From Tannerellaceae bacterium (GTDB taxonomy: Bacteria; Bacteroidota; Bacteroidia; Bacteroidales; Tannerellaceae), in assembly GCA_031288175.1 (NCBI GenBank), contig JAITRW010000040.1, positions 1 to 64,000 on the forward strand: DNA of 64,000 nt. Reading direction: 5' to 3'. Positions 1-64,000 of the stretch are shown here, piece after piece; within the stretch, counting starts at the first letter, position 1, and each line of letters begins with the position of its first letter. The notes below the pieces were generated by a model that saw only the letters and a list, made by a program, of their open reading frames with translations, made no database searches and was not told where the DNA came from. The position numbers and the translations under genes are program-made.

Positions 1-221
1 TTAGACCCCGTGGCAAATATCGCCACTTTAAGCTGCTCAAAATAGGTCAACGCGACAGGGTCAAGAGAAGCTATATCTATCGAAGAGGCATCCAGCCTAC
101 TCGATCCGGCTTTTCCCCACCCTTCCTGTTCAGCCTGCTGTTCAGGCAAGTTGTCGTTACAAGCTACTCCTGCAAGGAACAGCACGCCGGAAACTAAGAC
201 AGAGAAAACGTTCTTTTTCAA
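1..221 (-). CDS. N-terminal part of a putative lipoprotein, running off the left edge (TTG start inferred)
   Basis: Reverse strand reads LKKNVFSVLVSGVLFLAGVACNDNLPEQQAEQEGWGKAGSSRLDASSIDIASLDPVALTYFEQLKVAIFATGS, with a lipobox-like LAGVAC; no ATG found in frame. Confidence 0.45.
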   Translation of the reverse strand, partial: MKKNVFSVLVSGVLFLAGVACNDNLPEQQAEQEGWGKAGSSRLDASSIDIASLDPVALTYFEQLKVAIFATGS

Positions 222-459
222 ATGGTTACATTTAAATGAATTCGTAAGTTGTTTAAGAAAACGGTGGCAAATGTAATGTGCCTAATCGAATTGTAAAAAT
301 TTTACAAGAAAAAGTTTTGAACATTCCGCCTAATTCGGGATCGCGACTTTTGTGTTACTCGTCTTCGTCTCTCCGGCGCTTACCTCAAGGCGAAATCAAC
401 CAAATCAAAAAGCATAAAAGGAATTTTCAAAACACGTGCAGCGGGATTTTCTCGGCGCG

Positions 460-495
460 GTTGTTTCTGACCTCGAAGGTAAAGCAATTCACAAC
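460..495. CRISPR. Candidate tracrRNA anti-repeat (36 nt), partner of the repeat at 555-601
   Basis: GTTGTTTCTGACCTCGAAGGTAAAGCAATTCACAAC equals the reverse complement of 555-601 except for an 11-nt gap and one mismatch. Confidence 0.5.
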
Positions 496-554
496 TGTCT
501 ACCGATTCGGGTATTTCACTAATGGAGGAGGAAAGCGTTAGGGATAGCCCGCCG

Positions 555-601
555 GTTGTGAATTGCTTTCAAGTATTATTACCTTCGAGGTCGGAAACAA
601 C
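555..601. CRISPR. Solitary 47-bp type II-C-like CRISPR repeat
   Basis: GTTGTGAATTGCTTTCAAGTATTATTACCTTCGAGGTCGGAAACAAC is exactly 47 nt and closely resembles Bacteroides type II-C repeats as remembered (GTTGTGATTTGCTTTCAAATTAGTATCTTTGAACCATTGGAAACAGC). Confidence 0.5.
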
Positions 602-628
602 CGGGTTGAAATTAAACTCTCCTCTCAA

Positions 629-668
629 AGCTAAAAGAAGGGCGCTTTAACGGGTGCCCCTTTTAGCT
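629..668. terminator. Strong hairpin, probable terminator
   Basis: AGCTAAAAG...GGGC...GCCC-CTTTTAGCT arms. Confidence 0.6.
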
Positions 669-703
669 CAATTAAGCTTCCTCAGTTCTCCGAACAAAGA
701 ATA

Positions 704-987
704 TTATTTATCGCCATAGTGTCCGAACGCAGACACGACCTCCACCGTGACAATTCCCTCCTCAATCTTATAGACTAAACGGTGTCTTTGATTAATCCTA
801 CGCGACCATTGTCCTTTCCTGTTTCCTGCCAATACTTCCGGTTTCCCGTACCTGACCTGTTCTTGGGTGTGCTTCCGGTTCATACAGGAGTGCGGATATC
901 TTTCTCAGTACGAGATTTATCTCCCGATTTTTAATGTCGCTCCAAATCCTCCTCTGCTTCCGGAGTAAAGTTAAGTTCATACCTCAT
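704..987 (-). pseudogene. Decayed YoeB/Txe-family toxin
   Basis: Reverse strand gives MRYELNFTPEAEEDLERH*KSGDK, then (other frames) LVLRKISALLYEPEAHPRTG, then RYGKPEVLAGNRKGQWSRRINQRHRLVYKIEEGIVTVEVVSAFGHYGDK*; YoeB-like with one nonsense codon and frameshifts. Confidence 0.8.
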
Positions 988-1313
988 ATCTCCAGCATCT
1001 TGCTAATCTCTTCCATCGTGTGCACTCGCCCCTTCCCGCTCGCCATAGCCCTGTCTATTTGCTCCAAATTGCGCTTATCCGCATAAAACAAATCCCCAGA
1101 TGGACTTACCTCAAACGGATTTACTCTATATTCCGCAGGTATAGCCATAAATTCCGTAATCCAGTCTTCATCTACATATCTTTTTCCAGGGTCATTGGAT
1201 ACAATCAGATTTACATACTTCTTTCCCCGCTTGACTGAGACCCTTTCCTTTTCCGCCAGTTCGAAATAAGTTTTTGTCTCGCTCCTGATTTCCCTTGTCG
1301 TGACTATCTTCAT
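984..1313 (-). CDS. YefM/Phd-family antitoxin-like protein
   Basis: 109 aa, MKIVTTREIRSETKTYFELAEKERVSVKRGKKYVNLIVS...; overlaps the toxin pseudogene by 4 bp. Confidence 0.75.
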   Translation of the reverse strand: MKIVTTREIRSETKTYFELAEKERVSVKRGKKYVNLIVSNDPGKRYVDEDWITEFMAIPAEYRVNPFEVSPSGDLFYADKRNLEQIDRAMASGKGRVHTMEEISKMLEI

Positions 1314-1470
1314 AGATTTGCCTCTTCAAATGTGTACGCAAATATAGACACAAGTTTGACTCGAACACATACATAGGGTGAAGGCGATGAATTTGGGAAG
1401 AAAGTCTTTTTTCCCCTAATCAGCCTGGTTTCTTCTCCTTTGAGAGAATCCCCTCCCCCGCATCTACTCT

Positions 1471-1668
1471 TTATTTATTCCCTATTCGTTTTTGCCCCGC
1501 CTCTGTACTAAGCCGGATACCTACCGCCAACAACAACAGGCCCACAAATCCATAACTCCCGAAATAAATAATCTCCAAAACGCTCATCCCCCAATCGTTT
1601 GATTTCGTGAATACAAAGCCTATTACCAACGAACCGATAGTTAACGACAAGCCTCCTATCGTCATCAA
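1471..1668 (-). CDS. Small two-TM membrane protein, hypothetical
   Basis: 65 aa with two hydrophobic segments. Confidence 0.35.
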   Translation of the reverse strand: MMTIGGLSLTIGSLVIGFVFTKSNDWGMSVLEIIYFGSYGFVGLLLLAVGIRLSTEAGQKRIGNK

Positions 1669-2280
1669 TATTCCCCAAGGCGTTCACACATCTTAGCTAC
1701 ATAATCCTTTCGCGACCTGCTAAACTGTATCATCTCTTATTTCTTTTTCTCACCACAAATATGCTTCTTAGTCCATAGCTGCCCAACTTCCCTTCCTATT
1801 TTCCCCCTCACCTCCCTTTTTTCCTCTCTCTCTTCCCTCTAAAAACCCGCATCCACACTCATTTTCCTACTACTATTCCAAAAAAAATCGCCTACCTCAC
1901 AAAAAAAATTCTCCTTAACTATTGTACTATCCAATTTTATTACAATATCTTTGTCCCTCGGTAATTACATACTCACATTGTCCTAATAATACTCACTATG
2001 TCCCCACTTCTCCTATCCTTACTCACGCTTACACAAAGCCGCCTCTCCATCTTTTATACTACACCTTCTTACTACTTCTCCCCTCTCGCCTATCCCTACT
2101 TTATACATCCTTTTTATTACATCTTATCGACACTTGTTTCTTGTACTTTATCAGTAATAAATTCTATCTTATTACACCTTTCTATTCAACCTCAACAACC
2201 TTCCCTACACGGCAACGACCGTAATCGACCGCCCCCGCACTTCTAACCCCTCCGTTTTTTCTCTTCCCACCTGTTCACGC

Positions 2281-2424
2281 CTTTATCCCTTCTCAGGTGC
2301 TCGCCTTTATCCCTTCTCAGGTGTTCGCTCTTATCCCTCCTCAGGTGTTCATGCTTATCCCTTCTCAGGTGCTATCGCTTATCCTTTCTCAGATGCTATC
2401 GCTTATCCCTTCTCAGGTGGTGCT
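2281..2424. repeat. Minisatellite, 6 tandem copies of a 24-bp unit (cttatcccttctcaggtgctcgc-like)
   Basis: Units begin at 2281, 2305, 2329, 2353, 2377 and 2401. Confidence 0.9.
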
Positions 2425-2429
2425 TTTCC

Positions 2430-2558
2430 GCCTCCCCAGGATAACGACCGCCTCTCCCCGGGATAACGACCGCCTCCCCAGGATAATAAGGGCACTTCCC
2501 CAGGATAATGATGACACCTCCCCGGAATAACGACGGCATCTCCCCAGGATAACGACGA
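2430..2558. repeat. Second minisatellite, about 6 copies of a 20-22 bp unit (gcctccccaggataacgacc-like)
   Basis: Repeated cctccccaggataacgac/aat motif read directly. Confidence 0.85.
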
Positions 2559-2618
2559 TTCCTTTCTTTATCCGACCTTAACCGCGCTCTTTGACTTATC
2601 GAACACTCCCGCCTACCC

Positions 2619-3863
2619 CTACTTACTGCCCAGCATCCAGTCTGCCACATTTAATTTTCGTATCCCGTCATATACAGGATTCTGGTCGACATCTGTGGTA
2701 AGCAAGTATTTAGGATTGGAATCTTTTATCGCTCGTAGAGAGGATAGTTCGCGTTCCAACGTCTCGGCCTGCATCGTCGTCCATGACACTTGATAATACG
2801 AGGTGTATCCCTCGTCATCGGTAACGACGAAATCCACTTCCAAGTTGTTTATCTTGCCCACATAGACGTCCTTGTACCTTCGTAACAGCTCGAAGTATAC
2901 CGTATTCTCGAGCCAATGCGAAATATCCCCCCGCATATCTCTTTTCAGCCGCACTTTCCGGAAACAAGGATCGACCAGATAGTATTTGTTGAGCGTTTGT
3001 AAAAGGCCTTTCCCTTTTATTTCGTGCCGTTGCACCTTATACAGCAGGTAGGCTTCACATAGCGCATCAAGATACTTGGACACCGTTTCCTTATCCACCA
3101 CCGTGCCGTGGCTCCGTAGTGTATCGGATATAGAGCGGGGTGACACAAACGAGCCGACCGAATCGAATACGAAGTCGATTATTTTATTAAAATCGTGTTT
3201 GTTGCTTATTTTCAATCGTTGAAAAATATCCTTTTCTACTATTGTATTGAGCACGCTTCTTACGAAATGATCGGCTTGGCGTTGACTGATTTTCTTCTGT
3301 TTATGATATTCTGGGATACCTCCTTCTATCACGAAAATCGCCAAACTTTCCGTTTTTGATAAGTTTGGCGATTTCTCATCCCTATATACCTGGATTTCAA
3401 AGAATTGCAATGGCAGTATATTGATCGCCACATACCGGCCGGTCAGTAGTGTGGCCAGCTCTCCCGACAGTAGATAGGCGTTGGATCCGGTGATATACAC
3501 GTCGCAGTTCTTCTTGATATACAGGCTATCGACAAGACGTTGGAAATCTTTGATATTCTGTATCTCATCCAGAAAAAGGTAATTCATCTTATCGGTTACG
3601 AGACGTTCTTTTATATGCGTATGTATCCGGTAAATGTCCCCCAGGGCGAGTGTATCTAAATCCTCAAAATTCAGAAACTGTATTTGGCCCTCCTCAACGC
3701 CGGTTTTTACCAGTTCGGCGGCAAACATTTCCAGCAAGGTAGATTTCCCGCAACGGCGCACCCCTGTAATCACCTTAATGATATTTTGGTCTTTCAGGTT
3801 GCGTAACGTTTCCATATATTGTTTACGCTCAATGAGATTGGGTGTATTCGGGGATGCCGCCAT
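2619..3863 (-). CDS. AAA ATPase with DUF4143-like C-terminus
   Basis: Starts MAASPNTPNLIERKQYMETL; Walker A GVRRCGKSTLL, Walker B YLFLDEIQ; the upstream part of the 473-aa ORF overlaps mnmE and is not used. Confidence 0.85.
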   Translation of the reverse strand: MAASPNTPNLIERKQYMETLRNLKDQNIIKVITGVRRCGKSTLLEMFAAELVKTGVEEGQIQFLNFEDLDTLALGDIYRIHTHIKERLVTDKMNYLFLDEIQNIKDFQRLVDSLYIKKNCDVYITGSNAYLLSGELATLLTGRYVAINILPLQFFEIQVYRDEKSPNLSKTESLAIFVIEGGIPEYHKQKKISQRQADHFVRSVLNTIVEKDIFQRLKISNKHDFNKIIDFVFDSVGSFVSPRSISDTLRSHGTVVDKETVSKYLDALCEAYLLYKVQRHEIKGKGLLQTLNKYYLVDPCFRKVRLKRDMRGDISHWLENTVYFELLRRYKDVYVGKINNLEVDFVVTDDEGYTSYYQVSWTTMQAETLERELSSLRAIKDSNPKYLLTTDVDQNPVYDGIRKLNVADWMLGSK

Positions 3864-3903
3864 TTGTGTTTCTTTTTCTGTTTGAATGATGGATTTTCTA
3901 CCT

Positions 3904-5280
3904 CTATTTTCCGACACAGAACCGCGAGAAGATTGTTTGTAGTATCTCATCTGTCGTAATCTCCCCCGTAATGAGTCCCAGGTAATGCAGGCTCTCCCGG
4001 AGATCCTGGGTAACCATGTCGGCAGGCAGCCCGTCGGCAAGGCCGACGACGACGCGGCAGAGAGCTGCTCTCGATAGGACGAGTGCCTCGTAATGACGAA
4101 CGTTGCTAATCACCACATCCGCTGAATGGCCAGGCACGGCAGCTTCAACAAGGGCTGCGTGAAGGGGAGCGAGGCTTCCCGAGGCGACGGCGGAAAAAGG
4201 AAGGAGCGGGAACGGTGCCGTAGCTCCCAATGCGGCAGAGGTAGCCTCTACAACGCTATGCGGGACAAGGTCTCTCTTATTAAGCAAGATGATAAGGGAG
4301 CAGCTCCCGGATAAAAGCCGCCCCGACAGCGCAACGGTTTCTTCTATTGGAGCGGTCAGGTCTACCACCCACAGTATCACGGCGGCTTGCTCTATGGCAA
4401 GGAACGTTCGGCTGATGCCGACAGCTTCCACTTCGTCGGCGGTATGTTCCCTGATGCCCGCAGTGTCTATAAGACGGAAAGGGATCCCCGAGAGGACAAG
4501 CGTATCTTCCACCGTATCCCGGGTTGTGCCGGGATGGGGCGAGACGATTGCCCGGTCTTCTCCCAACAGTAGGTTCAGTAGTGTAGATTTACCGGCGTTA
4601 GGAGTACCGACGATGGCTACTGGGACACCGTTTTTGATGGCATTGCCGACAGCGAACGATTCGGTGAGCCGACGCAAGCGGGTTTCTATCTCCAACGAGA
4701 GGGCGCGCAGACGCTGACGGTCGGCGAAGGTGACGTCCTCTTCGCTGAAATCAAGTTCAAGTTCCACCAGCGAGGTAAGTTCCACCAACGCTCTACGGAG
4801 AACCCCAAGTTCCTGGCTGAACCCGCCCCGCATCTGATGCATCGCAAGACGATGCTGGGCGGCGGTGCCCGAAGCGATAAGGTCGGCAATACCTTCGGCG
4901 CGAGAAAGATCTATCTTCCCATGAAGGAACGCCCGTTGGGTAAATTCCCCCGGTAGGGCGCTACGTGCTCCCTGGCGGATAAGCAGTTGGAGAAATTCTT
5001 GTACGATATATGGCGACCCGTGACAGGAGAATTCGACGGTATCTTCTCCCGTAAAAGAGTGCGGCGAACGGAAGACTGTCACCAGCGCCTCGTCAAGAAC
5101 CTCGCCTCCGGAACGGATCTCGCCGTACACTGCACGATTAGGAAGGCAGGTAGCCAAACGTTTTCCCGATGAGGTGAAAAAAACGCTATCGCCTATCTCT
5201 ACGCTCCTTGACCCAGACAGCCGGATAACGGCAATTGCTCCCTGACCCGGAGCGGTAGATAGGGCGCAGATCGTCTCCAT
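3904..5280 (-). CDS. mnmE: tRNA modification GTPase MnmE
   Basis: METICALSTAPGQGAIAVIRLSG..., GTPNAGKSTLLN, DTAGIRE, C-terminal IFSRFCVGK. Confidence 0.97.
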   Translation of the reverse strand: METICALSTAPGQGAIAVIRLSGSRSVEIGDSVFFTSSGKRLATCLPNRAVYGEIRSGGEVLDEALVTVFRSPHSFTGEDTVEFSCHGSPYIVQEFLQLLIRQGARSALPGEFTQRAFLHGKIDLSRAEGIADLIASGTAAQHRLAMHQMRGGFSQELGVLRRALVELTSLVELELDFSEEDVTFADRQRLRALSLEIETRLRRLTESFAVGNAIKNGVPVAIVGTPNAGKSTLLNLLLGEDRAIVSPHPGTTRDTVEDTLVLSGIPFRLIDTAGIREHTADEVEAVGISRTFLAIEQAAVILWVVDLTAPIEETVALSGRLLSGSCSLIILLNKRDLVPHSVVEATSAALGATAPFPLLPFSAVASGSLAPLHAALVEAAVPGHSADVVISNVRHYEALVLSRAALCRVVVGLADGLPADMVTQDLRESLHYLGLITGEITTDEILQTIFSRFCVGK

Positions 5281-5283
5281 CCC

Positions 5284-7305
5284 TCAATTCCCGGTAAGGT
5301 GAGTGAGCGCTTGCGACAGAAGAGGATCGTCGGAATCTCCGAAAGGATACAGGACATAGTAGGGGGAGGTAAGTTCGCTGACAGGATAGTCGGGGAGAAA
5401 ACCATCGGCGTAATCGGCATTACCCTCGGCATTAGTCATGCGGAAGGTAATAGGATGTAGTAGCCACCCATAAGTTTCGTTAGTCCCGTAAGTAGTGGAG
5501 CCGACTGTTTTCCCGACTGTTTGTTGCCCGATAAGGATAAGGGCTTTCCGTCCGAGGTAAGGGATAAGGGCATTGATGACCGCCTCAGAGGCAGATGCGG
5601 TATTGGCTCCGATGAGCACATAGAGACGGGTAAGGTTAAGGTTGGCGCCCGCTACCGAAGAGGCTCCCAGCAACGACATCGCCCGGTCTTGCTGCCCGCG
5701 TTTGCCGTTATACGTAAGGATGAGAAAGGTTTTGCCCAATGCCGAAGCGGGGGCCAGTAGCGACGTAAGGAGTTGGCACGATGAAAGGTAACCCCCTCCG
5801 TTGTATCGAAGGTCAAGCACACACTCCGTGACGCCCTCTTCTTTAAAACGCCGGAATGTTTGGCGGAGAACGTTGTCGTAGCTGTCGTCCGTCCCGGGAT
5901 CGAAGCGATTGTACATCAGGTAGGCAACCCTATATCCCCCTTCGTAAAGGATAGTGTCTTTAAGGAAAGGCATGTCTTCCACAAGACGGGCGGCAGGTAG
6001 GGCAATCGTTTTTGTCGGTACAAATTTCCCTGACACGAACTCCGCAAGTTGAAGTAGGTGGCCTCCCCCTGTCTGAAAAACGGAAGGATCTGTGATGTTA
6101 TTCCTTTCTCCGTCCATACCTACTATCCAGTGATCGCGTTCCAGATGAGCCTCAGCAGCAGGTGACCCCGGTAGGACGTATAGCACCTTTAAGTAACTGT
6201 ATCCCCCCGACATAGGGAGCACAGCATAGCGGATGCCGTAGGTGATACCCTCATCGACAGCAGCACGCGTAGCGGTTTTCGATTCGATGTAAGAGAAGAA
6301 GTGAGGATTACCGTCCGCATCCTGGTATCCGTCTTCGGGGGAAAGAAGGCTTTCAAAGAACTGGTCGGCAGGGAGGCCGAAGTCAACGGTTGCCTTCTCC
6401 GGCATATCCTCATACCAAAGGTAGTCCTGCATTAACGTCTGGTAGATCCATTCATTGACGGTAGTAGGCTTGTCAAGCCCATCCTCCACCTCGCAGGAAA
6501 AAAGGAAAAACAAAAAGAATGGCAACAAGGGACGCAGAGGACGAAAGAGCGTAGCCGCATTGACAAGGAGAGCATCAGCCGTTTCCTCCAAAGGCTTGCC
6601 CAGCGTATCGGCCAGCTTAGCGACGGTATACTGCATCAACGCGGGGGCGTTACGCTTACCCCTGTAAGGAACGGGAGTGAGCCACGGGGCATCGGTCTCC
6701 GAAAGAAGTCGTTCAATAGGCGCATCTTTGAGTACTTCCGACATCCCCGCGTTCCGGAAAGTGATCACCCCACTTACGCCAATGTAGAAATTGGGAATCC
6801 GCAACGCCTCGTCCAACTGTGCCTTCGTACCGCTGAAACTGTGGAAAACGCCCCGCAGACGGTCTGCCCCCACCTTATAAATGATCTCAAGCGTCTCGGC
6901 AAAGGCTTCCCGCACATGGATAGATACGGGAAGATCCAAATCTATACTCCAGCGTAGCTGTTCCTCAAAAGCAGTCTGTTGGGCGCATAGGTATGTTTTA
7001 TCCCAATGGAGGTCAATCCCGATCTCCCCGATCGCACAATAAAAACGGGTGGGCAGCAAACCTTCGAGATGACGGAGAGATTTTTTCCAGTCTTCTTTCA
7101 CACACGTGGGATGAAGCCCTATCATCGGGAAGGCATAAGAGGGATTACTGTCCGCAACAGCATGGAGCGCATCCGTACAAGCCACATCCGTGCACGGAAG
7201 CAACACCGCAACCACCCCGGCAGCCTTTGCCTCAGCGATCACCTTGTCCACTTCCCCTTCGTAGGCCTCCGTATAGAGATGACAGTGCGTGTCGACTAAC
7301 TTCAT
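5284..7305 (-). CDS. In-frame fusion of a TatD-family hydrolase and an S41 C-terminal-processing-type peptidase
   Basis: MKLVDTHCHLY...IGEIGID...SETDAPWL (TatD), then LRPLLPFFLFFLFSCEVEDG (signal/lipobox-like), then S41-type VLDLRYNGGGYL...TASASEAVINAL. Confidence 0.85.
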   Translation of the reverse strand: MKLVDTHCHLYTEAYEGEVDKVIAEAKAAGVVAVLLPCTDVACTDALHAVADSNPSYAFPMIGLHPTCVKEDWKKSLRHLEGLLPTRFYCAIGEIGIDLHWDKTYLCAQQTAFEEQLRWSIDLDLPVSIHVREAFAETLEIIYKVGADRLRGVFHSFSGTKAQLDEALRIPNFYIGVSGVITFRNAGMSEVLKDAPIERLLSETDAPWLTPVPYRGKRNAPALMQYTVAKLADTLGKPLEETADALLVNAATLFRPLRPLLPFFLFFLFSCEVEDGLDKPTTVNEWIYQTLMQDYLWYEDMPEKATVDFGLPADQFFESLLSPEDGYQDADGNPHFFSYIESKTATRAAVDEGITYGIRYAVLPMSGGYSYLKVLYVLPGSPAAEAHLERDHWIVGMDGERNNITDPSVFQTGGGHLLQLAEFVSGKFVPTKTIALPAARLVEDMPFLKDTILYEGGYRVAYLMYNRFDPGTDDSYDNVLRQTFRRFKEEGVTECVLDLRYNGGGYLSSCQLLTSLLAPASALGKTFLILTYNGKRGQQDRAMSLLGASSVAGANLNLTRLYVLIGANTASASEAVINALIPYLGRKALILIGQQTVGKTVGSTTYGTNETYGWLLHPITFRMTNAEGNADYADGFLPDYPVSELTSPYYVLYPFGDSDDPLLSQALTHLTGN

Positions 7306-7310
7306 CACCG

Positions 7311-8285
7311 CTACGATTGACGGACAAGCAGACGATGACACACATTCCGCAGGATTTGTGTCTTCACAGGAGGTACGCAGAGTGCATCCAGACGCCGCAG
7401 AGCCTCGTTGTAAAACTTTTGTATCTGTCGTGCCGTTTGCTCTCGGATACCAAGCTCGTCGTAAATGCAAGTGATCGCAGCTATCTTCTCGTCAGCCTTA
7501 ACAGTAGCAGAATGTAACACCTTTGTCAGAATAGCCGTTTGCAGAGAGGAAGCCTGGCTAAGGGCGCTCACCAGGAGAAACGTCTTTTTTCCCGCAAGGA
7601 TATCGCCTCCGGTAGCTTTGCCGAAAACAGCAGGATCTCCATATACGTCCAAGAGATCATCCTGCAACTGGAAGGCCAGCCCAAGATTGATACCACAGTC
7701 ATAAAGGTTATCCGCATCCTCCGGTGGCGCACCTCCGAAAATAGCTCCTATCTTCAAACAGCAAGCCGGTAGAACGGCCGTCTTGAGACGGATCATTTCC
7801 ATATATTCTTCTCCGCTTACTGCTCCTCGACATTCGAAATCCATGTCATACTGCTGACCTCGACAGACATCCATCGCCGTCTGAGAAAACAAATTGAGCA
7901 CAGCCTCCAAGTATTTCGCCTCCGTCCTGCCGAGAAGTTTATAGGCCGTTACCAGCATCGCGTCCCCTGAAAGGATAGCCGTATTCGCATCCCATTGGAC
8001 ATGTACTGTCGGACGATTCCGGCGCATCGAAGAGCCATCCATCAAGTCGTCATGTAACAACGTGAAATTATGGAACATCTCCATCGCCAATGCTGCATCA
8101 AGCGTCCCTTCTATTTCGTCGGAGTACACATTGCAAGCCATCAGCGTCAATGCCGGACGCAAACGTTTCCCTCCCGATGAAAGCGCATACACAATAGGGG
8201 TAAACAATCCCGAAGGTCCGCCTTCAAAACGCAATGCACCTATCGCCCCTTCTATCCGTCCCAGGACCTCTTCATATTCTATCAT
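7311..8285 (-). CDS. Polyprenyl (isoprenoid) diphosphate synthase
   Basis: DDLMDGSSMRRNRPT and FQLQDDLLD Asp-rich motifs. Confidence 0.93.
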   Translation of the reverse strand: MIEYEEVLGRIEGAIGALRFEGGPSGLFTPIVYALSSGGKRLRPALTLMACNVYSDEIEGTLDAALAMEMFHNFTLLHDDLMDGSSMRRNRPTVHVQWDANTAILSGDAMLVTAYKLLGRTEAKYLEAVLNLFSQTAMDVCRGQQYDMDFECRGAVSGEEYMEMIRLKTAVLPACCLKIGAIFGGAPPEDADNLYDCGINLGLAFQLQDDLLDVYGDPAVFGKATGGDILAGKKTFLLVSALSQASSLQTAILTKVLHSATVKADEKIAAITCIYDELGIREQTARQIQKFYNEALRRLDALCVPPVKTQILRNVCHRLLVRQS

Positions 8286-8289
8286 GCCT

Positions 8290-8298
8290 GCAAAGGTA
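8290..8298 (-). promoter_or_regulatory. Bacteroidetes -7 box (TACCTTTGC) for the polyprenyl synthase gene
   Basis: Reverse complement of GCAAAGGTA, 4 nt from the start codon. Confidence 0.6.
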
Positions 8299-8306
8299 GC
8301 AAATGC

Positions 8307-8315
8307 TACATTTGC
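8307..8315 (+). promoter_or_regulatory. Bacteroidetes -7 box (TACATTTGC) for lpxB
   Basis: Matches TAnnTTTGY; ATG begins at 8319. Confidence 0.6.
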
Positions 8316-8318
8316 CTC

Positions 8319-9494
8319 ATGAAGTACTATCTTATAGCCGGAGAAGCATCCGGCGATCTACACGCCGCCAACCTTATGGCCGCCCTACGGCGCACCGATA
8401 CCCAAGCCCGCTTCCGTTTCATGGGAGGAGATCTCATGAGTGCCCAGGAAGGAGATTGTTTTCGGCATTATCGCCACACTGCTTACATGGGCTTCGTCCC
8501 CGTCCTTCTGCATCTCCCTGCCATCCTCTCCACGCTCCGGAGAGCCAAGGAAGATATCCTCGTCTACCAACCCGACGTCCTCATACTCATTGATTACCCC
8601 GGCTTCAACCTCAAGATCGCCGCCTTCGTAAAAAAGTACCTCCACATCCCTGTCTGTTACTACATTTCCCCCAAACTTTGGGCATGGAAACGGTATCGTA
8701 TCCGCACCATCCGCCGCTACATAGACAGAATGTACTGCATCCTTCCTTTTGAAGAGGACTTTTACCGCACCTTGAATTATCCCGTCGAATACGTAGGTAA
8801 CCCTACCGTGGATTCCATCGAACACTTCCTCCACACACGACCGCTTGTCCGACAGGCTTTTTTAGACGCCAACCACCTCCTCGACTTACCTTGCATCGCC
8901 CTCCTGCCCGGTAGCCGTCGGCAGGAGATACGTGACAATCTCCCCCTGATGCTCCAAGCCGCCTCCTCTTTTCAGGGATACTCTATTCTCGTAGCTGCAG
9001 CTCCCGGCATTGAATCCGATTATTACCGGCGTTTTACACAGGGATATCCCGTCACCCTCCTTTTCGACCAGACCTACCTCCTCCTGTATCATAGTACAGC
9101 CGCCTTAGTTACCTCCGGTACCGCTACCCTCGAAGCCGCGCTGTTGGGCGTTCCGCAAGCCGTTTGCTACAAGACTCCTCTGGGGCGACTCGTTCGCTTC
9201 GTTTTCCGCCGCTTTTTCGCCGTCCCTTACATTTCCCTTGTGAATCTAATCCTGGAGAAAGAGCTTGTCCGTGAACTTTTCGGCGATGCCTTCACGCTCT
9301 CCAACCTCCGCCGTGAACTTGATTGCCTCCTTAATAATCAGGAACGACGCAAGGAAGTGTTTTCCGGTTACGATTCCCTTCGCCATACACTTGGTTCTTC
9401 CGGCGCCGCTCAGTATACCGCCAATCGTATTTTCCACTTTCTCGAAAAAAAAGGCGACCGTTGTAAAACGATCGCCTTAGAAAAAAGAGGATAG
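8319..9494 (+). CDS. lpxB: Lipid-A-disaccharide synthase
   Basis: MKYYLIAGEASGDLHAANL..., LLPGSRRQEI, TSGTATLEAAL. Confidence 0.96.
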   Translation: MKYYLIAGEASGDLHAANLMAALRRTDTQARFRFMGGDLMSAQEGDCFRHYRHTAYMGFVPVLLHLPAILSTLRRAKEDILVYQPDVLILIDYPGFNLKIAAFVKKYLHIPVCYYISPKLWAWKRYRIRTIRRYIDRMYCILPFEEDFYRTLNYPVEYVGNPTVDSIEHFLHTRPLVRQAFLDANHLLDLPCIALLPGSRRQEIRDNLPLMLQAASSFQGYSILVAAAPGIESDYYRRFTQGYPVTLLFDQTYLLLYHSTAALVTSGTATLEAALLGVPQAVCYKTPLGRLVRFVFRRFFAVPYISLVNLILEKELVRELFGDAFTLSNLRRELDCLLNNQERRKEVFSGYDSLRHTLGSSGAAQYTANRIFHFLEKKGDRCKTIALEKRG

Positions 9495-9501
9495 TTTAGG
9501 A

Positions 9502-10932
9502 TCAGTAGTCGGTAGTTTGAGGAGAGAAGTTAGCCCATCCTGCCGTCCAGTCGGAGGCGGGAAGGGAGGAAGCGAAGGCGCCGACATAGGTAGTAGGAGT
9601 AAATCCGGCAGGCAAAGTCCCGGCGCCGGTCAGGAGGAGGCTGCCGGTGAGAGGGAAGGCTAAAGGAGAGTTGACGGTAGGAAGGAGGTTAAGCCCCAAG
9701 GCGTCAAGAGAAGGGATGATGCGGTTGCCGAAGGTAGCGGTCTGAAACCAGGGTGAGACGAAGGCGCCATTGTCGGAAGGGTCAATGACGGAGGAGTTAC
9801 TCCAGTATTGTTTATCCTGGAAAGTCTTGATGACACCGGCGATAACGGTGTTCTTGACATTGAGAAACCCTTGTGAAGCCCACTGCTGGGTGACGGAGTT
9901 TTTGTCGTTTTCGATAATAAGCCCGACGGGGAAACCGGCCACCAGCGAGTTGTAGATACTCAGGCGGGTAGAACGGCGGAGATGTAGTCCGGCGCTGAAA
10001 CGGGCGTCGGTCTTGGAACCTTGCTCAGAGGCGCGATCGACGTAATTGGCAGAGTTGGAGACGGGGCCAAAGAGACTGACATTGGCAAAGGTGGCGGTGG
10101 TGAATGGCTCAATGGCAGTGCCGCCAGAGTTGTTATCGGACTCAAAGCCGTTGGAGGCGGACTTGTCGCCGGTCTGGGGGTCACGCACGGCAAGGGCAAA
10201 CTGGATACGTCCGGAGAAGCCGTTGTCGGTATCGAAGTCATCGTCCCAAGTACGGTAGGCAATGAGGTGCGCGGCATTGACAGTGCCACCGAACCACTCG
10301 AAGGCGTCATCGCCGGATTGGGTGACTTGGACATAATCAATGGTAGTCCCCCTCCCGACAGAGCCGAGAGTAAGCCCGTTGATCTCATTGTCGGTACCGT
10401 ATTCGATACCGGCAAATTCTATACGGAGGTAACGAAGTATACCGGAGTTATCGTCAGGATCAGAACCTCCGTGCATGGAGCGCACTCCTCCTTCGATGGT
10501 CATTTCGCCTTGATTGTTGGGGGCTTTGCCGAGAAGGATAAGGCCACCCCAATCGCCAGGTTTGCGGGAGCCTTTGGAGGCGGCGGAAGTGAAGACGATG
10601 GGACGTTCTTTGGTACCGTCGGCCAGAAGCTTCCCCCCGCGTTCGATGATAAGGGTGCCTTTGGAGTCTTTGTCTCCCTTGATGATGACGCCGGGTTCGA
10701 TGGTCAAGGTGGCACCGGCAGTGACGTAGACAAAGCCTTTGAGATGATAGGTGTTGGGATAGGTGAGGGTAAGGTGCTCGGAGATTTCAAAGGTCGTGGA
10801 GCCATCACCGAGGTCAAAGGTTTCACCCACAGGGGGCTGGGGATCGGGATCATCGCCATTGTCGCAAGCAGCAGTCAGTAACGCCGCACAAGCCAGGAGG
10901 ACGAGGCTTGATTCATTCCATTTCTTTTTCAT
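9502..10932 (-). CDS. Outer-surface lipoprotein with beta-helix-like repeats
   Basis: Signal/lipobox LLTAACDNGDD; PGVIIKGDKDSKGTLIIERGGKLLADGTKERPIVFTS; next to a TonB receptor. Confidence 0.75.
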   Translation of the reverse strand: MKKKWNESSLVLLACAALLTAACDNGDDPDPQPPVGETFDLGDGSTTFEISEHLTLTYPNTYHLKGFVYVTAGATLTIEPGVIIKGDKDSKGTLIIERGGKLLADGTKERPIVFTSAASKGSRKPGDWGGLILLGKAPNNQGEMTIEGGVRSMHGGSDPDDNSGILRYLRIEFAGIEYGTDNEINGLTLGSVGRGTTIDYVQVTQSGDDAFEWFGGTVNAAHLIAYRTWDDDFDTDNGFSGRIQFALAVRDPQTGDKSASNGFESDNNSGGTAIEPFTTATFANVSLFGPVSNSANYVDRASEQGSKTDARFSAGLHLRRSTRLSIYNSLVAGFPVGLIIENDKNSVTQQWASQGFLNVKNTVIAGVIKTFQDKQYWSNSSVIDPSDNGAFVSPWFQTATFGNRIIPSLDALGLNLLPTVNSPLAFPLTGSLLLTGAGTLPAGFTPTTYVGAFASSLPASDWTAGWANFSPQTTDY

Positions 10933-10968
10933 GTTTTTGATACGTTAGTTTATAAAGTTTAGTGGACT

Positions 10969-13683
10969 TCAATAACGGCAAGCGATACCCACGGAGATGG
11001 ACTGTCCCGGATTGTATCGCCTGGTAATTTGTTGGCGTTGTTCCCCGTGAAAATGTGGGAACTGTTTGTAGAGGATGTCTTCGGAGAGAAGGTCTTTGAC
11101 GGAAAGGCGCAAGTCAATGGATGGGGCGATGGTTTTAGAGATAGTAAGGTCAATGACGTTACGCGGCAGTTCGTAGGAATTGGGCAGGCTGACGTCCTGT
11201 GCCTGGCTGATAGTTTTGCCCAGGCCGACGATACGTCGGCCTATACGGTTATAATGAAGAGAGGCATCAAGAAGGTAGCGGTCGGAGTGGTAAAAAAGTG
11301 AAGCGTTGATGATGTAGGGGGACTGTCCTTGCATAGCTCTGTCGGGTTCCGGAGAAAGTTCCTTATAGGGGAAATGGACGCGGCTGTTGATCCATGCGGC
11401 ATTGAGGGAAAGCGTAAAGGCAGGGAGGCCGATGAAGTCAAGGCGTTTGCGGATATCGACTTCAGCGCCGAAATTACGGGCAGAACGTGCATTTTCGTAG
11501 AAATACCGGTAAGCGCCTCCCCCGCTGTCGAGGAATGTCCATTCTATGGGGTTATGAAAGTATTTGAAAAAGAGGCCCAGGGTAATAACTTCTGCTGCCG
11601 AAGGGTAGTATTCATAACGGAGGTCTGCCTGATTGACGACCGCGGTGCGCAGGTCGGGATTACCGATTATTTCACTGAAAAGATCAAAATCGTAATAGAC
11701 GCTTTCGGAGAGTTCTCTGAGTTCGGGGCGGTTGACCGAATGGCCGTAAGCGGCACGCAAACAGTGGCTTTCGTTAAAGGTATAGTGGAGGTTGAAGGAA
11801 GGCAGGAGGTGAAGGTTGTCAACATGACGGGTATGGAGGATGGTAAGATTGGGAGCGTCGGCAGCGTCACGGGTGAGGGAAGTACGGTGATTTTCGAGGC
11901 GGAAGCCACCATAAAGGTTGAGTTTCCCGAAAGGTATTTCCATGGCGGCGTAAGCGGCGCCGTGACCGATAGTGGCATTATAACTGTTGGAATCAAGGGT
12001 TTTCTCTTCCGGCAAGATTTTGTCGTTTCCCAAAGCGACAATCTGTGAAAAAGGTAATTGGCGTTCGGTAGCCGTGAGGCTTTTGTCTATCCACTCAAAG
12101 AGGCGTTGGAGATAACGGCGGTCAACGTATTGACCGTAAAGGCCTGTCTTGAGCGTTGCACGAAGGGTATGGCGGAAAGTATGCTTGTAGTTTACCGAAA
12201 AAGAAACGGTATGATCATCCAGCTGCTGGGAGTACCGCGTGATATGTTCCATCTCCGTAGGTCGCCCTTCGGGTGAATCGTTGACAGTGCCTAATGACAG
12301 TTGATTCCTGACGATACGGCGATCGGGTTCATACCTTGAAGCGTATGAATAACCTGCGTTCCATTCCAGAGAACGATATCCCCCGAAGAGATGTTCACCC
12401 GAGAATTGTCCTGCGTAAGTCAGCCGTGAGGTATATACTAGTTCCGTCTGTTCATGGTAATAGGGGCTACTGCCTGCGGCATAGAGGCCGTTACGTTCCG
12501 TCAACCTATCTCTGGCTGTGAAATTCAGCAGATTTTTCCATTCTATCCGTGTAGCTTTTCCGGCAGGTAATAAAGACCAGTTATGGAGAAGTCCCAGCCG
12601 GTTAACTTGTGAATACTGCTTGTCGCGGTAATCAATTTCTATGTTAGGACGGTCTACGACCTGCGAATAAGGCGTATAACGCCTGTTTTGTATCCCTGAG
12701 AGGCTGTTGTGGGTAAGCCCGTAGTTGACCGCCGTGACGTTCCCGATTGTATGGCCGCCGGATGTTTCATGCCGACGAGCTATGGAGAAGGAAAGACGCT
12801 GATCGGGAAGCGTCATCCCTTCCTTAATGCGCCAACCTTTGTAACTGCGGAACGGATGTGCCGCTGTCGTGAGGTTATACCCCGTCGTATAACCTGCTTC
12901 CAAACTGTTATTGTCAGGAATCCCCTTGGAAGTGATCTTGACGAATCCACCTGCAAAGTCTGCCGGAAGTTCGGGGGAAGGCGATTTATAGACAAGCAGG
13001 TTATCTATCTGGCTGCTGGGAACGAGGTCGAAGGGAAAAGCTCTGCTGTCAGTCTCAGTGCTTGGTGCAGCTAAACCATTGATCCACGCATTGTTATATC
13101 GCTGAGAAAGCCCTCGTACTACGACGAAGCGTTCGTCAATCACCGTCACTCCCGATACCCGCCGTACTACCTCCGAGGCTACCCTATCCGGCCCCTGCGC
13201 AATCTGTGCCGCCGAGATACCGCTGGCTACCTGCGCCAATCCTCGCACAGTGGCGACCATACCTGTGGTAGTATTACTCCGTATCCGCCCCTGTACCACT
13301 ACTTCGTCCAGCGACCGCTCATCCATGTATAATCCTATTTCCAACGGATTTTTTCCCGCCACTACCTCTGTTGCCACATAACCTACATAACTGATCATGA
13401 GGGTAAACTCTCCTTCCGGTGCATTACGTAACACAAAGACTCCATCCTCATCCGTCGTAGTCCCCAAGGTGGTTGCCGTCGATTTTACGACCACCGTCGC
13501 TCCTGTAATGGCTTCACCCGTACCGGCATCTTTGACCGTACCCCTTATCTCTCTTGCCGATGTGACGGAACCTCCCCATACCGTCAGAAATACTACCCAC
13601 AATCCTAAGCAAAATCTGCTATCTGTCTTCATACACTTACTTGCCTGTCCGACGTTGCAAAAGAACCTTGTCCTTGTTACCAT
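10969..13683 (-). CDS. TonB-dependent outer membrane receptor with carboxypeptidase-regulatory-like N-terminal domain
   Basis: REIRGTVKDAGTGEAITGATVVVKST..., plug and barrel sequence, aromatic-terminated C-terminus. Confidence 0.9.
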   Translation of the reverse strand: MVTRTRFFCNVGQASKCMKTDSRFCLGLWVVFLTVWGGSVTSAREIRGTVKDAGTGEAITGATVVVKSTATTLGTTTDEDGVFVLRNAPEGEFTLMISYVGYVATEVVAGKNPLEIGLYMDERSLDEVVVQGRIRSNTTTGMVATVRGLAQVASGISAAQIAQGPDRVASEVVRRVSGVTVIDERFVVVRGLSQRYNNAWINGLAAPSTETDSRAFPFDLVPSSQIDNLLVYKSPSPELPADFAGGFVKITSKGIPDNNSLEAGYTTGYNLTTAAHPFRSYKGWRIKEGMTLPDQRLSFSIARRHETSGGHTIGNVTAVNYGLTHNSLSGIQNRRYTPYSQVVDRPNIEIDYRDKQYSQVNRLGLLHNWSLLPAGKATRIEWKNLLNFTARDRLTERNGLYAAGSSPYYHEQTELVYTSRLTYAGQFSGEHLFGGYRSLEWNAGYSYASRYEPDRRIVRNQLSLGTVNDSPEGRPTEMEHITRYSQQLDDHTVSFSVNYKHTFRHTLRATLKTGLYGQYVDRRYLQRLFEWIDKSLTATERQLPFSQIVALGNDKILPEEKTLDSNSYNATIGHGAAYAAMEIPFGKLNLYGGFRLENHRTSLTRDAADAPNLTILHTRHVDNLHLLPSFNLHYTFNESHCLRAAYGHSVNRPELRELSESVYYDFDLFSEIIGNPDLRTAVVNQADLRYEYYPSAAEVITLGLFFKYFHNPIEWTFLDSGGGAYRYFYENARSARNFGAEVDIRKRLDFIGLPAFTLSLNAAWINSRVHFPYKELSPEPDRAMQGQSPYIINASLFYHSDRYLLDASLHYNRIGRRIVGLGKTISQAQDVSLPNSYELPRNVIDLTISKTIAPSIDLRLSVKDLLSEDILYKQFPHFHGEQRQQITRRYNPGQSISVGIACRY

Positions 13684-13763
13684 CCTGTTGCATATTCCCT
13701 ACGACCCTGTAATTATCCTGTTACATTCTTTCTTGCTTTCTTCTCTTTCACCCTAACTTTTCA

Positions 13764-13772
13764 TACCTTTGC
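13764..13772 (+). promoter_or_regulatory. -7 box TACCTTTGC upstream of the Ig-like repeat protein
   Basis: Consensus match upstream of the 13782 start. Confidence 0.55.
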
Positions 13773-13781
13773 CACCGTGAT

Positions 13782-16136
13782 ATGCATTCATTACACGCAA
13801 CCGTTATTAAGACAAAAGCCATGCGTAGATTATCAGCCCTCATGAGCGTTATCATGTTGCTGACCGGGGTATTGGTCAGGGGTTCAGAGGTAGTCGTGCA
13901 GTTACTTCCGGCTCCGTCGCGCCCAGCGGATACGACCGTCTTACACCTGTACGACAAAACGCTTAAGATGTCATTCGGGTTCATTATAGATGGAGGATCT
14001 ATGATAACTAAATGGCCCGCAAAGAATATTACGTGGACCTCTTCCAACAGTAATATCATCAGCGTAGAGACCTTCATAGATGAGACAACAGGTATCCTTA
14101 ACGCACGTCTTACGGCCAAAGAACCGGGGGTTGCGACAATCACCGCAAAAATCACCTTCCTTACCAGCTTCACGCAGGAACAGACAGTAACCTTCTGGAG
14201 GCATATAAAGGTACCTGCTCCGGAGATCAAGCTCACGCCCGTGCTTCCGGCCGGACAAAAAGTTGATACGTTGCGCCTAAAAGAAAAACGAACCTTAATT
14301 ACGACGTCTTTCTATGACGGGGAAGAGTATACTCTGAGTGATTTTGATTGGACATCCAACAAATCTGATGTCGTTTCGGTCAGCGGTAACGGTTATAAAG
14401 GGTACCTTGAAGCCAAGTCGCCGGGGACGGTGACCATCACCTTTAGTGCCAAAGGCCAATACGATCACCTTTTCGGTACTCACGTCCACACCTATTCGGT
14501 GATAGTGCCCCCTGTTCCCTTGACAACTATCTATATCACTCCCGAACTCCCTAAAGGACATACGGTAGATACGCTCTTTCACAACAAAACTTTGTCCCTT
14601 TCCGTGAAGTCCGAATGGAATAAAGGCGCATACCCCTTTCGTAACACCGAATGGACATCTTCAGATTCTCTGATCGTTTCCGTCAATAGTAAAACAGGTC
14701 TCCTTACCGCCCGTCGGTCGGGTACCGTAACTATCACGTTCCATGCGGAAGACGATTTAGGTTTTGGACCTTTCGACTTGACGCGTACGGTTTTTGTCCC
14801 AGATCCTATAACCGTTTCTCTTTCTCCTGCACTCCCGTCCGGTCAGGAAGCTGATACGTTGAGGCTCAACCAGTCCCTGGCCCTCACTGCTTTGGCCATA
14901 TATAACGGTAAACCCTATCTTCTGGATGACTTTGAGTGGACGTCTTCCTCCCCGAATATTGTCGAAGTAGATAACTACGGCCTACTCACCGCACGTGGAT
15001 CGGGCGATGCAGTCATCACATTTCATGCCACCACTCCATACGGGGACCTCACGATTACCCGCAAAGTGATAGTTCCTTGTATTCCTCAAATCCTACCTTT
15101 TCTCCCTACAGGACAAGAATCCTCAATTCTTGATATTGGCAAATCCTTGACGTTGACCGTATCGGCTATCTATAATAATGTACTCTATCCGTTAATCAAC
15201 CCTACATGGGAATCCTCCGATCCTTCCGTAGTGGGTATCAACAATGGCGTCCTTTTCGCCCATCAGTCCGGCATAGCTACCATCACGTTTCACGCCGAAG
15301 ATAAGTACGGTTTCGGTCCCTTCACTTTGAAGCGGCAAGTGACTGTGCCCACTCCCCCAACTGTGGAAATGCTTCCTTACCTTTTTGTCCCCCCCGAAGG
15401 CCAATCATACGCCCTGATAGACTCAGGCAAAACATTACAGCTGTCCGTGAAAGGCCTATATAATGATGCCCCCTATGAGTTCGTCAACCCTACATGGACG
15501 TCTTCTTCTCCTAATATCGTCAGCGTGGAAGCAGGCCTGCTCACCGCTCTACATTACACAGGGGGAAAACCCGTTGTTATTACCTTTCATGCCGACAAAG
15601 ATAAACTCGGCTTTGGTCCCTTTACTCTTACACGGTTTATCCTAGTTTCTGAAGTCCCCGAGGTTCCTGAAGTCCCCGAGGTTCCCGTCCCTCCTGTATT
15701 CACCATCCAGATTGCACCAGCCCTTATAGAGGGACAATCTTCTACTATCTTATACCCTGACCAAACTCTTACGCTCTCCGTGTCCGCAACGTACGACGGG
15801 GGTCCTTATCCCTTAACGAGTCGTTCATGGTCGTCTTCCAATACTAATATTGTCAGCGTAAATGCGGGGGTCGTTGCCGCAATCAAGTCAGGCTCCGCTA
15901 CTGTCTCCTGCTATGCGTATGGAGAACAAGGTCTGGCAGGGGTCGTCACACGCTCCTTCACTGTGGTGGGTAACTCCGATGCTATTGAGGCCATATTTCC
16001 GGTTGATAATGTTGATAATGAAGTGGTTACATACTATACCTTGACCGGACAGTTTGTGGGTAACAACGTGCCATCGTTGCCCGGAATTTATATCCGCCGA
16101 AATGGGACGGGTATGACAAAATTCCTCGTTCGCTGA
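13782..16136 (+). CDS. Surface/secreted protein with multiple Big_2-like Ig repeats and a T9SS-like C-terminal tail
   Basis: About seven repeats of the W(T/E)SS..N/S IVSV...LTA..SGTVTITFHA pattern; linker EVPEVPEVPEVPVPP; tail YYTLTGQFVGNNVPSLPGIYIRRNGTGMTKFLVR. Confidence 0.85.
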   Translation: MHSLHATVIKTKAMRRLSALMSVIMLLTGVLVRGSEVVVQLLPAPSRPADTTVLHLYDKTLKMSFGFIIDGGSMITKWPAKNITWTSSNSNIISVETFIDETTGILNARLTAKEPGVATITAKITFLTSFTQEQTVTFWRHIKVPAPEIKLTPVLPAGQKVDTLRLKEKRTLITTSFYDGEEYTLSDFDWTSNKSDVVSVSGNGYKGYLEAKSPGTVTITFSAKGQYDHLFGTHVHTYSVIVPPVPLTTIYITPELPKGHTVDTLFHNKTLSLSVKSEWNKGAYPFRNTEWTSSDSLIVSVNSKTGLLTARRSGTVTITFHAEDDLGFGPFDLTRTVFVPDPITVSLSPALPSGQEADTLRLNQSLALTALAIYNGKPYLLDDFEWTSSSPNIVEVDNYGLLTARGSGDAVITFHATTPYGDLTITRKVIVPCIPQILPFLPTGQESSILDIGKSLTLTVSAIYNNVLYPLINPTWESSDPSVVGINNGVLFAHQSGIATITFHAEDKYGFGPFTLKRQVTVPTPPTVEMLPYLFVPPEGQSYALIDSGKTLQLSVKGLYNDAPYEFVNPTWTSSSPNIVSVEAGLLTALHYTGGKPVVITFHADKDKLGFGPFTLTRFILVSEVPEVPEVPEVPVPPVFTIQIAPALIEGQSSTILYPDQTLTLSVSATYDGGPYPLTSRSWSSSNTNIVSVNAGVVAAIKSGSATVSCYAYGEQGLAGVVTRSFTVVGNSDAIEAIFPVDNVDNEVVTYYTLTGQFVGNNVPSLPGIYIRRNGTGMTKFLVR

Positions 16137-16222
16137 AAGAATATACCTCGTTTGTGGGATTGTGGGGATAGTGCAGGAAGGATACTTTCGCAACGTAACT
16201 AACCTAAGGAAAAAGAATCGTC

Positions 16223-17263
16223 ATGAAGGTTGTTTTCGTTGCGGAGACGCTGTTAGTCGTTATTCTGGCAAGTTGTGGTGTCAATCCAAGTCAGGGAAGG
16301 GGAATAAGTGACGAGTTTCCGCTTGGGCAAGTGGAGATACAAGGCTTAAGTGAAAGTGCTTGTGCCGCTCCTACTTACATAGCCAAAGAGAAAGGTTTTT
16401 TTGCGGAGGAGGGATTGGACGTAACGCTGGTGAGCGGAACGTTCGAAACCGACAAGGCTGGTCTGGCAAGCGGAAAATATCCTGTTTCTACCGGTGACTT
16501 CCAGTTTTTCCCTTCTATCCACGAAGGCCTTGATATCAAGCTCGTCGACGGACTGCATCAAGGCTGTATCAAAGTGTTGGCGCCGCCATGGTCGAAGATA
16601 GAAAAGGCTTCAGACCTTGCAGGTAAACGCATAGGAGTAGATGAGATAGGAGGATCCCCGATGACGGTTACGACAGTGCTGCTGGCCAACGTAGGTATTG
16701 ATCCTGTCAGCGGAGTATCGTGGATACCTTACCCGAAAGATCAGCTGGAGTTGGCAGTCGAAAAAGAGGAAGTGGATGCCGTCGCCTTGTGGGATCCGTT
16801 CGCTACCGTAGCAGAACGCAAGGGATATACCGTACTTTGCGACATCGGTATTGATCCCTTGTTTGCGGGCAAGTATTGTTGTTTCCTTTTCGCCTCCGGC
16901 AAACAAGTCAAGGAAAATCCCGAACGTGTCGCCGCTCTCGTACGCGCCTTCCGCAAGGCAGCGGAATGGATCGCGGCTTACCCTGAAGAGGCTGCACGCA
17001 TCAGTATAGACAAGGGTTATATCCCAGCCGATGATACGACGTTTGTCGCCGCCCTCCTCCAGAGTTACAAGTACCATGCGCATCACGATGCAACTACACA
17101 TCACCAGGCGAAATCAGATGCCTTCTTTTTCGTCAACGAACTCAAAAAAACAGGTTTCATTCCGGCCGATATTGATGCAAATGATTTTGTAGAGAAAATG
17201 TACTACGATGTACTCGGAGAAGAGAAAAGGAGGACGCCGCATTCTGCCATTCACCGTCACTGA
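16223..17263 (+). CDS. ABC transporter substrate-binding lipoprotein, NitT/TauT (SsuA-like) family
   Basis: Lipobox-like VILASCGVN; SACAAPTYIAKEKGFFAEEGLDV. Confidence 0.88.
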   Translation: MKVVFVAETLLVVILASCGVNPSQGRGISDEFPLGQVEIQGLSESACAAPTYIAKEKGFFAEEGLDVTLVSGTFETDKAGLASGKYPVSTGDFQFFPSIHEGLDIKLVDGLHQGCIKVLAPPWSKIEKASDLAGKRIGVDEIGGSPMTVTTVLLANVGIDPVSGVSWIPYPKDQLELAVEKEEVDAVALWDPFATVAERKGYTVLCDIGIDPLFAGKYCCFLFASGKQVKENPERVAALVRAFRKAAEWIAAYPEEAARISIDKGYIPADDTTFVAALLQSYKYHAHHDATTHHQAKSDAFFFVNELKKTGFIPADIDANDFVEKMYYDVLGEEKRRTPHSAIHRH

Positions 17264-17272
17264 ATAGAGGCT

Positions 17273-18253
17273 ATGGCTGTTGCCGGACACAATATTCTCT
17301 ACTGGAAACCCCGTTCCAAAGGGTGGTTCTTCGCCTCCGTAGCGTCACTGATAATAGCATGGGCGGAGACGACTTTCGTGCCGAATGTACAGGTTGTGAA
17401 TACGATACCTTATCGTCTGTTATTACTGGGAGGGATAGTGACGTTGGTCATTCTTTGGATCGTCTCGGGGAAACTTTCTCAACTCCGTGATAAGCTTTAT
17501 CATCAATCACAATTTCTCTTTGCCGTTGGCCTGTTCTTAACAGGTTGGGATCTGCTTAGTACCAAGAGCGGAATCCTCCGGATTCCTTTCTTTCCGGGAC
17601 CGGCACAAATCATCGCCGTGATGGCACGCGAGTATACCGTCTTGCTCATCAGTACAGCCTATTCGATGCGGCTCTTTTTTGTTGGTCTCGTGACAGGCAC
17701 AGCGTTGGGATTGACAACAGGGATTCTCATCGGATGGTACAGGCAATGGAATTACTGGCTCTTTCCTCTCGTCAAGCTGACGGGGGTGATCCCTGCCGTA
17801 GCATGGATGCCGATAGCTATTGTGATCTTTCCCAACAGTTTTACGACGGGTGTCTTTCTAATCACTATTGCTTCGTGGTTTTCTGTCGCATTCATGGTAG
17901 CTGCGGGAATATCATCTACGCCGAAGACATATTACGAGGTGGCAAAGACACTGGGAGCGAATGAGACATACCTGCTTGTCCATGTGGCTATCCCCAATGC
18001 CGTTCCCAGTATCTTCACCGGTGTATCTACTGCAACGGGACTGTCTTTCCTCACGCTGGTGATCTCGGAGATGGTGGGAGCAAAAGCGGGTTTGGGTTGG
18101 TATATCAACTGGGCAAAAGGGTGGTCGGCCTACGATAAGGTATATGCCTCCATTATCATCATGGCTATTGCCTTCTCGCTTATATTGGCCTTACTGTCTG
18201 CTGTGCGAAACCATGTACTCCGCTGGCAACGGGGAATAGTCAAGACTTCATGA
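17273..18253 (+). CDS. ABC transporter permease, NitT/TauT family
   Basis: Permease motif EVAKTLGANETYLLVHVAIPNAVPSIFTG, multiple TMs. Confidence 0.9.
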   Translation: MAVAGHNILYWKPRSKGWFFASVASLIIAWAETTFVPNVQVVNTIPYRLLLLGGIVTLVILWIVSGKLSQLRDKLYHQSQFLFAVGLFLTGWDLLSTKSGILRIPFFPGPAQIIAVMAREYTVLLISTAYSMRLFFVGLVTGTALGLTTGILIGWYRQWNYWLFPLVKLTGVIPAVAWMPIAIVIFPNSFTTGVFLITIASWFSVAFMVAAGISSTPKTYYEVAKTLGANETYLLVHVAIPNAVPSIFTGVSTATGLSFLTLVISEMVGAKAGLGWYINWAKGWSAYDKVYASIIIMAIAFSLILALLSAVRNHVLRWQRGIVKTS

Positions 18254-19008
18254 CGACAGACAAAGACAATACCCTCATCAGCCTGCGGCACGTTGGACGT
18301 ACTTATGCAGATACGACCGGTCGCGAGACGATGGCCCTGCAAGACGTCAATCTTACTATCTGCAAGGGTGAATTTATTTCTTTTGTGGGCCCCAGCGGAT
18401 GCGGCAAGACGACACTACTGAGACTTATCGCGGGGCTTGACGTTCCTCAATCAGGTACGCTCCTCCTCGAAGGATCCCCTATTGATGGCCCCAGTCATGA
18501 ACGAGGATACGTCTTTCAGCAGGCTGCACTCTTTCCTTGGAAAACCGTCGAAGAAAATATTGCACTGGGACTGAAAGCTCGGCATATCTATCGTGAAAAA
18601 CAACACCTCATTGCCGAATATCTCCATATTATTGGTCTCGAAGGGTTCAAAGGGGCTTATCCTCATGAAATCTCTGGCGGGATGGCACAACGTGTCGCTA
18701 TTGCGCGGGCACTTATCAACGAACCGAAAGTGCTCCTCATGGATGAACCCTTGGGTGCTCTTGATGCCTTCACTCGCCTGGAATTACAAGAGGCTTTACG
18801 TCGTGTGTGGGAAAAAACGGGAACAACGATAGTTCTTGTGACCCATGATGTAGATGAAGCTATCTATCTCAGTAATCGTATTGCCATCTTCACTGCCCGC
18901 CCAGGACGGATAAGTGTGGTTTTCGACGTAGACCTCCCGTCTCCTCCCGACCGTGATCATCCGGACTTTATCGCTTTCCGTCGTCGTATCCTTCAATCTC
19001 TGCACTGA
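18250..19008 (+). CDS. ABC transporter ATP-binding protein, NitT/TauT family
   Basis: Walker A GPSGCGKTTLL, ISGGMAQRVAIARAL, LLMDEPLGALD; overlaps the permease stop. Confidence 0.95.
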   Translation: MTTDKDNTLISLRHVGRTYADTTGRETMALQDVNLTICKGEFISFVGPSGCGKTTLLRLIAGLDVPQSGTLLLEGSPIDGPSHERGYVFQQAALFPWKTVEENIALGLKARHIYREKQHLIAEYLHIIGLEGFKGAYPHEISGGMAQRVAIARALINEPKVLLMDEPLGALDAFTRLELQEALRRVWEKTGTTIVLVTHDVDEAIYLSNRIAIFTARPGRISVVFDVDLPSPPDRDHPDFIAFRRRILQSLH

Positions 19009-19147
19009 TTCTCCGATTCCCAAATTACTTTCCGTGGCACCCGGCTCTTTTTCCGTCATCACAGACGACCTTCAAAAAAAAGATATCCCTGATGTAACCT
19101 TTTCCCCTTTACCTTGTCCTTATTATAGAGAAAGGAGGGTAAAGGCA

Positions 19148-19828
19148 ATGAAAACAAATATGTTACCAATGTGGATGGTGCTGGCGGCGGTAGGATTACT
19201 GTGGATAGGAAGGCCTCTACCAATAACCGCTCAAAGAACGGCCGAGTGCCTGGGGAGGCGGAAAGTACAACGGCGTTTCCTAAATTGTTCCCACTCGAAC
19301 GATGAGTGTAGGGCGGAAGACTATGAGGAAGTAAACTACGACGTACCCGTATCCTTCAGCGTCATGACCCATATACCGGTTACAAAATGTTTCTCGCTGG
19401 GAACAGGTGTGGCCTGTACTTTCCTGTCGAACTCCTTTCGCCATTCGCACTTCGGGATGACCGAAGGAGCAACGAGGCTTTATTACCTCGGTATCCCTGT
19501 CAACTTGTCCGGCGATTTACTAAAAGCCGGTAGATGGACGGCTTATTTATCTGTCGGAGGGACAGTAGAAAAAGGTTTACAAAAGGTACGACGGTTGACT
19601 ACACGTTGCGGCAGCCGCCTAACTACCGTTACCCGCAAAACCGTCATTCCCGGTTTTGAATGGTCTTTGATGGCAACGGCAGGTCTTTCTTACCGTATGT
19701 TCGGTAAATGGCACTGTTACGTCGAACAGAAGCTGAACTATTATTTCGACACCGGACAACCTCTCAGTGCACATACGGACAGCCCTTTCCCACATACACT
19801 CGGTTTAGGAATTCGTTATTGTTTTTAA
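19148..19828 (+). CDS. Outer membrane beta-barrel protein, hypothetical
   Basis: Internal ATG 19148 followed by a signal peptide; C-terminal LGLGIRYCF. Confidence 0.65.
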   Translation: MKTNMLPMWMVLAAVGLLWIGRPLPITAQRTAECLGRRKVQRRFLNCSHSNDECRAEDYEEVNYDVPVSFSVMTHIPVTKCFSLGTGVACTFLSNSFRHSHFGMTEGATRLYYLGIPVNLSGDLLKAGRWTAYLSVGGTVEKGLQKVRRLTTRCGSRLTTVTRKTVIPGFEWSLMATAGLSYRMFGKWHCYVEQKLNYYFDTGQPLSAHTDSPFPHTLGLGIRYCF

Positions 19829-19889
19829 CCTGTGGTGTAATGGGATAAGAAAAACGGTGATTTAGCACATAGATAAAAAGAAAAGAACT

Positions 19890-19898
19890 TACATTTGC
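19890..19898 (+). promoter_or_regulatory. -7 box TACATTTGC upstream of the first FKBP gene
   Basis: Consensus match upstream of ATG 19934. Confidence 0.5.
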
Positions 19899-19933
19899 CA
19901 CTTTCTTTCAGGATAAAAGACAGGTATGCCGAT

Positions 19934-20518
19934 ATGGACAAAGTGAGTTACGCATTAGGGTTAAGTATAGGGAACAATTTCCTGCACTCCGGCATCAAGG
20001 AACTGCATCCGGAAGATTTCATTCGGGGAGTAAAAGAGGCCTTGAGTGAGTCGAAACCCGAAATTAGTTACGACGAAGCCAAGGAAGTAGTCAGTAGCCT
20101 CTTCGTCCGCTTGCAACAGGAGCAGACGGATTTGAATCGGAAGGCCGGTGAAGAGTTTCTTCGTATCAACAAACATAAGGCTGGCGTGCAGGAGTTGCCG
20201 AGCGGCTTGCAATATGAAGTGCTTCGGAAAGGAACAGGAGCGATACCGACGGTAAAAGATAATGTGAAGTGCCACTACCACGGGACGCTGATAGACGGGA
20301 CGGTATTCGACAGTTCCGTAGATCGCGGCAAGTCGGCTGTCTTTGGTGTCTCACAAGTCATCAAAGGTTGGGTAGAAGCCTTGCAGCGGATGTCCGTCGG
20401 TTCTAAGTGGCGGCTTTTCATTCCTTCTCATCTGGCCTATGGTGAACAAGGAGCAGGTGAGCTTATCAAGCCCCACGCTACTTTGGTATTTGAAGTGGAA
20501 CTATTAGGTATCCTCTAA
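19934..20518 (+). CDS. FKBP-type peptidyl-prolyl isomerase, no obvious signal peptide
   Basis: MDKVSYALGLSIGNNF; DGTVFDSSVDRG...VIKGWVEALQ...LAYGEQGAG. Confidence 0.95.
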   Translation: MDKVSYALGLSIGNNFLHSGIKELHPEDFIRGVKEALSESKPEISYDEAKEVVSSLFVRLQQEQTDLNRKAGEEFLRINKHKAGVQELPSGLQYEVLRKGTGAIPTVKDNVKCHYHGTLIDGTVFDSSVDRGKSAVFGVSQVIKGWVEALQRMSVGSKWRLFIPSHLAYGEQGAGELIKPHATLVFEVELLGIL

Positions 20519-20568
20519 CCATTTTTCCTCATTACAGACGGATTTTTACACCTAACACATAAATAAAA

Positions 20569-21276
20569 ATGAAAAAGGTAGTTTGTCTTTTGATGTCGGC
20601 CGGTGTGGCCACAGGTCTTTTTGCTTCTTCTTGCCAATCTAAAGGGCATGTAGTGCTGAAAACAGGCGCCGACAGTGCCTCTTATGCGATTGGGCTTTTA
20701 AACGGAGGCGGTTTTCGCCAAAACCTCTCTACGGTACCGGGTGATCCTTTGAGTACGGAAATTTTACTGAAAGCTTTCTCCATGGCACTTAATGGCGATT
20801 CTACTCACTTCCAGATGACCGTCGAAGAAGCTCAATCTTTCATGCAGGCTTACTTTACCGCCATTCAGGAGCATGAAGCCGAAAAAGCGAAAAGCGAAGG
20901 CACGAAGTTCCTGGAAGAAAACAAGGCTAAGGCAGGTGTGATCACCACCGAAAGCGGTTTACAGTATCAAGTGATCACCGAAGGAACAGGTAACAAGCCG
21001 ACAGAATCCGACCGCGTTAAAGTACATTATACCGGCACGCTGATAGACGGGACGGTATTTGACAGTTCCGTAGACAGGGGCGAACCGGCTACTTTCGGCG
21101 TCAATCAGGTCATCAAGGGTTGGACGGAAGGGTTGCAAATTATGCCCGTCGGGTCAAAGTATATTTTCTGGATCCCCTCCGAGCTTGCTTATGGCGAACG
21201 CGGTGCAGGGCAGAATATCAAGCCCAACAGTGTACTGAAGTTTGAAGTTGAACTACTCGAAATCGTGAAGGAATGA
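20569..21276 (+). CDS. FKBP-type peptidyl-prolyl isomerase, lipoprotein form
   Basis: Signal MKKVVCLLMSAGVATGLFASSC; DGTVFDSSVDRGEPATFGVNQVIKGWTEGLQ. Confidence 0.95.
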   Translation: MKKVVCLLMSAGVATGLFASSCQSKGHVVLKTGADSASYAIGLLNGGGFRQNLSTVPGDPLSTEILLKAFSMALNGDSTHFQMTVEEAQSFMQAYFTAIQEHEAEKAKSEGTKFLEENKAKAGVITTESGLQYQVITEGTGNKPTESDRVKVHYTGTLIDGTVFDSSVDRGEPATFGVNQVIKGWTEGLQIMPVGSKYIFWIPSELAYGERGAGQNIKPNSVLKFEVELLEIVKE

Positions 21277-21806
21277 AAGGAATAAGATCTCTTGACAGGT
21301 TAGACCGTAAAATTCTACGTATCATCACAGGGAACGCACGGATGCCGTTCAAAGAAGTGGCAGACGAGTGCGGTGTATCTCGTGCAGCCGTCCATCAACG
21401 TGTATTGCGGATGATAGACGCTAAAGCCGTTACAGGGTCGGGTTACCATGTCAATCCGGAGGCTTTGGGCTACAAATCCTGCACTTACGTCGGTATTAAA
21501 CTTGAACGGGGATCTTTGTACAGGGATGTGATTCCGGAACTTGGAAAAATACCGGAAATAGTGGAATGTCACTATACCACAGGACCGTATACGTTGCTCG
21601 TTAAGCTTTATGCTCGTGATAACGATCACCTCATGGAACTCATCAATTCACGTATACAGGAAGTTCCCGGCGTGACTACCACCGAAACGATGATCTCCCT
21701 GCGTCAGGATATCAAGAGGGATATCCCCGTCCATGAAGAAATGGGAGAAATGGAAGAAGAATCGGAAGAAGATGAGGAAATAGAAGGCGATTTTTTGGAC
21801 GAATAA
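21273..21806 (+). CDS. Lrp/AsnC-family transcriptional regulator with acidic C-terminal tail
   Basis: LDRLDRKILRIITGNARMPFKEVADECGVSRAAVHQRV; tail EEMGEMEEESEEDEEIEGDFLDE. Confidence 0.92.
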   Translation: MKGIRSLDRLDRKILRIITGNARMPFKEVADECGVSRAAVHQRVLRMIDAKAVTGSGYHVNPEALGYKSCTYVGIKLERGSLYRDVIPELGKIPEIVECHYTTGPYTLLVKLYARDNDHLMELINSRIQEVPGVTTTETMISLRQDIKRDIPVHEEMGEMEEESEEDEEIEGDFLDE

Positions 21807-21889
21807 GCTGTTTGCCTTTTCCTTTGTTCGTTTAACAGACCCCGGCGTGCAATTAGACAAGAGTGCGTCGGGGTTTCATATCTTGCCAC

Positions 21890-23161
21890 ATGCAAACCAT
21901 ACTTATTAAACACGTGCAATTGAACGGTGTTCCTTCGGATATTTATATAGAGGGAACATCTATCCGCTACATCATCCCCGCCGCCGAAGCCGTTCCTCTG
22001 AAAGCCGACTGTTATCTTGACGGACAAGGAAAAGCCGTCCTTCCCGGTTTTGTCAATACCCATACCCACGCTGCCATGACCCTCTTTCGAGGTTTTGCCG
22101 ACGATATGACTTTGAATGCTTGGTTAGAGAAAAGGATCTGGCCTAACGAAGCGAGGATGACCGATGAAGATATCTATTGGGGCGCCAAGTTGGCGTGCCT
22201 GGAAATGATACGGAGCGGGACGACTACTTTCTTCGATATGTACCATAAACCTGAAGCGACGGCATTAGCAGCAAAAGAAATGGGCTTGCGCGCCTTTGTT
22301 TCCGGTGTCTGTTTCGACCGTTTCTCTCCCGAAATAGCTAAGGAAGTCCGGATGGAAACGCAGAGGCGGTTGGAGACTTGGCCTACTTTCGGCACACACA
22401 TCCGTTTCTCACTTGGACCCCATGCCATTTACACCGTATCCGGAGAGATGTTGCAATGGATAAATCGTTTTGCACACGAAAACGACTGCCTCATCCAGCT
22501 CCATTTGGCTGAGACGCCCCATGAGGTAACCAATTCTATCCGGCAATTCGGTCTATCTCCCGTCCGTTACCTGCACCGTTTGGGTGTTTTGTCCCCTCGA
22601 TTGCTTCTTGCGCATGCACTCTATGTAGACGATGAAGAGATCACCCTGCTGGCTGACAATGGTGTTAAGGTAGCGCATAACCCGGCCTCTAACATGAAGC
22701 TGGCGTCAGGATACCGTTTCAAATTCACCGAAATGCGCAAGGCTGGTATTACGGTGGGGCTGGGTACCGACGGATGTGCCTCGTCCAATAACCTGGATAT
22801 GATTGAAGCTATGAAGTTGGCGGCCCTCATAGGCAAGGCTTGGCGTAATGACCCCGAGGCAGTCTCTGCCGATGAAGTATTCCACGCCGCTACGACTGCC
22901 GGTGCTGAAATAACAGGACTGAAGAAGGGATGCATTGCCGAAGGTTACTTAGCCGATCTTTGTCTCGTGAATTTGTGCAGCACAGCCTTTGTGCCGGACT
23001 TCAATTTCGTCTCCAACCTTGTCTATGCAGCTAACGGCAGTTGTATTGATACTGTGATTTGCGACGGAAAGATATTGATGGTAAACGGAAAGATAGACGG
23101 TGAGGACGTCATCCTGCAACAAGCCTGCGCCATCGCTCACCGTTTGGTTCAACGTAACTGA
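21890..23161 (+). CDS. Amidohydrolase, 5'-methylthioadenosine/S-adenosylhomocysteine deaminase-like
   Basis: VLPGFVNTHTHAAMTLFRG, HLAETPHEV, LGTDGCASSNNLDM. Confidence 0.9.
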   Translation: MQTILIKHVQLNGVPSDIYIEGTSIRYIIPAAEAVPLKADCYLDGQGKAVLPGFVNTHTHAAMTLFRGFADDMTLNAWLEKRIWPNEARMTDEDIYWGAKLACLEMIRSGTTTFFDMYHKPEATALAAKEMGLRAFVSGVCFDRFSPEIAKEVRMETQRRLETWPTFGTHIRFSLGPHAIYTVSGEMLQWINRFAHENDCLIQLHLAETPHEVTNSIRQFGLSPVRYLHRLGVLSPRLLLAHALYVDDEEITLLADNGVKVAHNPASNMKLASGYRFKFTEMRKAGITVGLGTDGCASSNNLDMIEAMKLAALIGKAWRNDPEAVSADEVFHAATTAGAEITGLKKGCIAEGYLADLCLVNLCSTAFVPDFNFVSNLVYAANGSCIDTVICDGKILMVNGKIDGEDVILQQACAIAHRLVQRN

Positions 23162-25599
23162 GCGGCCAACTTTTCTTCGAGCCTATTGCATATTTTTCTC
23201 ATCACAGCCTCTATTTGCCGATCGTCAAGCGTTCGATTTTCGTCTTGCAGGTAAAAACTGACAGCGTAAGATTTCTTGCCTTCGGGGAGGCTCTTCCCTT
23301 CATAGACATCAAAGAGGTGGACATCTCTAAGCAGTTTACGTTCGCTTTCGTAAGCGATCTTTTCCACGTCGGCGAAAGGCACAGGTTTGTCTAACAGCAA
23401 AGAAAGATCTCGTTTGACGGCCGGATAACGGGGAATATCGGCAATCGTCAACTTTTGTTTCCCTTTCTCCTGCATCAACGACGCCCATTGCAATTCGGCG
23501 TAATACACTTTCGCCTCAATGTCGACTATCTTGCATAATCCGGCATCCACGATTCCCAGTGATCCCAGCGATTTCCCTGAAGGATGTGCTATATCCAACG
23601 AGGCTGAGTAGATATCATTTGCCGGACGGACAATCAAGCGATACTTTACTCCCAGGCGGGACAAGATGCCTTCCACATAAGCTTTCAGTTCGTAGAAAGA
23701 AGTCTCTTCATCGGCTTGCGCCCAATTATTTGCCGTCTTATGGCCGCACAGCCATAACCCTAACCATAACCCCTCCTTGAAAGGCAATTGTTTATCGTCT
23801 TGGGACGGAGATTCAATCGCCGCGCAATGTCCAAATTCAAAGAAACGAATACTTTCATTCTTCCGTTTTAGGTTATGGTCTATGCTTTCCAGGCCTCCAA
23901 ACAACAATGTTTGGCGCATCACGTTCAAGTCAGCTGAAAGCGGATTCTTTAACATCACGCACCGGTCGGCTGGATAGGTAGTCAGTCCTTCATAGTAAAT
24001 AGCTCGGGACAAGGAGTTATTCATAATCTCGTGAAACCCGCTACCACACAACTGTTCGGAGATAAGCGTTTGCATATCGTGACTTCGATCGGCTACTGTC
24101 CGGTAGCTTAGCGTTGAAGTTGGAGTAGTATCGGTTTGGATATGATTGTACCCGTAGACGCGGAGAATCTCTTCGATCACATCCACGTCACGCTGCACGT
24201 CTATTCGATACGTCGGCACGTCAAGCGTCAATTCTTCCTCCGTTTCTTTTTTCACTTCTATCTCCAAGCTATCCAGTATCGTCTTCACCGTTTCTTTAGG
24301 GATTTCTTGGCCTATTAAAGTATTTATTTTTTTGTAGGACAACGCTACGCAATAAGGTTCTATTACCTTCGGATACACATCCTCTATCTCTCCTGTTATC
24401 CTACCGCCCGCAAGTTCTTTGATCAGCAGTGCAGCGCGTTTAAGGGCATACAAGGTTGCATTGGCATCTAAACCTCGTTCATAACGGAAGGATGCATCTG
24501 TATTGAGGCCTAACCGGCGCGCTGTTTTACGTACCCGTATCGGATCAAAGGTTGCCGATTCTAAGAACACATCTGTCGTTTTCTCTGTCACTCCCGACTC
24601 TATTCCGCCGAAAACACCGGCTATACACATTGGAGCTTTCGTGTTACAGATCATAAGGTCTTCTTTCGTTAATATTCGTTCCACTCCGTCGAGGGTTACG
24701 AAGGGTGTTCCGTCTTCCATCGTCTTAACGATCACTTCGCCTCCCTGTATTTTATTGAGGTCAAAGGCGTGGAGGGGTTGGCCTATTTCGTGAAGAACGT
24801 AGTTAGTGACGTCAACGATATTGTTGATTGGCCTGAGGCCTATTGCTTTGAGGCGACGCTGCAACCATACCGGGCTTTCCGCTACTTTAACTCCGCGAAG
24901 GGTGACACCGGAATAGCGGAGGCATCCCTGTGTATCTTCCACACGGACTTTAACTGCTTGTGCTGATTTGTCGTCAATGGAGAAGGCGTCTACGGAGGGC
25001 CTTTGGAGTTGTACCCTTATGCCGTTACGCTTGAGGAGGGTTGAGAGGTCGCGTGCCACCCCGAAGTGAGAGGTGGCATCTACACGGTTGGGAGTCACGT
25101 CTACTTCCAGGACATAGTCGCTTTGGAGATGATAATATTCCTTTGCAGGCGTGCCCAGCGGTACTACGTCAGGCAGGACGATGATCCCTTCGTGATTCTC
25201 TCCTATTCCAATTTCATCTTCCGCACAGATCATTCCCTGAGATTCTATCCCGCGAATCCGGGATCGTTTGATGGTGAAGGATTGATCGCCCTGATAGAGG
25301 GTTGTGCCTATGAGGGCGACGATAACTTTTTGTCCTGCGGCGACATTGGGGGCTCCGCAAACGATCTGCAATTCTTCGTTCCCAGTGTTCACTCTCGTCA
25401 CATGCAGATGGTCCGAATTAGGGTGAGGCTCACAGGTCAGCACTTCGGCTACAATCAACCCTTCCAGTCCTCCTCGTATAAATTGGAATTCTTGTATGTG
25501 GTCCGTTTCGAGACCGAGGGAAGTCAAAGCGGCAGCGACCTCTTGAGGGGGCAATTCGGTGGGGAGGAGTTCTTTCAGCCAATTGTAGGAAAGTATCAT
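23149..25599 (-). CDS. pheT: Phenylalanine-tRNA ligase beta subunit
   Basis: MILSYNWLKELLP...; full-length 816 aa with B1-B5 and anticodon-binding-like domains. Confidence 0.97.
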   Translation of the reverse strand: MILSYNWLKELLPTELPPQEVAAALTSLGLETDHIQEFQFIRGGLEGLIVAEVLTCEPHPNSDHLHVTRVNTGNEELQIVCGAPNVAAGQKVIVALIGTTLYQGDQSFTIKRSRIRGIESQGMICAEDEIGIGENHEGIIVLPDVVPLGTPAKEYYHLQSDYVLEVDVTPNRVDATSHFGVARDLSTLLKRNGIRVQLQRPSVDAFSIDDKSAQAVKVRVEDTQGCLRYSGVTLRGVKVAESPVWLQRRLKAIGLRPINNIVDVTNYVLHEIGQPLHAFDLNKIQGGEVIVKTMEDGTPFVTLDGVERILTKEDLMICNTKAPMCIAGVFGGIESGVTEKTTDVFLESATFDPIRVRKTARRLGLNTDASFRYERGLDANATLYALKRAALLIKELAGGRITGEIEDVYPKVIEPYCVALSYKKINTLIGQEIPKETVKTILDSLEIEVKKETEEELTLDVPTYRIDVQRDVDVIEEILRVYGYNHIQTDTTPTSTLSYRTVADRSHDMQTLISEQLCGSGFHEIMNNSLSRAIYYEGLTTYPADRCVMLKNPLSADLNVMRQTLLFGGLESIDHNLKRKNESIRFFEFGHCAAIESPSQDDKQLPFKEGLWLGLWLCGHKTANNWAQADEETSFYELKAYVEGILSRLGVKYRLIVRPANDIYSASLDIAHPSGKSLGSLGIVDAGLCKIVDIEAKVYYAELQWASLMQEKGKQKLTIADIPRYPAVKRDLSLLLDKPVPFADVEKIAYESERKLLRDVHLFDVYEGKSLPEGKKSYAVSFYLQDENRTLDDRQIEAVMRKICNRLEEKLAAQLR

Positions 25600-25631
25600 A
25601 GTCTTCTCTATTTACATAAGCGGAATGTGGT

Positions 25632-25640
25632 GCAAATGTA
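25632..25640 (-). promoter_or_regulatory. -7 box TACATTTGC for pheT
   Basis: Reverse complement of GCAAATGTA upstream of the pheT start. Confidence 0.5.
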
Positions 25641-25708
25641 AAAAAAGAAGGGCGGCCGGACTATATGCCGACAGCCCCTCTGTCCGGGAAGCAACTCTCA
25701 CGAGTCAA

Positions 25709-26299
25709 TTAGTGCACGACAACCTTATGGGAAACGGTTCCTGCTTTCACGATATACAATCCCGCAGAGAGAGGGATCTCCTTCACGCCCTTCACGGTTA
25801 CTTGTTGCACAAAGGTCCCCGCCGGAGTATAGATGCCTACCTCTTTTTTCGAATCGAATTCAACACGGATAGCGCCCTGCACCCCGTATACCTTGTCTGT
25901 CACAAGTACGGTCTCTACCGATAGAAGTCCTTTCCGTAAATCCGCCGACTCAACATCTCCTTTTTCCGGATCGGACACGTTGTTTCCGGATACGGAGAAG
26001 TTAGCGCCCAACTGCACGTCCTTGTAACCTCCTAACTCTACATCCAATGTCTGCGACGCGACCGTAGCTCCAGAATACACCGTCAGTTTCCCGCCACTCT
26101 GTATCACCAACGTGGTACTTGAGGTCAGCGTACCGTACACCTGAACATCACCTGTGGGAGTGATCAGAATGTTACCGGCAGCGAACAGTTCCCCCACACC
26201 AATGGTGATCGGCGAATTGAATGTAGCCCCCAGTTGAGACCGCGCACTACTTACGAACAGTAAGCAAACGCCCAACAGTACAACAATTCTTTTCATCAC
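25709..26299 (-). CDS. Secreted protein with T9SS type-A-like C-terminal sorting tail
   Basis: Signal peptide; tail GIYTPAGTFVQQVTVKGVKEIPLSAGLYIVKAGTVSHKVVVH; overlaps the 26296 ORF by 4 bp. Confidence 0.75.
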   Translation of the reverse strand: MMKRIVVLLGVCLLFVSSARSQLGATFNSPITIGVGELFAAGNILITPTGDVQVYGTLTSSTTLVIQSGGKLTVYSGATVASQTLDVELGGYKDVQLGANFSVSGNNVSDPEKGDVESADLRKGLLSVETVLVTDKVYGVQGAIRVEFDSKKEVGIYTPAGTFVQQVTVKGVKEIPLSAGLYIVKAGTVSHKVVVH

Positions 26300-27060
26300 T
26301 TAAACACTGCTGTGAGGATACTTTTCTTGTCTTCTTCCGTGAGATTGTAGAGAGGCGCAACCTCATTGAGTATGGCTATAGCTTCTTCTTTCGTCAGCTT
26401 ACCTGCACTAAGACGTACTGTAAGGTCTTTTATCACCTGTACCTTAAACTCTGCAGTAGAGGTTTCCGCTTTCACTTTCTCGGTAGTGGCCGGTTCGGCT
26501 TCAGCTTTTTCCTTTTCGGCGGCAGCTTTAGCCTCTGCCTCTGCAAGTGCCTTTTCGGCGGCTTTTCTTGCCTGATACTCTGCCTCCCTGGCTGCGATTT
26601 CCTCCGGTGTAGGTTCAGGTACCTTTCCTATAGCAATACTCCCATTCGAATAGGAGAAAACAGATTTTATGGCTGCCACGTCCGCACTCAATTGTTTTAT
26701 ACTTTCTAAGAGTATTACCGACAGGCCTGCGTAATCTACAGCCTTGCTACCATCTTCATTCACGCTCACCAGTTCAGGAAAAGACTTTTCCAAACTTTCC
26801 ACGTCAAAGCCATATTTTACCAGCTCTGCTTCAGCTTGTCGTTTGCTGTTCGCCTGTTCGACAACCGTTATCCGTTCCGGAGGTAAATCAGCAGTAGAAA
26901 TAGGTTGGTAAGGCGTCTTATAGCTGACACCTTTGACCGTACTTAGACGAGATAAGGGATCTGATAACTCCTGTTCTGCTTCACGAAGTTCACTCACTCC
27001 GATACTAATATTTGGTGCCTGTATACGTTTATAAAATAATACTTTGAATGTTGACCTCAT
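26296..27060 (-). pseudogene. C-terminal fragment of an S74/tail-fibre-domain-like protein, fused at its N-terminus to 10 codons of the element integrase
   Basis: MRSTFKVLFY (integrase start) then KRIQAPNISIGVSELREAEQEL...YGFDVESLEKSFPELV..DYAGLSVILLESIKQLSADV. Confidence 0.75.
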
Positions 27061-27322
27061 AACTCAATGTTTTTTCTGGTTACAAAATTAGTTATCATTG
27101 AGTTACCGGACGGTATGCAAAACTACGCAAACCACTGAATAAAAACCGGTTAGCAGAAAATCTGCGTTTATTACCAAGTAACGGGATGGTAACGGAACTC
27201 CTGCCGTGTTCTGCTTAATTCTGTTTTTTCGCTTGTTACAATACCAAGCAAAACAGAGCGTAACGAACGCTCTTTCAGCTAATTCGCTACACTCTGCTTA
27301 ATCTTGCTTTCTGCTAAGTTGT

Positions 27323-28532
27323 TTATTTTATGTGAAGAAAGGCAGTGAGAAACCAAACGGAAACCTGCCTTTGATGTGCCGTATTACAGTAGACGGCGAA
27401 GTTAAACAATTCAGCTGTAAAATGGATATCCCGCTCCGTTTGTGGGATGTGAAGAACAACCGCGCAGCGGGAAAGAGTGCCGAAGCGCACAAAATCAATG
27501 TCGCCATTGATAGAATCCGCGTGGATGTAAACCGCCGTTATCAGGAGCTGATGCAGACGGACGGTTATGTTACCGCCACCAAGTTAAAAAACGCCTATCT
27601 CGGCATCGGAGTAAAACAGGAAACACTTCTAAAGCTATTCGAACAGCACAACGCCGAGTTTGAGAAGAAAGTAGGTTATAGCCGGGCAGGGTACTTTCGT
27701 CCGATACCGTACCGTATGCAAGCACATACGGGAGTTTCTTCCCTCTACTTATCACAGGGAAGATATACCGCTGAAAGAGTTAAACCTGACGTTTATCAAC
27801 GATTTCGAATACTTCCTGCGGGAAGAGAAGAAATGCCGTACCAATACCGTATGGGGATATATGATTGTATTGAAGCATATTATCTCCATTGCCCGCAATA
27901 CAGGGTTATTGCCGTCCAACCCCTTTGCGGGATATATCAACAGCCCCGAGAGCGTGGATAGAGGCTATCTTACAGAAGAAGAAATCCAAACGCTAATAGA
28001 AGCCCCGATGAAAAACAAAACATACGAACTGGTGCGTGACCTCTTCGTTTTTTCTGTTTTCACCGGATTGTCGTATGCGGATGTAAAGAACCTTACCACC
28101 GATAACCTGCAAACATTCTTTGACAGTAATCTATGGATCATCACCCGCAGACGAAAGACCAACACCGATTCCAATATCCGGCTGTTAGATGTTCCCAAAC
28201 GGATAATAGATAAATACAAAGGCTTTACGGGGGATAACCGTGTATTCCCTGTTCCGAGCAATAGCTGTTGCAACGAGAAACTCAAAAAGATAGGCAAACA
28301 GTGCGGTATTAAAACACGGCTGACCTACCATGTTTCGAGACACTCGGCGGCTACCACAATTTTGTTATCGCACGGCGTACCCATTGAAACCGTGAGCCGT
28401 ATTCTCGGACACACGAACATAAAGACAACGCAGATATACGCCCGTATAACCAACCAGAAGATAAGCCGGGATATGGAATCCCTTTCGCAAAAGTTAGAGG
28501 GTATGGAGAAGAATATTTGCGAAGCTATCTAA
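27323..28532 (+). pseudogene. Tyrosine site-specific integrase body, lacking its own start and frameshifted near 27686-27692
   Basis: LFYVKKGSEKPNGNLPLMCRITVDG..., then after about a 2-nt deletion GTFVRYRTVCKHIREFLPSTYHREDIPLKELNLTFINDFEYFLREEKKC..., C-terminal HVSRHSAATTILLSHGVPIETVSRILGHTNIKTTQIYA. Confidence 0.88.
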
Positions 28533-28598
28533 CCCGAACAAGGGCTACTATCGGAGTTTATCCGCGACCTGTCCGAGAGGGCTTTTCAAAAAGCCGTA

Positions 28599-28679
28599 GC
28601 TTATTAGGGCATTTTCTTAACGCATCCGTTTCACTACTGCTAAAAATGCCCCAATAAGCCAAAGGGTAAACCCCTCTGG
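28599..28679. other. Candidate oriT region: 17-bp inverted repeat plus adjacent hairpin, just upstream of the relaxase gene
   Basis: GCTTATTaGGGCATTTT (28599-28615) / AAAATGCCCCAATAAGC (28643-28659), then CCAAAGGGTAAACCCCTCTGG (28659-28679). Confidence 0.5.
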
Positions 28680-28758
28680 ACACCCCCGAAGCGGTCAAAG
28701 ACCGCACCGCTGAAAGCGGTAATCACGGCAAATTATTCACCCTAAAATTTACCTTAAA

Positions 28759-30003
28759 ATGGGCTTTGCAGTCTTACATATACAGAAGCCGAAAGGCAAC
28801 GACAGCGGAACGACCGCCCACATAGAACGGACGGTCAGCCCCGCCAACGCCGATAAAGAGCGTACACCCCTGAATGAAAACCTGATTGAATACCCGGACG
28901 GTATCGAAACCCGCACCCAAGCCATACAGCACCGTATCGAAACCGCCGGGATAAAGCGCAAGATAAGCCATAACCAAGTCAGGGCGTTACAGGTCATGTT
29001 ATCCGGCACACCTGAAGATATGCATCGCATACAGGCAGCGGGAAAGTTGGACGAATGGTGCGATGATAATATCAAATGGTTGCAGGATACGTTCGGAAAA
29101 GAGAACGTCGTATCAGCCGTTCTGCATCTGGACGAGAAAACACCCCATATCCACGCAACGGTAGTTCCCATCGTTACCGGTGAAAGAAGAAAAGCCGTAA
29201 AGAAGAAAGAGCAGGAGAACAAACAGGAACAGGACAAGCCCAATAAAAAGCAATATCGCAAGAAACCCGACGATACCGTCCGGCTATGCGCCGACGATAT
29301 TATGACCCGCGAGAATCTGGAATACTTTCAGGACAGCTACAGCGAAGCGATGAATAAATACGGCCTACAGCGAGGCATAAGAGGCTCGGATGCCCGCCAT
29401 ATCTCCACTCCGCAATACTATCGTGATTTATATGCCAAGAACGAAGACCTTAAAGAAGATATAGAACAACTCCAAGACCAAAAACAAGAGGTATATGACA
29501 GCGTCCGCGACCTGTACGACCGTAAGGACGAAGCGCGGGATAAGTTTCTCGATATGCACGATTACGTCCGGAATAAGGAGAAAGAGATTTCCGGTATTGA
29601 ATCCCGCCTGCAACAACTCAAACAGGAGTACGAGCCGTACAAAGCGCAGGAAGATATAAACCTGTTGTTTAGTGTATTTCCGCAATTAAATGAACGCTTG
29701 CGGATAGCGCAGCTATGCAAGGGCATTGGGTTGGCGGTAGACACCATTAAACAGCTATTTAAGGGCGAACCAATAACAGTTAATGGCAAACTCCATTCGA
29801 CCGAACATGACCGGGATTTTGCGGTGCAGGACGCCAAATTGCAGCTATTTAAGGAGAAAGGCGACATACACAGACTCCGCCTGAACATCGACGGGCAAAA
29901 CATCATCGATTGGTTCAAACAGAAATTCCAAGAGGTCAAACAGACCGTTAGACCCCATATCAAACCCGCTCCACCGAAACAGAATAAGGGGAGAGGGGTA
30001 TAA
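28759..30003 (+). CDS. MobV-type plasmid-mobilization relaxase
   Basis: HLDEKTPHIHATVVPI metal-binding motif; coiled-coil C-terminal half. Confidence 0.92.
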   Translation: MGFAVLHIQKPKGNDSGTTAHIERTVSPANADKERTPLNENLIEYPDGIETRTQAIQHRIETAGIKRKISHNQVRALQVMLSGTPEDMHRIQAAGKLDEWCDDNIKWLQDTFGKENVVSAVLHLDEKTPHIHATVVPIVTGERRKAVKKKEQENKQEQDKPNKKQYRKKPDDTVRLCADDIMTRENLEYFQDSYSEAMNKYGLQRGIRGSDARHISTPQYYRDLYAKNEDLKEDIEQLQDQKQEVYDSVRDLYDRKDEARDKFLDMHDYVRNKEKEISGIESRLQQLKQEYEPYKAQEDINLLFSVFPQLNERLRIAQLCKGIGLAVDTIKQLFKGEPITVNGKLHSTEHDRDFAVQDAKLQLFKEKGDIHRLRLNIDGQNIIDWFKQKFQEVKQTVRPHIKPAPPKQNKGRGV

Positions 30004-30141
30004 ACCCATACCAAAAGCCATAAAAAGGCAAAAGCACGGCATTAAAAGATAATTAATTGGCTGTATTAAACGTAGAATATCGAAATACATAATTTAATAA
30101 ATATTTTTTAGACTTTCGTGGACTGTTATGGAAATAATAAT

Positions 30142-30150
30142 TATCTTTGT
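30142..30150 (+). promoter_or_regulatory. -7 box TATCTTTGT upstream of the R-M operon
   Basis: Consensus match 27 nt before ATG 30177. Confidence 0.5.
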
Positions 30151-30176
30151 TCCCAAGAATAATTAAATTAGAGAGC

Positions 30177-32345
30177 ATGAAAACATTTAGCGAATGCAAA
30201 AACGAGTATAACTCTACTTATCAGAGTGTTGCTGAAATAGATTGCTTCTTGCCGATACACCTATCATATGGATTAAAAAAGCAAATAAAAAACAAGTCTG
30301 GATATCCAAATGAGGAGTTTTACAAATGGCAGTTTTTCTATTCACTTATACATTCGGGAATGTATGGAAAAGATTATATGGGTGCAGAAATTCAATTTCC
30401 AAAAGGGAATATCAGTTCCGATCCTATTAGGTTTGATGGAGCTATATTTGATGATAAAGATTGGATCGACCATTACACAAAGTTTCATACATCAAAAGAT
30501 CAAAGTTCTTTAGATTGGCTTCGTAAACATTTAATCGCTGTTATTGAGTTCAAAAAAGAAAATGGGAAAAATACAGAGGCCGTATGGAATCAGCAATTAA
30601 AACCTGCTCTCAAAGAAAGCGAAAACGAGTTCTGTTTAGGGATACTATATGATACAGAAAGGCTCTTTCTGTTTAAGAAACAAGGCAACTATTTTTTAAG
30701 ATTAGATGATGGATATAACCTTAAAAAAGAGCAGAGTAGCACAAAAGACTTATCTATCCATCTTACTGATGGCTATTACAAAATTCCTTTTTTCGAGCAA
30801 TTAAAGCAACGGATATATAATCCTCCCATTGATCGAAGCAAGCGCACTATTAATGAGTTAGAGATTATTACGGGCGCATATAGTTCTCAATTATCAGATG
30901 GCATCTCCAATATCCTAAAAACAATGGATAAAGTGAGCCTGAAGAATCAACGAGGATATGAAATATTAATTCAGATATTAGCTTTAAAAATATTTGATGA
31001 AAAACGCAGTCAAAAAAATTACGCTTATTTAGAGTTCTACAAATCGGACGAAGAAAAGGCAAAATTAGATCTCCTTTTTTTTGTTACTCCGGAGGAACGT
31101 AATTATATTAATCTTTCGGACGATAAAATTATATCATTTGTAGATAGAATGAGAGCTCTATATAATGAGGCTTCCCAAGAATATCATTTTATATTAAATA
31201 GAGTTGATACACAGACGATAACATGGGAAAAAGAAGAGCATGTCAGGACTATTGCCGAAATCGTTGAGCAGTTCCAGGACTATAGCTTTGTAAAATCACA
31301 TAAAACTGATTTATACCAGATCGTATTTTATAAGTTTGCAAGTGAATTTTCAAAAGCGGATAAAGGGCAATTTGTAACTCCTATTCCTTTGATTGATTTT
31401 CTTGTTCGTATTGTAAATCCCCGTAATGATGAAAGAGTAATTGACCCAACAGCAGGGATTGCTGATTTTCTATCGGTAGCATATGTTAATTCTCATTCAA
31501 AATTAGATGATAAAAATATCTATGGGTTAGATAACGATGAGCAGATGATCATGTTAGCTCAATTGAATATGTTATTGAATGGAGATGGTAACTCAATCTT
31601 AAAATACAAGCCGGACAAAGGCTCTATTGTTTGGAAATTTGGTGACCGTGACAACTTGGTTGAATTAAATCCCAAATTGCATAAAAACGGGAACTGGGAT
31701 AATTGGAGAGATGGCACAAAACTTAAAAAATTTGATGTCGTACTAACTAATCCTCCATTTGGCAAGGGCCGTAAGTACATTCCTGCCTCTCAGCATGATA
31801 GGGATATTATTGAAATGTATGAATTGTGGGATGTTGCAAGAGGAGGTAATGGGATTGATTTGGGGCTCGTTTTTTTAGAAAATGCCTACCGCATATTAAA
31901 GGACAATGGACGTATGGGTATTGTTATTTCCAATTCAATAGCATCAATTGATGAATTTGAGAAGGCTCGTGAATGGTTATTATCTAAAATGAGAATTGTT
32001 GCTTGTTTTGATATGCCTGCCAATGTATTTGCCGAAACAGGAGTCATAACGACTATTATTGTTGCTTATAAGCCCAAACCTAAAGAGCTTGAAAAAATGA
32101 TCAAACAAAACTATCAAATTTTCATGAAAGACATTACAAATGTCGGCTATAAAGTCAGCACAGATGATAGAGTAAAGCGATTCGACCCGATTTACAAAAG
32201 GAACATCGAGACACTCGACATTGAAATAGATGAAGAAGGCCAACCCGTATTAGATGAAGATTTTAATGATACAGTGCGAGATTTTAAGGCTTGGTGCTTA
32301 AGCCAAGAAGAAACTTTGAAAGACTTATTTATTAAAGAAAAATAA
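30177..32345 (+). CDS. Fused nuclease-N6-adenine methyltransferase (type I-like/type IIG-like RM subunit)
   Basis: N-terminal FDGAIF...IAVIEFKK (PD-(D/E)XK-like), C-terminal FVTP..DPTAGIADFL and VVLTNPPFGKG. Confidence 0.85.
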   Translation: MKTFSECKNEYNSTYQSVAEIDCFLPIHLSYGLKKQIKNKSGYPNEEFYKWQFFYSLIHSGMYGKDYMGAEIQFPKGNISSDPIRFDGAIFDDKDWIDHYTKFHTSKDQSSLDWLRKHLIAVIEFKKENGKNTEAVWNQQLKPALKESENEFCLGILYDTERLFLFKKQGNYFLRLDDGYNLKKEQSSTKDLSIHLTDGYYKIPFFEQLKQRIYNPPIDRSKRTINELEIITGAYSSQLSDGISNILKTMDKVSLKNQRGYEILIQILALKIFDEKRSQKNYAYLEFYKSDEEKAKLDLLFFVTPEERNYINLSDDKIISFVDRMRALYNEASQEYHFILNRVDTQTITWEKEEHVRTIAEIVEQFQDYSFVKSHKTDLYQIVFYKFASEFSKADKGQFVTPIPLIDFLVRIVNPRNDERVIDPTAGIADFLSVAYVNSHSKLDDKNIYGLDNDEQMIMLAQLNMLLNGDGNSILKYKPDKGSIVWKFGDRDNLVELNPKLHKNGNWDNWRDGTKLKKFDVVLTNPPFGKGRKYIPASQHDRDIIEMYELWDVARGGNGIDLGLVFLENAYRILKDNGRMGIVISNSIASIDEFEKAREWLLSKMRIVACFDMPANVFAETGVITTIIVAYKPKPKELEKMIKQNYQIFMKDITNVGYKVSTDDRVKRFDPIYKRNIETLDIEIDEEGQPVLDEDFNDTVRDFKAWCLSQEETLKDLFIKEK

Positions 32346-32351
32346 GCGACT

Positions 32352-33791
32352 ATGTCATCATTCATTACAACAAAATATCAAAATGTGATTGATGGGAAAT
32401 TTCAATTATCTCCTTCGATGCATAGAATATTCATTGCTCCTAATTCCAATACAAAAACTGTACGAGATTTCTTGAGCAGAGATTTACTTCGTACTGATTT
32501 AGGAACAGAAGTGGGCTCAATAAATTACGTGAAAGGTTCTTCAAAATATTTCATTAAGACTAAAGCACTTCAATCTCATACATATTTACCCCTTTTTTCT
32601 AATGAAAGCGTAGAGAGTATTCATCCAGCATCTTTCATTAATCATAATCTACGGACAGGAGATATTATCATATCAAAAGATAGTAATATTGGAGAGGTTA
32701 TTATATTAGATAAAGACTATCCTAATCATATGCTTTCCGGCGCATTATACAAATTGCCCATAGTTACTAATAAACTCTATTTATTGGCATTTTTAAAGCA
32801 TAAGTTTTTTAGAGAACAATTAGATGGCATTGTGCCCAAAGGGGTTACAATCAGGCATGCGGGTACAAAATTTTTAGATTGTAAGATCCCTCTACCAAAC
32901 AAAAATATAGAAGAAACAACGAAACATGTAGAATCGTTAATGCAACTCATTATTGATTGTGAGATTGAAATTCTAAATAAATATGCAAAAATAAATAATT
33001 TAATTGAAGAAGAATTATTTGCAGGGCAATCAGACTCGATATTTAAATACCAATATCCCACTTATAATGACACCATTCAGAATAGACGGTTAGATACAGG
33101 AATGTATTCAGAGCAATTTCAAAGAATAGATTTTGCCATAAAAAATTATCGTCTTGGATATTATTATATCGAATCATCAAAATTAAAAAGTGGCAATACT
33201 CCTTTAGTTAGACATATTGGCAATGAAGAAACTTTAAAATATCGATGGATGACACCCACAAATTGTTCTGATGTTGGCTATATATTAATAGACGAGCGTA
33301 TCAACATGCTTACAAAGAACAATATTAATGAAAATGCAATGCTTCTTATCAATAGAACATCAAGAGGTGGAGTTGGAGAATATGTAGGAATAGCAACATT
33401 CTATGATATTGCAGAACATGGGAAAGGTCATCACAATCAAGGCATATATAGAGTAACTGGGTATGAGAATAACGATCTAATCTTTATGACATGCTTTATG
33501 AATAGCCAGATTATGAGGAAATATTGTTCTTCAATCTGCGTAGGATCCAAAATGAAAGAAATAAAGCTAAATCAGTTTTTAAATATTCCTTTCCCGAGAT
33601 TTAAGGAAGATACAAAGACCCAAGTGATAAAACTATTCATGAACGACGTTGAAATATCTGACTTCAATAATCTATTAAACATTAGTAAATCCTTATCTAA
33701 TATAGGTGTTTATAAACTTCACTCTCTATTAGTTATACTTAAATCACAACTTGGCAAGAGGTTAGATATGATTGTAAATGATATTTACTAA
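32352..33791 (+). CDS. Restriction-modification specificity (S) subunit
   Basis: Two target-recognition-like halves (LRTGDIIISKDSNIGEVIILD..; GSKMKEIKLNQFLNIPFP); directly downstream of the RM gene. Confidence 0.8.
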   Translation: MSSFITTKYQNVIDGKFQLSPSMHRIFIAPNSNTKTVRDFLSRDLLRTDLGTEVGSINYVKGSSKYFIKTKALQSHTYLPLFSNESVESIHPASFINHNLRTGDIIISKDSNIGEVIILDKDYPNHMLSGALYKLPIVTNKLYLLAFLKHKFFREQLDGIVPKGVTIRHAGTKFLDCKIPLPNKNIEETTKHVESLMQLIIDCEIEILNKYAKINNLIEEELFAGQSDSIFKYQYPTYNDTIQNRRLDTGMYSEQFQRIDFAIKNYRLGYYYIESSKLKSGNTPLVRHIGNEETLKYRWMTPTNCSDVGYILIDERINMLTKNNINENAMLLINRTSRGGVGEYVGIATFYDIAEHGKGHHNQGIYRVTGYENNDLIFMTCFMNSQIMRKYCSSICVGSKMKEIKLNQFLNIPFPRFKEDTKTQVIKLFMNDVEISDFNNLLNISKSLSNIGVYKLHSLLVILKSQLGKRLDMIVNDIY

Positions 33792-34084
33792 CTGAACATT
33801 TCCTACTGTTCATTGATAAATATGTAGGCAATATTTGGGCAGCTTCGCAGTTCCAATGAAACCCTGCCTATTTTTTGATATTACTAAGCATAATGAACTA
33901 ATCTTCTATGTTATCTGAACACAAAGGTATATTCCAAAAGCGAAACGTCAACACCAAGCCCTGCGGGTTTTACGGAAAATCTCCACACCTGCGCTACGCT
34001 CCGGGTAGTATTTTCCGCAAAAGTGTTGCCTTATTCGCTCTTTCCATAAGAGGGGTGTTTATCAGATAAAGAAAGAGAAAAAAT

Positions 34085-34252
34085 ATGCGTGTTGTTTCAA
34101 AAATATTGCTTACTTTTGGCGTGAGTTATTTGACAGTATTGTACCGCAATTCGCTGAAATACGCACGGTTACTAACTCGTTACCTCAATAATCCGAAAAC
34201 TCGACTAAAAGTTTATTCTTCAATCGGTTATGCCAAACCGATGAAAATCTAA
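34085..34252 (+). CDS. Small ORF at the right end of the mobile element, hypothetical
   Basis: MRVVSKILLTFGVSYLTVLYRNSLKYARLLTRYLNNPKTRLKVYSSIGYAKPMKI*; stop codon lies at the element junction. Confidence 0.35.
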   Translation: MRVVSKILLTFGVSYLTVLYRNSLKYARLLTRYLNNPKTRLKVYSSIGYAKPMKI

Positions 34253-34632
34253 AATATGAAATCACCATTGTACACATTTTCAGCCACCTTAGTTAGAGAA
34301 GTAATAGATGACGAGAATCCTTCGGTAAATACAGTACCCATATAACCATGTAAGTGTAGCTTGTAAGACCGATAAGTCAAACCATTATCATATTCTCCTA
34401 CAAAAACATCCAAGAATTGGTATACCGTCTGACCAAAGGATAAACGCGACGGTGAACCCCACGAAGTCTTGGTATTAATTTGCAGCGAAGACAAGGACGA
34501 CGAATCTGTACTAAAGAGATTCGGCCCTACTAGCACCTTCCCGTTAGGGAATACTTTCTCTTGTGCCTCTACCGGCACCACACTCAGCAGCACTGCCGCC
34601 GATGCGCTTAATAACGATAAAGCTCTTTTCAT
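34249..34632 (-). pseudogene. N-terminal fragment of the secreted S74/tail-fibre-like protein disrupted by the mobile element
   Basis: Signal peptide MKRALSLLSASAAVLLSVVPVEAQ, ends NVYNGDFIF* at the junction; the rest lies at 26296-27030 in the same orientation. Confidence 0.75.
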
Positions 34633-34852
34633 TTTGTGCGTTTGTTTGATGAAACATTTAAGTTACTTGTTGTATTGCAATACGCCACAAAGAAAAAACT
34701 TTTTTTCTATCGAATAAGAAAAAAGAAAGAATTTTACCCACACTACCATACAAATATACTATATTTATTGTATAAAGTAGCAATATGAAAGGAAATAGAG
34801 ACAGGACGGAATTCGTCGGAATTTCCCCATATTTGCCCATAATAGAAAGTAT

Positions 34853-35149
34853 ATGAGAAAAAGCAATGTTCAACTCCTTGGAGAAGCCTTAAAGGAGTTT
34901 CTATCTGCCGACGATTGCCGGAAATTGCGCGAGAAGTTGCAGCAAACCGCTGTAACGGAAGCCTTGCAGGAATTACTTGGGGCGAAGGTTGTTTATGTAC
35001 AGGGAATGTACCTGCGGGAACGTAAGGTATACATGTCGGTGACATCGTCGGCATTGCGGAGCGAGTTGGTGATGCAAAGGGCATCGTTGACAGAGCGGGT
35101 GAACGCAGCAGTAGGCGAACAGGTAATTGATGAGATAATAGTCAGGTAA
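34853..35149 (+). CDS. DUF721/DciA-like protein
   Basis: 98 aa, SLGEALKEFL-like start and YLRERKVYMSVTSSALRSELVMQRASLTERVN. Confidence 0.7.
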   Translation: MRKSNVQLLGEALKEFLSADDCRKLREKLQQTAVTEALQELLGAKVVYVQGMYLRERKVYMSVTSSALRSELVMQRASLTERVNAAVGEQVIDEIIVR

Positions 35150-36406
35150 ATGAAGAAACTATTCATTGTAGCAATAGGATTATGGGCGGTAACGGTGATG
35201 TCCGTCGCCGGTAGGGAGAGATTCGTGACGGCATGGAATGAAGGCGTTGGTTCCTTAGAAGTAAACGGTAATGGTAAGGGAGGGGCCATATCCTGGATAG
35301 AGGAAAGGGGACATGTAGTAGTGGAGTTCGATCTGATAGAAGGATGGGGAGGAATATCAAGAGGAGGATGGGAGAGGGTGACTTACCGAATCGTGCATTG
35401 CGACGAAAACTGGGAGCAATCCCAACTGATGGAGTGGGAATACATGCGAGGTTTTCAGGATTTGGTTGTTACGGAGATGGAAAGTGGGAAAGGAACAACG
35501 GTATCGTATACACATTATAGCTTATCGTTGCCCGGCGAAGACGTAGAGCTACAAGTGTCGGGAAATTACGCCGTGCAGTTTTTCAGAGAAACAGGAGAAT
35601 GGCTCGCCACATGTTGCTTCTGCCTCTGCGAAGACGGCGTAGCCATCACAGGAAGTGTAACAGGAAATACTTTGAAAGACACTTACTCCGGTAGCCAGCA
35701 ACTGGATTTTTCTATTACAACCGGCAAACTGGGTCAGGGAGTGATGGAAAAAGCCCTGCAAGTAACAGTGTATAAGAACGGACGTCGTGATAATGCCGTA
35801 AGAAATGTAAAACCCTCCGCTATAGCTAATAATCGCTTTGATTACGTCAATCTGCGGGAATTGGTCTTTACAGCAGGTAATGAGTTCCGCCGCTGTGAGT
35901 TCCTCACTCCCCGAGGACAGGGAATGAGAGTGGAGGCAATCGGATTGTTCGAAGGGCTTTACCATGTTACGCTAACAAAAGATAAGCCTCGCCAGGTCTA
36001 CCTGTATGACAGAGATATGAATGGCAGTTTCTTGATTAACTGCCTTTCTTGCCGCTTTCCTTCGGTGGAGGCGGATTATTTCTTCGTGCATTTCAGATTA
36101 GCTTCGCCTCTGCTGACAGCGGGCGATGTCTATCTCTCAGGGAGCTTCTCCGGCTATGCTTTTAACGAAACGAACAAGATGCATTATGATACGGAACAGG
36201 GCTGTTACGAACAGTATCTGCTTTTGAAGCAAGGACAGTATAATTATGAATACCTATATCTGCCCTGGGGAAACGACTACGCCTTAACCGCCCCCATAGA
36301 AGGCGACTTCCACCAAACGGAAAACGAATATTCAATATATGTCTACTACCGCCCCTTTGGAGAAAAGTATGACCGCCTGGTCGCCGTCCAAGTAATAAAG
36401 AAATGA
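35150..36406 (+). CDS. DUF5103 / type IX secretion system plug-like protein
   Basis: YRIVHCDENWEQSQLMEWEYMRGF...TYTHYSLSLPGEDVELQVSGNY..., DGSFLINC-like region. Confidence 0.8.
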   Translation: MKKLFIVAIGLWAVTVMSVAGRERFVTAWNEGVGSLEVNGNGKGGAISWIEERGHVVVEFDLIEGWGGISRGGWERVTYRIVHCDENWEQSQLMEWEYMRGFQDLVVTEMESGKGTTVSYTHYSLSLPGEDVELQVSGNYAVQFFRETGEWLATCCFCLCEDGVAITGSVTGNTLKDTYSGSQQLDFSITTGKLGQGVMEKALQVTVYKNGRRDNAVRNVKPSAIANNRFDYVNLRELVFTAGNEFRRCEFLTPRGQGMRVEAIGLFEGLYHVTLTKDKPRQVYLYDRDMNGSFLINCLSCRFPSVEADYFFVHFRLASPLLTAGDVYLSGSFSGYAFNETNKMHYDTEQGCYEQYLLLKQGQYNYEYLYLPWGNDYALTAPIEGDFHQTENEYSIYVYYRPFGEKYDRLVAVQVIKK

Positions 36407-36493
36407 AGAATAAATTAAACCGTTGCCGGACAAGTATAGGTATTATTAATGTTAGGCGGTACATTTGCCGTCTAAAATCCACTGCCATCCGTT

Positions 36494-36928
36494 ATGTCGA
36501 CAACTATAGGTTTATGTAGTGATCACGCGGGCTTCCTCATGAAAGAATGCGTACGTATCCGGCTTGACCAGGAAAATATCCCCTATAAAGATTTTGGAGC
36601 CTACAGCCCCGAAGCTTGTGACTACCCCGATTTTGCACATCCTTTAGCAAAAGCCGTCGAAAGTGGAGAGGTGCACCTCGGCATCGCCGTTTGCGGTACC
36701 GGCAACGGTATAGCCATGACCCTCAACAAGCATCAAGGCATCCGCGCCGCCCTGTGTTGGGAATCTGCCGTGGCGCATCTTTCCAGAGCACACAACGATG
36801 CCAACATCTTGGTGCTTCCCGGACGCTTCATCCCCGAAGAAACGGCCATGAAGGTGTTATCCGTCTTCCTGACCACCGAGTTTGAAGAAGGCAGGCATCG
36901 CAGGAGAGTTGATAAAATCGCCCTATGA
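36494..36928 (+). CDS. rpiB: Ribose-5-phosphate isomerase B
   Basis: IGLCSDHAGFLMKE, CGTGNGIAMTLNKHQGIRAALCW. Confidence 0.96.
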   Translation: MSTTIGLCSDHAGFLMKECVRIRLDQENIPYKDFGAYSPEACDYPDFAHPLAKAVESGEVHLGIAVCGTGNGIAMTLNKHQGIRAALCWESAVAHLSRAHNDANILVLPGRFIPEETAMKVLSVFLTTEFEEGRHRRRVDKIAL

Positions 36929-38175
36929 AGCGAGTGTTAATCCTCTGCGACGTTTTTCCACCCGCCTTCGGCCCTCGAATGGGTTTTCTCTGCAAATATC
37001 TCCCTCTCTACGGCTGGGAAGCTACGGTAGTGGCAGAAAATACGTCCGATGAATATACCGCACCCTTCCCACCCCGCTTTGTGGAAACCAGATGGGTCAA
37101 CTTCTATCCCCAATGCCCCCAATGGCTACGGAATATCCGGTGGTTGCTCACTTTCGCAGCCGATGTGTTGGTGGGATACAAAGACCTAAAAATGTACCAT
37201 GAAGTAAAAAAAGTATGCCGCGCCCAACATTTCGATGCCCTCCTATGTAGTACCTTCCGTTCCTTCCCCCTGGTAGCAGCCTCACGGATAGCGCAACAAT
37301 ACAACCTGCCGATGATCGCCGACCTGAGGGATATTCTCGAACAATGTCCCCAAGAAAAAGGAGAATATACCGAACATAAGTTAAAGATGCCCCCTCTGAT
37401 CCGGCAAGCCGTGTTGAAAAGCTTCCGGAAAATGCATCTCCGGCGCCGTAACAAAGCCTTGCGGCAGGCAGCAGCAGTCACTACCGTCTCTCCATGGCAT
37501 GTGGAAACACTCTCCCGTTACAATCACCGCACGGAACTTATCTACAATGGCTATGACCCTGAACTGTTCTATCCCCAAACGATCCCTTCCCGCCGTTTCC
37601 TGATCACCTACACCGGACGACTTTTGAGTACCGCCGTGAATAACCCTGCTCTATTGATGCAAGCCCTGCGAAAGTTGACGGACGAGGGATTCCTTACCCC
37701 AGAAAGATGCAGGGTGCAATGGTATGTAGACGAGGCCTCTCGTCGAGTGGTGGAACAGGAAGCCTCTAAGGAAGGGGTTGAGGTTTATATGGACATCAAC
37801 AGCTTTGTGCCTGCTGCGGAAGTGCCCCGCCTCCTGAACGGTAGTTCCGTATTGCTGCTGCTGACCAACTTGTCGTCCGACAGCGGGACGCATGGGATCA
37901 TGACCACGAAGTTTTTCGAATACCTCGCCGTCGGTAAACCTATCCTCTGCGTTCGTAGCGACGAAGATTGCCTGGCAGCAGCCCTGAAAGAGGCTCAAGC
38001 AGGCTTGGCAGCAAGTACGTTGGAAGAAGTCTGTGATTTCCTTAAACAGCAGTACGCCCTTTGGCAGGACAAGGGGCAAACTTCAGTGACGGTGCCTCCC
38101 TGCATACTACAACGTTATTCCCGAAAAGAACAGGCCGAGAGATTTTCCTTGCTGCTGGAAGAGGTCAGCCTTTGA
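36925..38175 (+). CDS. Glycosyltransferase (group 1/4-like)
   Basis: MKRVLILCDVFPPAFGPRMGFLCKYL...; SGTHGIMTTKFFEYLAVGKPILC. Confidence 0.88.
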   Translation: MKRVLILCDVFPPAFGPRMGFLCKYLPLYGWEATVVAENTSDEYTAPFPPRFVETRWVNFYPQCPQWLRNIRWLLTFAADVLVGYKDLKMYHEVKKVCRAQHFDALLCSTFRSFPLVAASRIAQQYNLPMIADLRDILEQCPQEKGEYTEHKLKMPPLIRQAVLKSFRKMHLRRRNKALRQAAAVTTVSPWHVETLSRYNHRTELIYNGYDPELFYPQTIPSRRFLITYTGRLLSTAVNNPALLMQALRKLTDEGFLTPERCRVQWYVDEASRRVVEQEASKEGVEVYMDINSFVPAAEVPRLLNGSSVLLLLTNLSSDSGTHGIMTTKFFEYLAVGKPILCVRSDEDCLAAALKEAQAGLAASTLEEVCDFLKQQYALWQDKGQTSVTVPPCILQRYSRKEQAERFSLLLEEVSL

Positions 38176-38770
38176 TTTCGCCAATATCAACGAGCCTGTT
38201 CATGATGGCGTAGGCCGTCAAGCCACTGATGGAATGTATCTTGAGTTTATCGGCAATATTGCGCCGATGGGTATAGATAGTAAGTTCTGAAAGGAAAAGT
38301 TCTTGTGCAATCTGACGTGTGGTCATCCCTTTAGCGATACAAGCGATGACTTCCTCTTCACGCTGAGTGAGCGGTTGACGGTTGTCCTGTACTTGTTCCG
38401 GCAAATTTTCCTTTTCAAAAATAACCTTCTTGCAATACTTTTTCACCTTGTTCCGTATCTCTTCCTTCCCGTCATAGATACTCAGAAAAGTGTCGTAACC
38501 ATAGAGAAGGTAAGGTTCGTGTACCTGATAAACGATCGCCAGCACAGCGGGAGAACCCCATTCCTCTTTCAGCTTCTTTACGGATTGACGTCCTACAAAC
38601 GAAGGATTGACGAATACCAACGACAACTGCTCCTTCCGGAGGTTTATGGAAAAGTCATCCCCACTCCCTACAAAAATAATGTGCAAACCGGCGGCGAATA
38701 TTTCCTGCAATATCGTTGCCAATCCCATCCGCACGATGGGCGAAGTATCTGCGATCAATATATTTATCAT
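38165..38770 (-). CDS. LuxR/NarL-family response regulator
   Basis: MINILIADTSPIVRMGLATIL...; LTQREEEVIACIAKGMTTRQIAQELFLSELTIYTHRRNI. Confidence 0.92.
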   Translation of the reverse strand: MINILIADTSPIVRMGLATILQEIFAAGLHIIFVGSGDDFSINLRKEQLSLVFVNPSFVGRQSVKKLKEEWGSPAVLAIVYQVHEPYLLYGYDTFLSIYDGKEEIRNKVKKYCKKVIFEKENLPEQVQDNRQPLTQREEEVIACIAKGMTTRQIAQELFLSELTIYTHRRNIADKLKIHSISGLTAYAIMNRLVDIGEIKG

Positions 38771-38872
38771 CTCCTTTCACTCATAACACTCAAAGCTGAA
38801 ATCACCCTTTTCTTCCGACCGCGAAGGTAACCAATCCCCCGCACTCTCTTTTTTGCCTTACCTTGCGCCAAT

Positions 38873-40294
38873 ATGGAAAGAGTACGGATGAAGATGTGCA
38901 AAGTGATGGCTGCGACGCCGGATCTGCGACTGGCAGATCCGGTCGACTGGACTATCAGGGAAGGAGAACAATGGGCTATCGTCGGAGCAAACGGTGCGGG
39001 AAAAACTTTGCTGGCCGAAATGTTGCAAGGACGGATACGGCTCCTGTACGGGGAGATCGTCTGGGAACAATCGGTCACAGGGACAGTACGCTGTATCTCT
39101 TTCAAAGACATCTACTCATTAACCGACTGCCGTAACGCCTTTTACCAGCAACGATGGCATACTTCCGAAACAGATGACATGCCGACGGCGGAAGGAATGC
39201 TTCCGGAAAACGGTGAACTGACTTCTTCCGACCGAGAATTGTTGCACCGCTTAGGAGTACAGCCGTTACTCTCTAAAAAGATCGCCTGCCTTTCGGGAGG
39301 AGAGCTACGGCGTTTCCTAATCGTCAGGGCGTTGTTAGACCATCCTAAATTGTTGGTGCTGGATAATCCATTCATTGGACTTGATGCGGAAGGACGTGCG
39401 ACCCTATTTGAGTTACTTCAGGAAATGACGGCCGTATACGGGTTACAGACAGTCTTATTACTTCCCTCAATAGAGGAAATACCTGATATGGTGACGCACG
39501 TACTGCCGGTATGCGAACGGCGATGCCTGCCGCCGCTCCTTCGGAAAGTTTTCCTGGAAGACGAAGACTTACACCGGAAGCTATTCCCTGCAAGATCTTC
39601 CTTCCGGATACCCGAAAAACAGTCGGCGGGGACACATGAAATCACACTCCGTATGGAGAAAGTGACGGTGAAGTACGGAAACCGGACTATACTTGACGGC
39701 GTAGACTGGGAAGTACGGAATCGAGAGAAATGGGCTTTACTGGGAGCTAACGGCTCAGGAAAATCTACTTTACTGAGCCTAATCTATGCCGATCATCCGC
39801 AGGCTTACGCAAACCGGCTGTACCTTTTCGACCGCCGTCGGGGAAGTGGGGAAAGCATCTGGGAAATCAAGGAACGCATCGGGTTTGTATCTCCTGAAAT
39901 TCACCTTTATTATAATGAGAACGTGCCGGGATGGAAGATCGTAGGGTCAGGTTATTTCGATTCTATCGGTCTCTTCCGGAAATGTAACAGCCAACAGGAG
40001 GCCGGAGCGAAAGAATGGATGGAAACATTCGGCATCGGCGATCTCAAGGAACGGCTATTCTTGACCCTTTCCTCGGGTGAACAACGGATGCTCTTGATAG
40101 CACGTGCTTTCGTGAAAGATCCGGACCTGTTGATTCTTGATGAGCCGTTGCATGGGCTGGATACGGGGAACAAGCACAGGGTGACGGACATCATCGAAGA
40201 CTTCTGCCGCCGGAATGGGAAGACTTTGATATACGTTACCCATTATCCCGAAGAATTGCCTCCCTGTATTCACAAAAGCCTCCGCCTCGATTAA
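38873..40294 (+). CDS. Tandem ABC ATPase domain protein (ModF-like)
   Basis: Two Walker A motifs (GANGAGKTLL, GANGSGKSTLL) and two signature motifs; no TM segments. Confidence 0.85.
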   Translation: MERVRMKMCKVMAATPDLRLADPVDWTIREGEQWAIVGANGAGKTLLAEMLQGRIRLLYGEIVWEQSVTGTVRCISFKDIYSLTDCRNAFYQQRWHTSETDDMPTAEGMLPENGELTSSDRELLHRLGVQPLLSKKIACLSGGELRRFLIVRALLDHPKLLVLDNPFIGLDAEGRATLFELLQEMTAVYGLQTVLLLPSIEEIPDMVTHVLPVCERRCLPPLLRKVFLEDEDLHRKLFPARSSFRIPEKQSAGTHEITLRMEKVTVKYGNRTILDGVDWEVRNREKWALLGANGSGKSTLLSLIYADHPQAYANRLYLFDRRRGSGESIWEIKERIGFVSPEIHLYYNENVPGWKIVGSGYFDSIGLFRKCNSQQEAGAKEWMETFGIGDLKERLFLTLSSGEQRMLLIARAFVKDPDLLILDEPLHGLDTGNKHRVTDIIEDFCRRNGKTLIYVTHYPEELPPCIHKSLRLD

Positions 40295-40301
40295 CCGGAT
40301 A

Positions 40302-40317
40302 TACCACGTTTGTGGTA
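40302..40317. other. Short hairpin TACCAC-gttt-GTGGTA
   Basis: 6-bp perfect stem just after the ABC gene stop; no T-run follows. Confidence 0.4.
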
Positions 40318-40410
40318 CAATAAAAGACTTTAGTTATTCAAAGGATGGGACATTGTATAGGAAAACGAAAATAATGAAGTTCGTACATTAGTCGTAGGGT
40401 ATACGACATT

Positions 40411-40419
40411 TACCTTTGC
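40411..40419 (+). promoter_or_regulatory. -7 box TACCTTTGC upstream of the acidic ORF/FHA/PP2C cluster
   Basis: Consensus match. Confidence 0.5.
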
Positions 40420-40448
40420 GGAGTACGTAAAGAAAACGGGGATAGGCC

Positions 40449-40712
40449 ATGAGAAGTGATAGTTTTAAGTTTGTAACCGTAACCGATATAGATAACAGCG
40501 TAGATGCCGTCTGTACAGATGCCGTAATGCTGGATGACAGCATGGATGCCGTAATGTTGGACGACCATGATATGAATATGTCGGAAGGAGAGGTTGGCGA
40601 TTTTATCATGCTTGCAGAAGATGCTCCGTTACTCTCGGAAATAGATACGTGGGATGTGTCGCTGGCAGGTTGGGATATGGGAACAGACAATGACGTGTTG
40701 GTGATCGTATGA
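40449..40712 (+). CDS. Small acidic hypothetical protein
   Basis: 87 aa, Asp-rich with DAVMLDD repeats; 4-bp overlap with the FHA gene. Confidence 0.5.
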   Translation: MRSDSFKFVTVTDIDNSVDAVCTDAVMLDDSMDAVMLDDHDMNMSEGEVGDFIMLAEDAPLLSEIDTWDVSLAGWDMGTDNDVLVIV

Positions 40713-41215
40713 TCCCTCTCCGGTGTCCGCACTGTGATGTAGGGTTGAAGGTAGATGAGCGGAAATTACCTGCTGGTATTCGTTCGTTCAAATGTCCGGC
40801 TTGCCGGAAAGAAGTGTCGGTATCTTTGTTGGAAAAACAGGCAGATTCTTCTGACACCGTGTTGGTGCGGAGAACGAAAAGAAAAGGGACAGGAAGCCTC
40901 ACAGTAACGGCCAACGAAGATACCGCCGGACAAGTCCTCTTCCTGAAAGAAGGGAAGAACGTCATAGGAAGAAAGTCGGTAACCTCTCAAGCCACCCTGT
41001 CAATAGTTACGGAAGACTTGTCGATGAGTCGGGAGCATATCATTATTGAGGTAACGAAAGACGAAAAGGGAGGCTACAAACACTACTTATCGGATAATAA
41101 GAGCCGGAATCGAACGTTATATAAAGAAAACTACTTGGACGAAAGGGAAGTGGTCGTTCTGGACGATAACGACAAAATCCTCATCGGGCATACGATACTT
41201 CGTTTCCATGGGTGA
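40709..41215 (+). CDS. Zinc-ribbon + FHA domain protein
   Basis: CPHCDVGLKVDERKLPAGIRSFKCPACRKEVSV; NVIGRKS...DLSMSREHIIIEV...NRTLYKEN. Confidence 0.85.
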   Translation: MIPLRCPHCDVGLKVDERKLPAGIRSFKCPACRKEVSVSLLEKQADSSDTVLVRRTKRKGTGSLTVTANEDTAGQVLFLKEGKNVIGRKSVTSQATLSIVTEDLSMSREHIIIEVTKDEKGGYKHYLSDNKSRNRTLYKENYLDEREVVVLDDNDKILIGHTILRFHG

Positions 41216-41246
41216 GGCAATCCAAGAGGGATGAGGGTATACCGTT

Positions 41247-42059
41247 ATGAGCACAGTGACAACAGTAGCAGATAAACCTTGCGCCATCAGCAACGCGGGT
41301 AGTCGGCTGAGTAATGAAGATGCTATCTATCCGCAACCGGAAACGCTCTCCCACCGTCAACGTTTGTTTATCGTTTGTGACGGCGTAGGGGGTTCCGAAA
41401 AAGGAGAGGTTGCCAGCGCCTTAGCCTGTGAAGCTATACAATCCTATTTCGCCGCCTTCCTTGAAGGAGACCCCACTCCGGAGTTTGTTCAAAAAGCCAT
41501 TCGTTACACAGAGACACGTTTTGACGAGTACATCGCTTGTCATCCCGAAACACAGGGTATGTCTACTACACTGACGTTGCTGTATGTGGGCGATAGGTAC
41601 GTGCTCGTAGCCCATGTGGGCGATAGTCGTATCTATCAGTTCAGGGAAGGATGTATCCAACACCGAACGGAAGACCATTCGTTAGTCAATTCATGGATAA
41701 AGTTGGGGAAGATAAGCTACGACGAAGCCCGTAATCATCCGCAGAGGAATATCATCCTAAAAGCTATCGGAAGCAGTGCCCGTCCGGTAGAAGCCGAAAT
41801 AAACGTTCTCTACGATATACAGGAAGGTGACAGTTTTTTCCTTTGCACAGACGGCGTCCTGGAAGCTGTTACGGATGAATCACTGGCGGAACTATTCGAC
41901 GGTAATCGTCCGGCAGATGTCATCAAGGACAGTCTTGTGGAAGTTTGCAGCCTCCGTTCACGCGATAATTATTCGTTTTATATCGTACCCATCCTTCGTT
42001 TTTCCAGTATGGGAGGAATGAAGCAAAATATTCTCCTTTTTCTCAATGTCCTCCTCTGA
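41247..42059 (+). CDS. PP2C-family Ser/Thr protein phosphatase
   Basis: NAGSRLSNEDAIYP, FIVCDGVGGSEKGEVAS, VLVAHVGDSRIYQFREG, FFLCTDGVLEAV. Confidence 0.93.
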   Translation: MSTVTTVADKPCAISNAGSRLSNEDAIYPQPETLSHRQRLFIVCDGVGGSEKGEVASALACEAIQSYFAAFLEGDPTPEFVQKAIRYTETRFDEYIACHPETQGMSTTLTLLYVGDRYVLVAHVGDSRIYQFREGCIQHRTEDHSLVNSWIKLGKISYDEARNHPQRNIILKAIGSSARPVEAEINVLYDIQEGDSFFLCTDGVLEAVTDESLAELFDGNRPADVIKDSLVEVCSLRSRDNYSFYIVPILRFSSMGGMKQNILLFLNVLL

Positions 42060-42214
42060 AAAACGATAAGGGCAGACCGTCACCGGCCCGCCCTCATCCT
42101 TCTGTCTATGGTAAGATGTATAAAGAGAAAGATCTTTGATCCGGATGCAAAGGTGAGGGTTGTTGCGTCGCTGTACAATACCTGCAATCTGGTATTTTAC
42201 AGGATTTCGGGTAC

Positions 42215-43117
42215 CTATTTCTCGGTATTTTTGGAGAGAAATATGCCCTGGCAGGTATCGCGGACGGTAAGGCGACGGTGGAGGAGAGTGGTGAATTGAT
42301 AGTTCTTCAATCCCCATACGGGAAGGAGAAGCCGGTTGGGAGGGGATTGGGCGACAAACCTATCGAAAGCCACTCCTTGTGGGATACGTTCAAGAAAATC
42401 AATGACGAGATCAACATATTCATCAACCGTAAAGAGATGGAAATCGTCAGGATGGGTAATATATTCGGAAGCCATCGGAGTATGGCGGATCAGTTGAAGT
42501 TGGTGTAATTTGAGTGTCGTCAGCGGAAGAGCAGCAAGATGATCGGCATGGCGAAGAAAGTCGGTGTGAGATTCGCCGGGTAGTCCGAGTATAATGTGTG
42601 CGCCGGTGAGGATGTTTCGGGCGGCAGTACGGCGGATAGCGTCTTGAGCTTCATCCCATGTATGACAACGGTTGATGCGGCGGAGGGTATCGTCGGAGGT
42701 ACTTTCAATGCCGAACTCTACGAGGAGGAAAGTACGGCGGGCTATGTCGGCCAAATAATCAAGGACGTCATCGGGAAGGCAGTCGGGACGCGTCCCGATG
42801 ACCAACCCGACGACACCCGGATACGCCAGCGCCTCTTCGTATTTCGCACGAAGCACCGGTAAGGGCGCATGAGTATTGGTACGGGACTGGAAGTAGACAA
42901 GGTACTTCATATCGAGGTATTTGCGGGAAAAGAAGCTGATACCCTCTTCAATCGTCGTAGTTCCGGGACTGAATGTATCATTCCTGCAATAAGTACAACC
43001 GCCGAAACCCTTTGTTCCGTCACGATTAGGACAGCTGAAACCGGCATCGACGGTTATCTTCTGTACTTTGCAGGGGAAATACTGCCGCAAGAATTCCGGA
43101 AAGGTGAAGTACCTCAC
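42215..43117 (-). CDS. Radical SAM protein (TIGR01212/YhcC-like)
   Basis: KVQKITVDAGFSCPNRDGTKGFGGCTYCRND. Confidence 0.92.
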   Translation of the reverse strand: MRYFTFPEFLRQYFPCKVQKITVDAGFSCPNRDGTKGFGGCTYCRNDTFSPGTTTIEEGISFFSRKYLDMKYLVYFQSRTNTHAPLPVLRAKYEEALAYPGVVGLVIGTRPDCLPDDVLDYLADIARRTFLLVEFGIESTSDDTLRRINRCHTWDEAQDAIRRTAARNILTGAHIILGLPGESHTDFLRHADHLAALPLTTLKLHQLQLIRHTPMASEYITHPDDFHLFTVDEYVDLVIDFLERIPQGVAFDRFVAQSPPNRLLLPVWGLKNYQFTTLLHRRLTVRDTCQGIFLSKNTEK

Positions 43118-44235
43118 AAGACGTTGCGGAACCGACGGACGAATTCCTCAGCTTCTTTCAAGGTCAGACAGAGAGGTGGGAGAAGGCGGATGATATGCGT
43201 TCCCGACACGCCGGTAAAAACGTGCTGATCGAAAAGAAGTCGTTGCCGAATCTCTTTAACGGGTTCTTCCATTTCGACACCGATCATCAAACCTCGTCCA
43301 CGCACTTCTTTAATGTGGGGCAATCTACTTAATTCCTGCATCAAGTAATCACCTACGAGATTTACGTTTATTAAAAGTTGTTCTTGCTCAATCACATCAA
43401 GCACGGACGAGGCGGCGGCACAAGCCAAGTGATTACCTCCAAAGGTTGTCCCCAACATGCCGTAAACAGGTTTAAATATCGGACTGATGAGAATGGCAGC
43501 CATGGGAAAACCGTTGGCGATCCCTTTTGCGGCAGTGATGATGTCTGGACGTATACCTGCGTACTGATGTGCAAAGAAGCGGCCGCTACGACCATAACCC
43601 GCCTGTATCTCGTCGAGAATAAGACAGGCGTCGTAACGGGTAGAAAGTTCTCTAAGTTGTTTAAGGAAATCGTCAGTGGCTATCCGTATACCTCCGACAC
43701 CTTGTATGGCTTCGACAATGATGGAGGAAACGTCACCTCGGAGAAGTTCGTTCTCTACAGCCTGAGCATCGTTGAAGGGGAGATGGACGACGGAAAGTCC
43801 TTCGTTAACAGGCGCTACGATAGCTTGATTATCCGTCACCTTGACCGCTGCTGAGGTTCTTCCGTGAAAGCCTTTCCGAAAGGCGATGACACGGCGTTTC
43901 CCATTATGAAAAGAAGCCAGTTTCAGGGCATTCTCATTCGCCTCAGCACCGCTGTTGATGAGAAAGAGGGCATAGTCATCGTACCCCGATATCTTTCCAA
44001 GCTTGGTGGCGAAGTGTTGCTGGAGGCTATTGATCACGGAATTAGAGTAGAAGCCGAGTTTCTGTAACTGTCCGGTAACAGCTTCGATATAATGAGGGTG
44101 ACTGTGACCGATAGAAATAACGGCATGCCCGCCGTAGAAGTCAAGATACTCTTTCCCTTCGCTATCCCATACTTTGGTTCCCTGCCCTTTGACGATCTCA
44201 ATGTCGAAAAGCGGATAAACATCAAATAATTTCAT
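43114..44235 (-). CDS. argD: Acetylornithine/aspartate-family aminotransferase (ArgD-like)
   Basis: YLDFYGGHAVISIGHSHPHY, NSGAEANENALKLA, LILDEIQAGYGRSGRFFAHQ. Confidence 0.88.
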   Translation of the reverse strand: MKLFDVYPLFDIEIVKGQGTKVWDSEGKEYLDFYGGHAVISIGHSHPHYIEAVTGQLQKLGFYSNSVINSLQQHFATKLGKISGYDDYALFLINSGAEANENALKLASFHNGKRRVIAFRKGFHGRTSAAVKVTDNQAIVAPVNEGLSVVHLPFNDAQAVENELLRGDVSSIIVEAIQGVGGIRIATDDFLKQLRELSTRYDACLILDEIQAGYGRSGRFFAHQYAGIRPDIITAAKGIANGFPMAAILISPIFKPVYGMLGTTFGGNHLACAAASSVLDVIEQEQLLINVNLVGDYLMQELSRLPHIKEVRGRGLMIGVEMEEPVKEIRQRLLFDQHVFTGVSGTHIIRLLPPLCLTLKEAEEFVRRFRNVL

Positions 44236-44305
44236 CGCCTATCCTTCATACTATAGTTTCCCGCGAAGGTAGGCTTTTTACCATGTTTATTTTACGGGGA
44301 AATAT

Positions 44306-44314
44306 TATCTTTGC
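44306..44314 (+). promoter_or_regulatory. -7 box TATCTTTGC upstream of the Cus-like operon
   Basis: Consensus match just upstream of the 44321 ORF. Confidence 0.5.
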
Positions 44315-44320
44315 ACCAGT

Positions 44321-44728
44321 GTGATTTATAAGTTCATGAGAAGGGGTATCTCTGTTTTATTATGTGTCTTGTTGTGGTTTGCCTCTGGGCAGACAACGCT
44401 GGCCTTGCATTTCTGCGGCGGAGATCTACACTCAGTGACAATAGCTACCGGCAGTGGAAAGGCTTGTTGTGGGGGAGAGGAATCGGAAGAGAGGCCTTGT
44501 TGTACGGAGGAGTACGTAGAGACCGGTACGGACAGTTTTTATCCGGATCCGGCAACACAGAACGTCATAGGGGACAACGAGGTATTGCCACCGGTAGCCC
44601 TTCTCGCTGGGGAGTATGAGTTCTCTGTAAGAAAAATATCATCACATCTTTACAGCTATTCACCGCCTGACGAAGCTAAACTGTCGGGAGTGGAATGGCT
44701 GATCTACATCTGTATTTTTCGTATTTGA
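44321..44728 (+). CDS. Small Cys/His-containing secreted protein linked to metal efflux (HYC_CC_PP-like)
   Basis: TLALHFCGGDLHSVTI...KACCGG...RPCCTEE; precedes cusA. Confidence 0.6.
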   Translation: MIYKFMRRGISVLLCVLLWFASGQTTLALHFCGGDLHSVTIATGSGKACCGGEESEERPCCTEEYVETGTDSFYPDPATQNVIGDNEVLPPVALLAGEYEFSVRKISSHLYSYSPPDEAKLSGVEWLIYICIFRI

Positions 44729-44852
44729 TTTACACCGACCGGGTTTTGCACGGTTGCATTGAAGCAAGTCGGCGGTTACATCCTTAACCGGATGGGGGAA
44801 AGTTATGCCCGTTCCGGAAGGGAAATAATAATAATCAAAAATATGAATTAAG

Positions 44853-47800
44853 ATGTTAGATAAGATAGTACAGTATTTTTTATACAACAGATTTATGGCT
44901 CTCCTGATGCTGGCGGTCACTATCGGCTGGGGAATCGCCGTAGCACCGTTCGATTGGCAGGGAGGCTGGTGGCCAAGCGATCCGGTAGCGGTAGACGCCA
45001 TACCGGATATTGGTGAGAATCAACAAATAGTGGCTACCGAATGGCAGGGGCGCTCACCGAGGGATGTACAGGAACAAGTAACTTACCCGTTGACGACATC
45101 ACTGCTGGGAATAGCAGGGGTGAAAACTGTCAGGAGCACTTCGATGTTCGGGATGTCATTCATCTACGTGATATTTGACGATGATGTGGAGTTCTACTGG
45201 AGCCGGTCGCGGATATTGGAGAAATTGAATTCGTTACCGGCAGGGACACTTCCCGTTGGGGTACAACCGACACTTGGTCCCGACGCCACATCACTCGGAC
45301 AAGTGTTTTGGTATACTCTCGAAGGACGAGAGCCTGACACGGGGCAACCCACCGGAGGTTGGTCTCCCGAAGAATTACGTAGTGTCCAAGATTTCTACAT
45401 CCGTTACGGCCTGATGGCTACCGAAGGGGTCTCCGAAGTGGCTTCAGTAGGAGGTTTCGTGAAGGAATATCAAGTGGAGGCTGATCCTGACGCAATGCGT
45501 GCCCGTAACGTCACTTTACCGGAACTAATGAAGGCTATACAACAGAGTAATCTAGACGTTGGGGCAGAAACGATCGAATTGAATCGGGTGGAGTATCTGG
45601 TCAGGGGATTGGGTTACATCCAAAGTATAACCGATTTGGAAGAGGCGGCCGTTGCCGTCCGGAACGGCGTTCCTGTCAGGGTATCCGATGTAGCCCGAGT
45701 GACACTGGGGCCAGCGACTCGTCGGGGAGGCCTGGATAAGGAAGGCATTGAGGCTGTCGGTGGTGTAGTCGTTGCCCGTTACGGGGCTAATCCGATGGCT
45801 GTCATCAAGGCTGTTAAAGCGAAAGTTGAAGAACTATCGGTCGGTTTACCACAAAAGACCTTGCCGGACGGTACGGTCTCACAAGTCACTCTCATCCCCT
45901 TCTACGACCGTTCGGGGTTAATCCGCGAAACTATCGGTACGCTCGAAACAGCTCTTCTACACGAGATATTGATCTGTATCCTCGTCGTCATTGTACTGAT
46001 TCTGAACCTTAGGGCATCGCTTGTAATCTCTGCCTTACTACCAGTGGCTGTATTGGCGGCTTTCATCATGATGCGGTATACAGGAGTGGAAGCTAATATC
46101 GTAGCCTTGTCAGGAATCGCTATCGCTATCGGAGTGATGGTGGATGTGGGGGTAGTGATTGTGGAAAGTATCGTACGGCGGTTACAGGAACAAGGCGAAG
46201 ACTTCGTACGGCAGGGAAAAGCCTTTGCCGACCTCATTCGCGAGAGTGTTTGTGAGGTCTCTTCAGCACTGACTACGGGCATGTGCACTACGGTGATCAG
46301 TTTCCTACCTGTCTTTGCCATGCAGGCGCAGGAGGGTAAACTCTTTATTCCCCTGGCATGGACAAAGTCTTTCGCGTTGGTAGCGGCTTTCGTACTGGGT
46401 TTTACCCTCTTGCCTACCCTTGCTTACTACCTTCTCCGATGGCATGTTCCTCATCTACCGAAACATTGTAGGCTCCTATGTACAGCAACGGCGATCGTTA
46501 CCGTCATTTGTCTTCTCACGGCCGACTGGTTACCGATGGGTACGGAAGCAGGGTATCTCCTCAACCTCCTTTTCGTCATCGTCGCCGTCGGAGTAATACT
46601 CGCCTCCCTTTATACCCTCGTTATCTTCTACGAGCCGGTACTCCGCTGGTGCTTAGCTAATCGCTATAAGTTCCTCTTCCTTCCATTGGTTATTCTGGCT
46701 TTCGGAGTATGGATATGGCGGGGAATGGGGAAGGAATTTATGCCTAACCTTGACGAAGGTTCCTTTCTACTCATGCCCACAAGTATGCCGCACACGGGAA
46801 TCACGCAGAACCGTGAACTCATTGCCACCATTGACCAGCGCCTTACTACCATTCCCGAAATAGAATCCGCTGTCGGTAAATGGGGACGTGTCAATTCCGC
46901 CCTTGACCCTGCGCCGACACAAATGTTCGAGCATACTATTAATTATCGCTCTGAATACACCCTTGACGCAAACGGACGCCGACGACGTTTCAAGACTGAT
47001 GGCGACGGCGCTTTTATACTTCGTACCGGTGGCGTTTACGATCCCGACGAAGGATTTCGCCTTATCCCTGCCGACAGTCTCGTCGACGATTTTCGGGGGA
47101 ACTATTTCCGTCAGTGGCGCCCTCATATCCGTTCCACGGACGATATCTGGCAGGAAATCCTCCATGCCACCGACTTACCCGGCCTTACTTCCGCTCCACG
47201 ACTGCAACCTATCGAAGCGCGGCTTGTCATGCTTTCAACAGGGCTACGTGCGCCGATGGGTCTCAAAATCTCCGCACCAACACTTGACGAGATTGAGATC
47301 GCCGGTAATGCCATTGAATCTACCCTCAAAGAAGTTCCTTCCATTCTTCCCGCAAGTGTCTTTTATGACCGTTCACTTGCCGCTCCCTATATTGAACTTC
47401 ACCTTGACCGCCATGCCATGGCGAGATATGGTGTTACTGTGTCCGGACTTCAGGAAATCATTCAGTCAGTCATCGGTGGGATGCCACTTACCATCACTGT
47501 GGAAGGACGTGAACGTTACCCTGTTCGTCTCCGTTATCCACGCGAACTCCGTGACAGTCCCGAAGCACTCGCCGACATCCTCATACCTACTGCAAACGAC
47601 GTACCCATACCCTTGGGAGAACTTGCCGGGATCACTTATGCCAAAGGTCCGCAGATGATACAAAGCGAAAATACCTTCCTGACAGGATATATCCTCTTTG
47701 ACAAGCAACCCGGCATTGCCGAAGTAGATGTGGTCAATCAGGTTGCCGCATATCTCCGAACAAAGATAACTGATGGGAGTCTCGTCCTTCCTCCAGGAAC

Positions 47801-49721
47801 GGTCTATACCTTTGTCGGCAACTACGAACAGCAGCAACGCGCCGCCTACCGCCTGCTCTTCATCATCCCTCTTTGCCTTTTTGCCATCCTACTACTACTT
47901 TACATCCGTTTCCGCACCTTGACGGCCACCGCCATTCATTTCTCCGGAGTCTTTGTAGCCCTTGCCGGCGGTTTCATCATCCTCTGGTTCTATGGGCAAC
48001 CGTGGTTCATGGATATAGAATTCGGCGGCATAAATCTGCGAGAACTCTTTCAGATACACCCCGTCAACCTTAGTATCGCGGTCTGGGTAGGCTTCATCGC
48101 CCTTTTCGGCATTGCCACCGACGACGGCGTCCTGATGGGTACCTTTATCCACGAGACCTTTCAACGCCTCCAACCGCGCAGTATCGAAGAGATCCGCCAG
48201 GCTGTTGTCCAAGCCGGTCTCCGCCGTGTCCGTCCCGCCGCTATGACCACCGCTACCACCCTCATTGCCCTCCTTCCCGTCCTTACCTCCACAGGCAAAG
48301 GTGCAGATATTATGATCCCTATGGCTATCCCTACATTTGGCGGGATGTTTATCCAAAGTATCACCATGTTTATCGTCCCTGTTCTTCAAAGCTGGTGGCG
48401 TGAATCACGTATAGACACAGGAATATCCGAAAAAAGGCGATGGAAGATAACTCGTTACCTGCCGAAACGTTTTCATCGGAAAGTGATCTGTTTTTGCATA
48501 GTCTCCGGTTGGTGTATACTGCCGTCAAGCGCCATATGGAATCCTTCAGTAGAGGAAGAAATCGCCCAAGCGATCCATAGGCACCCAAGTGTCCAAGCTG
48601 CCAACCTGTCTTATAAAGCTGCTTTGGAACGAATACCTCAAGCCGAAGCCTGGCAAAATCCGACCCTTGAGATCGGTCTCTACCCTCAACTCTTCACATT
48701 TCCTGAAATCCGCTTGATGCAGATGCTGCCCCAATTTAGCGTCCGGCAGGCTGCCCGTACCGAAGCAAAATATATGGCCAACGTGAACGAGAGTCGTTTC
48801 TATGAAACTATGACCAGTGTCACCCTTACCCTGCGTACTCAATGGGAGCTTCTCCTAAAATTGAGACAGGAAGAGGTAATCCGTCAAACCGACCGCCTTC
48901 TTCTGACTTCTTTGCAGGCGCTTGCTTCCAAAGGCCTTTCTTCAGGAAACAACCTTCCGGCAGTCCTGCGTCTGCAACTTGAAACGGACGAGGCAGACAC
49001 CTACCTTACCGATCTGGCCGACAGGATCCAAACCGAGATCCGCCGTTTCAACCACTTCCTTGATCGAGCTCCCGAAACTCCGGTCGACCTCCCCGACACT
49101 ATCCTTCTCCATCCTCTTCCAATGGATGAAGACGAGGCGCTCCGTCAATTACGGTTCCATAACCCTACTTTAGCCATGCAGACCCATGAAGCCTCAGCCC
49201 TTGAAGCCCGCAGAGTGATGGAGCGTCGTAAAAGTTATCCGATGATCGGTCTCGGACTGCAATACACCTTCATGGCTCCTGCAACAATGTCTGCCAGCAC
49301 CGCTAAGATGAACCCAAAGGGTATGGTAATGCCTATGTTCAGCCTTACCTTGCCTGTTCACAGGGGTAAATACCGTGCCGCCGAACGAGAAAATAACCTT
49401 CTGAAGAATGAAGCTATCCATCAGCGTCAAACTATCGAACACGAACTCGCCGCCGAACTTATCCTACTGTATGCTAACTACCGCCGTAGCCTTCGTCAAG
49501 CTGAACAGTTTCGCCAGCAGCAACAGACCCTTGAGACTACTTTCAACCTCCTCCTTCATAATCTCTCTACGGGAACTGCTACCCTTGATGACCTCCTTAA
49601 TCTCCGTCGGCTCCTTCTCAACAACCGCCTACAGTTCACAGACACTGTCGCCGAGGCTAATCTCTCTATCGCTCAAATCCGGAAACTCACAGATAATCCA
49701 CAGTTACAAGTTGTACATTAA
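44853..49721 (+). CDS. CusA/CzcA-type RND heavy-metal efflux pump fused to a TolC/CusC-like outer membrane factor
   Basis: RND TM regions (DVGVVIVESIVRRL, GFIALFGIATDDGVLMG) to about aa 1170; C-terminal coiled TolC-like region after VICFCIVSGWCILPSSAIW. Confidence 0.9.
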   Translation: MLDKIVQYFLYNRFMALLMLAVTIGWGIAVAPFDWQGGWWPSDPVAVDAIPDIGENQQIVATEWQGRSPRDVQEQVTYPLTTSLLGIAGVKTVRSTSMFGMSFIYVIFDDDVEFYWSRSRILEKLNSLPAGTLPVGVQPTLGPDATSLGQVFWYTLEGREPDTGQPTGGWSPEELRSVQDFYIRYGLMATEGVSEVASVGGFVKEYQVEADPDAMRARNVTLPELMKAIQQSNLDVGAETIELNRVEYLVRGLGYIQSITDLEEAAVAVRNGVPVRVSDVARVTLGPATRRGGLDKEGIEAVGGVVVARYGANPMAVIKAVKAKVEELSVGLPQKTLPDGTVSQVTLIPFYDRSGLIRETIGTLETALLHEILICILVVIVLILNLRASLVISALLPVAVLAAFIMMRYTGVEANIVALSGIAIAIGVMVDVGVVIVESIVRRLQEQGEDFVRQGKAFADLIRESVCEVSSALTTGMCTTVISFLPVFAMQAQEGKLFIPLAWTKSFALVAAFVLGFTLLPTLAYYLLRWHVPHLPKHCRLLCTATAIVTVICLLTADWLPMGTEAGYLLNLLFVIVAVGVILASLYTLVIFYEPVLRWCLANRYKFLFLPLVILAFGVWIWRGMGKEFMPNLDEGSFLLMPTSMPHTGITQNRELIATIDQRLTTIPEIESAVGKWGRVNSALDPAPTQMFEHTINYRSEYTLDANGRRRRFKTDGDGAFILRTGGVYDPDEGFRLIPADSLVDDFRGNYFRQWRPHIRSTDDIWQEILHATDLPGLTSAPRLQPIEARLVMLSTGLRAPMGLKISAPTLDEIEIAGNAIESTLKEVPSILPASVFYDRSLAAPYIELHLDRHAMARYGVTVSGLQEIIQSVIGGMPLTITVEGRERYPVRLRYPRELRDSPEALADILIPTANDVPIPLGELAGITYAKGPQMIQSENTFLTGYILFDKQPGIAEVDVVNQVAAYLRTKITDGSLVLPPGTVYTFVGNYEQQQRAAYRLLFIIPLCLFAILLLLYIRFRTLTATAIHFSGVFVALAGGFIILWFYGQPWFMDIEFGGINLRELFQIHPVNLSIAVWVGFIALFGIATDDGVLMGTFIHETFQRLQPRSIEEIRQAVVQAGLRRVRPAAMTTATTLIALLPVLTSTGKGADIMIPMAIPTFGGMFIQSITMFIVPVLQSWWRESRIDTGISEKRRWKITRYLPKRFHRKVICFCIVSGWCILPSSAIWNPSVEEEIAQAIHRHPSVQAANLSYKAALERIPQAEAWQNPTLEIGLYPQLFTFPEIRLMQMLPQFSVRQAARTEAKYMANVNESRFYETMTSVTLTLRTQWELLLKLRQEEVIRQTDRLLLTSLQALASKGLSSGNNLPAVLRLQLETDEADTYLTDLADRIQTEIRRFNHFLDRAPETPVDLPDTILLHPLPMDEDEALRQLRFHNPTLAMQTHEASALEARRVMERRKSYPMIGLGLQYTFMAPATMSASTAKMNPKGMVMPMFSLTLPVHRGKYRAAERENNLLKNEAIHQRQTIEHELAAELILLYANYRRSLRQAEQFRQQQQTLETTFNLLLHNLSTGTATLDDLLNLRRLLLNNRLQFTDTVAEANLSIAQIRKLTDNPQLQVVH

Positions 49722-49730
49722 CATTCCATC

Positions 49731-50996
49731 ATGAAAAAGAAAAACCTTATTTACGTAGCCATTGGAATCACGCTCGTCAGCCTTAGCTTTCTGACAAGAC
49801 GTCTTTTTGATAATTCTCAATCTACTGAGACGCAGATTTTCGTCTCTAAACAATCCTGGACTTGTTCCATGCATCCGCAGATTCGTCTTGACAAGCCCGG
49901 TCAGTGTCCTATCTGCGGTATGGCGCTTGTACCCATTAAATCCGACGAGGTACCGGCTGACGCCGATGCGCTGATACTCTCCGATGAAGCTGCCGCCTTA
50001 GCCCATATCCGGACAAGCATCCTCCAAGCCGGCACTCCGCGACGAATACTCCGTCTCTACGGAAGTATTCAACCTGACGAAACTCGCCGCCGTACGCTTG
50101 TTACTCAAGTCGGCGGCCGTATTGAACGCCTTGCTGTGAACTATGTGGGACAAACTATTACCGAAGGAGAGCCTCTCGCCAATATCTATTCGCCTGAACT
50201 TTATAATGCTCAGCAGGAACTTCTTGAAGCCCGACGTCTCAGTGGTGACTCATCAGTCCTCACAGAAGCCGTTCGACAACGTCTCCACCACCTCAAGCTG
50301 ACTGATGTCCAGATAGCAAGTATTGAGGCTGAAAGAAGTAACCCTACCTATACTTACTTCGCTCCATACGGAGGGACGGTACTTACCAAACAGGTTACTG
50401 TCGGCGATTACGTGGTAGCCGGTACTCCACTTTTTGACGTGGCTGACCTTTCGAGCGTGTGGGCGGTGTTCGAGGCTTACGAAAAAGATCTTCCTTTCCT
50501 TCACACCGGCGATCCGGTCAATTACCGTGTCTCGTCTCTTCCCGATGAACGGTTTAGCGGACATATAGCTTTTATCTCTCCATTGGTTGATACCGAGAAT
50601 CGTACCGTTCAGGTACGCCTCCGCACGGATAATTCTCATCGGAAACTCAAACCGGGAATGTATATCGTTGCCGAGGTTTCCGCCAAAGCACATTCCACAG
50701 ATGAGAACATCTTGATCGTACCTCGTAGCGCTGTACTTTGGACGGGCACCCGTTCCATTGTCTACGTCAAAGAAGGCGGCGGATTTAAGCTCCGTGAAGT
50801 CGAACTTGGCACAGCTACTGACGAAGGTTACGTTTTAATTTCCGGACTTAAAGGCGACGACGAGATCGTCACCGAAGGCTCTTTTGCCGTAGATGCCGCC
50901 TCTCAGCTTTCTTCCCTTCCTTCTATGATGTCTCCCTCTCCTACCCTATCGCCTGTGAATAAAACCGATAAGCACAATCACCACCATTTTCATTGA
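49731..50996 (+). CDS. CusB-like RND periplasmic adaptor with heavy-metal-binding domain
   Basis: CSMHPQIRLDKPGQCPICGMALVP; HlyD-like core; His-rich C-terminus HNHHHFH. Confidence 0.92.
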   Translation: MKKKNLIYVAIGITLVSLSFLTRRLFDNSQSTETQIFVSKQSWTCSMHPQIRLDKPGQCPICGMALVPIKSDEVPADADALILSDEAAALAHIRTSILQAGTPRRILRLYGSIQPDETRRRTLVTQVGGRIERLAVNYVGQTITEGEPLANIYSPELYNAQQELLEARRLSGDSSVLTEAVRQRLHHLKLTDVQIASIEAERSNPTYTYFAPYGGTVLTKQVTVGDYVVAGTPLFDVADLSSVWAVFEAYEKDLPFLHTGDPVNYRVSSLPDERFSGHIAFISPLVDTENRTVQVRLRTDNSHRKLKPGMYIVAEVSAKAHSTDENILIVPRSAVLWTGTRSIVYVKEGGGFKLREVELGTATDEGYVLISGLKGDDEIVTEGSFAVDAASQLSSLPSMMSPSPTLSPVNKTDKHNHHHFH

Positions 50997-51020
50997 CAGG
51001 AAGAAATAACATAATATAAT

Positions 51021-51056
51021 AAAGAAAGGGCGTCCCAAAAAGGGCGCCCTTTCTTT
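51021..51056. terminator. Bidirectional terminator between cusB-like and nifH-like genes
   Basis: Perfect 12-bp stem AAAGAAAGGGCG / CGCCCTTTCTTT. Confidence 0.85.
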
Positions 51057-51080
51057 ATTATTTATCAAGGAAGAAATTTC

Positions 51081-51956
51081 TTATATACCAGCTTGAGCAC
51101 CGCGAATTTCGCCGGATTCGATGGCAAGAAGTTGATTAGCCCATTGGGCAGACCATTCGCGGAGGGCGTCGATGTCTAAGGGGGCAGGTACTTTTGATTC
51201 GGTGTGTTCAATAATCTTGCGTGCCAGGCTGCGGTAGATATCGGCTTGTACGGATTCGGGCTGGGCCTCAATGGCGGTCTTGCCTCCCAGTTCGGACTGG
51301 GTAACGGTAATGGAACGGGGAACGTATTCGACGACCTGCGTAGCGGTGTGGGTAGCAAAGTCATCAATAATAGAACGTTGGTAAGTATTGTTAATGGAAT
51401 TGGCGATGATGCCCCCGAAGAGTGCACCGCCGGTATTAGAATACTTTTGGATGCCCTTCATGAGGTTGTTTGCAGCGTAAATGGCCATAAAGTCGGAGGA
51501 AGAGACCGTAAAGACGTGGCGTGCAATACCTTCACGGATGGGTACGGCAAAACCCCCGCAAACGACGTCCCCAAGTACATCGTAAATGACGATGTCAATA
51601 TCAAGTTCGTGGAAAATATTTTGCTGTTTGAGAAGCTCAACGGCGGTGATAATACCTCGTCCGGCGCAGCCTACACCGGGCGCGGGGCCTCCCGCTTCTA
51701 CGCAATAGACTCCCTTGAAACCCCTGAAAATAGCTTCGTGGGCATCAACCTTGGGTTTGGCCCGCAGTAAGTCAAGCACCGTAGGGATGTACTTCCCATC
51801 ACGTAAGGTGTTGGTAGAATCGCTTTTAGGATCGCATCCGAATTGGAGTACGGTATATCCCGCTTCCACTAAGGCGGCACTAATATTGGAGGTGGTGGTG
51901 GATTTGCCGATACCTCCTTTTCCGTAAATTGCAATCTGTTTGAACTTCCTCGCCAT
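51081..51956 (-). CDS. NifH-like nitrogenase-superfamily Fe protein (exact subgroup unknown)
   Basis: YGKGGIGKSTTTSN P-loop; GCDPKSDST; GVGCAGRGI and YDVLGDVVCGGFAVPIREG carry both 4Fe-4S Cys ligands; AANNLMKGIQKYS. Confidence 0.93.
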   Translation of the reverse strand: MARKFKQIAIYGKGGIGKSTTTSNISAALVEAGYTVLQFGCDPKSDSTNTLRDGKYIPTVLDLLRAKPKVDAHEAIFRGFKGVYCVEAGGPAPGVGCAGRGIITAVELLKQQNIFHELDIDIVIYDVLGDVVCGGFAVPIREGIARHVFTVSSSDFMAIYAANNLMKGIQKYSNTGGALFGGIIANSINNTYQRSIIDDFATHTATQVVEYVPRSITVTQSELGGKTAIEAQPESVQADIYRSLARKIIEHTESKVPAPLDIDALREWSAQWANQLLAIESGEIRGAQAGI

Positions 51957-52016
51957 GTCTGTTTGTGTTTGTATACTTTACTGACCAGCAAAGATTTGTC
52001 AATCCCGTTTCCCAAC

Positions 52017-52038
52017 AAATACCACATATATGGTATTT
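52017..52038. promoter_or_regulatory. Inverted repeat AAATACC-8nt-GGTATTT between rnfE and the nifH-like gene
   Basis: Perfect 7-bp arms read directly. Confidence 0.4.
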
Positions 52039-52073
52039 TATGGCAATCGCTTATTATGTGTGATGCGGCAATG

Positions 52074-52646
52074 TTATCTTTCCCTACGGACAAGGGCAAT
52101 GAGAAAACCAAGTGCAAGGAAAGCTCCCGGAGCAAGGACGAAAATCAATGCACCGTAGGTTTCAGGGAAAAGAGTGAAAGCGAAGATTTTACCTGTTCCG
52201 AGTAGTTCTCGCAACGCCCCCAGAAGCGTTAAGGCAAAAGTAAAGCCAAGTCCCATGCCCAGACCGTCAAGTGCAGCGGCGGCAGGAGCATGTTTGGAGG
52301 CAAAGGATTCAGCACGTCCAAGTACGATACAGTTTACTACAATGAGGGGAATAAAGATACCGAGTGCAGCGTAAAGGGCAGGTAACCATGCTTGTATAGC
52401 CATCTGGAGAAGGGTGACGAAGGTGGCAATGATAACGATGTATCCCGGTATGCGAATAAGATCCGGAATGAATCGCTTGACAGCAGAAATGGCGACATTG
52501 GTACAGAGGAGGACGAAAGTAGTAGCCAGTCCCATTCCAAGTCCATTGGCGGCGGAAGAAGTAGTACCCAGTGTGGGGCACATGCCGAGCAAGAGCACAA
52601 AAGTCGGATTCTCTCGGATAATTCCGTTGAGCAGTATCTTTTTCAT
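52074..52646 (-). CDS. rnfE: Rnf electron transport complex subunit E
   Basis: NPTFVLLLGMCPTLGTTSSAANGLGMGLATTFVL; NCIVLGRAESFA. Confidence 0.95.
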   Translation of the reverse strand: MKKILLNGIIRENPTFVLLLGMCPTLGTTSSAANGLGMGLATTFVLLCTNVAISAVKRFIPDLIRIPGYIVIIATFVTLLQMAIQAWLPALYAALGIFIPLIVVNCIVLGRAESFASKHAPAAAALDGLGMGLGFTFALTLLGALRELLGTGKIFAFTLFPETYGALIFVLAPGAFLALGFLIALVRRER

Positions 52647-52658
52647 GAGGTAATATTA

Positions 52659-53234
52659 TCAATTAGGGGTACGATAGGCGTGATAAGCGCGATTGATACT
52701 ATGCAGGAAGGCTCGGCTAGTAATGGTAGAGGCGGTAATGGCATCCACATCGCCGCCGTCTTTGGTAACAGCAAGCTTCCCCGCTTTCCGCCCAAGTATA
52801 TTCCGGCGGGCTATGTCCATACGGAACCATTCCTGCATCTTAGCGCCAAGGCCGGGAGTCTCGGCATGTTCCAAGACAGAATAGTTGATGATCGTTCCTT
52901 CGGTATCGAAACCGACAAGGATACGTATCTCTCCGGAGAAACCGTTACGGCTGGATGTCTCAACAGCAACCCCGACGAAATCATCCCCTCTCCGTGCAGG
53001 GTAGATACGGAGAGAATCGCCTTCGGGAGAGGAGACAAAGAAAGCTTCGGCGATGGGATCATTGTCGTAGGCAGGACTTACCTCCTTGAGCGCATTTTCC
53101 AAAGCAATGATTTTTGCTTTGGCAATGGGAATGGCAGTATAATGGTTTGCCACCGCTAAAAGAGCGCCTGCGCAAGCGCCTATGAGGGTCAGTGACAAGC
53201 ACATATTCGGGAAGGTGGATTTAAGTTTTTCCAT
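52659..53234 (-). CDS. rnfG: Rnf complex subunit G
   Basis: GFSGEIRILVGFD...ETPGLGAKM...DAITASTITSRAF. Confidence 0.92.
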   Translation of the reverse strand: MEKLKSTFPNMCLSLTLIGACAGALLAVANHYTAIPIAKAKIIALENALKEVSPAYDNDPIAEAFFVSSPEGDSLRIYPARRGDDFVGVAVETSSRNGFSGEIRILVGFDTEGTIINYSVLEHAETPGLGAKMQEWFRMDIARRNILGRKAGKLAVTKDGGDVDAITASTITSRAFLHSINRAYHAYRTPN

Positions 53235-53237
53235 GAT

Positions 53238-54194
53238 TCAGCATCCTCCGAAGTGTTTAGGTTTTGTGTAAGTGTTAATGAGAGGGGTACAAGCATTCAT
53301 AATGAGGATAGCAAAGGCCATACCTTCGGGATACGCGCCGAAGAGACGAATAATCGCTGTCAGCAATCCAATACCTGCGCCGTAGACTAACATTCCAACG
53401 GGAGTCATAGGAGAAGTGACATAGTCTGTGGCCATGAAAATGGCACCCAAAAGCAATCCCCCTGAAAAGAGATGGATGAGGGGGGATATGTATTGCGTGG
53501 GGTCGACGGCATGCATAACACCTGTGAAAAGGATAGTGGAGGCCATGACGGAAAGGGGGATATGCCAAGTGATGGTTTTCCGCACCAGCATGTAACACAA
53601 ACCCCCGATCATTGCCACGCCACCGGCTAATCCAAGACTTCCGCCCATATCTCCCGACAATAGGCTGCCTACACCTTGCGGCAAAGCTGTTGCGCCGCCT
53701 GACTGCAAGACCGTCAAGAGCGTCGCGCCTGTCTCTGCATCGGTATAGTCCATAGGGAAGAACCCGGGGACAGGCCAAGTGGTCATTTGCGCCGGAAAAG
53801 ATATCAACAGGAAAATACGCCCTACCAAAGCAGGGTTGAAGATGTTGTTCCCCAATCCTCCGAAGGGCATCTTACCGATACCTATGGCGGCGATCGCTCC
53901 GACGATGACTATCCACACAGGAAGGTTGGACGGTAGATTCAAGGCCAGCAGAACACCGGTCAAGATAGCGGATCCGTCATTGATAGTCGAAGTTTTTCGC
54001 ATCAAGTATTTCTGTATCGCCCACTCAACGGCTACGCAGGAGACGACCGATACCGTCGTTACCATCAGCATCCCCAATCCATAATAATACAAGGCTACTA
54101 TACAGGCGGGGATGAGCGCCACAAGTACGCTTAGCATGTTTTTGCTTACGGTGTCTCCACTATGGATGTGGGGAGAAGAGGAAACGTACCACAT
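53238..54194 (-). CDS. rnfD: Rnf complex subunit D
   Basis: Internal start MWYVSSSPHIHSGDTVSKNML; MPFGGLGNNIFNPALVGR; FMATDYVTSPMTPVGML. Confidence 0.95.
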   Translation of the reverse strand: MWYVSSSPHIHSGDTVSKNMLSVLVALIPACIVALYYYGLGMLMVTTVSVVSCVAVEWAIQKYLMRKTSTINDGSAILTGVLLALNLPSNLPVWIVIVGAIAAIGIGKMPFGGLGNNIFNPALVGRIFLLISFPAQMTTWPVPGFFPMDYTDAETGATLLTVLQSGGATALPQGVGSLLSGDMGGSLGLAGGVAMIGGLCYMLVRKTITWHIPLSVMASTILFTGVMHAVDPTQYISPLIHLFSGGLLLGAIFMATDYVTSPMTPVGMLVYGAGIGLLTAIIRLFGAYPEGMAFAILIMNACTPLINTYTKPKHFGGC

Positions 54195-54211
54195 AGTGCT
54201 GCGATTAGTAT

Positions 54212-55564
54212 TTATACATTGGTTGCCTTGCGGGCACGAATAATGCCCATCACTTTGTTTTTGCCTTGCCGGATATGGTCTAACAAGGGACGAGCGGCAG
54301 GACAAGTGTAACTGCATGAACCACACTCAATACAGTCTACGATGTAGTTTTTTTCCGCCATTTCCCACTGAGTAAACTCTGCTGCTGTGGACAACAAGGT
54401 TGGATTGAGTCCCATGGGGCAAGCGTTGATACATTTGGCGCAACGGATACAATTACTTTCTTCCTGTCGGACAGATTCTTTTCTCGTCAGTAGTAGAATA
54501 CCGGATGTACCTTTTGTCACCGGAACATCGGTACTGATCAAAGCCTTTCCCATCATGGGACCTCCACCGATGATTTTTCCCGTGTCTTTGGGCAAACCAC
54601 CTGCGGCTTCAATCAATGCGACGACAGGTGTCCCGATACGTACCCTGAAATTAGACGGTTTCGCCAAGGTTTTACCTGTTACGGTGACAATTCTCTCAAT
54701 AAGGGGTTTGTTTTTCTGTACAGCCTCATAGACGGCAAAAGCTGTCCCTATATTTTGCACTACGGCTCCGACAGAAATAGGCAATGCCCCGCTTTTGATT
54801 TGACGGCGAAGCACGGCATCAATCAATTGTTTCTCTCCTCCCTGTGGATATTGCACTTTGAGGGGTATCACCTCTATTCCTTCGAAACGTTTTATCAACT
54901 CGCTCAAAAGATTGATAGCATCCGGCTTATTCTTTTCAATTCCTATGACGGCTCGCCGTACTTTCACTGCCTGCATCAACAAAGAGATGCCGATCAAAAT
55001 TTCTTCTCCTTTGGACAACATCAATGCGTGATCTGCCGTCAGGTACGGCTCACACTCCACGGCGTTAATGATCAGTATTTCAGCACAGGTTGCAAGTGGC
55101 GGCGAAAGGGATAATTTTACGTGAGTAGGGAACGTTGCGCCTCCCATTCCTACGATGCCGGCGGTGGCAATTTTCCTGATAATCTGTTCGGGCGTGAGGG
55201 TACAGTTACGGACTATTGCTATACTGTGGTCTATGTTCTCTTCCCATTCATCGCCTTCCACCTCTATATGTATAGCCGGACGCTTATAACCACTTGCATC
55301 GATCACTGTGTCAATCTTTTCTACCGTCCCCGATACGGGCGAGTGTACACCAGCCGAAATGAAACCTGCGGCTTCACCCAATAAGGTTCCTACTTTTACT
55401 CTCGTCCCTTTCTGTACAAGGGGATTTGCAGGAGTCCCTATGTGTTGCCACATGGGAACAACTACCCGTGCCGGTATCCCCAAAGGGATTATCCCTTGCC
55501 CTGCCGATAGTTTACTTTCCGGCGGGTGAATGCCTCCTATTCGAAACGTTTTTGTCATAGTCAC
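54212..55564 (-). CDS. rnfC: Rnf complex subunit C
   Basis: GGIHPPESK; GMGGATFPTHVKL; CIRCAKCINACPMGLNP and CIECGSCSYTCPA. Confidence 0.97.
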   Translation of the reverse strand: MTMTKTFRIGGIHPPESKLSAGQGIIPLGIPARVVVPMWQHIGTPANPLVQKGTRVKVGTLLGEAAGFISAGVHSPVSGTVEKIDTVIDASGYKRPAIHIEVEGDEWEENIDHSIAIVRNCTLTPEQIIRKIATAGIVGMGGATFPTHVKLSLSPPLATCAEILIINAVECEPYLTADHALMLSKGEEILIGISLLMQAVKVRRAVIGIEKNKPDAINLLSELIKRFEGIEVIPLKVQYPQGGEKQLIDAVLRRQIKSGALPISVGAVVQNIGTAFAVYEAVQKNKPLIERIVTVTGKTLAKPSNFRVRIGTPVVALIEAAGGLPKDTGKIIGGGPMMGKALISTDVPVTKGTSGILLLTRKESVRQEESNCIRCAKCINACPMGLNPTLLSTAAEFTQWEMAEKNYIVDCIECGSCSYTCPAARPLLDHIRQGKNKVMGIIRARKATNV

Positions 55565-55629
55565 ATTCTTTATATCCCCGTCTACACTTAAATTACGGTT
55601 ATTCCTCTCATCCCTTCATAAGAGATCGC

Positions 55630-56490
55630 TTACGCACGTAAGGATTCCGCTTCTTTCGTGTCTTCCTTCTTTCGAGCAGGGAAGTTTATTTCCCTGATAA
55701 TTCCCTGTGGGCACACTTCAACACATTTACGGCAGAGCTTACATTTCGTGTGGTCAATACGAGCAAGGTTATTGTCTACCACGATAGCTTCAAAACGACA
55801 TTCTTTCGCGCACCTGCCACAACCTATACAAGCCCGTCCACAAACCTTTCGGCAGGTAGCACCCTTTTCTTCGTTACTACAGGGTATGATCACCCGTCGA
55901 TTTTTCGGTCCTTTTTTCCGTAATTCAATGATACCTTTCGGGCAGACTTTCACACAAGCTCCGCAGGCCGTACAACGTTCTTCATCTACTTCGGCAAGCC
56001 CCGTTTCACTATTCACGACAATGGCCCCGAAAGAACAAGCCTCCGCGCAATCGCCATAACCCAGACAACCAAAGGTACATCTTGTTTCTCCTCCATACAA
56101 GCCCGAAACTATACTGCACTGTTGTACTCCATTGTAAGTGTTTGTCTTGCTACGTACATTTCGTTCACCTCCGCATCGTACCACGGCAACCAAAGGTTCC
56201 ACTCCTTCACTCAACCCTGCTATTCCTAATATTCCGCCAATCTTTTCCATGACTGCTTTTCCCCCGACAGGACACAACAATCCATCCAATGTCTTCACTC
56301 CTACACAAGCAGCCGCAAAACCACCACAACCGGCGTAACCACAGCCGCCGCAATTTGCACTCGGCAAGGCTTCCAAAACCAACTCTATACGCGGATCCTC
56401 CTCAACCTCAAACTTTTTCGACACTACATACAGTAACGTCGCACCCACTGCACCGATCATTCCTAACGATAGAGTGGCCGTTACAATCAT
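55630..56490 (-). CDS. rnfB: Rnf complex subunit B
   Basis: LPSANCGGCGYAGCGGFAAACV plus multiple CxxCxxCxxxCP ferredoxin motifs. Confidence 0.96.
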   Translation of the reverse strand: MIVTATLSLGMIGAVGATLLYVVSKKFEVEEDPRIELVLEALPSANCGGCGYAGCGGFAAACVGVKTLDGLLCPVGGKAVMEKIGGILGIAGLSEGVEPLVAVVRCGGERNVRSKTNTYNGVQQCSIVSGLYGGETRCTFGCLGYGDCAEACSFGAIVVNSETGLAEVDEERCTACGACVKVCPKGIIELRKKGPKNRRVIIPCSNEEKGATCRKVCGRACIGCGRCAKECRFEAIVVDNNLARIDHTKCKLCRKCVEVCPQGIIREINFPARKKEDTKEAESLRA

Positions 56491-56909
56491 AACGGATACT
56501 GTTTTTGCACCGTTAACTCGAAACGTTTCTCCATACTACCACGCCATATATATAAACTACCGAAGTAAACCCCTGCAAACAAAAGGCCTCCCAAAGCGCT
56601 CACCGCTTCTCCCCATCCTAATGCCAATCCTCCTGCCGTTACGACCAATATTCCCAGCATCGGCCATACAAAAGCAATAAACACTGCCTGTATCCCCTGA
56701 GAAGCCCGTCCGCTTACCAAGACTGTTTCCCCTTCCGTAAACTTTTCCCCTTTTTTAATGCTCAACTCTATCTTTTTTTCATTCCCTTCCTCACTGCACA
56801 TCGCCCCTGCAACGCACCCTCCACAAGCCGATTCACAAGGCACGCGTACTATCATTTTGTCACCAACCACCCGCTCCACTACGGCGTACTTTCGCATTTC
56901 TCCTTTCAT
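56487..56909 (-). CDS. rseC: SoxR-reducing system RseC-family protein
   Basis: CESACGGCVAGAMC and two TM segments; first gene of the Rnf operon. Confidence 0.85.
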   Translation of the reverse strand: MKGEMRKYAVVERVVGDKMIVRVPCESACGGCVAGAMCSEEGNEKKIELSIKKGEKFTEGETVLVSGRASQGIQAVFIAFVWPMLGILVVTAGGLALGWGEAVSALGGLLFAGVYFGSLYIWRGSMEKRFELTVQKQYPL

Positions 56910-57004
56910 TTTGCCATTACTTCCTTAGGCTGAAACGCAGACAAACGTACACAAAATCGGAGAACTCACAAGATCTCCAGCCTATGGAGGTTATACTCCA
57001 TTGA

Positions 57005-57733
57005 TTACAAAAAGACTTCATCCGTTTCGGTTACCGGATCGGAATTGTCGACAGGTGTCTCATTTCCATCGGATTCAGGGGGTTCGGCAGGGATTCTATC
57101 AGGACGGAAGATAAAAGAAGAAGTAGCGCTACCATACTCTGTGGTGACAGTGACAGCGCCTTGCTGAGTACCCATGGGAACACGAACTATCAAACTATCA
57201 CGTTCTACACTGAGAACTTCGGCATCAAGTTCAGGAGAAAAGATGACGACCGGCGGATTACCCTGCACGTCGGCATAGAAATGTGCACCATAAAGGGTTA
57301 CTTCAACACTATCGGCCGCCTGTAAATCGGAGATAGCCCTGATATAAGGTACCGGAAGTTCGACGAAAAAGGGAGAATAGACGAAAAAAAGGCCATCAGA
57401 GGTACGCAGATATATACTGTGTGTGATCACGTTGGGAATTTCATTGGGGATAGAGACGATAAAAGTAGTTGGAGTTACAAACACGGGATTTAATGTTGCC
57501 TCTATGTCGTTGAAAGTGACCCCACAGATCTTTTCTAATCCTTCACCTACGAAGGCTATCGTACTGCCTCTTGGCGCTCGCGATATTGGGACAATATTCG
57601 TGGGATCAGTGAAACGTATATAATGGACGATGACTTTCCTTTCCGGATCTTCCTCGTTGTCACAAGAGGAGAAGGAGACAATAGGGAGGAAAGCTATAAA
57701 AAGCAGCAGTTTGTTTGTATACAACATCTTCAT
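57005..57733 (-). CDS. IPT/TIG-domain lipoprotein
   Basis: Lipobox FSSCDNEED; two TIG-like segments (GSTIAFVGEGLEKICGVTFNDIEA; YGAHFYADVQG). Confidence 0.75.
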   Translation of the reverse strand: MKMLYTNKLLLFIAFLPIVSFSSCDNEEDPERKVIVHYIRFTDPTNIVPISRAPRGSTIAFVGEGLEKICGVTFNDIEATLNPVFVTPTTFIVSIPNEIPNVITHSIYLRTSDGLFFVYSPFFVELPVPYIRAISDLQAADSVEVTLYGAHFYADVQGNPPVVIFSPELDAEVLSVERDSLIVRVPMGTQQGAVTVTTEYGSATSSFIFRPDRIPAEPPESDGNETPVDNSDPVTETDEVFL

Positions 57734-57763
57734 CTTCTCAGAATTTTAGTAAGAAGGTTGCAG

Positions 57764-59935
57764 TTAGAAGCGAACGTGCAAGGCAAGCGTGGCACCGCGG
57801 TAAGGAGGATAACCAAAGACATTTGTTTCGGGATCAAAACCGCCACCGGTAGTGAAAACATACGGGTTCTGTACAGAGGCTTGTATTTTAAGGGCGCCAA
57901 TAGAGAGGGATTTTATGAGGCTGACAGGGAAGGAGTATCCAATAGCGATATTATGGATACGGATAAAAGCATCAGGTTCAGAACTATATACAGCGACATG
58001 CATACTCCCCTCTTCTTCAAAATAATCGGAAATAATGTAATTTCGGGAACTGTTGGTACCGGTTAGGGAAAGGATCGCTTCCCATCCCCGAAAAGTCGCC
58101 GTATTGTGAAAGCCGAATACCATACCGGAGTAAGAGGAGGCATTTAACGCCGATACCCAACGGAAATTCGGGAGATCAATATTGACGCTTCGTACCGACA
58201 AGTCAAATCCACGATGGAGGTGATCACCGGAAACATGATCGGGAAAGTCGGGGTTATACTCAAGATCACTGTCATAGAACCGCGTGTAGGTGTCAAAAGT
58301 CAGCGCAAAACGGTCTTCCAGGAAGGCGATATCTATCCCTGTATTCTCTCCACGGCCAAAAATACCGGCGCGAAGTTTTAAGGTAGAAAGATAGGGGTTG
58401 CCACGCAGGAACGGTTCGTCGGCAATCGACCATGCCAAAGAAAGTCCAGGCATTAGATCGGCGTTGTTGCCGGAAAAGAGGGGCCTATTGTCAGCACGCA
58501 GAGTTAAAGCGACGTGGTAACGCTTATCGTATTCATAACGGAAGTTTCCATAGACAGCCTGACCGTTGTCATCGTAGAAAAAAGCCATTGCCTCGAAGCC
58601 TGCAAGAAAGGCAATACGGTGACGTCCCTTAGTATGTGTATAAGACAACCTGTTTTTCCATCGCCAACAGGACTGCCCGTAATCAGGCTCACCATTAAAA
58701 TAATTTCTGTTTTCTTGAAAGCCGTATTCACTACGCAGGGAGAAACCCTTGAAGGGAGTAAGCTCGGCATAGAGTATACCTGCGATGTACTCCTTATCAT
58801 AATACTTTCCCTGTGTGAGCGCATTCCAAACGGGATGCTTCCCTCCCCAACTTCCATCAAAATTATATACCGGTATATCAGGCGGTGTACGGAGAAGCGT
58901 AGCAAAGAGGGCTTCGTTGACGCTCGTCTTTTCTGTCTGCGCAAAAGACAGGGAAGCGCCGACGGCAAGCCATCTGGTCACATCGGCATCCACTCTTGCG
59001 CGTGCATGGAAACGAGAGAAATCCGAACCGATAACCGTCCCTTCCTGCTCTAACCATCCGGACGAGGCTACCAGCTTTAAGCGCTCTGTACCACCCTGAA
59101 GACTAACTTGGTGTGTCTGCATCAACCCTTGACGGAATACCTCTTTCTGCCAATCCGTCCCCTCACCAAGCAACGAAGGGTCCAGAAATTCTGCCGACAC
59201 CCGCTGCCAATGTTCCTTGATATAGGTTGCATATTCACGCAAGTTCATATGAGGTATGATACGTCCTGTTTCCTGCAACGACAAACCGCCGTCGTAAGTA
59301 ATCGTTGTAGCTCCCGCTTTCCCACCACGCGTGGTAATAAGGATAATCTCTTCACTCCCCTCTTTCCCATAGAGGGCTATGTCGGCAGCTTCTTTGACCA
59401 CTTCTATATTCACGATATCCGACGGCGACAAAGCCTCAATATCGTTACTGTTCCAAGGTATCCCATCTACCACATACAGAGGTTCTCCCCGCGCACCAGA
59501 TACACTCACAGTACCAATCGCTCCGGGTGCCCAAGAGTTACGGAACACCTGTACCCCCGTTATCTTCGTCTGTAATATTTCATCTAAGGTGACGGTTGTA
59601 GGTTCCCAAAGACGTTCTTCAGGCGCCATTTCTTCCGTATGGAGACGTATACGGTAAAGGGTTTGCCCCGTTTTAAGAGTTACCGTTTGCCGACTATACC
59701 CTGTTGACGAAACTAAAATATTACTCCCCGAAGGTGCTGTCAGCAGGAATTCTCCCAAACGGTCTGTCATCGTTTCATTACCAGTTCCTTCCTGTACAAC
59801 CGTTGCTCCCACAACCGGTTGTCCATCGGTTACTGAGGTTACGACACCCCGCACCGTCACTCCAGGCTGTTGCTGAGCGGCGACACCCCAAGCCATACAA
59901 AGGCAGAAACACCCTATCCACTTTTTTCCTCGCAT
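57764..59935 (-). CDS. TonB-linked SusC/RagA-like outer membrane protein (short)
   Basis: VRGVVTSVTDGQPVVGATVVQEGT; PLYVVDGIPWNSNDIEALSPSDIVNIEVVKEAADIALYGKEGSEEIILITTRGG; no SusD gene beside it. Confidence 0.88.
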   Translation of the reverse strand: MRGKKWIGCFCLCMAWGVAAQQQPGVTVRGVVTSVTDGQPVVGATVVQEGTGNETMTDRLGEFLLTAPSGSNILVSSTGYSRQTVTLKTGQTLYRIRLHTEEMAPEERLWEPTTVTLDEILQTKITGVQVFRNSWAPGAIGTVSVSGARGEPLYVVDGIPWNSNDIEALSPSDIVNIEVVKEAADIALYGKEGSEEIILITTRGGKAGATTITYDGGLSLQETGRIIPHMNLREYATYIKEHWQRVSAEFLDPSLLGEGTDWQKEVFRQGLMQTHQVSLQGGTERLKLVASSGWLEQEGTVIGSDFSRFHARARVDADVTRWLAVGASLSFAQTEKTSVNEALFATLLRTPPDIPVYNFDGSWGGKHPVWNALTQGKYYDKEYIAGILYAELTPFKGFSLRSEYGFQENRNYFNGEPDYGQSCWRWKNRLSYTHTKGRHRIAFLAGFEAMAFFYDDNGQAVYGNFRYEYDKRYHVALTLRADNRPLFSGNNADLMPGLSLAWSIADEPFLRGNPYLSTLKLRAGIFGRGENTGIDIAFLEDRFALTFDTYTRFYDSDLEYNPDFPDHVSGDHLHRGFDLSVRSVNIDLPNFRWVSALNASSYSGMVFGFHNTATFRGWEAILSLTGTNSSRNYIISDYFEEEGSMHVAVYSSEPDAFIRIHNIAIGYSFPVSLIKSLSIGALKIQASVQNPYVFTTGGGFDPETNVFGYPPYRGATLALHVRF

Positions 59936-59971
59936 ATCACATTTGTTCCCCACGATTCCCTTTTTACGGCG

Positions 59972-59980
59972 ACAAAGATA
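59972..59980 (-). promoter_or_regulatory. -7 box TATCTTTGT for the SusC-like gene
   Basis: Reverse complement of ACAAAGATA, next to the frr box in divergent orientation. Confidence 0.5.
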
Positions 59981-59989
59981 TACCTTTGC
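59981..59989 (+). promoter_or_regulatory. -7 box TACCTTTGC for frr
   Basis: Consensus match 30 nt before ATG 60019. Confidence 0.55.
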
Positions 59990-60018
59990 TGTGTAATCTG
60001 GCGTAACAGTCTACTCTT

Positions 60019-60579
60019 ATGACCGATATCAAGCAATACGTGAAGGACGCGGAAGCCAAAATGGCACAAGCGGTAAATCACTTGGATGAACTGCTGGGAC
60101 GTATCCGCGCAGGAAAGGCCAGCCCTAAAATATTGGATGGGGTGAAGGTGTCTTATTATGGTAATAATGTTCCCCTTTCCAGCGTGGCATCCGTAAATAC
60201 ACCCGATGCCAAGACCATCCTTATCACTCCATGGGAAAAGGCCCTCATCAAGGAAATAGAGAAGGCTATCCTCAATTCGGAAGTAGGGATCACCCCTGAC
60301 AATAATGGGGAAACGATACGACTGAATATCCCGCCGCTGACCGAAGAACGCCGCCGTCAACTTGTCAAACAGGCTAAGCAGGAGGCTGAATCGGCTAAGG
60401 TCGGTGTCCGTAACGCTCGTCGTGAAGCCATTGACCTCATCAAGAAGTCTATCAAGGAAGGTATCCCCGAAGACCTCGGAAAGGATACCGAAATGGATGT
60501 ACAGAAACTACATGACAAGTATATCAAAAGTCTTGACGAACTCACTGCGTCCAAAGAGAAGGAAATCATGACCGTCTGA
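60019..60579 (+). CDS. frr: Ribosome recycling factor
   Basis: [53 protein letters not shown]. Confidence 0.97.
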
Positions 60580-61520
60580 TGGAGCTGCAAGGCCTCGTCA
60601 CTCGTAATACGGGTTCCCGATACGATGTCCGTACCTATGAAGGGAAAACTTTCACGTGCACGCTGTCTAATGCTTACCGCCTTCGAGAGATTCGGACGAC
60701 TAATCCTGTTGCTATCGGTGACATTGTTACTCTAAGTTTTTTGAACGATGCTACCGCTATTATCACTGCCATCGCACCACGGCGCAACTACATCATCCGG
60801 CGTTCTACTAATCTTTCGAAAGAGGCGCATATCCTTGCTGCCAATATTGACCGTGCTCTCCTACTCGCCAACCTTAACCATCCTCCAACGACTACAATCT
60901 TCATTGATCGTTTTCTTGCCACCGCTACTGCCTACAACATCCCTGTCATTCTCGCTTTCAATAAGTCTGACCGTTATACTGCCAGCGAACGTACTGAATC
61001 CCTGCGTCTTATCGAATTATACGGAAGCATCGGCTATCCGTCGCATCTCATTTCCACATACAGTGGTGAAGGGATGGACGATCTAAGAACCGATCTTACC
61101 GAGGGATTGACTCTCCTTTCCGGACATTCCGGCGTAGGTAAAACATCCCTTATCAATTACCTTGTACCTCATGCCAAATTACCTGTGGGAGAGTTTTCCG
61201 AACATCATCACCGCGGTACCCATACCACCACAATTTCACTTGTCGTCCCTTATTTTCAAGGCACTTATCTCATTGATAGTCCGGGAATAAAAGGTTTTGC
61301 TACCATTGATATAGGTTCACAAGAAGTCACTCATTATTTTCCCGATCTCTTTCGCATAGCGCAGGAATGTCGTTTCGATAATTGTACGCACCGACATGAA
61401 CCCGGATGTGCCGTTCTTGAGGCTCTCCATGACGGGCGGATCTATCCGTCGCGCTATAAATCATACCTGAATATTTTTGAAGATGTACTGCATCCCAATC
61501 GTTACCGCCCTCCTCATTAA
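60579..61520 (+). CDS. rsgA: Ribosome small-subunit GTPase RsgA
   Basis: GHSGVGKTSLIN, RGTHTTT, DSPGIKGF, C-terminal zinc-binding CRFDNCTHRHEPGC. Confidence 0.97.
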   Translation: MELQGLVTRNTGSRYDVRTYEGKTFTCTLSNAYRLREIRTTNPVAIGDIVTLSFLNDATAIITAIAPRRNYIIRRSTNLSKEAHILAANIDRALLLANLNHPPTTTIFIDRFLATATAYNIPVILAFNKSDRYTASERTESLRLIELYGSIGYPSHLISTYSGEGMDDLRTDLTEGLTLLSGHSGVGKTSLINYLVPHAKLPVGEFSEHHHRGTHTTTISLVVPYFQGTYLIDSPGIKGFATIDIGSQEVTHYFPDLFRIAQECRFDNCTHRHEPGCAVLEALHDGRIYPSRYKSYLNIFEDVLHPNRYRPPH

Positions 61521-61560
61521 ACAAGAATGTATACAAGTATAACTTTAACCGGTTCAAAAT

Positions 61561-61968
61561 ATGGTAGACAAATACAAAGTACTTATTGAGAAAGAATACC
61601 GGACTTTCTATGAGAATGATTTACAAGATGCAAAAGGGTACCATCGTTCCGCTAACCAGTTTTTTACTCGTGGAGAAAAATATGCGGCTCTTACCTATCA
61701 TATTGCATCGTTGGCACTTGAACGGTATCTTGTAGCACTTTGTCATTTACATTGCGAGGAGCCGGGTAACCATAACTTCGTAGCCCTCATGCAGACAGTG
61801 GAGCGATTTGTGGACATTCCGCGGGAACTGTCACAGCAGATCCGTGCTCTTGACCACCGGTTCGGACTTTGTTCCTTGGATACTATCGCCACAGACAAGC
61901 CTCTTACTTCTTTGGATGCCAGTCATCTCCTCCGTATCCTCTCCACGATTGCGAAAATGGTGCGTTAA
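61561..61968 (+). CDS. HEPN-like helical protein, hypothetical
   Basis: 135 aa, alpha-helical; ANQFFTRGEKYAALTYHIASLALERYLVALC. Confidence 0.5.
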   Translation: MVDKYKVLIEKEYRTFYENDLQDAKGYHRSANQFFTRGEKYAALTYHIASLALERYLVALCHLHCEEPGNHNFVALMQTVERFVDIPRELSQQIRALDHRFGLCSLDTIATDKPLTSLDASHLLRILSTIAKMVR

Positions 61969-62055
61969 GTAAAGAAAAGAATATAAGAAAACTTCTTGCG
62001 TTTGTATAAATAGTACTTTTGGCGGTCGTTTTTTAGGTGATCATGGTGCGATATT

Positions 62056-63933
62056 ATGGCAGAAGAAGAACAGAGAGAGAGACTTTTTTCTGAGTTTCCT
62101 CCCATTTCTACGGCGGAGTGGATGGAGAAAATAACGGCAGACCTCAAAGGGGTGCCATTTGAGAAGAAATTAGTCTGGAGGACAAACGAAGGGTTTAATG
62201 TCAACCCTTTCTATCGTCGTGAAGACATTGAAGATCTGAAGAGTGTTACTTCCTTACCGGGTGAATTTCCATTCGTCAGGGGAACAAAAAAAGGAAATGA
62301 ATGGAAAGTTCGACAGGACATTGTTGTTGCTGATTTCAAAGCCGCCAATGCCAAGTCTCTGGATATATTGCAAAAGGGTGTTACTTCTTTGGGGTTCCTC
62401 ATAGAGGGTGACGGGGTGACGAAAGAAAATATCGCTTGCTTGCTTGACGGTATCTATCCGGACTGTGTGGAGCTTAACTTCACTACTTGCAACAGCAAAG
62501 TAGCCGGATTACTTCAGATATTGACCGATTACTTCAAAGATAAGTCTGTAAACTTGTCGAAGTGTTACGGGTCGGTAAACTATAACTCTTTCAAAGGTCC
62601 GTTGGTACAGGGGACAACTGCCGATGATTGGGTAAAAGAAACTGCTAAGGTATTGATCGCTTCAAAAGCGCTTCCTAATTACCGCGTCCTTTCTGTCAAC
62701 GCTCACCTTTTCAACGATGCAGGATCGTATATCACTCAAGAGTTAGGTTACGCACTGGCTTGGGGTAATGAGTTAATCGCCCACTTGTCCGACGAAGGTT
62801 TGCAACCTGGTGACGTCGCAGATAAAATCCGGTTTAACTATGGAATAAGTTCTAATTATTTCATGGAGATTGCCAAGTTTCGAGCGGCACGCTGGTTGTG
62901 GGCAGAAATAGTGGATGCCTACAAACCCGAGAGCCGGTACAGCAGTAAGGCTCATATCCATGCACAAACGTCGGCATGGAATATGACGCTGTACGATGCA
63001 CACGTCAATTTGCTCCGTTCCCAGACAGAAGCTATGTCGGCTGCTATTGCCGGAGTAGATAGTATCACCGTCGTCCCCTTTGATTACATTTACAAAACAC
63101 CTGACGATTTTTCCGAACGGATAGCTCGTAACCAACAGTTGCTCCTCCGTGAAGAATGTCATTTTGATAAAGTGGTCGACCCCGCTGCCGGATCTTATTA
63201 CATCGAAGTCCTGACACACTCTATTGCCGAACAGGCATGGAAACTTTTCCTGGATATTGAAGAAAAAGGTGGTTTTTATGCTACGCTGAAAATCGGTGAG
63301 ATACAAACAGCCGTCAATGCTTCCGCCTCTGCGCGTCGTAAAGCAGTAGCTACCCGTCGAGAAACCTTGCTCGGTACAAACCAGTTTCCTAACTTCACCG
63401 AGACGGTTATTTCCAAGATTGAACAGGGACGTGAAAAGGATTACCCTCATTCCAACGACAATTGTCAGTGTCCGGAAGGAGAATCCTTGTCGGCCCTCAA
63501 TTTCTTGCGCGGATCTTCTGAATTTGAGACCTTGCGTCTGACGACGGAGCGAAGCGGTCGCATACCAAAGGTCTTTATGTTGACTATCGGTAATCTGGCA
63601 ATGCGTTTGGCGCGTTCACAGTTTTCAGGCAACTTTTTCGCTTGTGCAGGCTATAAGGTGATTGACAACCTTGGCTTTGCAACAGTAGAAGAGGGGATAG
63701 AAGCTGCCGTCAAAGCAGAAGCAGACATCGTAGTTATCTGTTCTTCCGACGATGAATATGCCGAGTTAGCACCGGCAGCTTTCAAAGCGTTGAACAGCCG
63801 TGCCGCTTTCGTGGTGGCAGGAGCGCCCGCTTGTTCCGAAGACCTTAAAGCACAAGGTATTACCGATTTCGTGAACATTAAAAGCAATGTATTGGAGACG
63901 TTGAAAGAATTTAATAAGAGGTTGAATTTATGA
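62056..63933 (+). CDS. mutA: Methylmalonyl-CoA mutase small subunit
   Basis: EWMEKITADLKGVPFEKKLVWRTNEGFNVNPFYR; followed by the mutB start. Confidence 0.95.
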   Translation: MAEEEQRERLFSEFPPISTAEWMEKITADLKGVPFEKKLVWRTNEGFNVNPFYRREDIEDLKSVTSLPGEFPFVRGTKKGNEWKVRQDIVVADFKAANAKSLDILQKGVTSLGFLIEGDGVTKENIACLLDGIYPDCVELNFTTCNSKVAGLLQILTDYFKDKSVNLSKCYGSVNYNSFKGPLVQGTTADDWVKETAKVLIASKALPNYRVLSVNAHLFNDAGSYITQELGYALAWGNELIAHLSDEGLQPGDVADKIRFNYGISSNYFMEIAKFRAARWLWAEIVDAYKPESRYSSKAHIHAQTSAWNMTLYDAHVNLLRSQTEAMSAAIAGVDSITVVPFDYIYKTPDDFSERIARNQQLLLREECHFDKVVDPAAGSYYIEVLTHSIAEQAWKLFLDIEEKGGFYATLKIGEIQTAVNASASARRKAVATRRETLLGTNQFPNFTETVISKIEQGREKDYPHSNDNCQCPEGESLSALNFLRGSSEFETLRLTTERSGRIPKVFMLTIGNLAMRLARSQFSGNFFACAGYKVIDNLGFATVEEGIEAAVKAEADIVVICSSDDEYAELAPAAFKALNSRAAFVVAGAPACSEDLKAQGITDFVNIKSNVLETLKEFNKRLNL

Positions 63934-64000
63934 GGCCTGATTTCAAAAGCATAGATATACGTACTGCCGGTTTTATTTCGTTGAACGAAACGGAATGGGA
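63930..64000 (+). CDS. mutB: Methylmalonyl-CoA mutase large subunit, 5' end only
   Basis: MRPDFKSIDIRTAGFISLNETEWE, overlapping the mutA stop. Confidence 0.8.
   Translation, partial: MRPDFKSIDIRTAGFISLNETEW

Follow-up and report, generated by a model that had tools for sequence, protein, structure and literature searches.

AT-rich targeting is known for the Bacteroides mobilizable element Tn5520 (PMC5704250). In Bacteroidales, a second type of DNA rearrangement is represented by invertons, i.e. promoter segments placed between inverted repeats and adjoined by a tyrosine recombinase gene (PMC8748976, PMC11892184). Invertases encoded in the vicinity of invertons are reported to be, as a rule, beyond regulation by these, although inverton group 145 may be an exception (PMC11892184). 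When inverted cores are present on one molecule, a tyrosine recombinase acting on them produces an inversion (PMC8371274). In the case of the archaeal suicidal integrases (SSV, pT26-2, pTN3), recombination inside the integrase gene detaches its N-terminal part from the catalytic portion, and the gene is split at every integration (PMC8371274). The element described here resembles each of these systems in part.

It resides in the window, i.e. the whole 64-kb stretch of DNA that was analysed, which is contig 42 of a 1.60-Mb assembly (77% complete) of a Tannerellaceae bacterium; the flipped segment discussed below is present once in this assembly. The following features were distinguished:

26296-27060, minus strand: fusion open reading frame of 254 aa in which integrase codons 1-10 continue without a change of frame into the C-terminal part of a host gene
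27031-27331, minus strand: inverted segment comprising the left end of the element, the integrase promoter region and integrase codons 1-10 (reverse alignment to about 75 relatives)
27031-27039, plus strand: core at the host junction, ATAAAATAA; its positions 27032-27038 form the 7-bp att core TAAAATA, which most relatives also have as their left core
27061-27104, no strand: operator-like inverted repeat AACTCAATG/CATTGAGTT straddling the -7 box (arms at 27061-27069 and 27096-27104)
27083-27090, minus strand: Bacteroidales-type -7 box TAATTTTG of the integrase promoter, here pointing left (conserved at the same place in relatives)
27323-27331, minus strand: the core a second time, in inverted orientation (TTATTTTAT), where the integrase gene is broken (integrase codons 8-10 in relatives)
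27332-28532, plus strand: integrase body with arm-binding and catalytic domains, lacking the first ten codons (Pfam PF17293 and PF00589 on its two ORFs)
28759-30003, plus strand: MobV-family relaxase (NF041497, 212.9 bits against a cut-off of 100; PF01076)
30147-32345, plus strand: N6-adenine DNA methylase, restriction-modification cargo (PF02384, PF07669; mad2 and Type I/II methylase models)
32352-33791, plus strand: type I-like specificity subunit (PF01420; Specificity_I models)
34250-34256, plus strand: right att core TAAAATA, the normal right end of the element (the preceding sequence matches the right ends of relatives, GGTTA..AAACCGATGAAAATC TAAAATA)
34257-34632, minus strand: N-terminal fragment of the host gene, with a secretion-signal-like start (the C-terminal part is 26296-27030)

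Judging from its predicted genes (tyrosine integrase, MobV relaxase, methylase and S subunit), this 7.2-kb element is an integrative mobilizable element of Bacteroidales and, apart from the inversion, appears to be an ordinary one. It encodes tyrosine integrase domains (in a frameshifted gene) and a relaxase scoring above the cut-off, and directly repeated att cores (TAAAATA at 27032 and 34250) flank it within an interrupted host site. Joined at the 7-bp core, the flanks read NGDFIFYKRIQAPN in frame, and homologues spanning the junction are present in G402 and, as a paralogue, on contig G000:C40; the element therefore splits a host gene. The cargo region (30147-33791) has no annotated separate restriction subunit beside the methylase and the S subunit; mad2/mad5 of the methylation-associated defence system are among its best matches, with scores under the NCBI cut-offs.

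Relative to about 75 related elements, segment 27031-27331 of the window is inverted: it aligns to them on the opposite strand, whereas the integrase body, from approximately 27323 onwards, aligns on the same strand. When the segment was re-inverted by a script, it formed a single continuous match together with the body (e.g. 1,510 bp at 88.9% to L002, from Bacteroides propionicifaciens DSM 19291). The conserved stretch of the aligned relatives has its outer limit at the core TAAAATAAAC, roughly 270 bp ahead of the integrase ATG, and is bordered there by host DNA; in relatives with ATAAAATA the left core lies 269-272 bp upstream of the ATG. The equivalent distance in the window, from the flipped ATG (27060) to the end of the far core (27331), is 271 bp; the breakpoints thus fall on the left att core and on integrase codons 7-10. 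Both coincide with the 9-mer ATAAAATAA/TTATTTTAT, which is common to these two sites and occurs across the 64-kb window once in forward orientation (27031), twice in reverse (3179 and 27323) and nowhere else.

A preliminary description of this locus had listed three copies of the core, and all of them were found: ATAAAATAA at 27031-27039, TTATTTTAT at 27323-27331 and TAAAATAT at 34250-34257. It had proposed that recombination at att cores inverted either the 0.3-kb promoter and start segment or the 6.9-kb body (27323-34257). The alignments described above, in both orientations and after re-inversion, bear out the former, while inversion of the body is excluded because the right end at 34250 is normal and directly joined to host DNA.

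The sequence MRSTFKVLFY had been regarded as the normal start of the integrase, and this agrees with the relatives, in which intact MRSTFKVLFYVKKGSEKPNG-type integrases are indeed present: an MRSTF-type start (in one case with TTG) is continuous with a VKKGSEK-type body in 77 of 80, and SRSTFK is found in the other three. In the window, the first ten codons are detached from the body, as had been noted, but the view that the body lacks a start needs qualification: a GTG is available at 27332, while the scanned region holds no promoter-like -7 box facing it. A feature absent from the preliminary account is a frameshift near 27683-27685, where the gene is 2 nt shorter than in L002, L005, L013 and L020, and which splits the body into two ORFs. 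Unless the frameshift is a sequencing error, the integrase is thus broken twice, by the inversion and by the frameshift.

Both the -7 box TAATTTTG and the ten initial codons of the integrase are now directed at the C-terminal fragment of the host gene. The suggested capture of the integrase start by this fragment is supported by the in-frame 254-aa ORF, a fusion that is expected by chance in one of three cases; a useful product is unlikely, since the host fragment lacks the N-terminal signal-like part. The inverted repeat previously reported at 27061-27104 is present as well. It reaches just before the ATG, and most of 76 relatives have it at the corresponding position, with arms that covary (AACTCAATG/CATTGAGTT in the window versus AACTCACT/AGTGAGTT in relatives). 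Being conserved around the integrase -7 box, it looks like an operator, and it was rejected as a site of inversion.

Further inverted copies were sought with a query that joined the N-terminus expected of an intact integrase to the body and was run on genome_contigs and gave 80 relatives; in each of them the N-terminal codons are continuous with the body, and none is inverted. Since the same protein query reports the window itself as a match starting at residue 6 (residues 6-129), inverted copies would be recognised. No second inverted copy turned up among the close matches when 394 genomes of the order, 125 of the family and 12, 5, 60, 9 and 101 of other families were searched (roughly 700 genomes in all, the sets partly overlapping). 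The OFF-junction pattern occurs, among 388 genomes, in the window only. A DNA search of plasmids gave no near match, and the plasmid-borne relatives detected by protein search have normal starts. Three candidates were rejected as second inverted copies: G191 and G135 both have a normal MRSTF start and orientation, and G166, a decayed remnant, has a normally oriented left end. Across relatives only the ON orientation is therefore seen, with the window as the exception, in collections that hold one consensus genome per species, where a minority orientation would stay invisible. Other arrangements were noticed in the same material. In Phocaeicola massiliensis (L051:8679-8745), a right-end-like sequence directly abuts the left end of an element, as in a tandem integration or an attP-like junction. 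One strain of Prevotellamassilia timonensis carries several copies of this element family (L063, L065, L066 and L070), two of which begin where their contig ends, at the left att core.

A look-alike of the att core within the N-terminal codons is common in this integrase family. The exact codon core (TAAAATA) is present in 38 of 79 relatives and lost in about half, i.e. one of the two repeats is not conserved family-wide. The observed 38 compare with 2.9 exact cores expected from the codon usage of the body and with about 16 expected from an N-terminal baseline (positions 5-12), in which TTA/CTA make up 32% of Leu codons and TTT 65% of Phe codons; the excess shrinks because N-terminal codons are AT-rich in general. 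Leu codon 8 is TTA or CTA in 38 of 55 distinct starts against the baseline of 32%, a comparison uncorrected for shared ancestry. As evidence for selection, the excess of the codon core would thus be weak and confounded by ancestry. The insertion sites of relatives have in common only TAAAATA and a weak AT preference, and are otherwise variable; targeting is therefore degenerate, and many targets are tolerated. In its ON state, the codon core with its flank (TAAAATAATAC) resembles the right halves of host targets (e.g. TAAAATAATAT), and it ranks fifth, not first, among the target-like sites of the element, which contains further TAAAATA sites at 31324, 31600 and 33235.

We consider it probable (roughly 0.7) that the inversion was self-inflicted, i.e. 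that this or a related integrase recombined the left core with the codon core, and that such events are rare and mostly silence the integrase that causes them. The inversion and its breakpoints are shown directly by the alignments, whereas the identity of the recombinase, its silencing and the infrequency of the event are what we infer. According to this proposal, a tyrosine integrase that integrates at AT-rich sites with the 7-bp core TAAAATA would encounter a core look-alike in its codons 8-10 (Leu-Phe-Tyr, TTA TTT TAT), inverted with respect to the left att core, which lies 271 bp ahead of the ATG. The element's own integrase, or that of a relative acting in trans, would recombine the two, and because the cores are inverted the 0.3-kb piece between them would flip. 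The integrase would thereby lose its promoter and first ten codons, leaving the element silenced and stranded, and the displaced promoter would read into the host gene fragment. Damage such as the frameshift in the body would be expected of an integrase gene on which selection had ceased. As a frameshifted integrase could not have acted afterwards, the proposal has to suppose either a particular order of events or a helper in trans. Two further points speak against self-inflicted inversion: codons 8-10 are not the sole available target, and the bias of Leu codon 8 towards TTA/CTA is a possible sign of selection.

The other explanations differ from it in the purpose, the place or the agent of the flip. 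An element that regularly inverts the stretch from left core to codon core, and with it the integrase promoter, so as to switch its mobility on and off, would have the very anatomy observed: the -7 box TAATTTTG lies within 27031-27331, 9-bp inverted cores stand at both ends, and a recombinase gene adjoins. Such programmed inversion could also account for the number of exact codon cores, which exceeds both estimates of expectation. However, the lack of a second inverted copy in the 80 loci and in the genome searches, with a query able to detect it, the restriction of the OFF junction to the window and the loss of the codon core from about half of the relatives make it unlikely; the return from OFF to ON would moreover need an outside integrase, and that of the window is frameshifted. 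That the two cores form a functional switch which reversibly disconnects the integrase from its promoter, with a related integrase restoring the ON state in trans, we regard as rather improbable. Of the two alternatives offered in the preliminary description, self-inactivation after insertion consequently fits best (a single inverted case with a frameshifted integrase), and the on/off switch is disfavoured by the same lack of inverted copies, the unconserved codon core and the frameshift.

Recombination between attP and attB-like sites is the usual integrative reaction of tyrosine integrases. The flip may accordingly have taken place in the excised circle, between the attP core and the codon core, followed by integration of the rearranged circle into the host gene; the final sequence would be identical, and the tandem or attP-like junction of right and left ends in L051 is in keeping with this course of events. 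Yet it is unlikely, as the att site of such a circle would be a hybrid that lacks the proper left end, and the supply of integrase would already be cut off. An unrelated recombinase (e.g. a host invertase) or illegitimate recombination at the 9-bp repeat might also have flipped the segment: short repeats are enough for rare illegitimate events, and invertases are numerous in Bacteroidales (PMC11892184, PMC8748976). Since both breakpoints coincide exactly with att core sequence of the element itself, this is very improbable.

The locus thus provides a record, in natural sequence, of an integrase family with degenerate AT-rich targets that apparently hit its own gene and stranded the element; and since the core look-alike is common at the N-terminus, accidental or regulated self-inversion should be directly testable in this family. 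Compared with Tn5520, the element is similar in having an integrase and a mobilization gene, a small size and AT-rich targets, and the likeness rests on these features; it differs in being larger, in its methylase/S-subunit cargo and in the inversion of the promoter and first ten codons. With the invertons of Bacteroidales it shares the general architecture outlined at the beginning, but its repeats are the att cores of the element, one of them inside a coding sequence, a single orientation is seen per locus, and the affected gene is that of the integrase itself. As with the archaeal suicidal integrases, a recombination inside the integrase gene has parted its N-terminal portion from the catalytic one; here, however, the split arose from a rare inversion, and the att core of relatives lies about 270 bp upstream of the start and not inside the gene. 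On the present comparison, the element therefore seems to depart from each of the latter two systems in one defining trait: conserved repeats in the case of invertons, and an attP inside the gene in the case of suicidal integrases.
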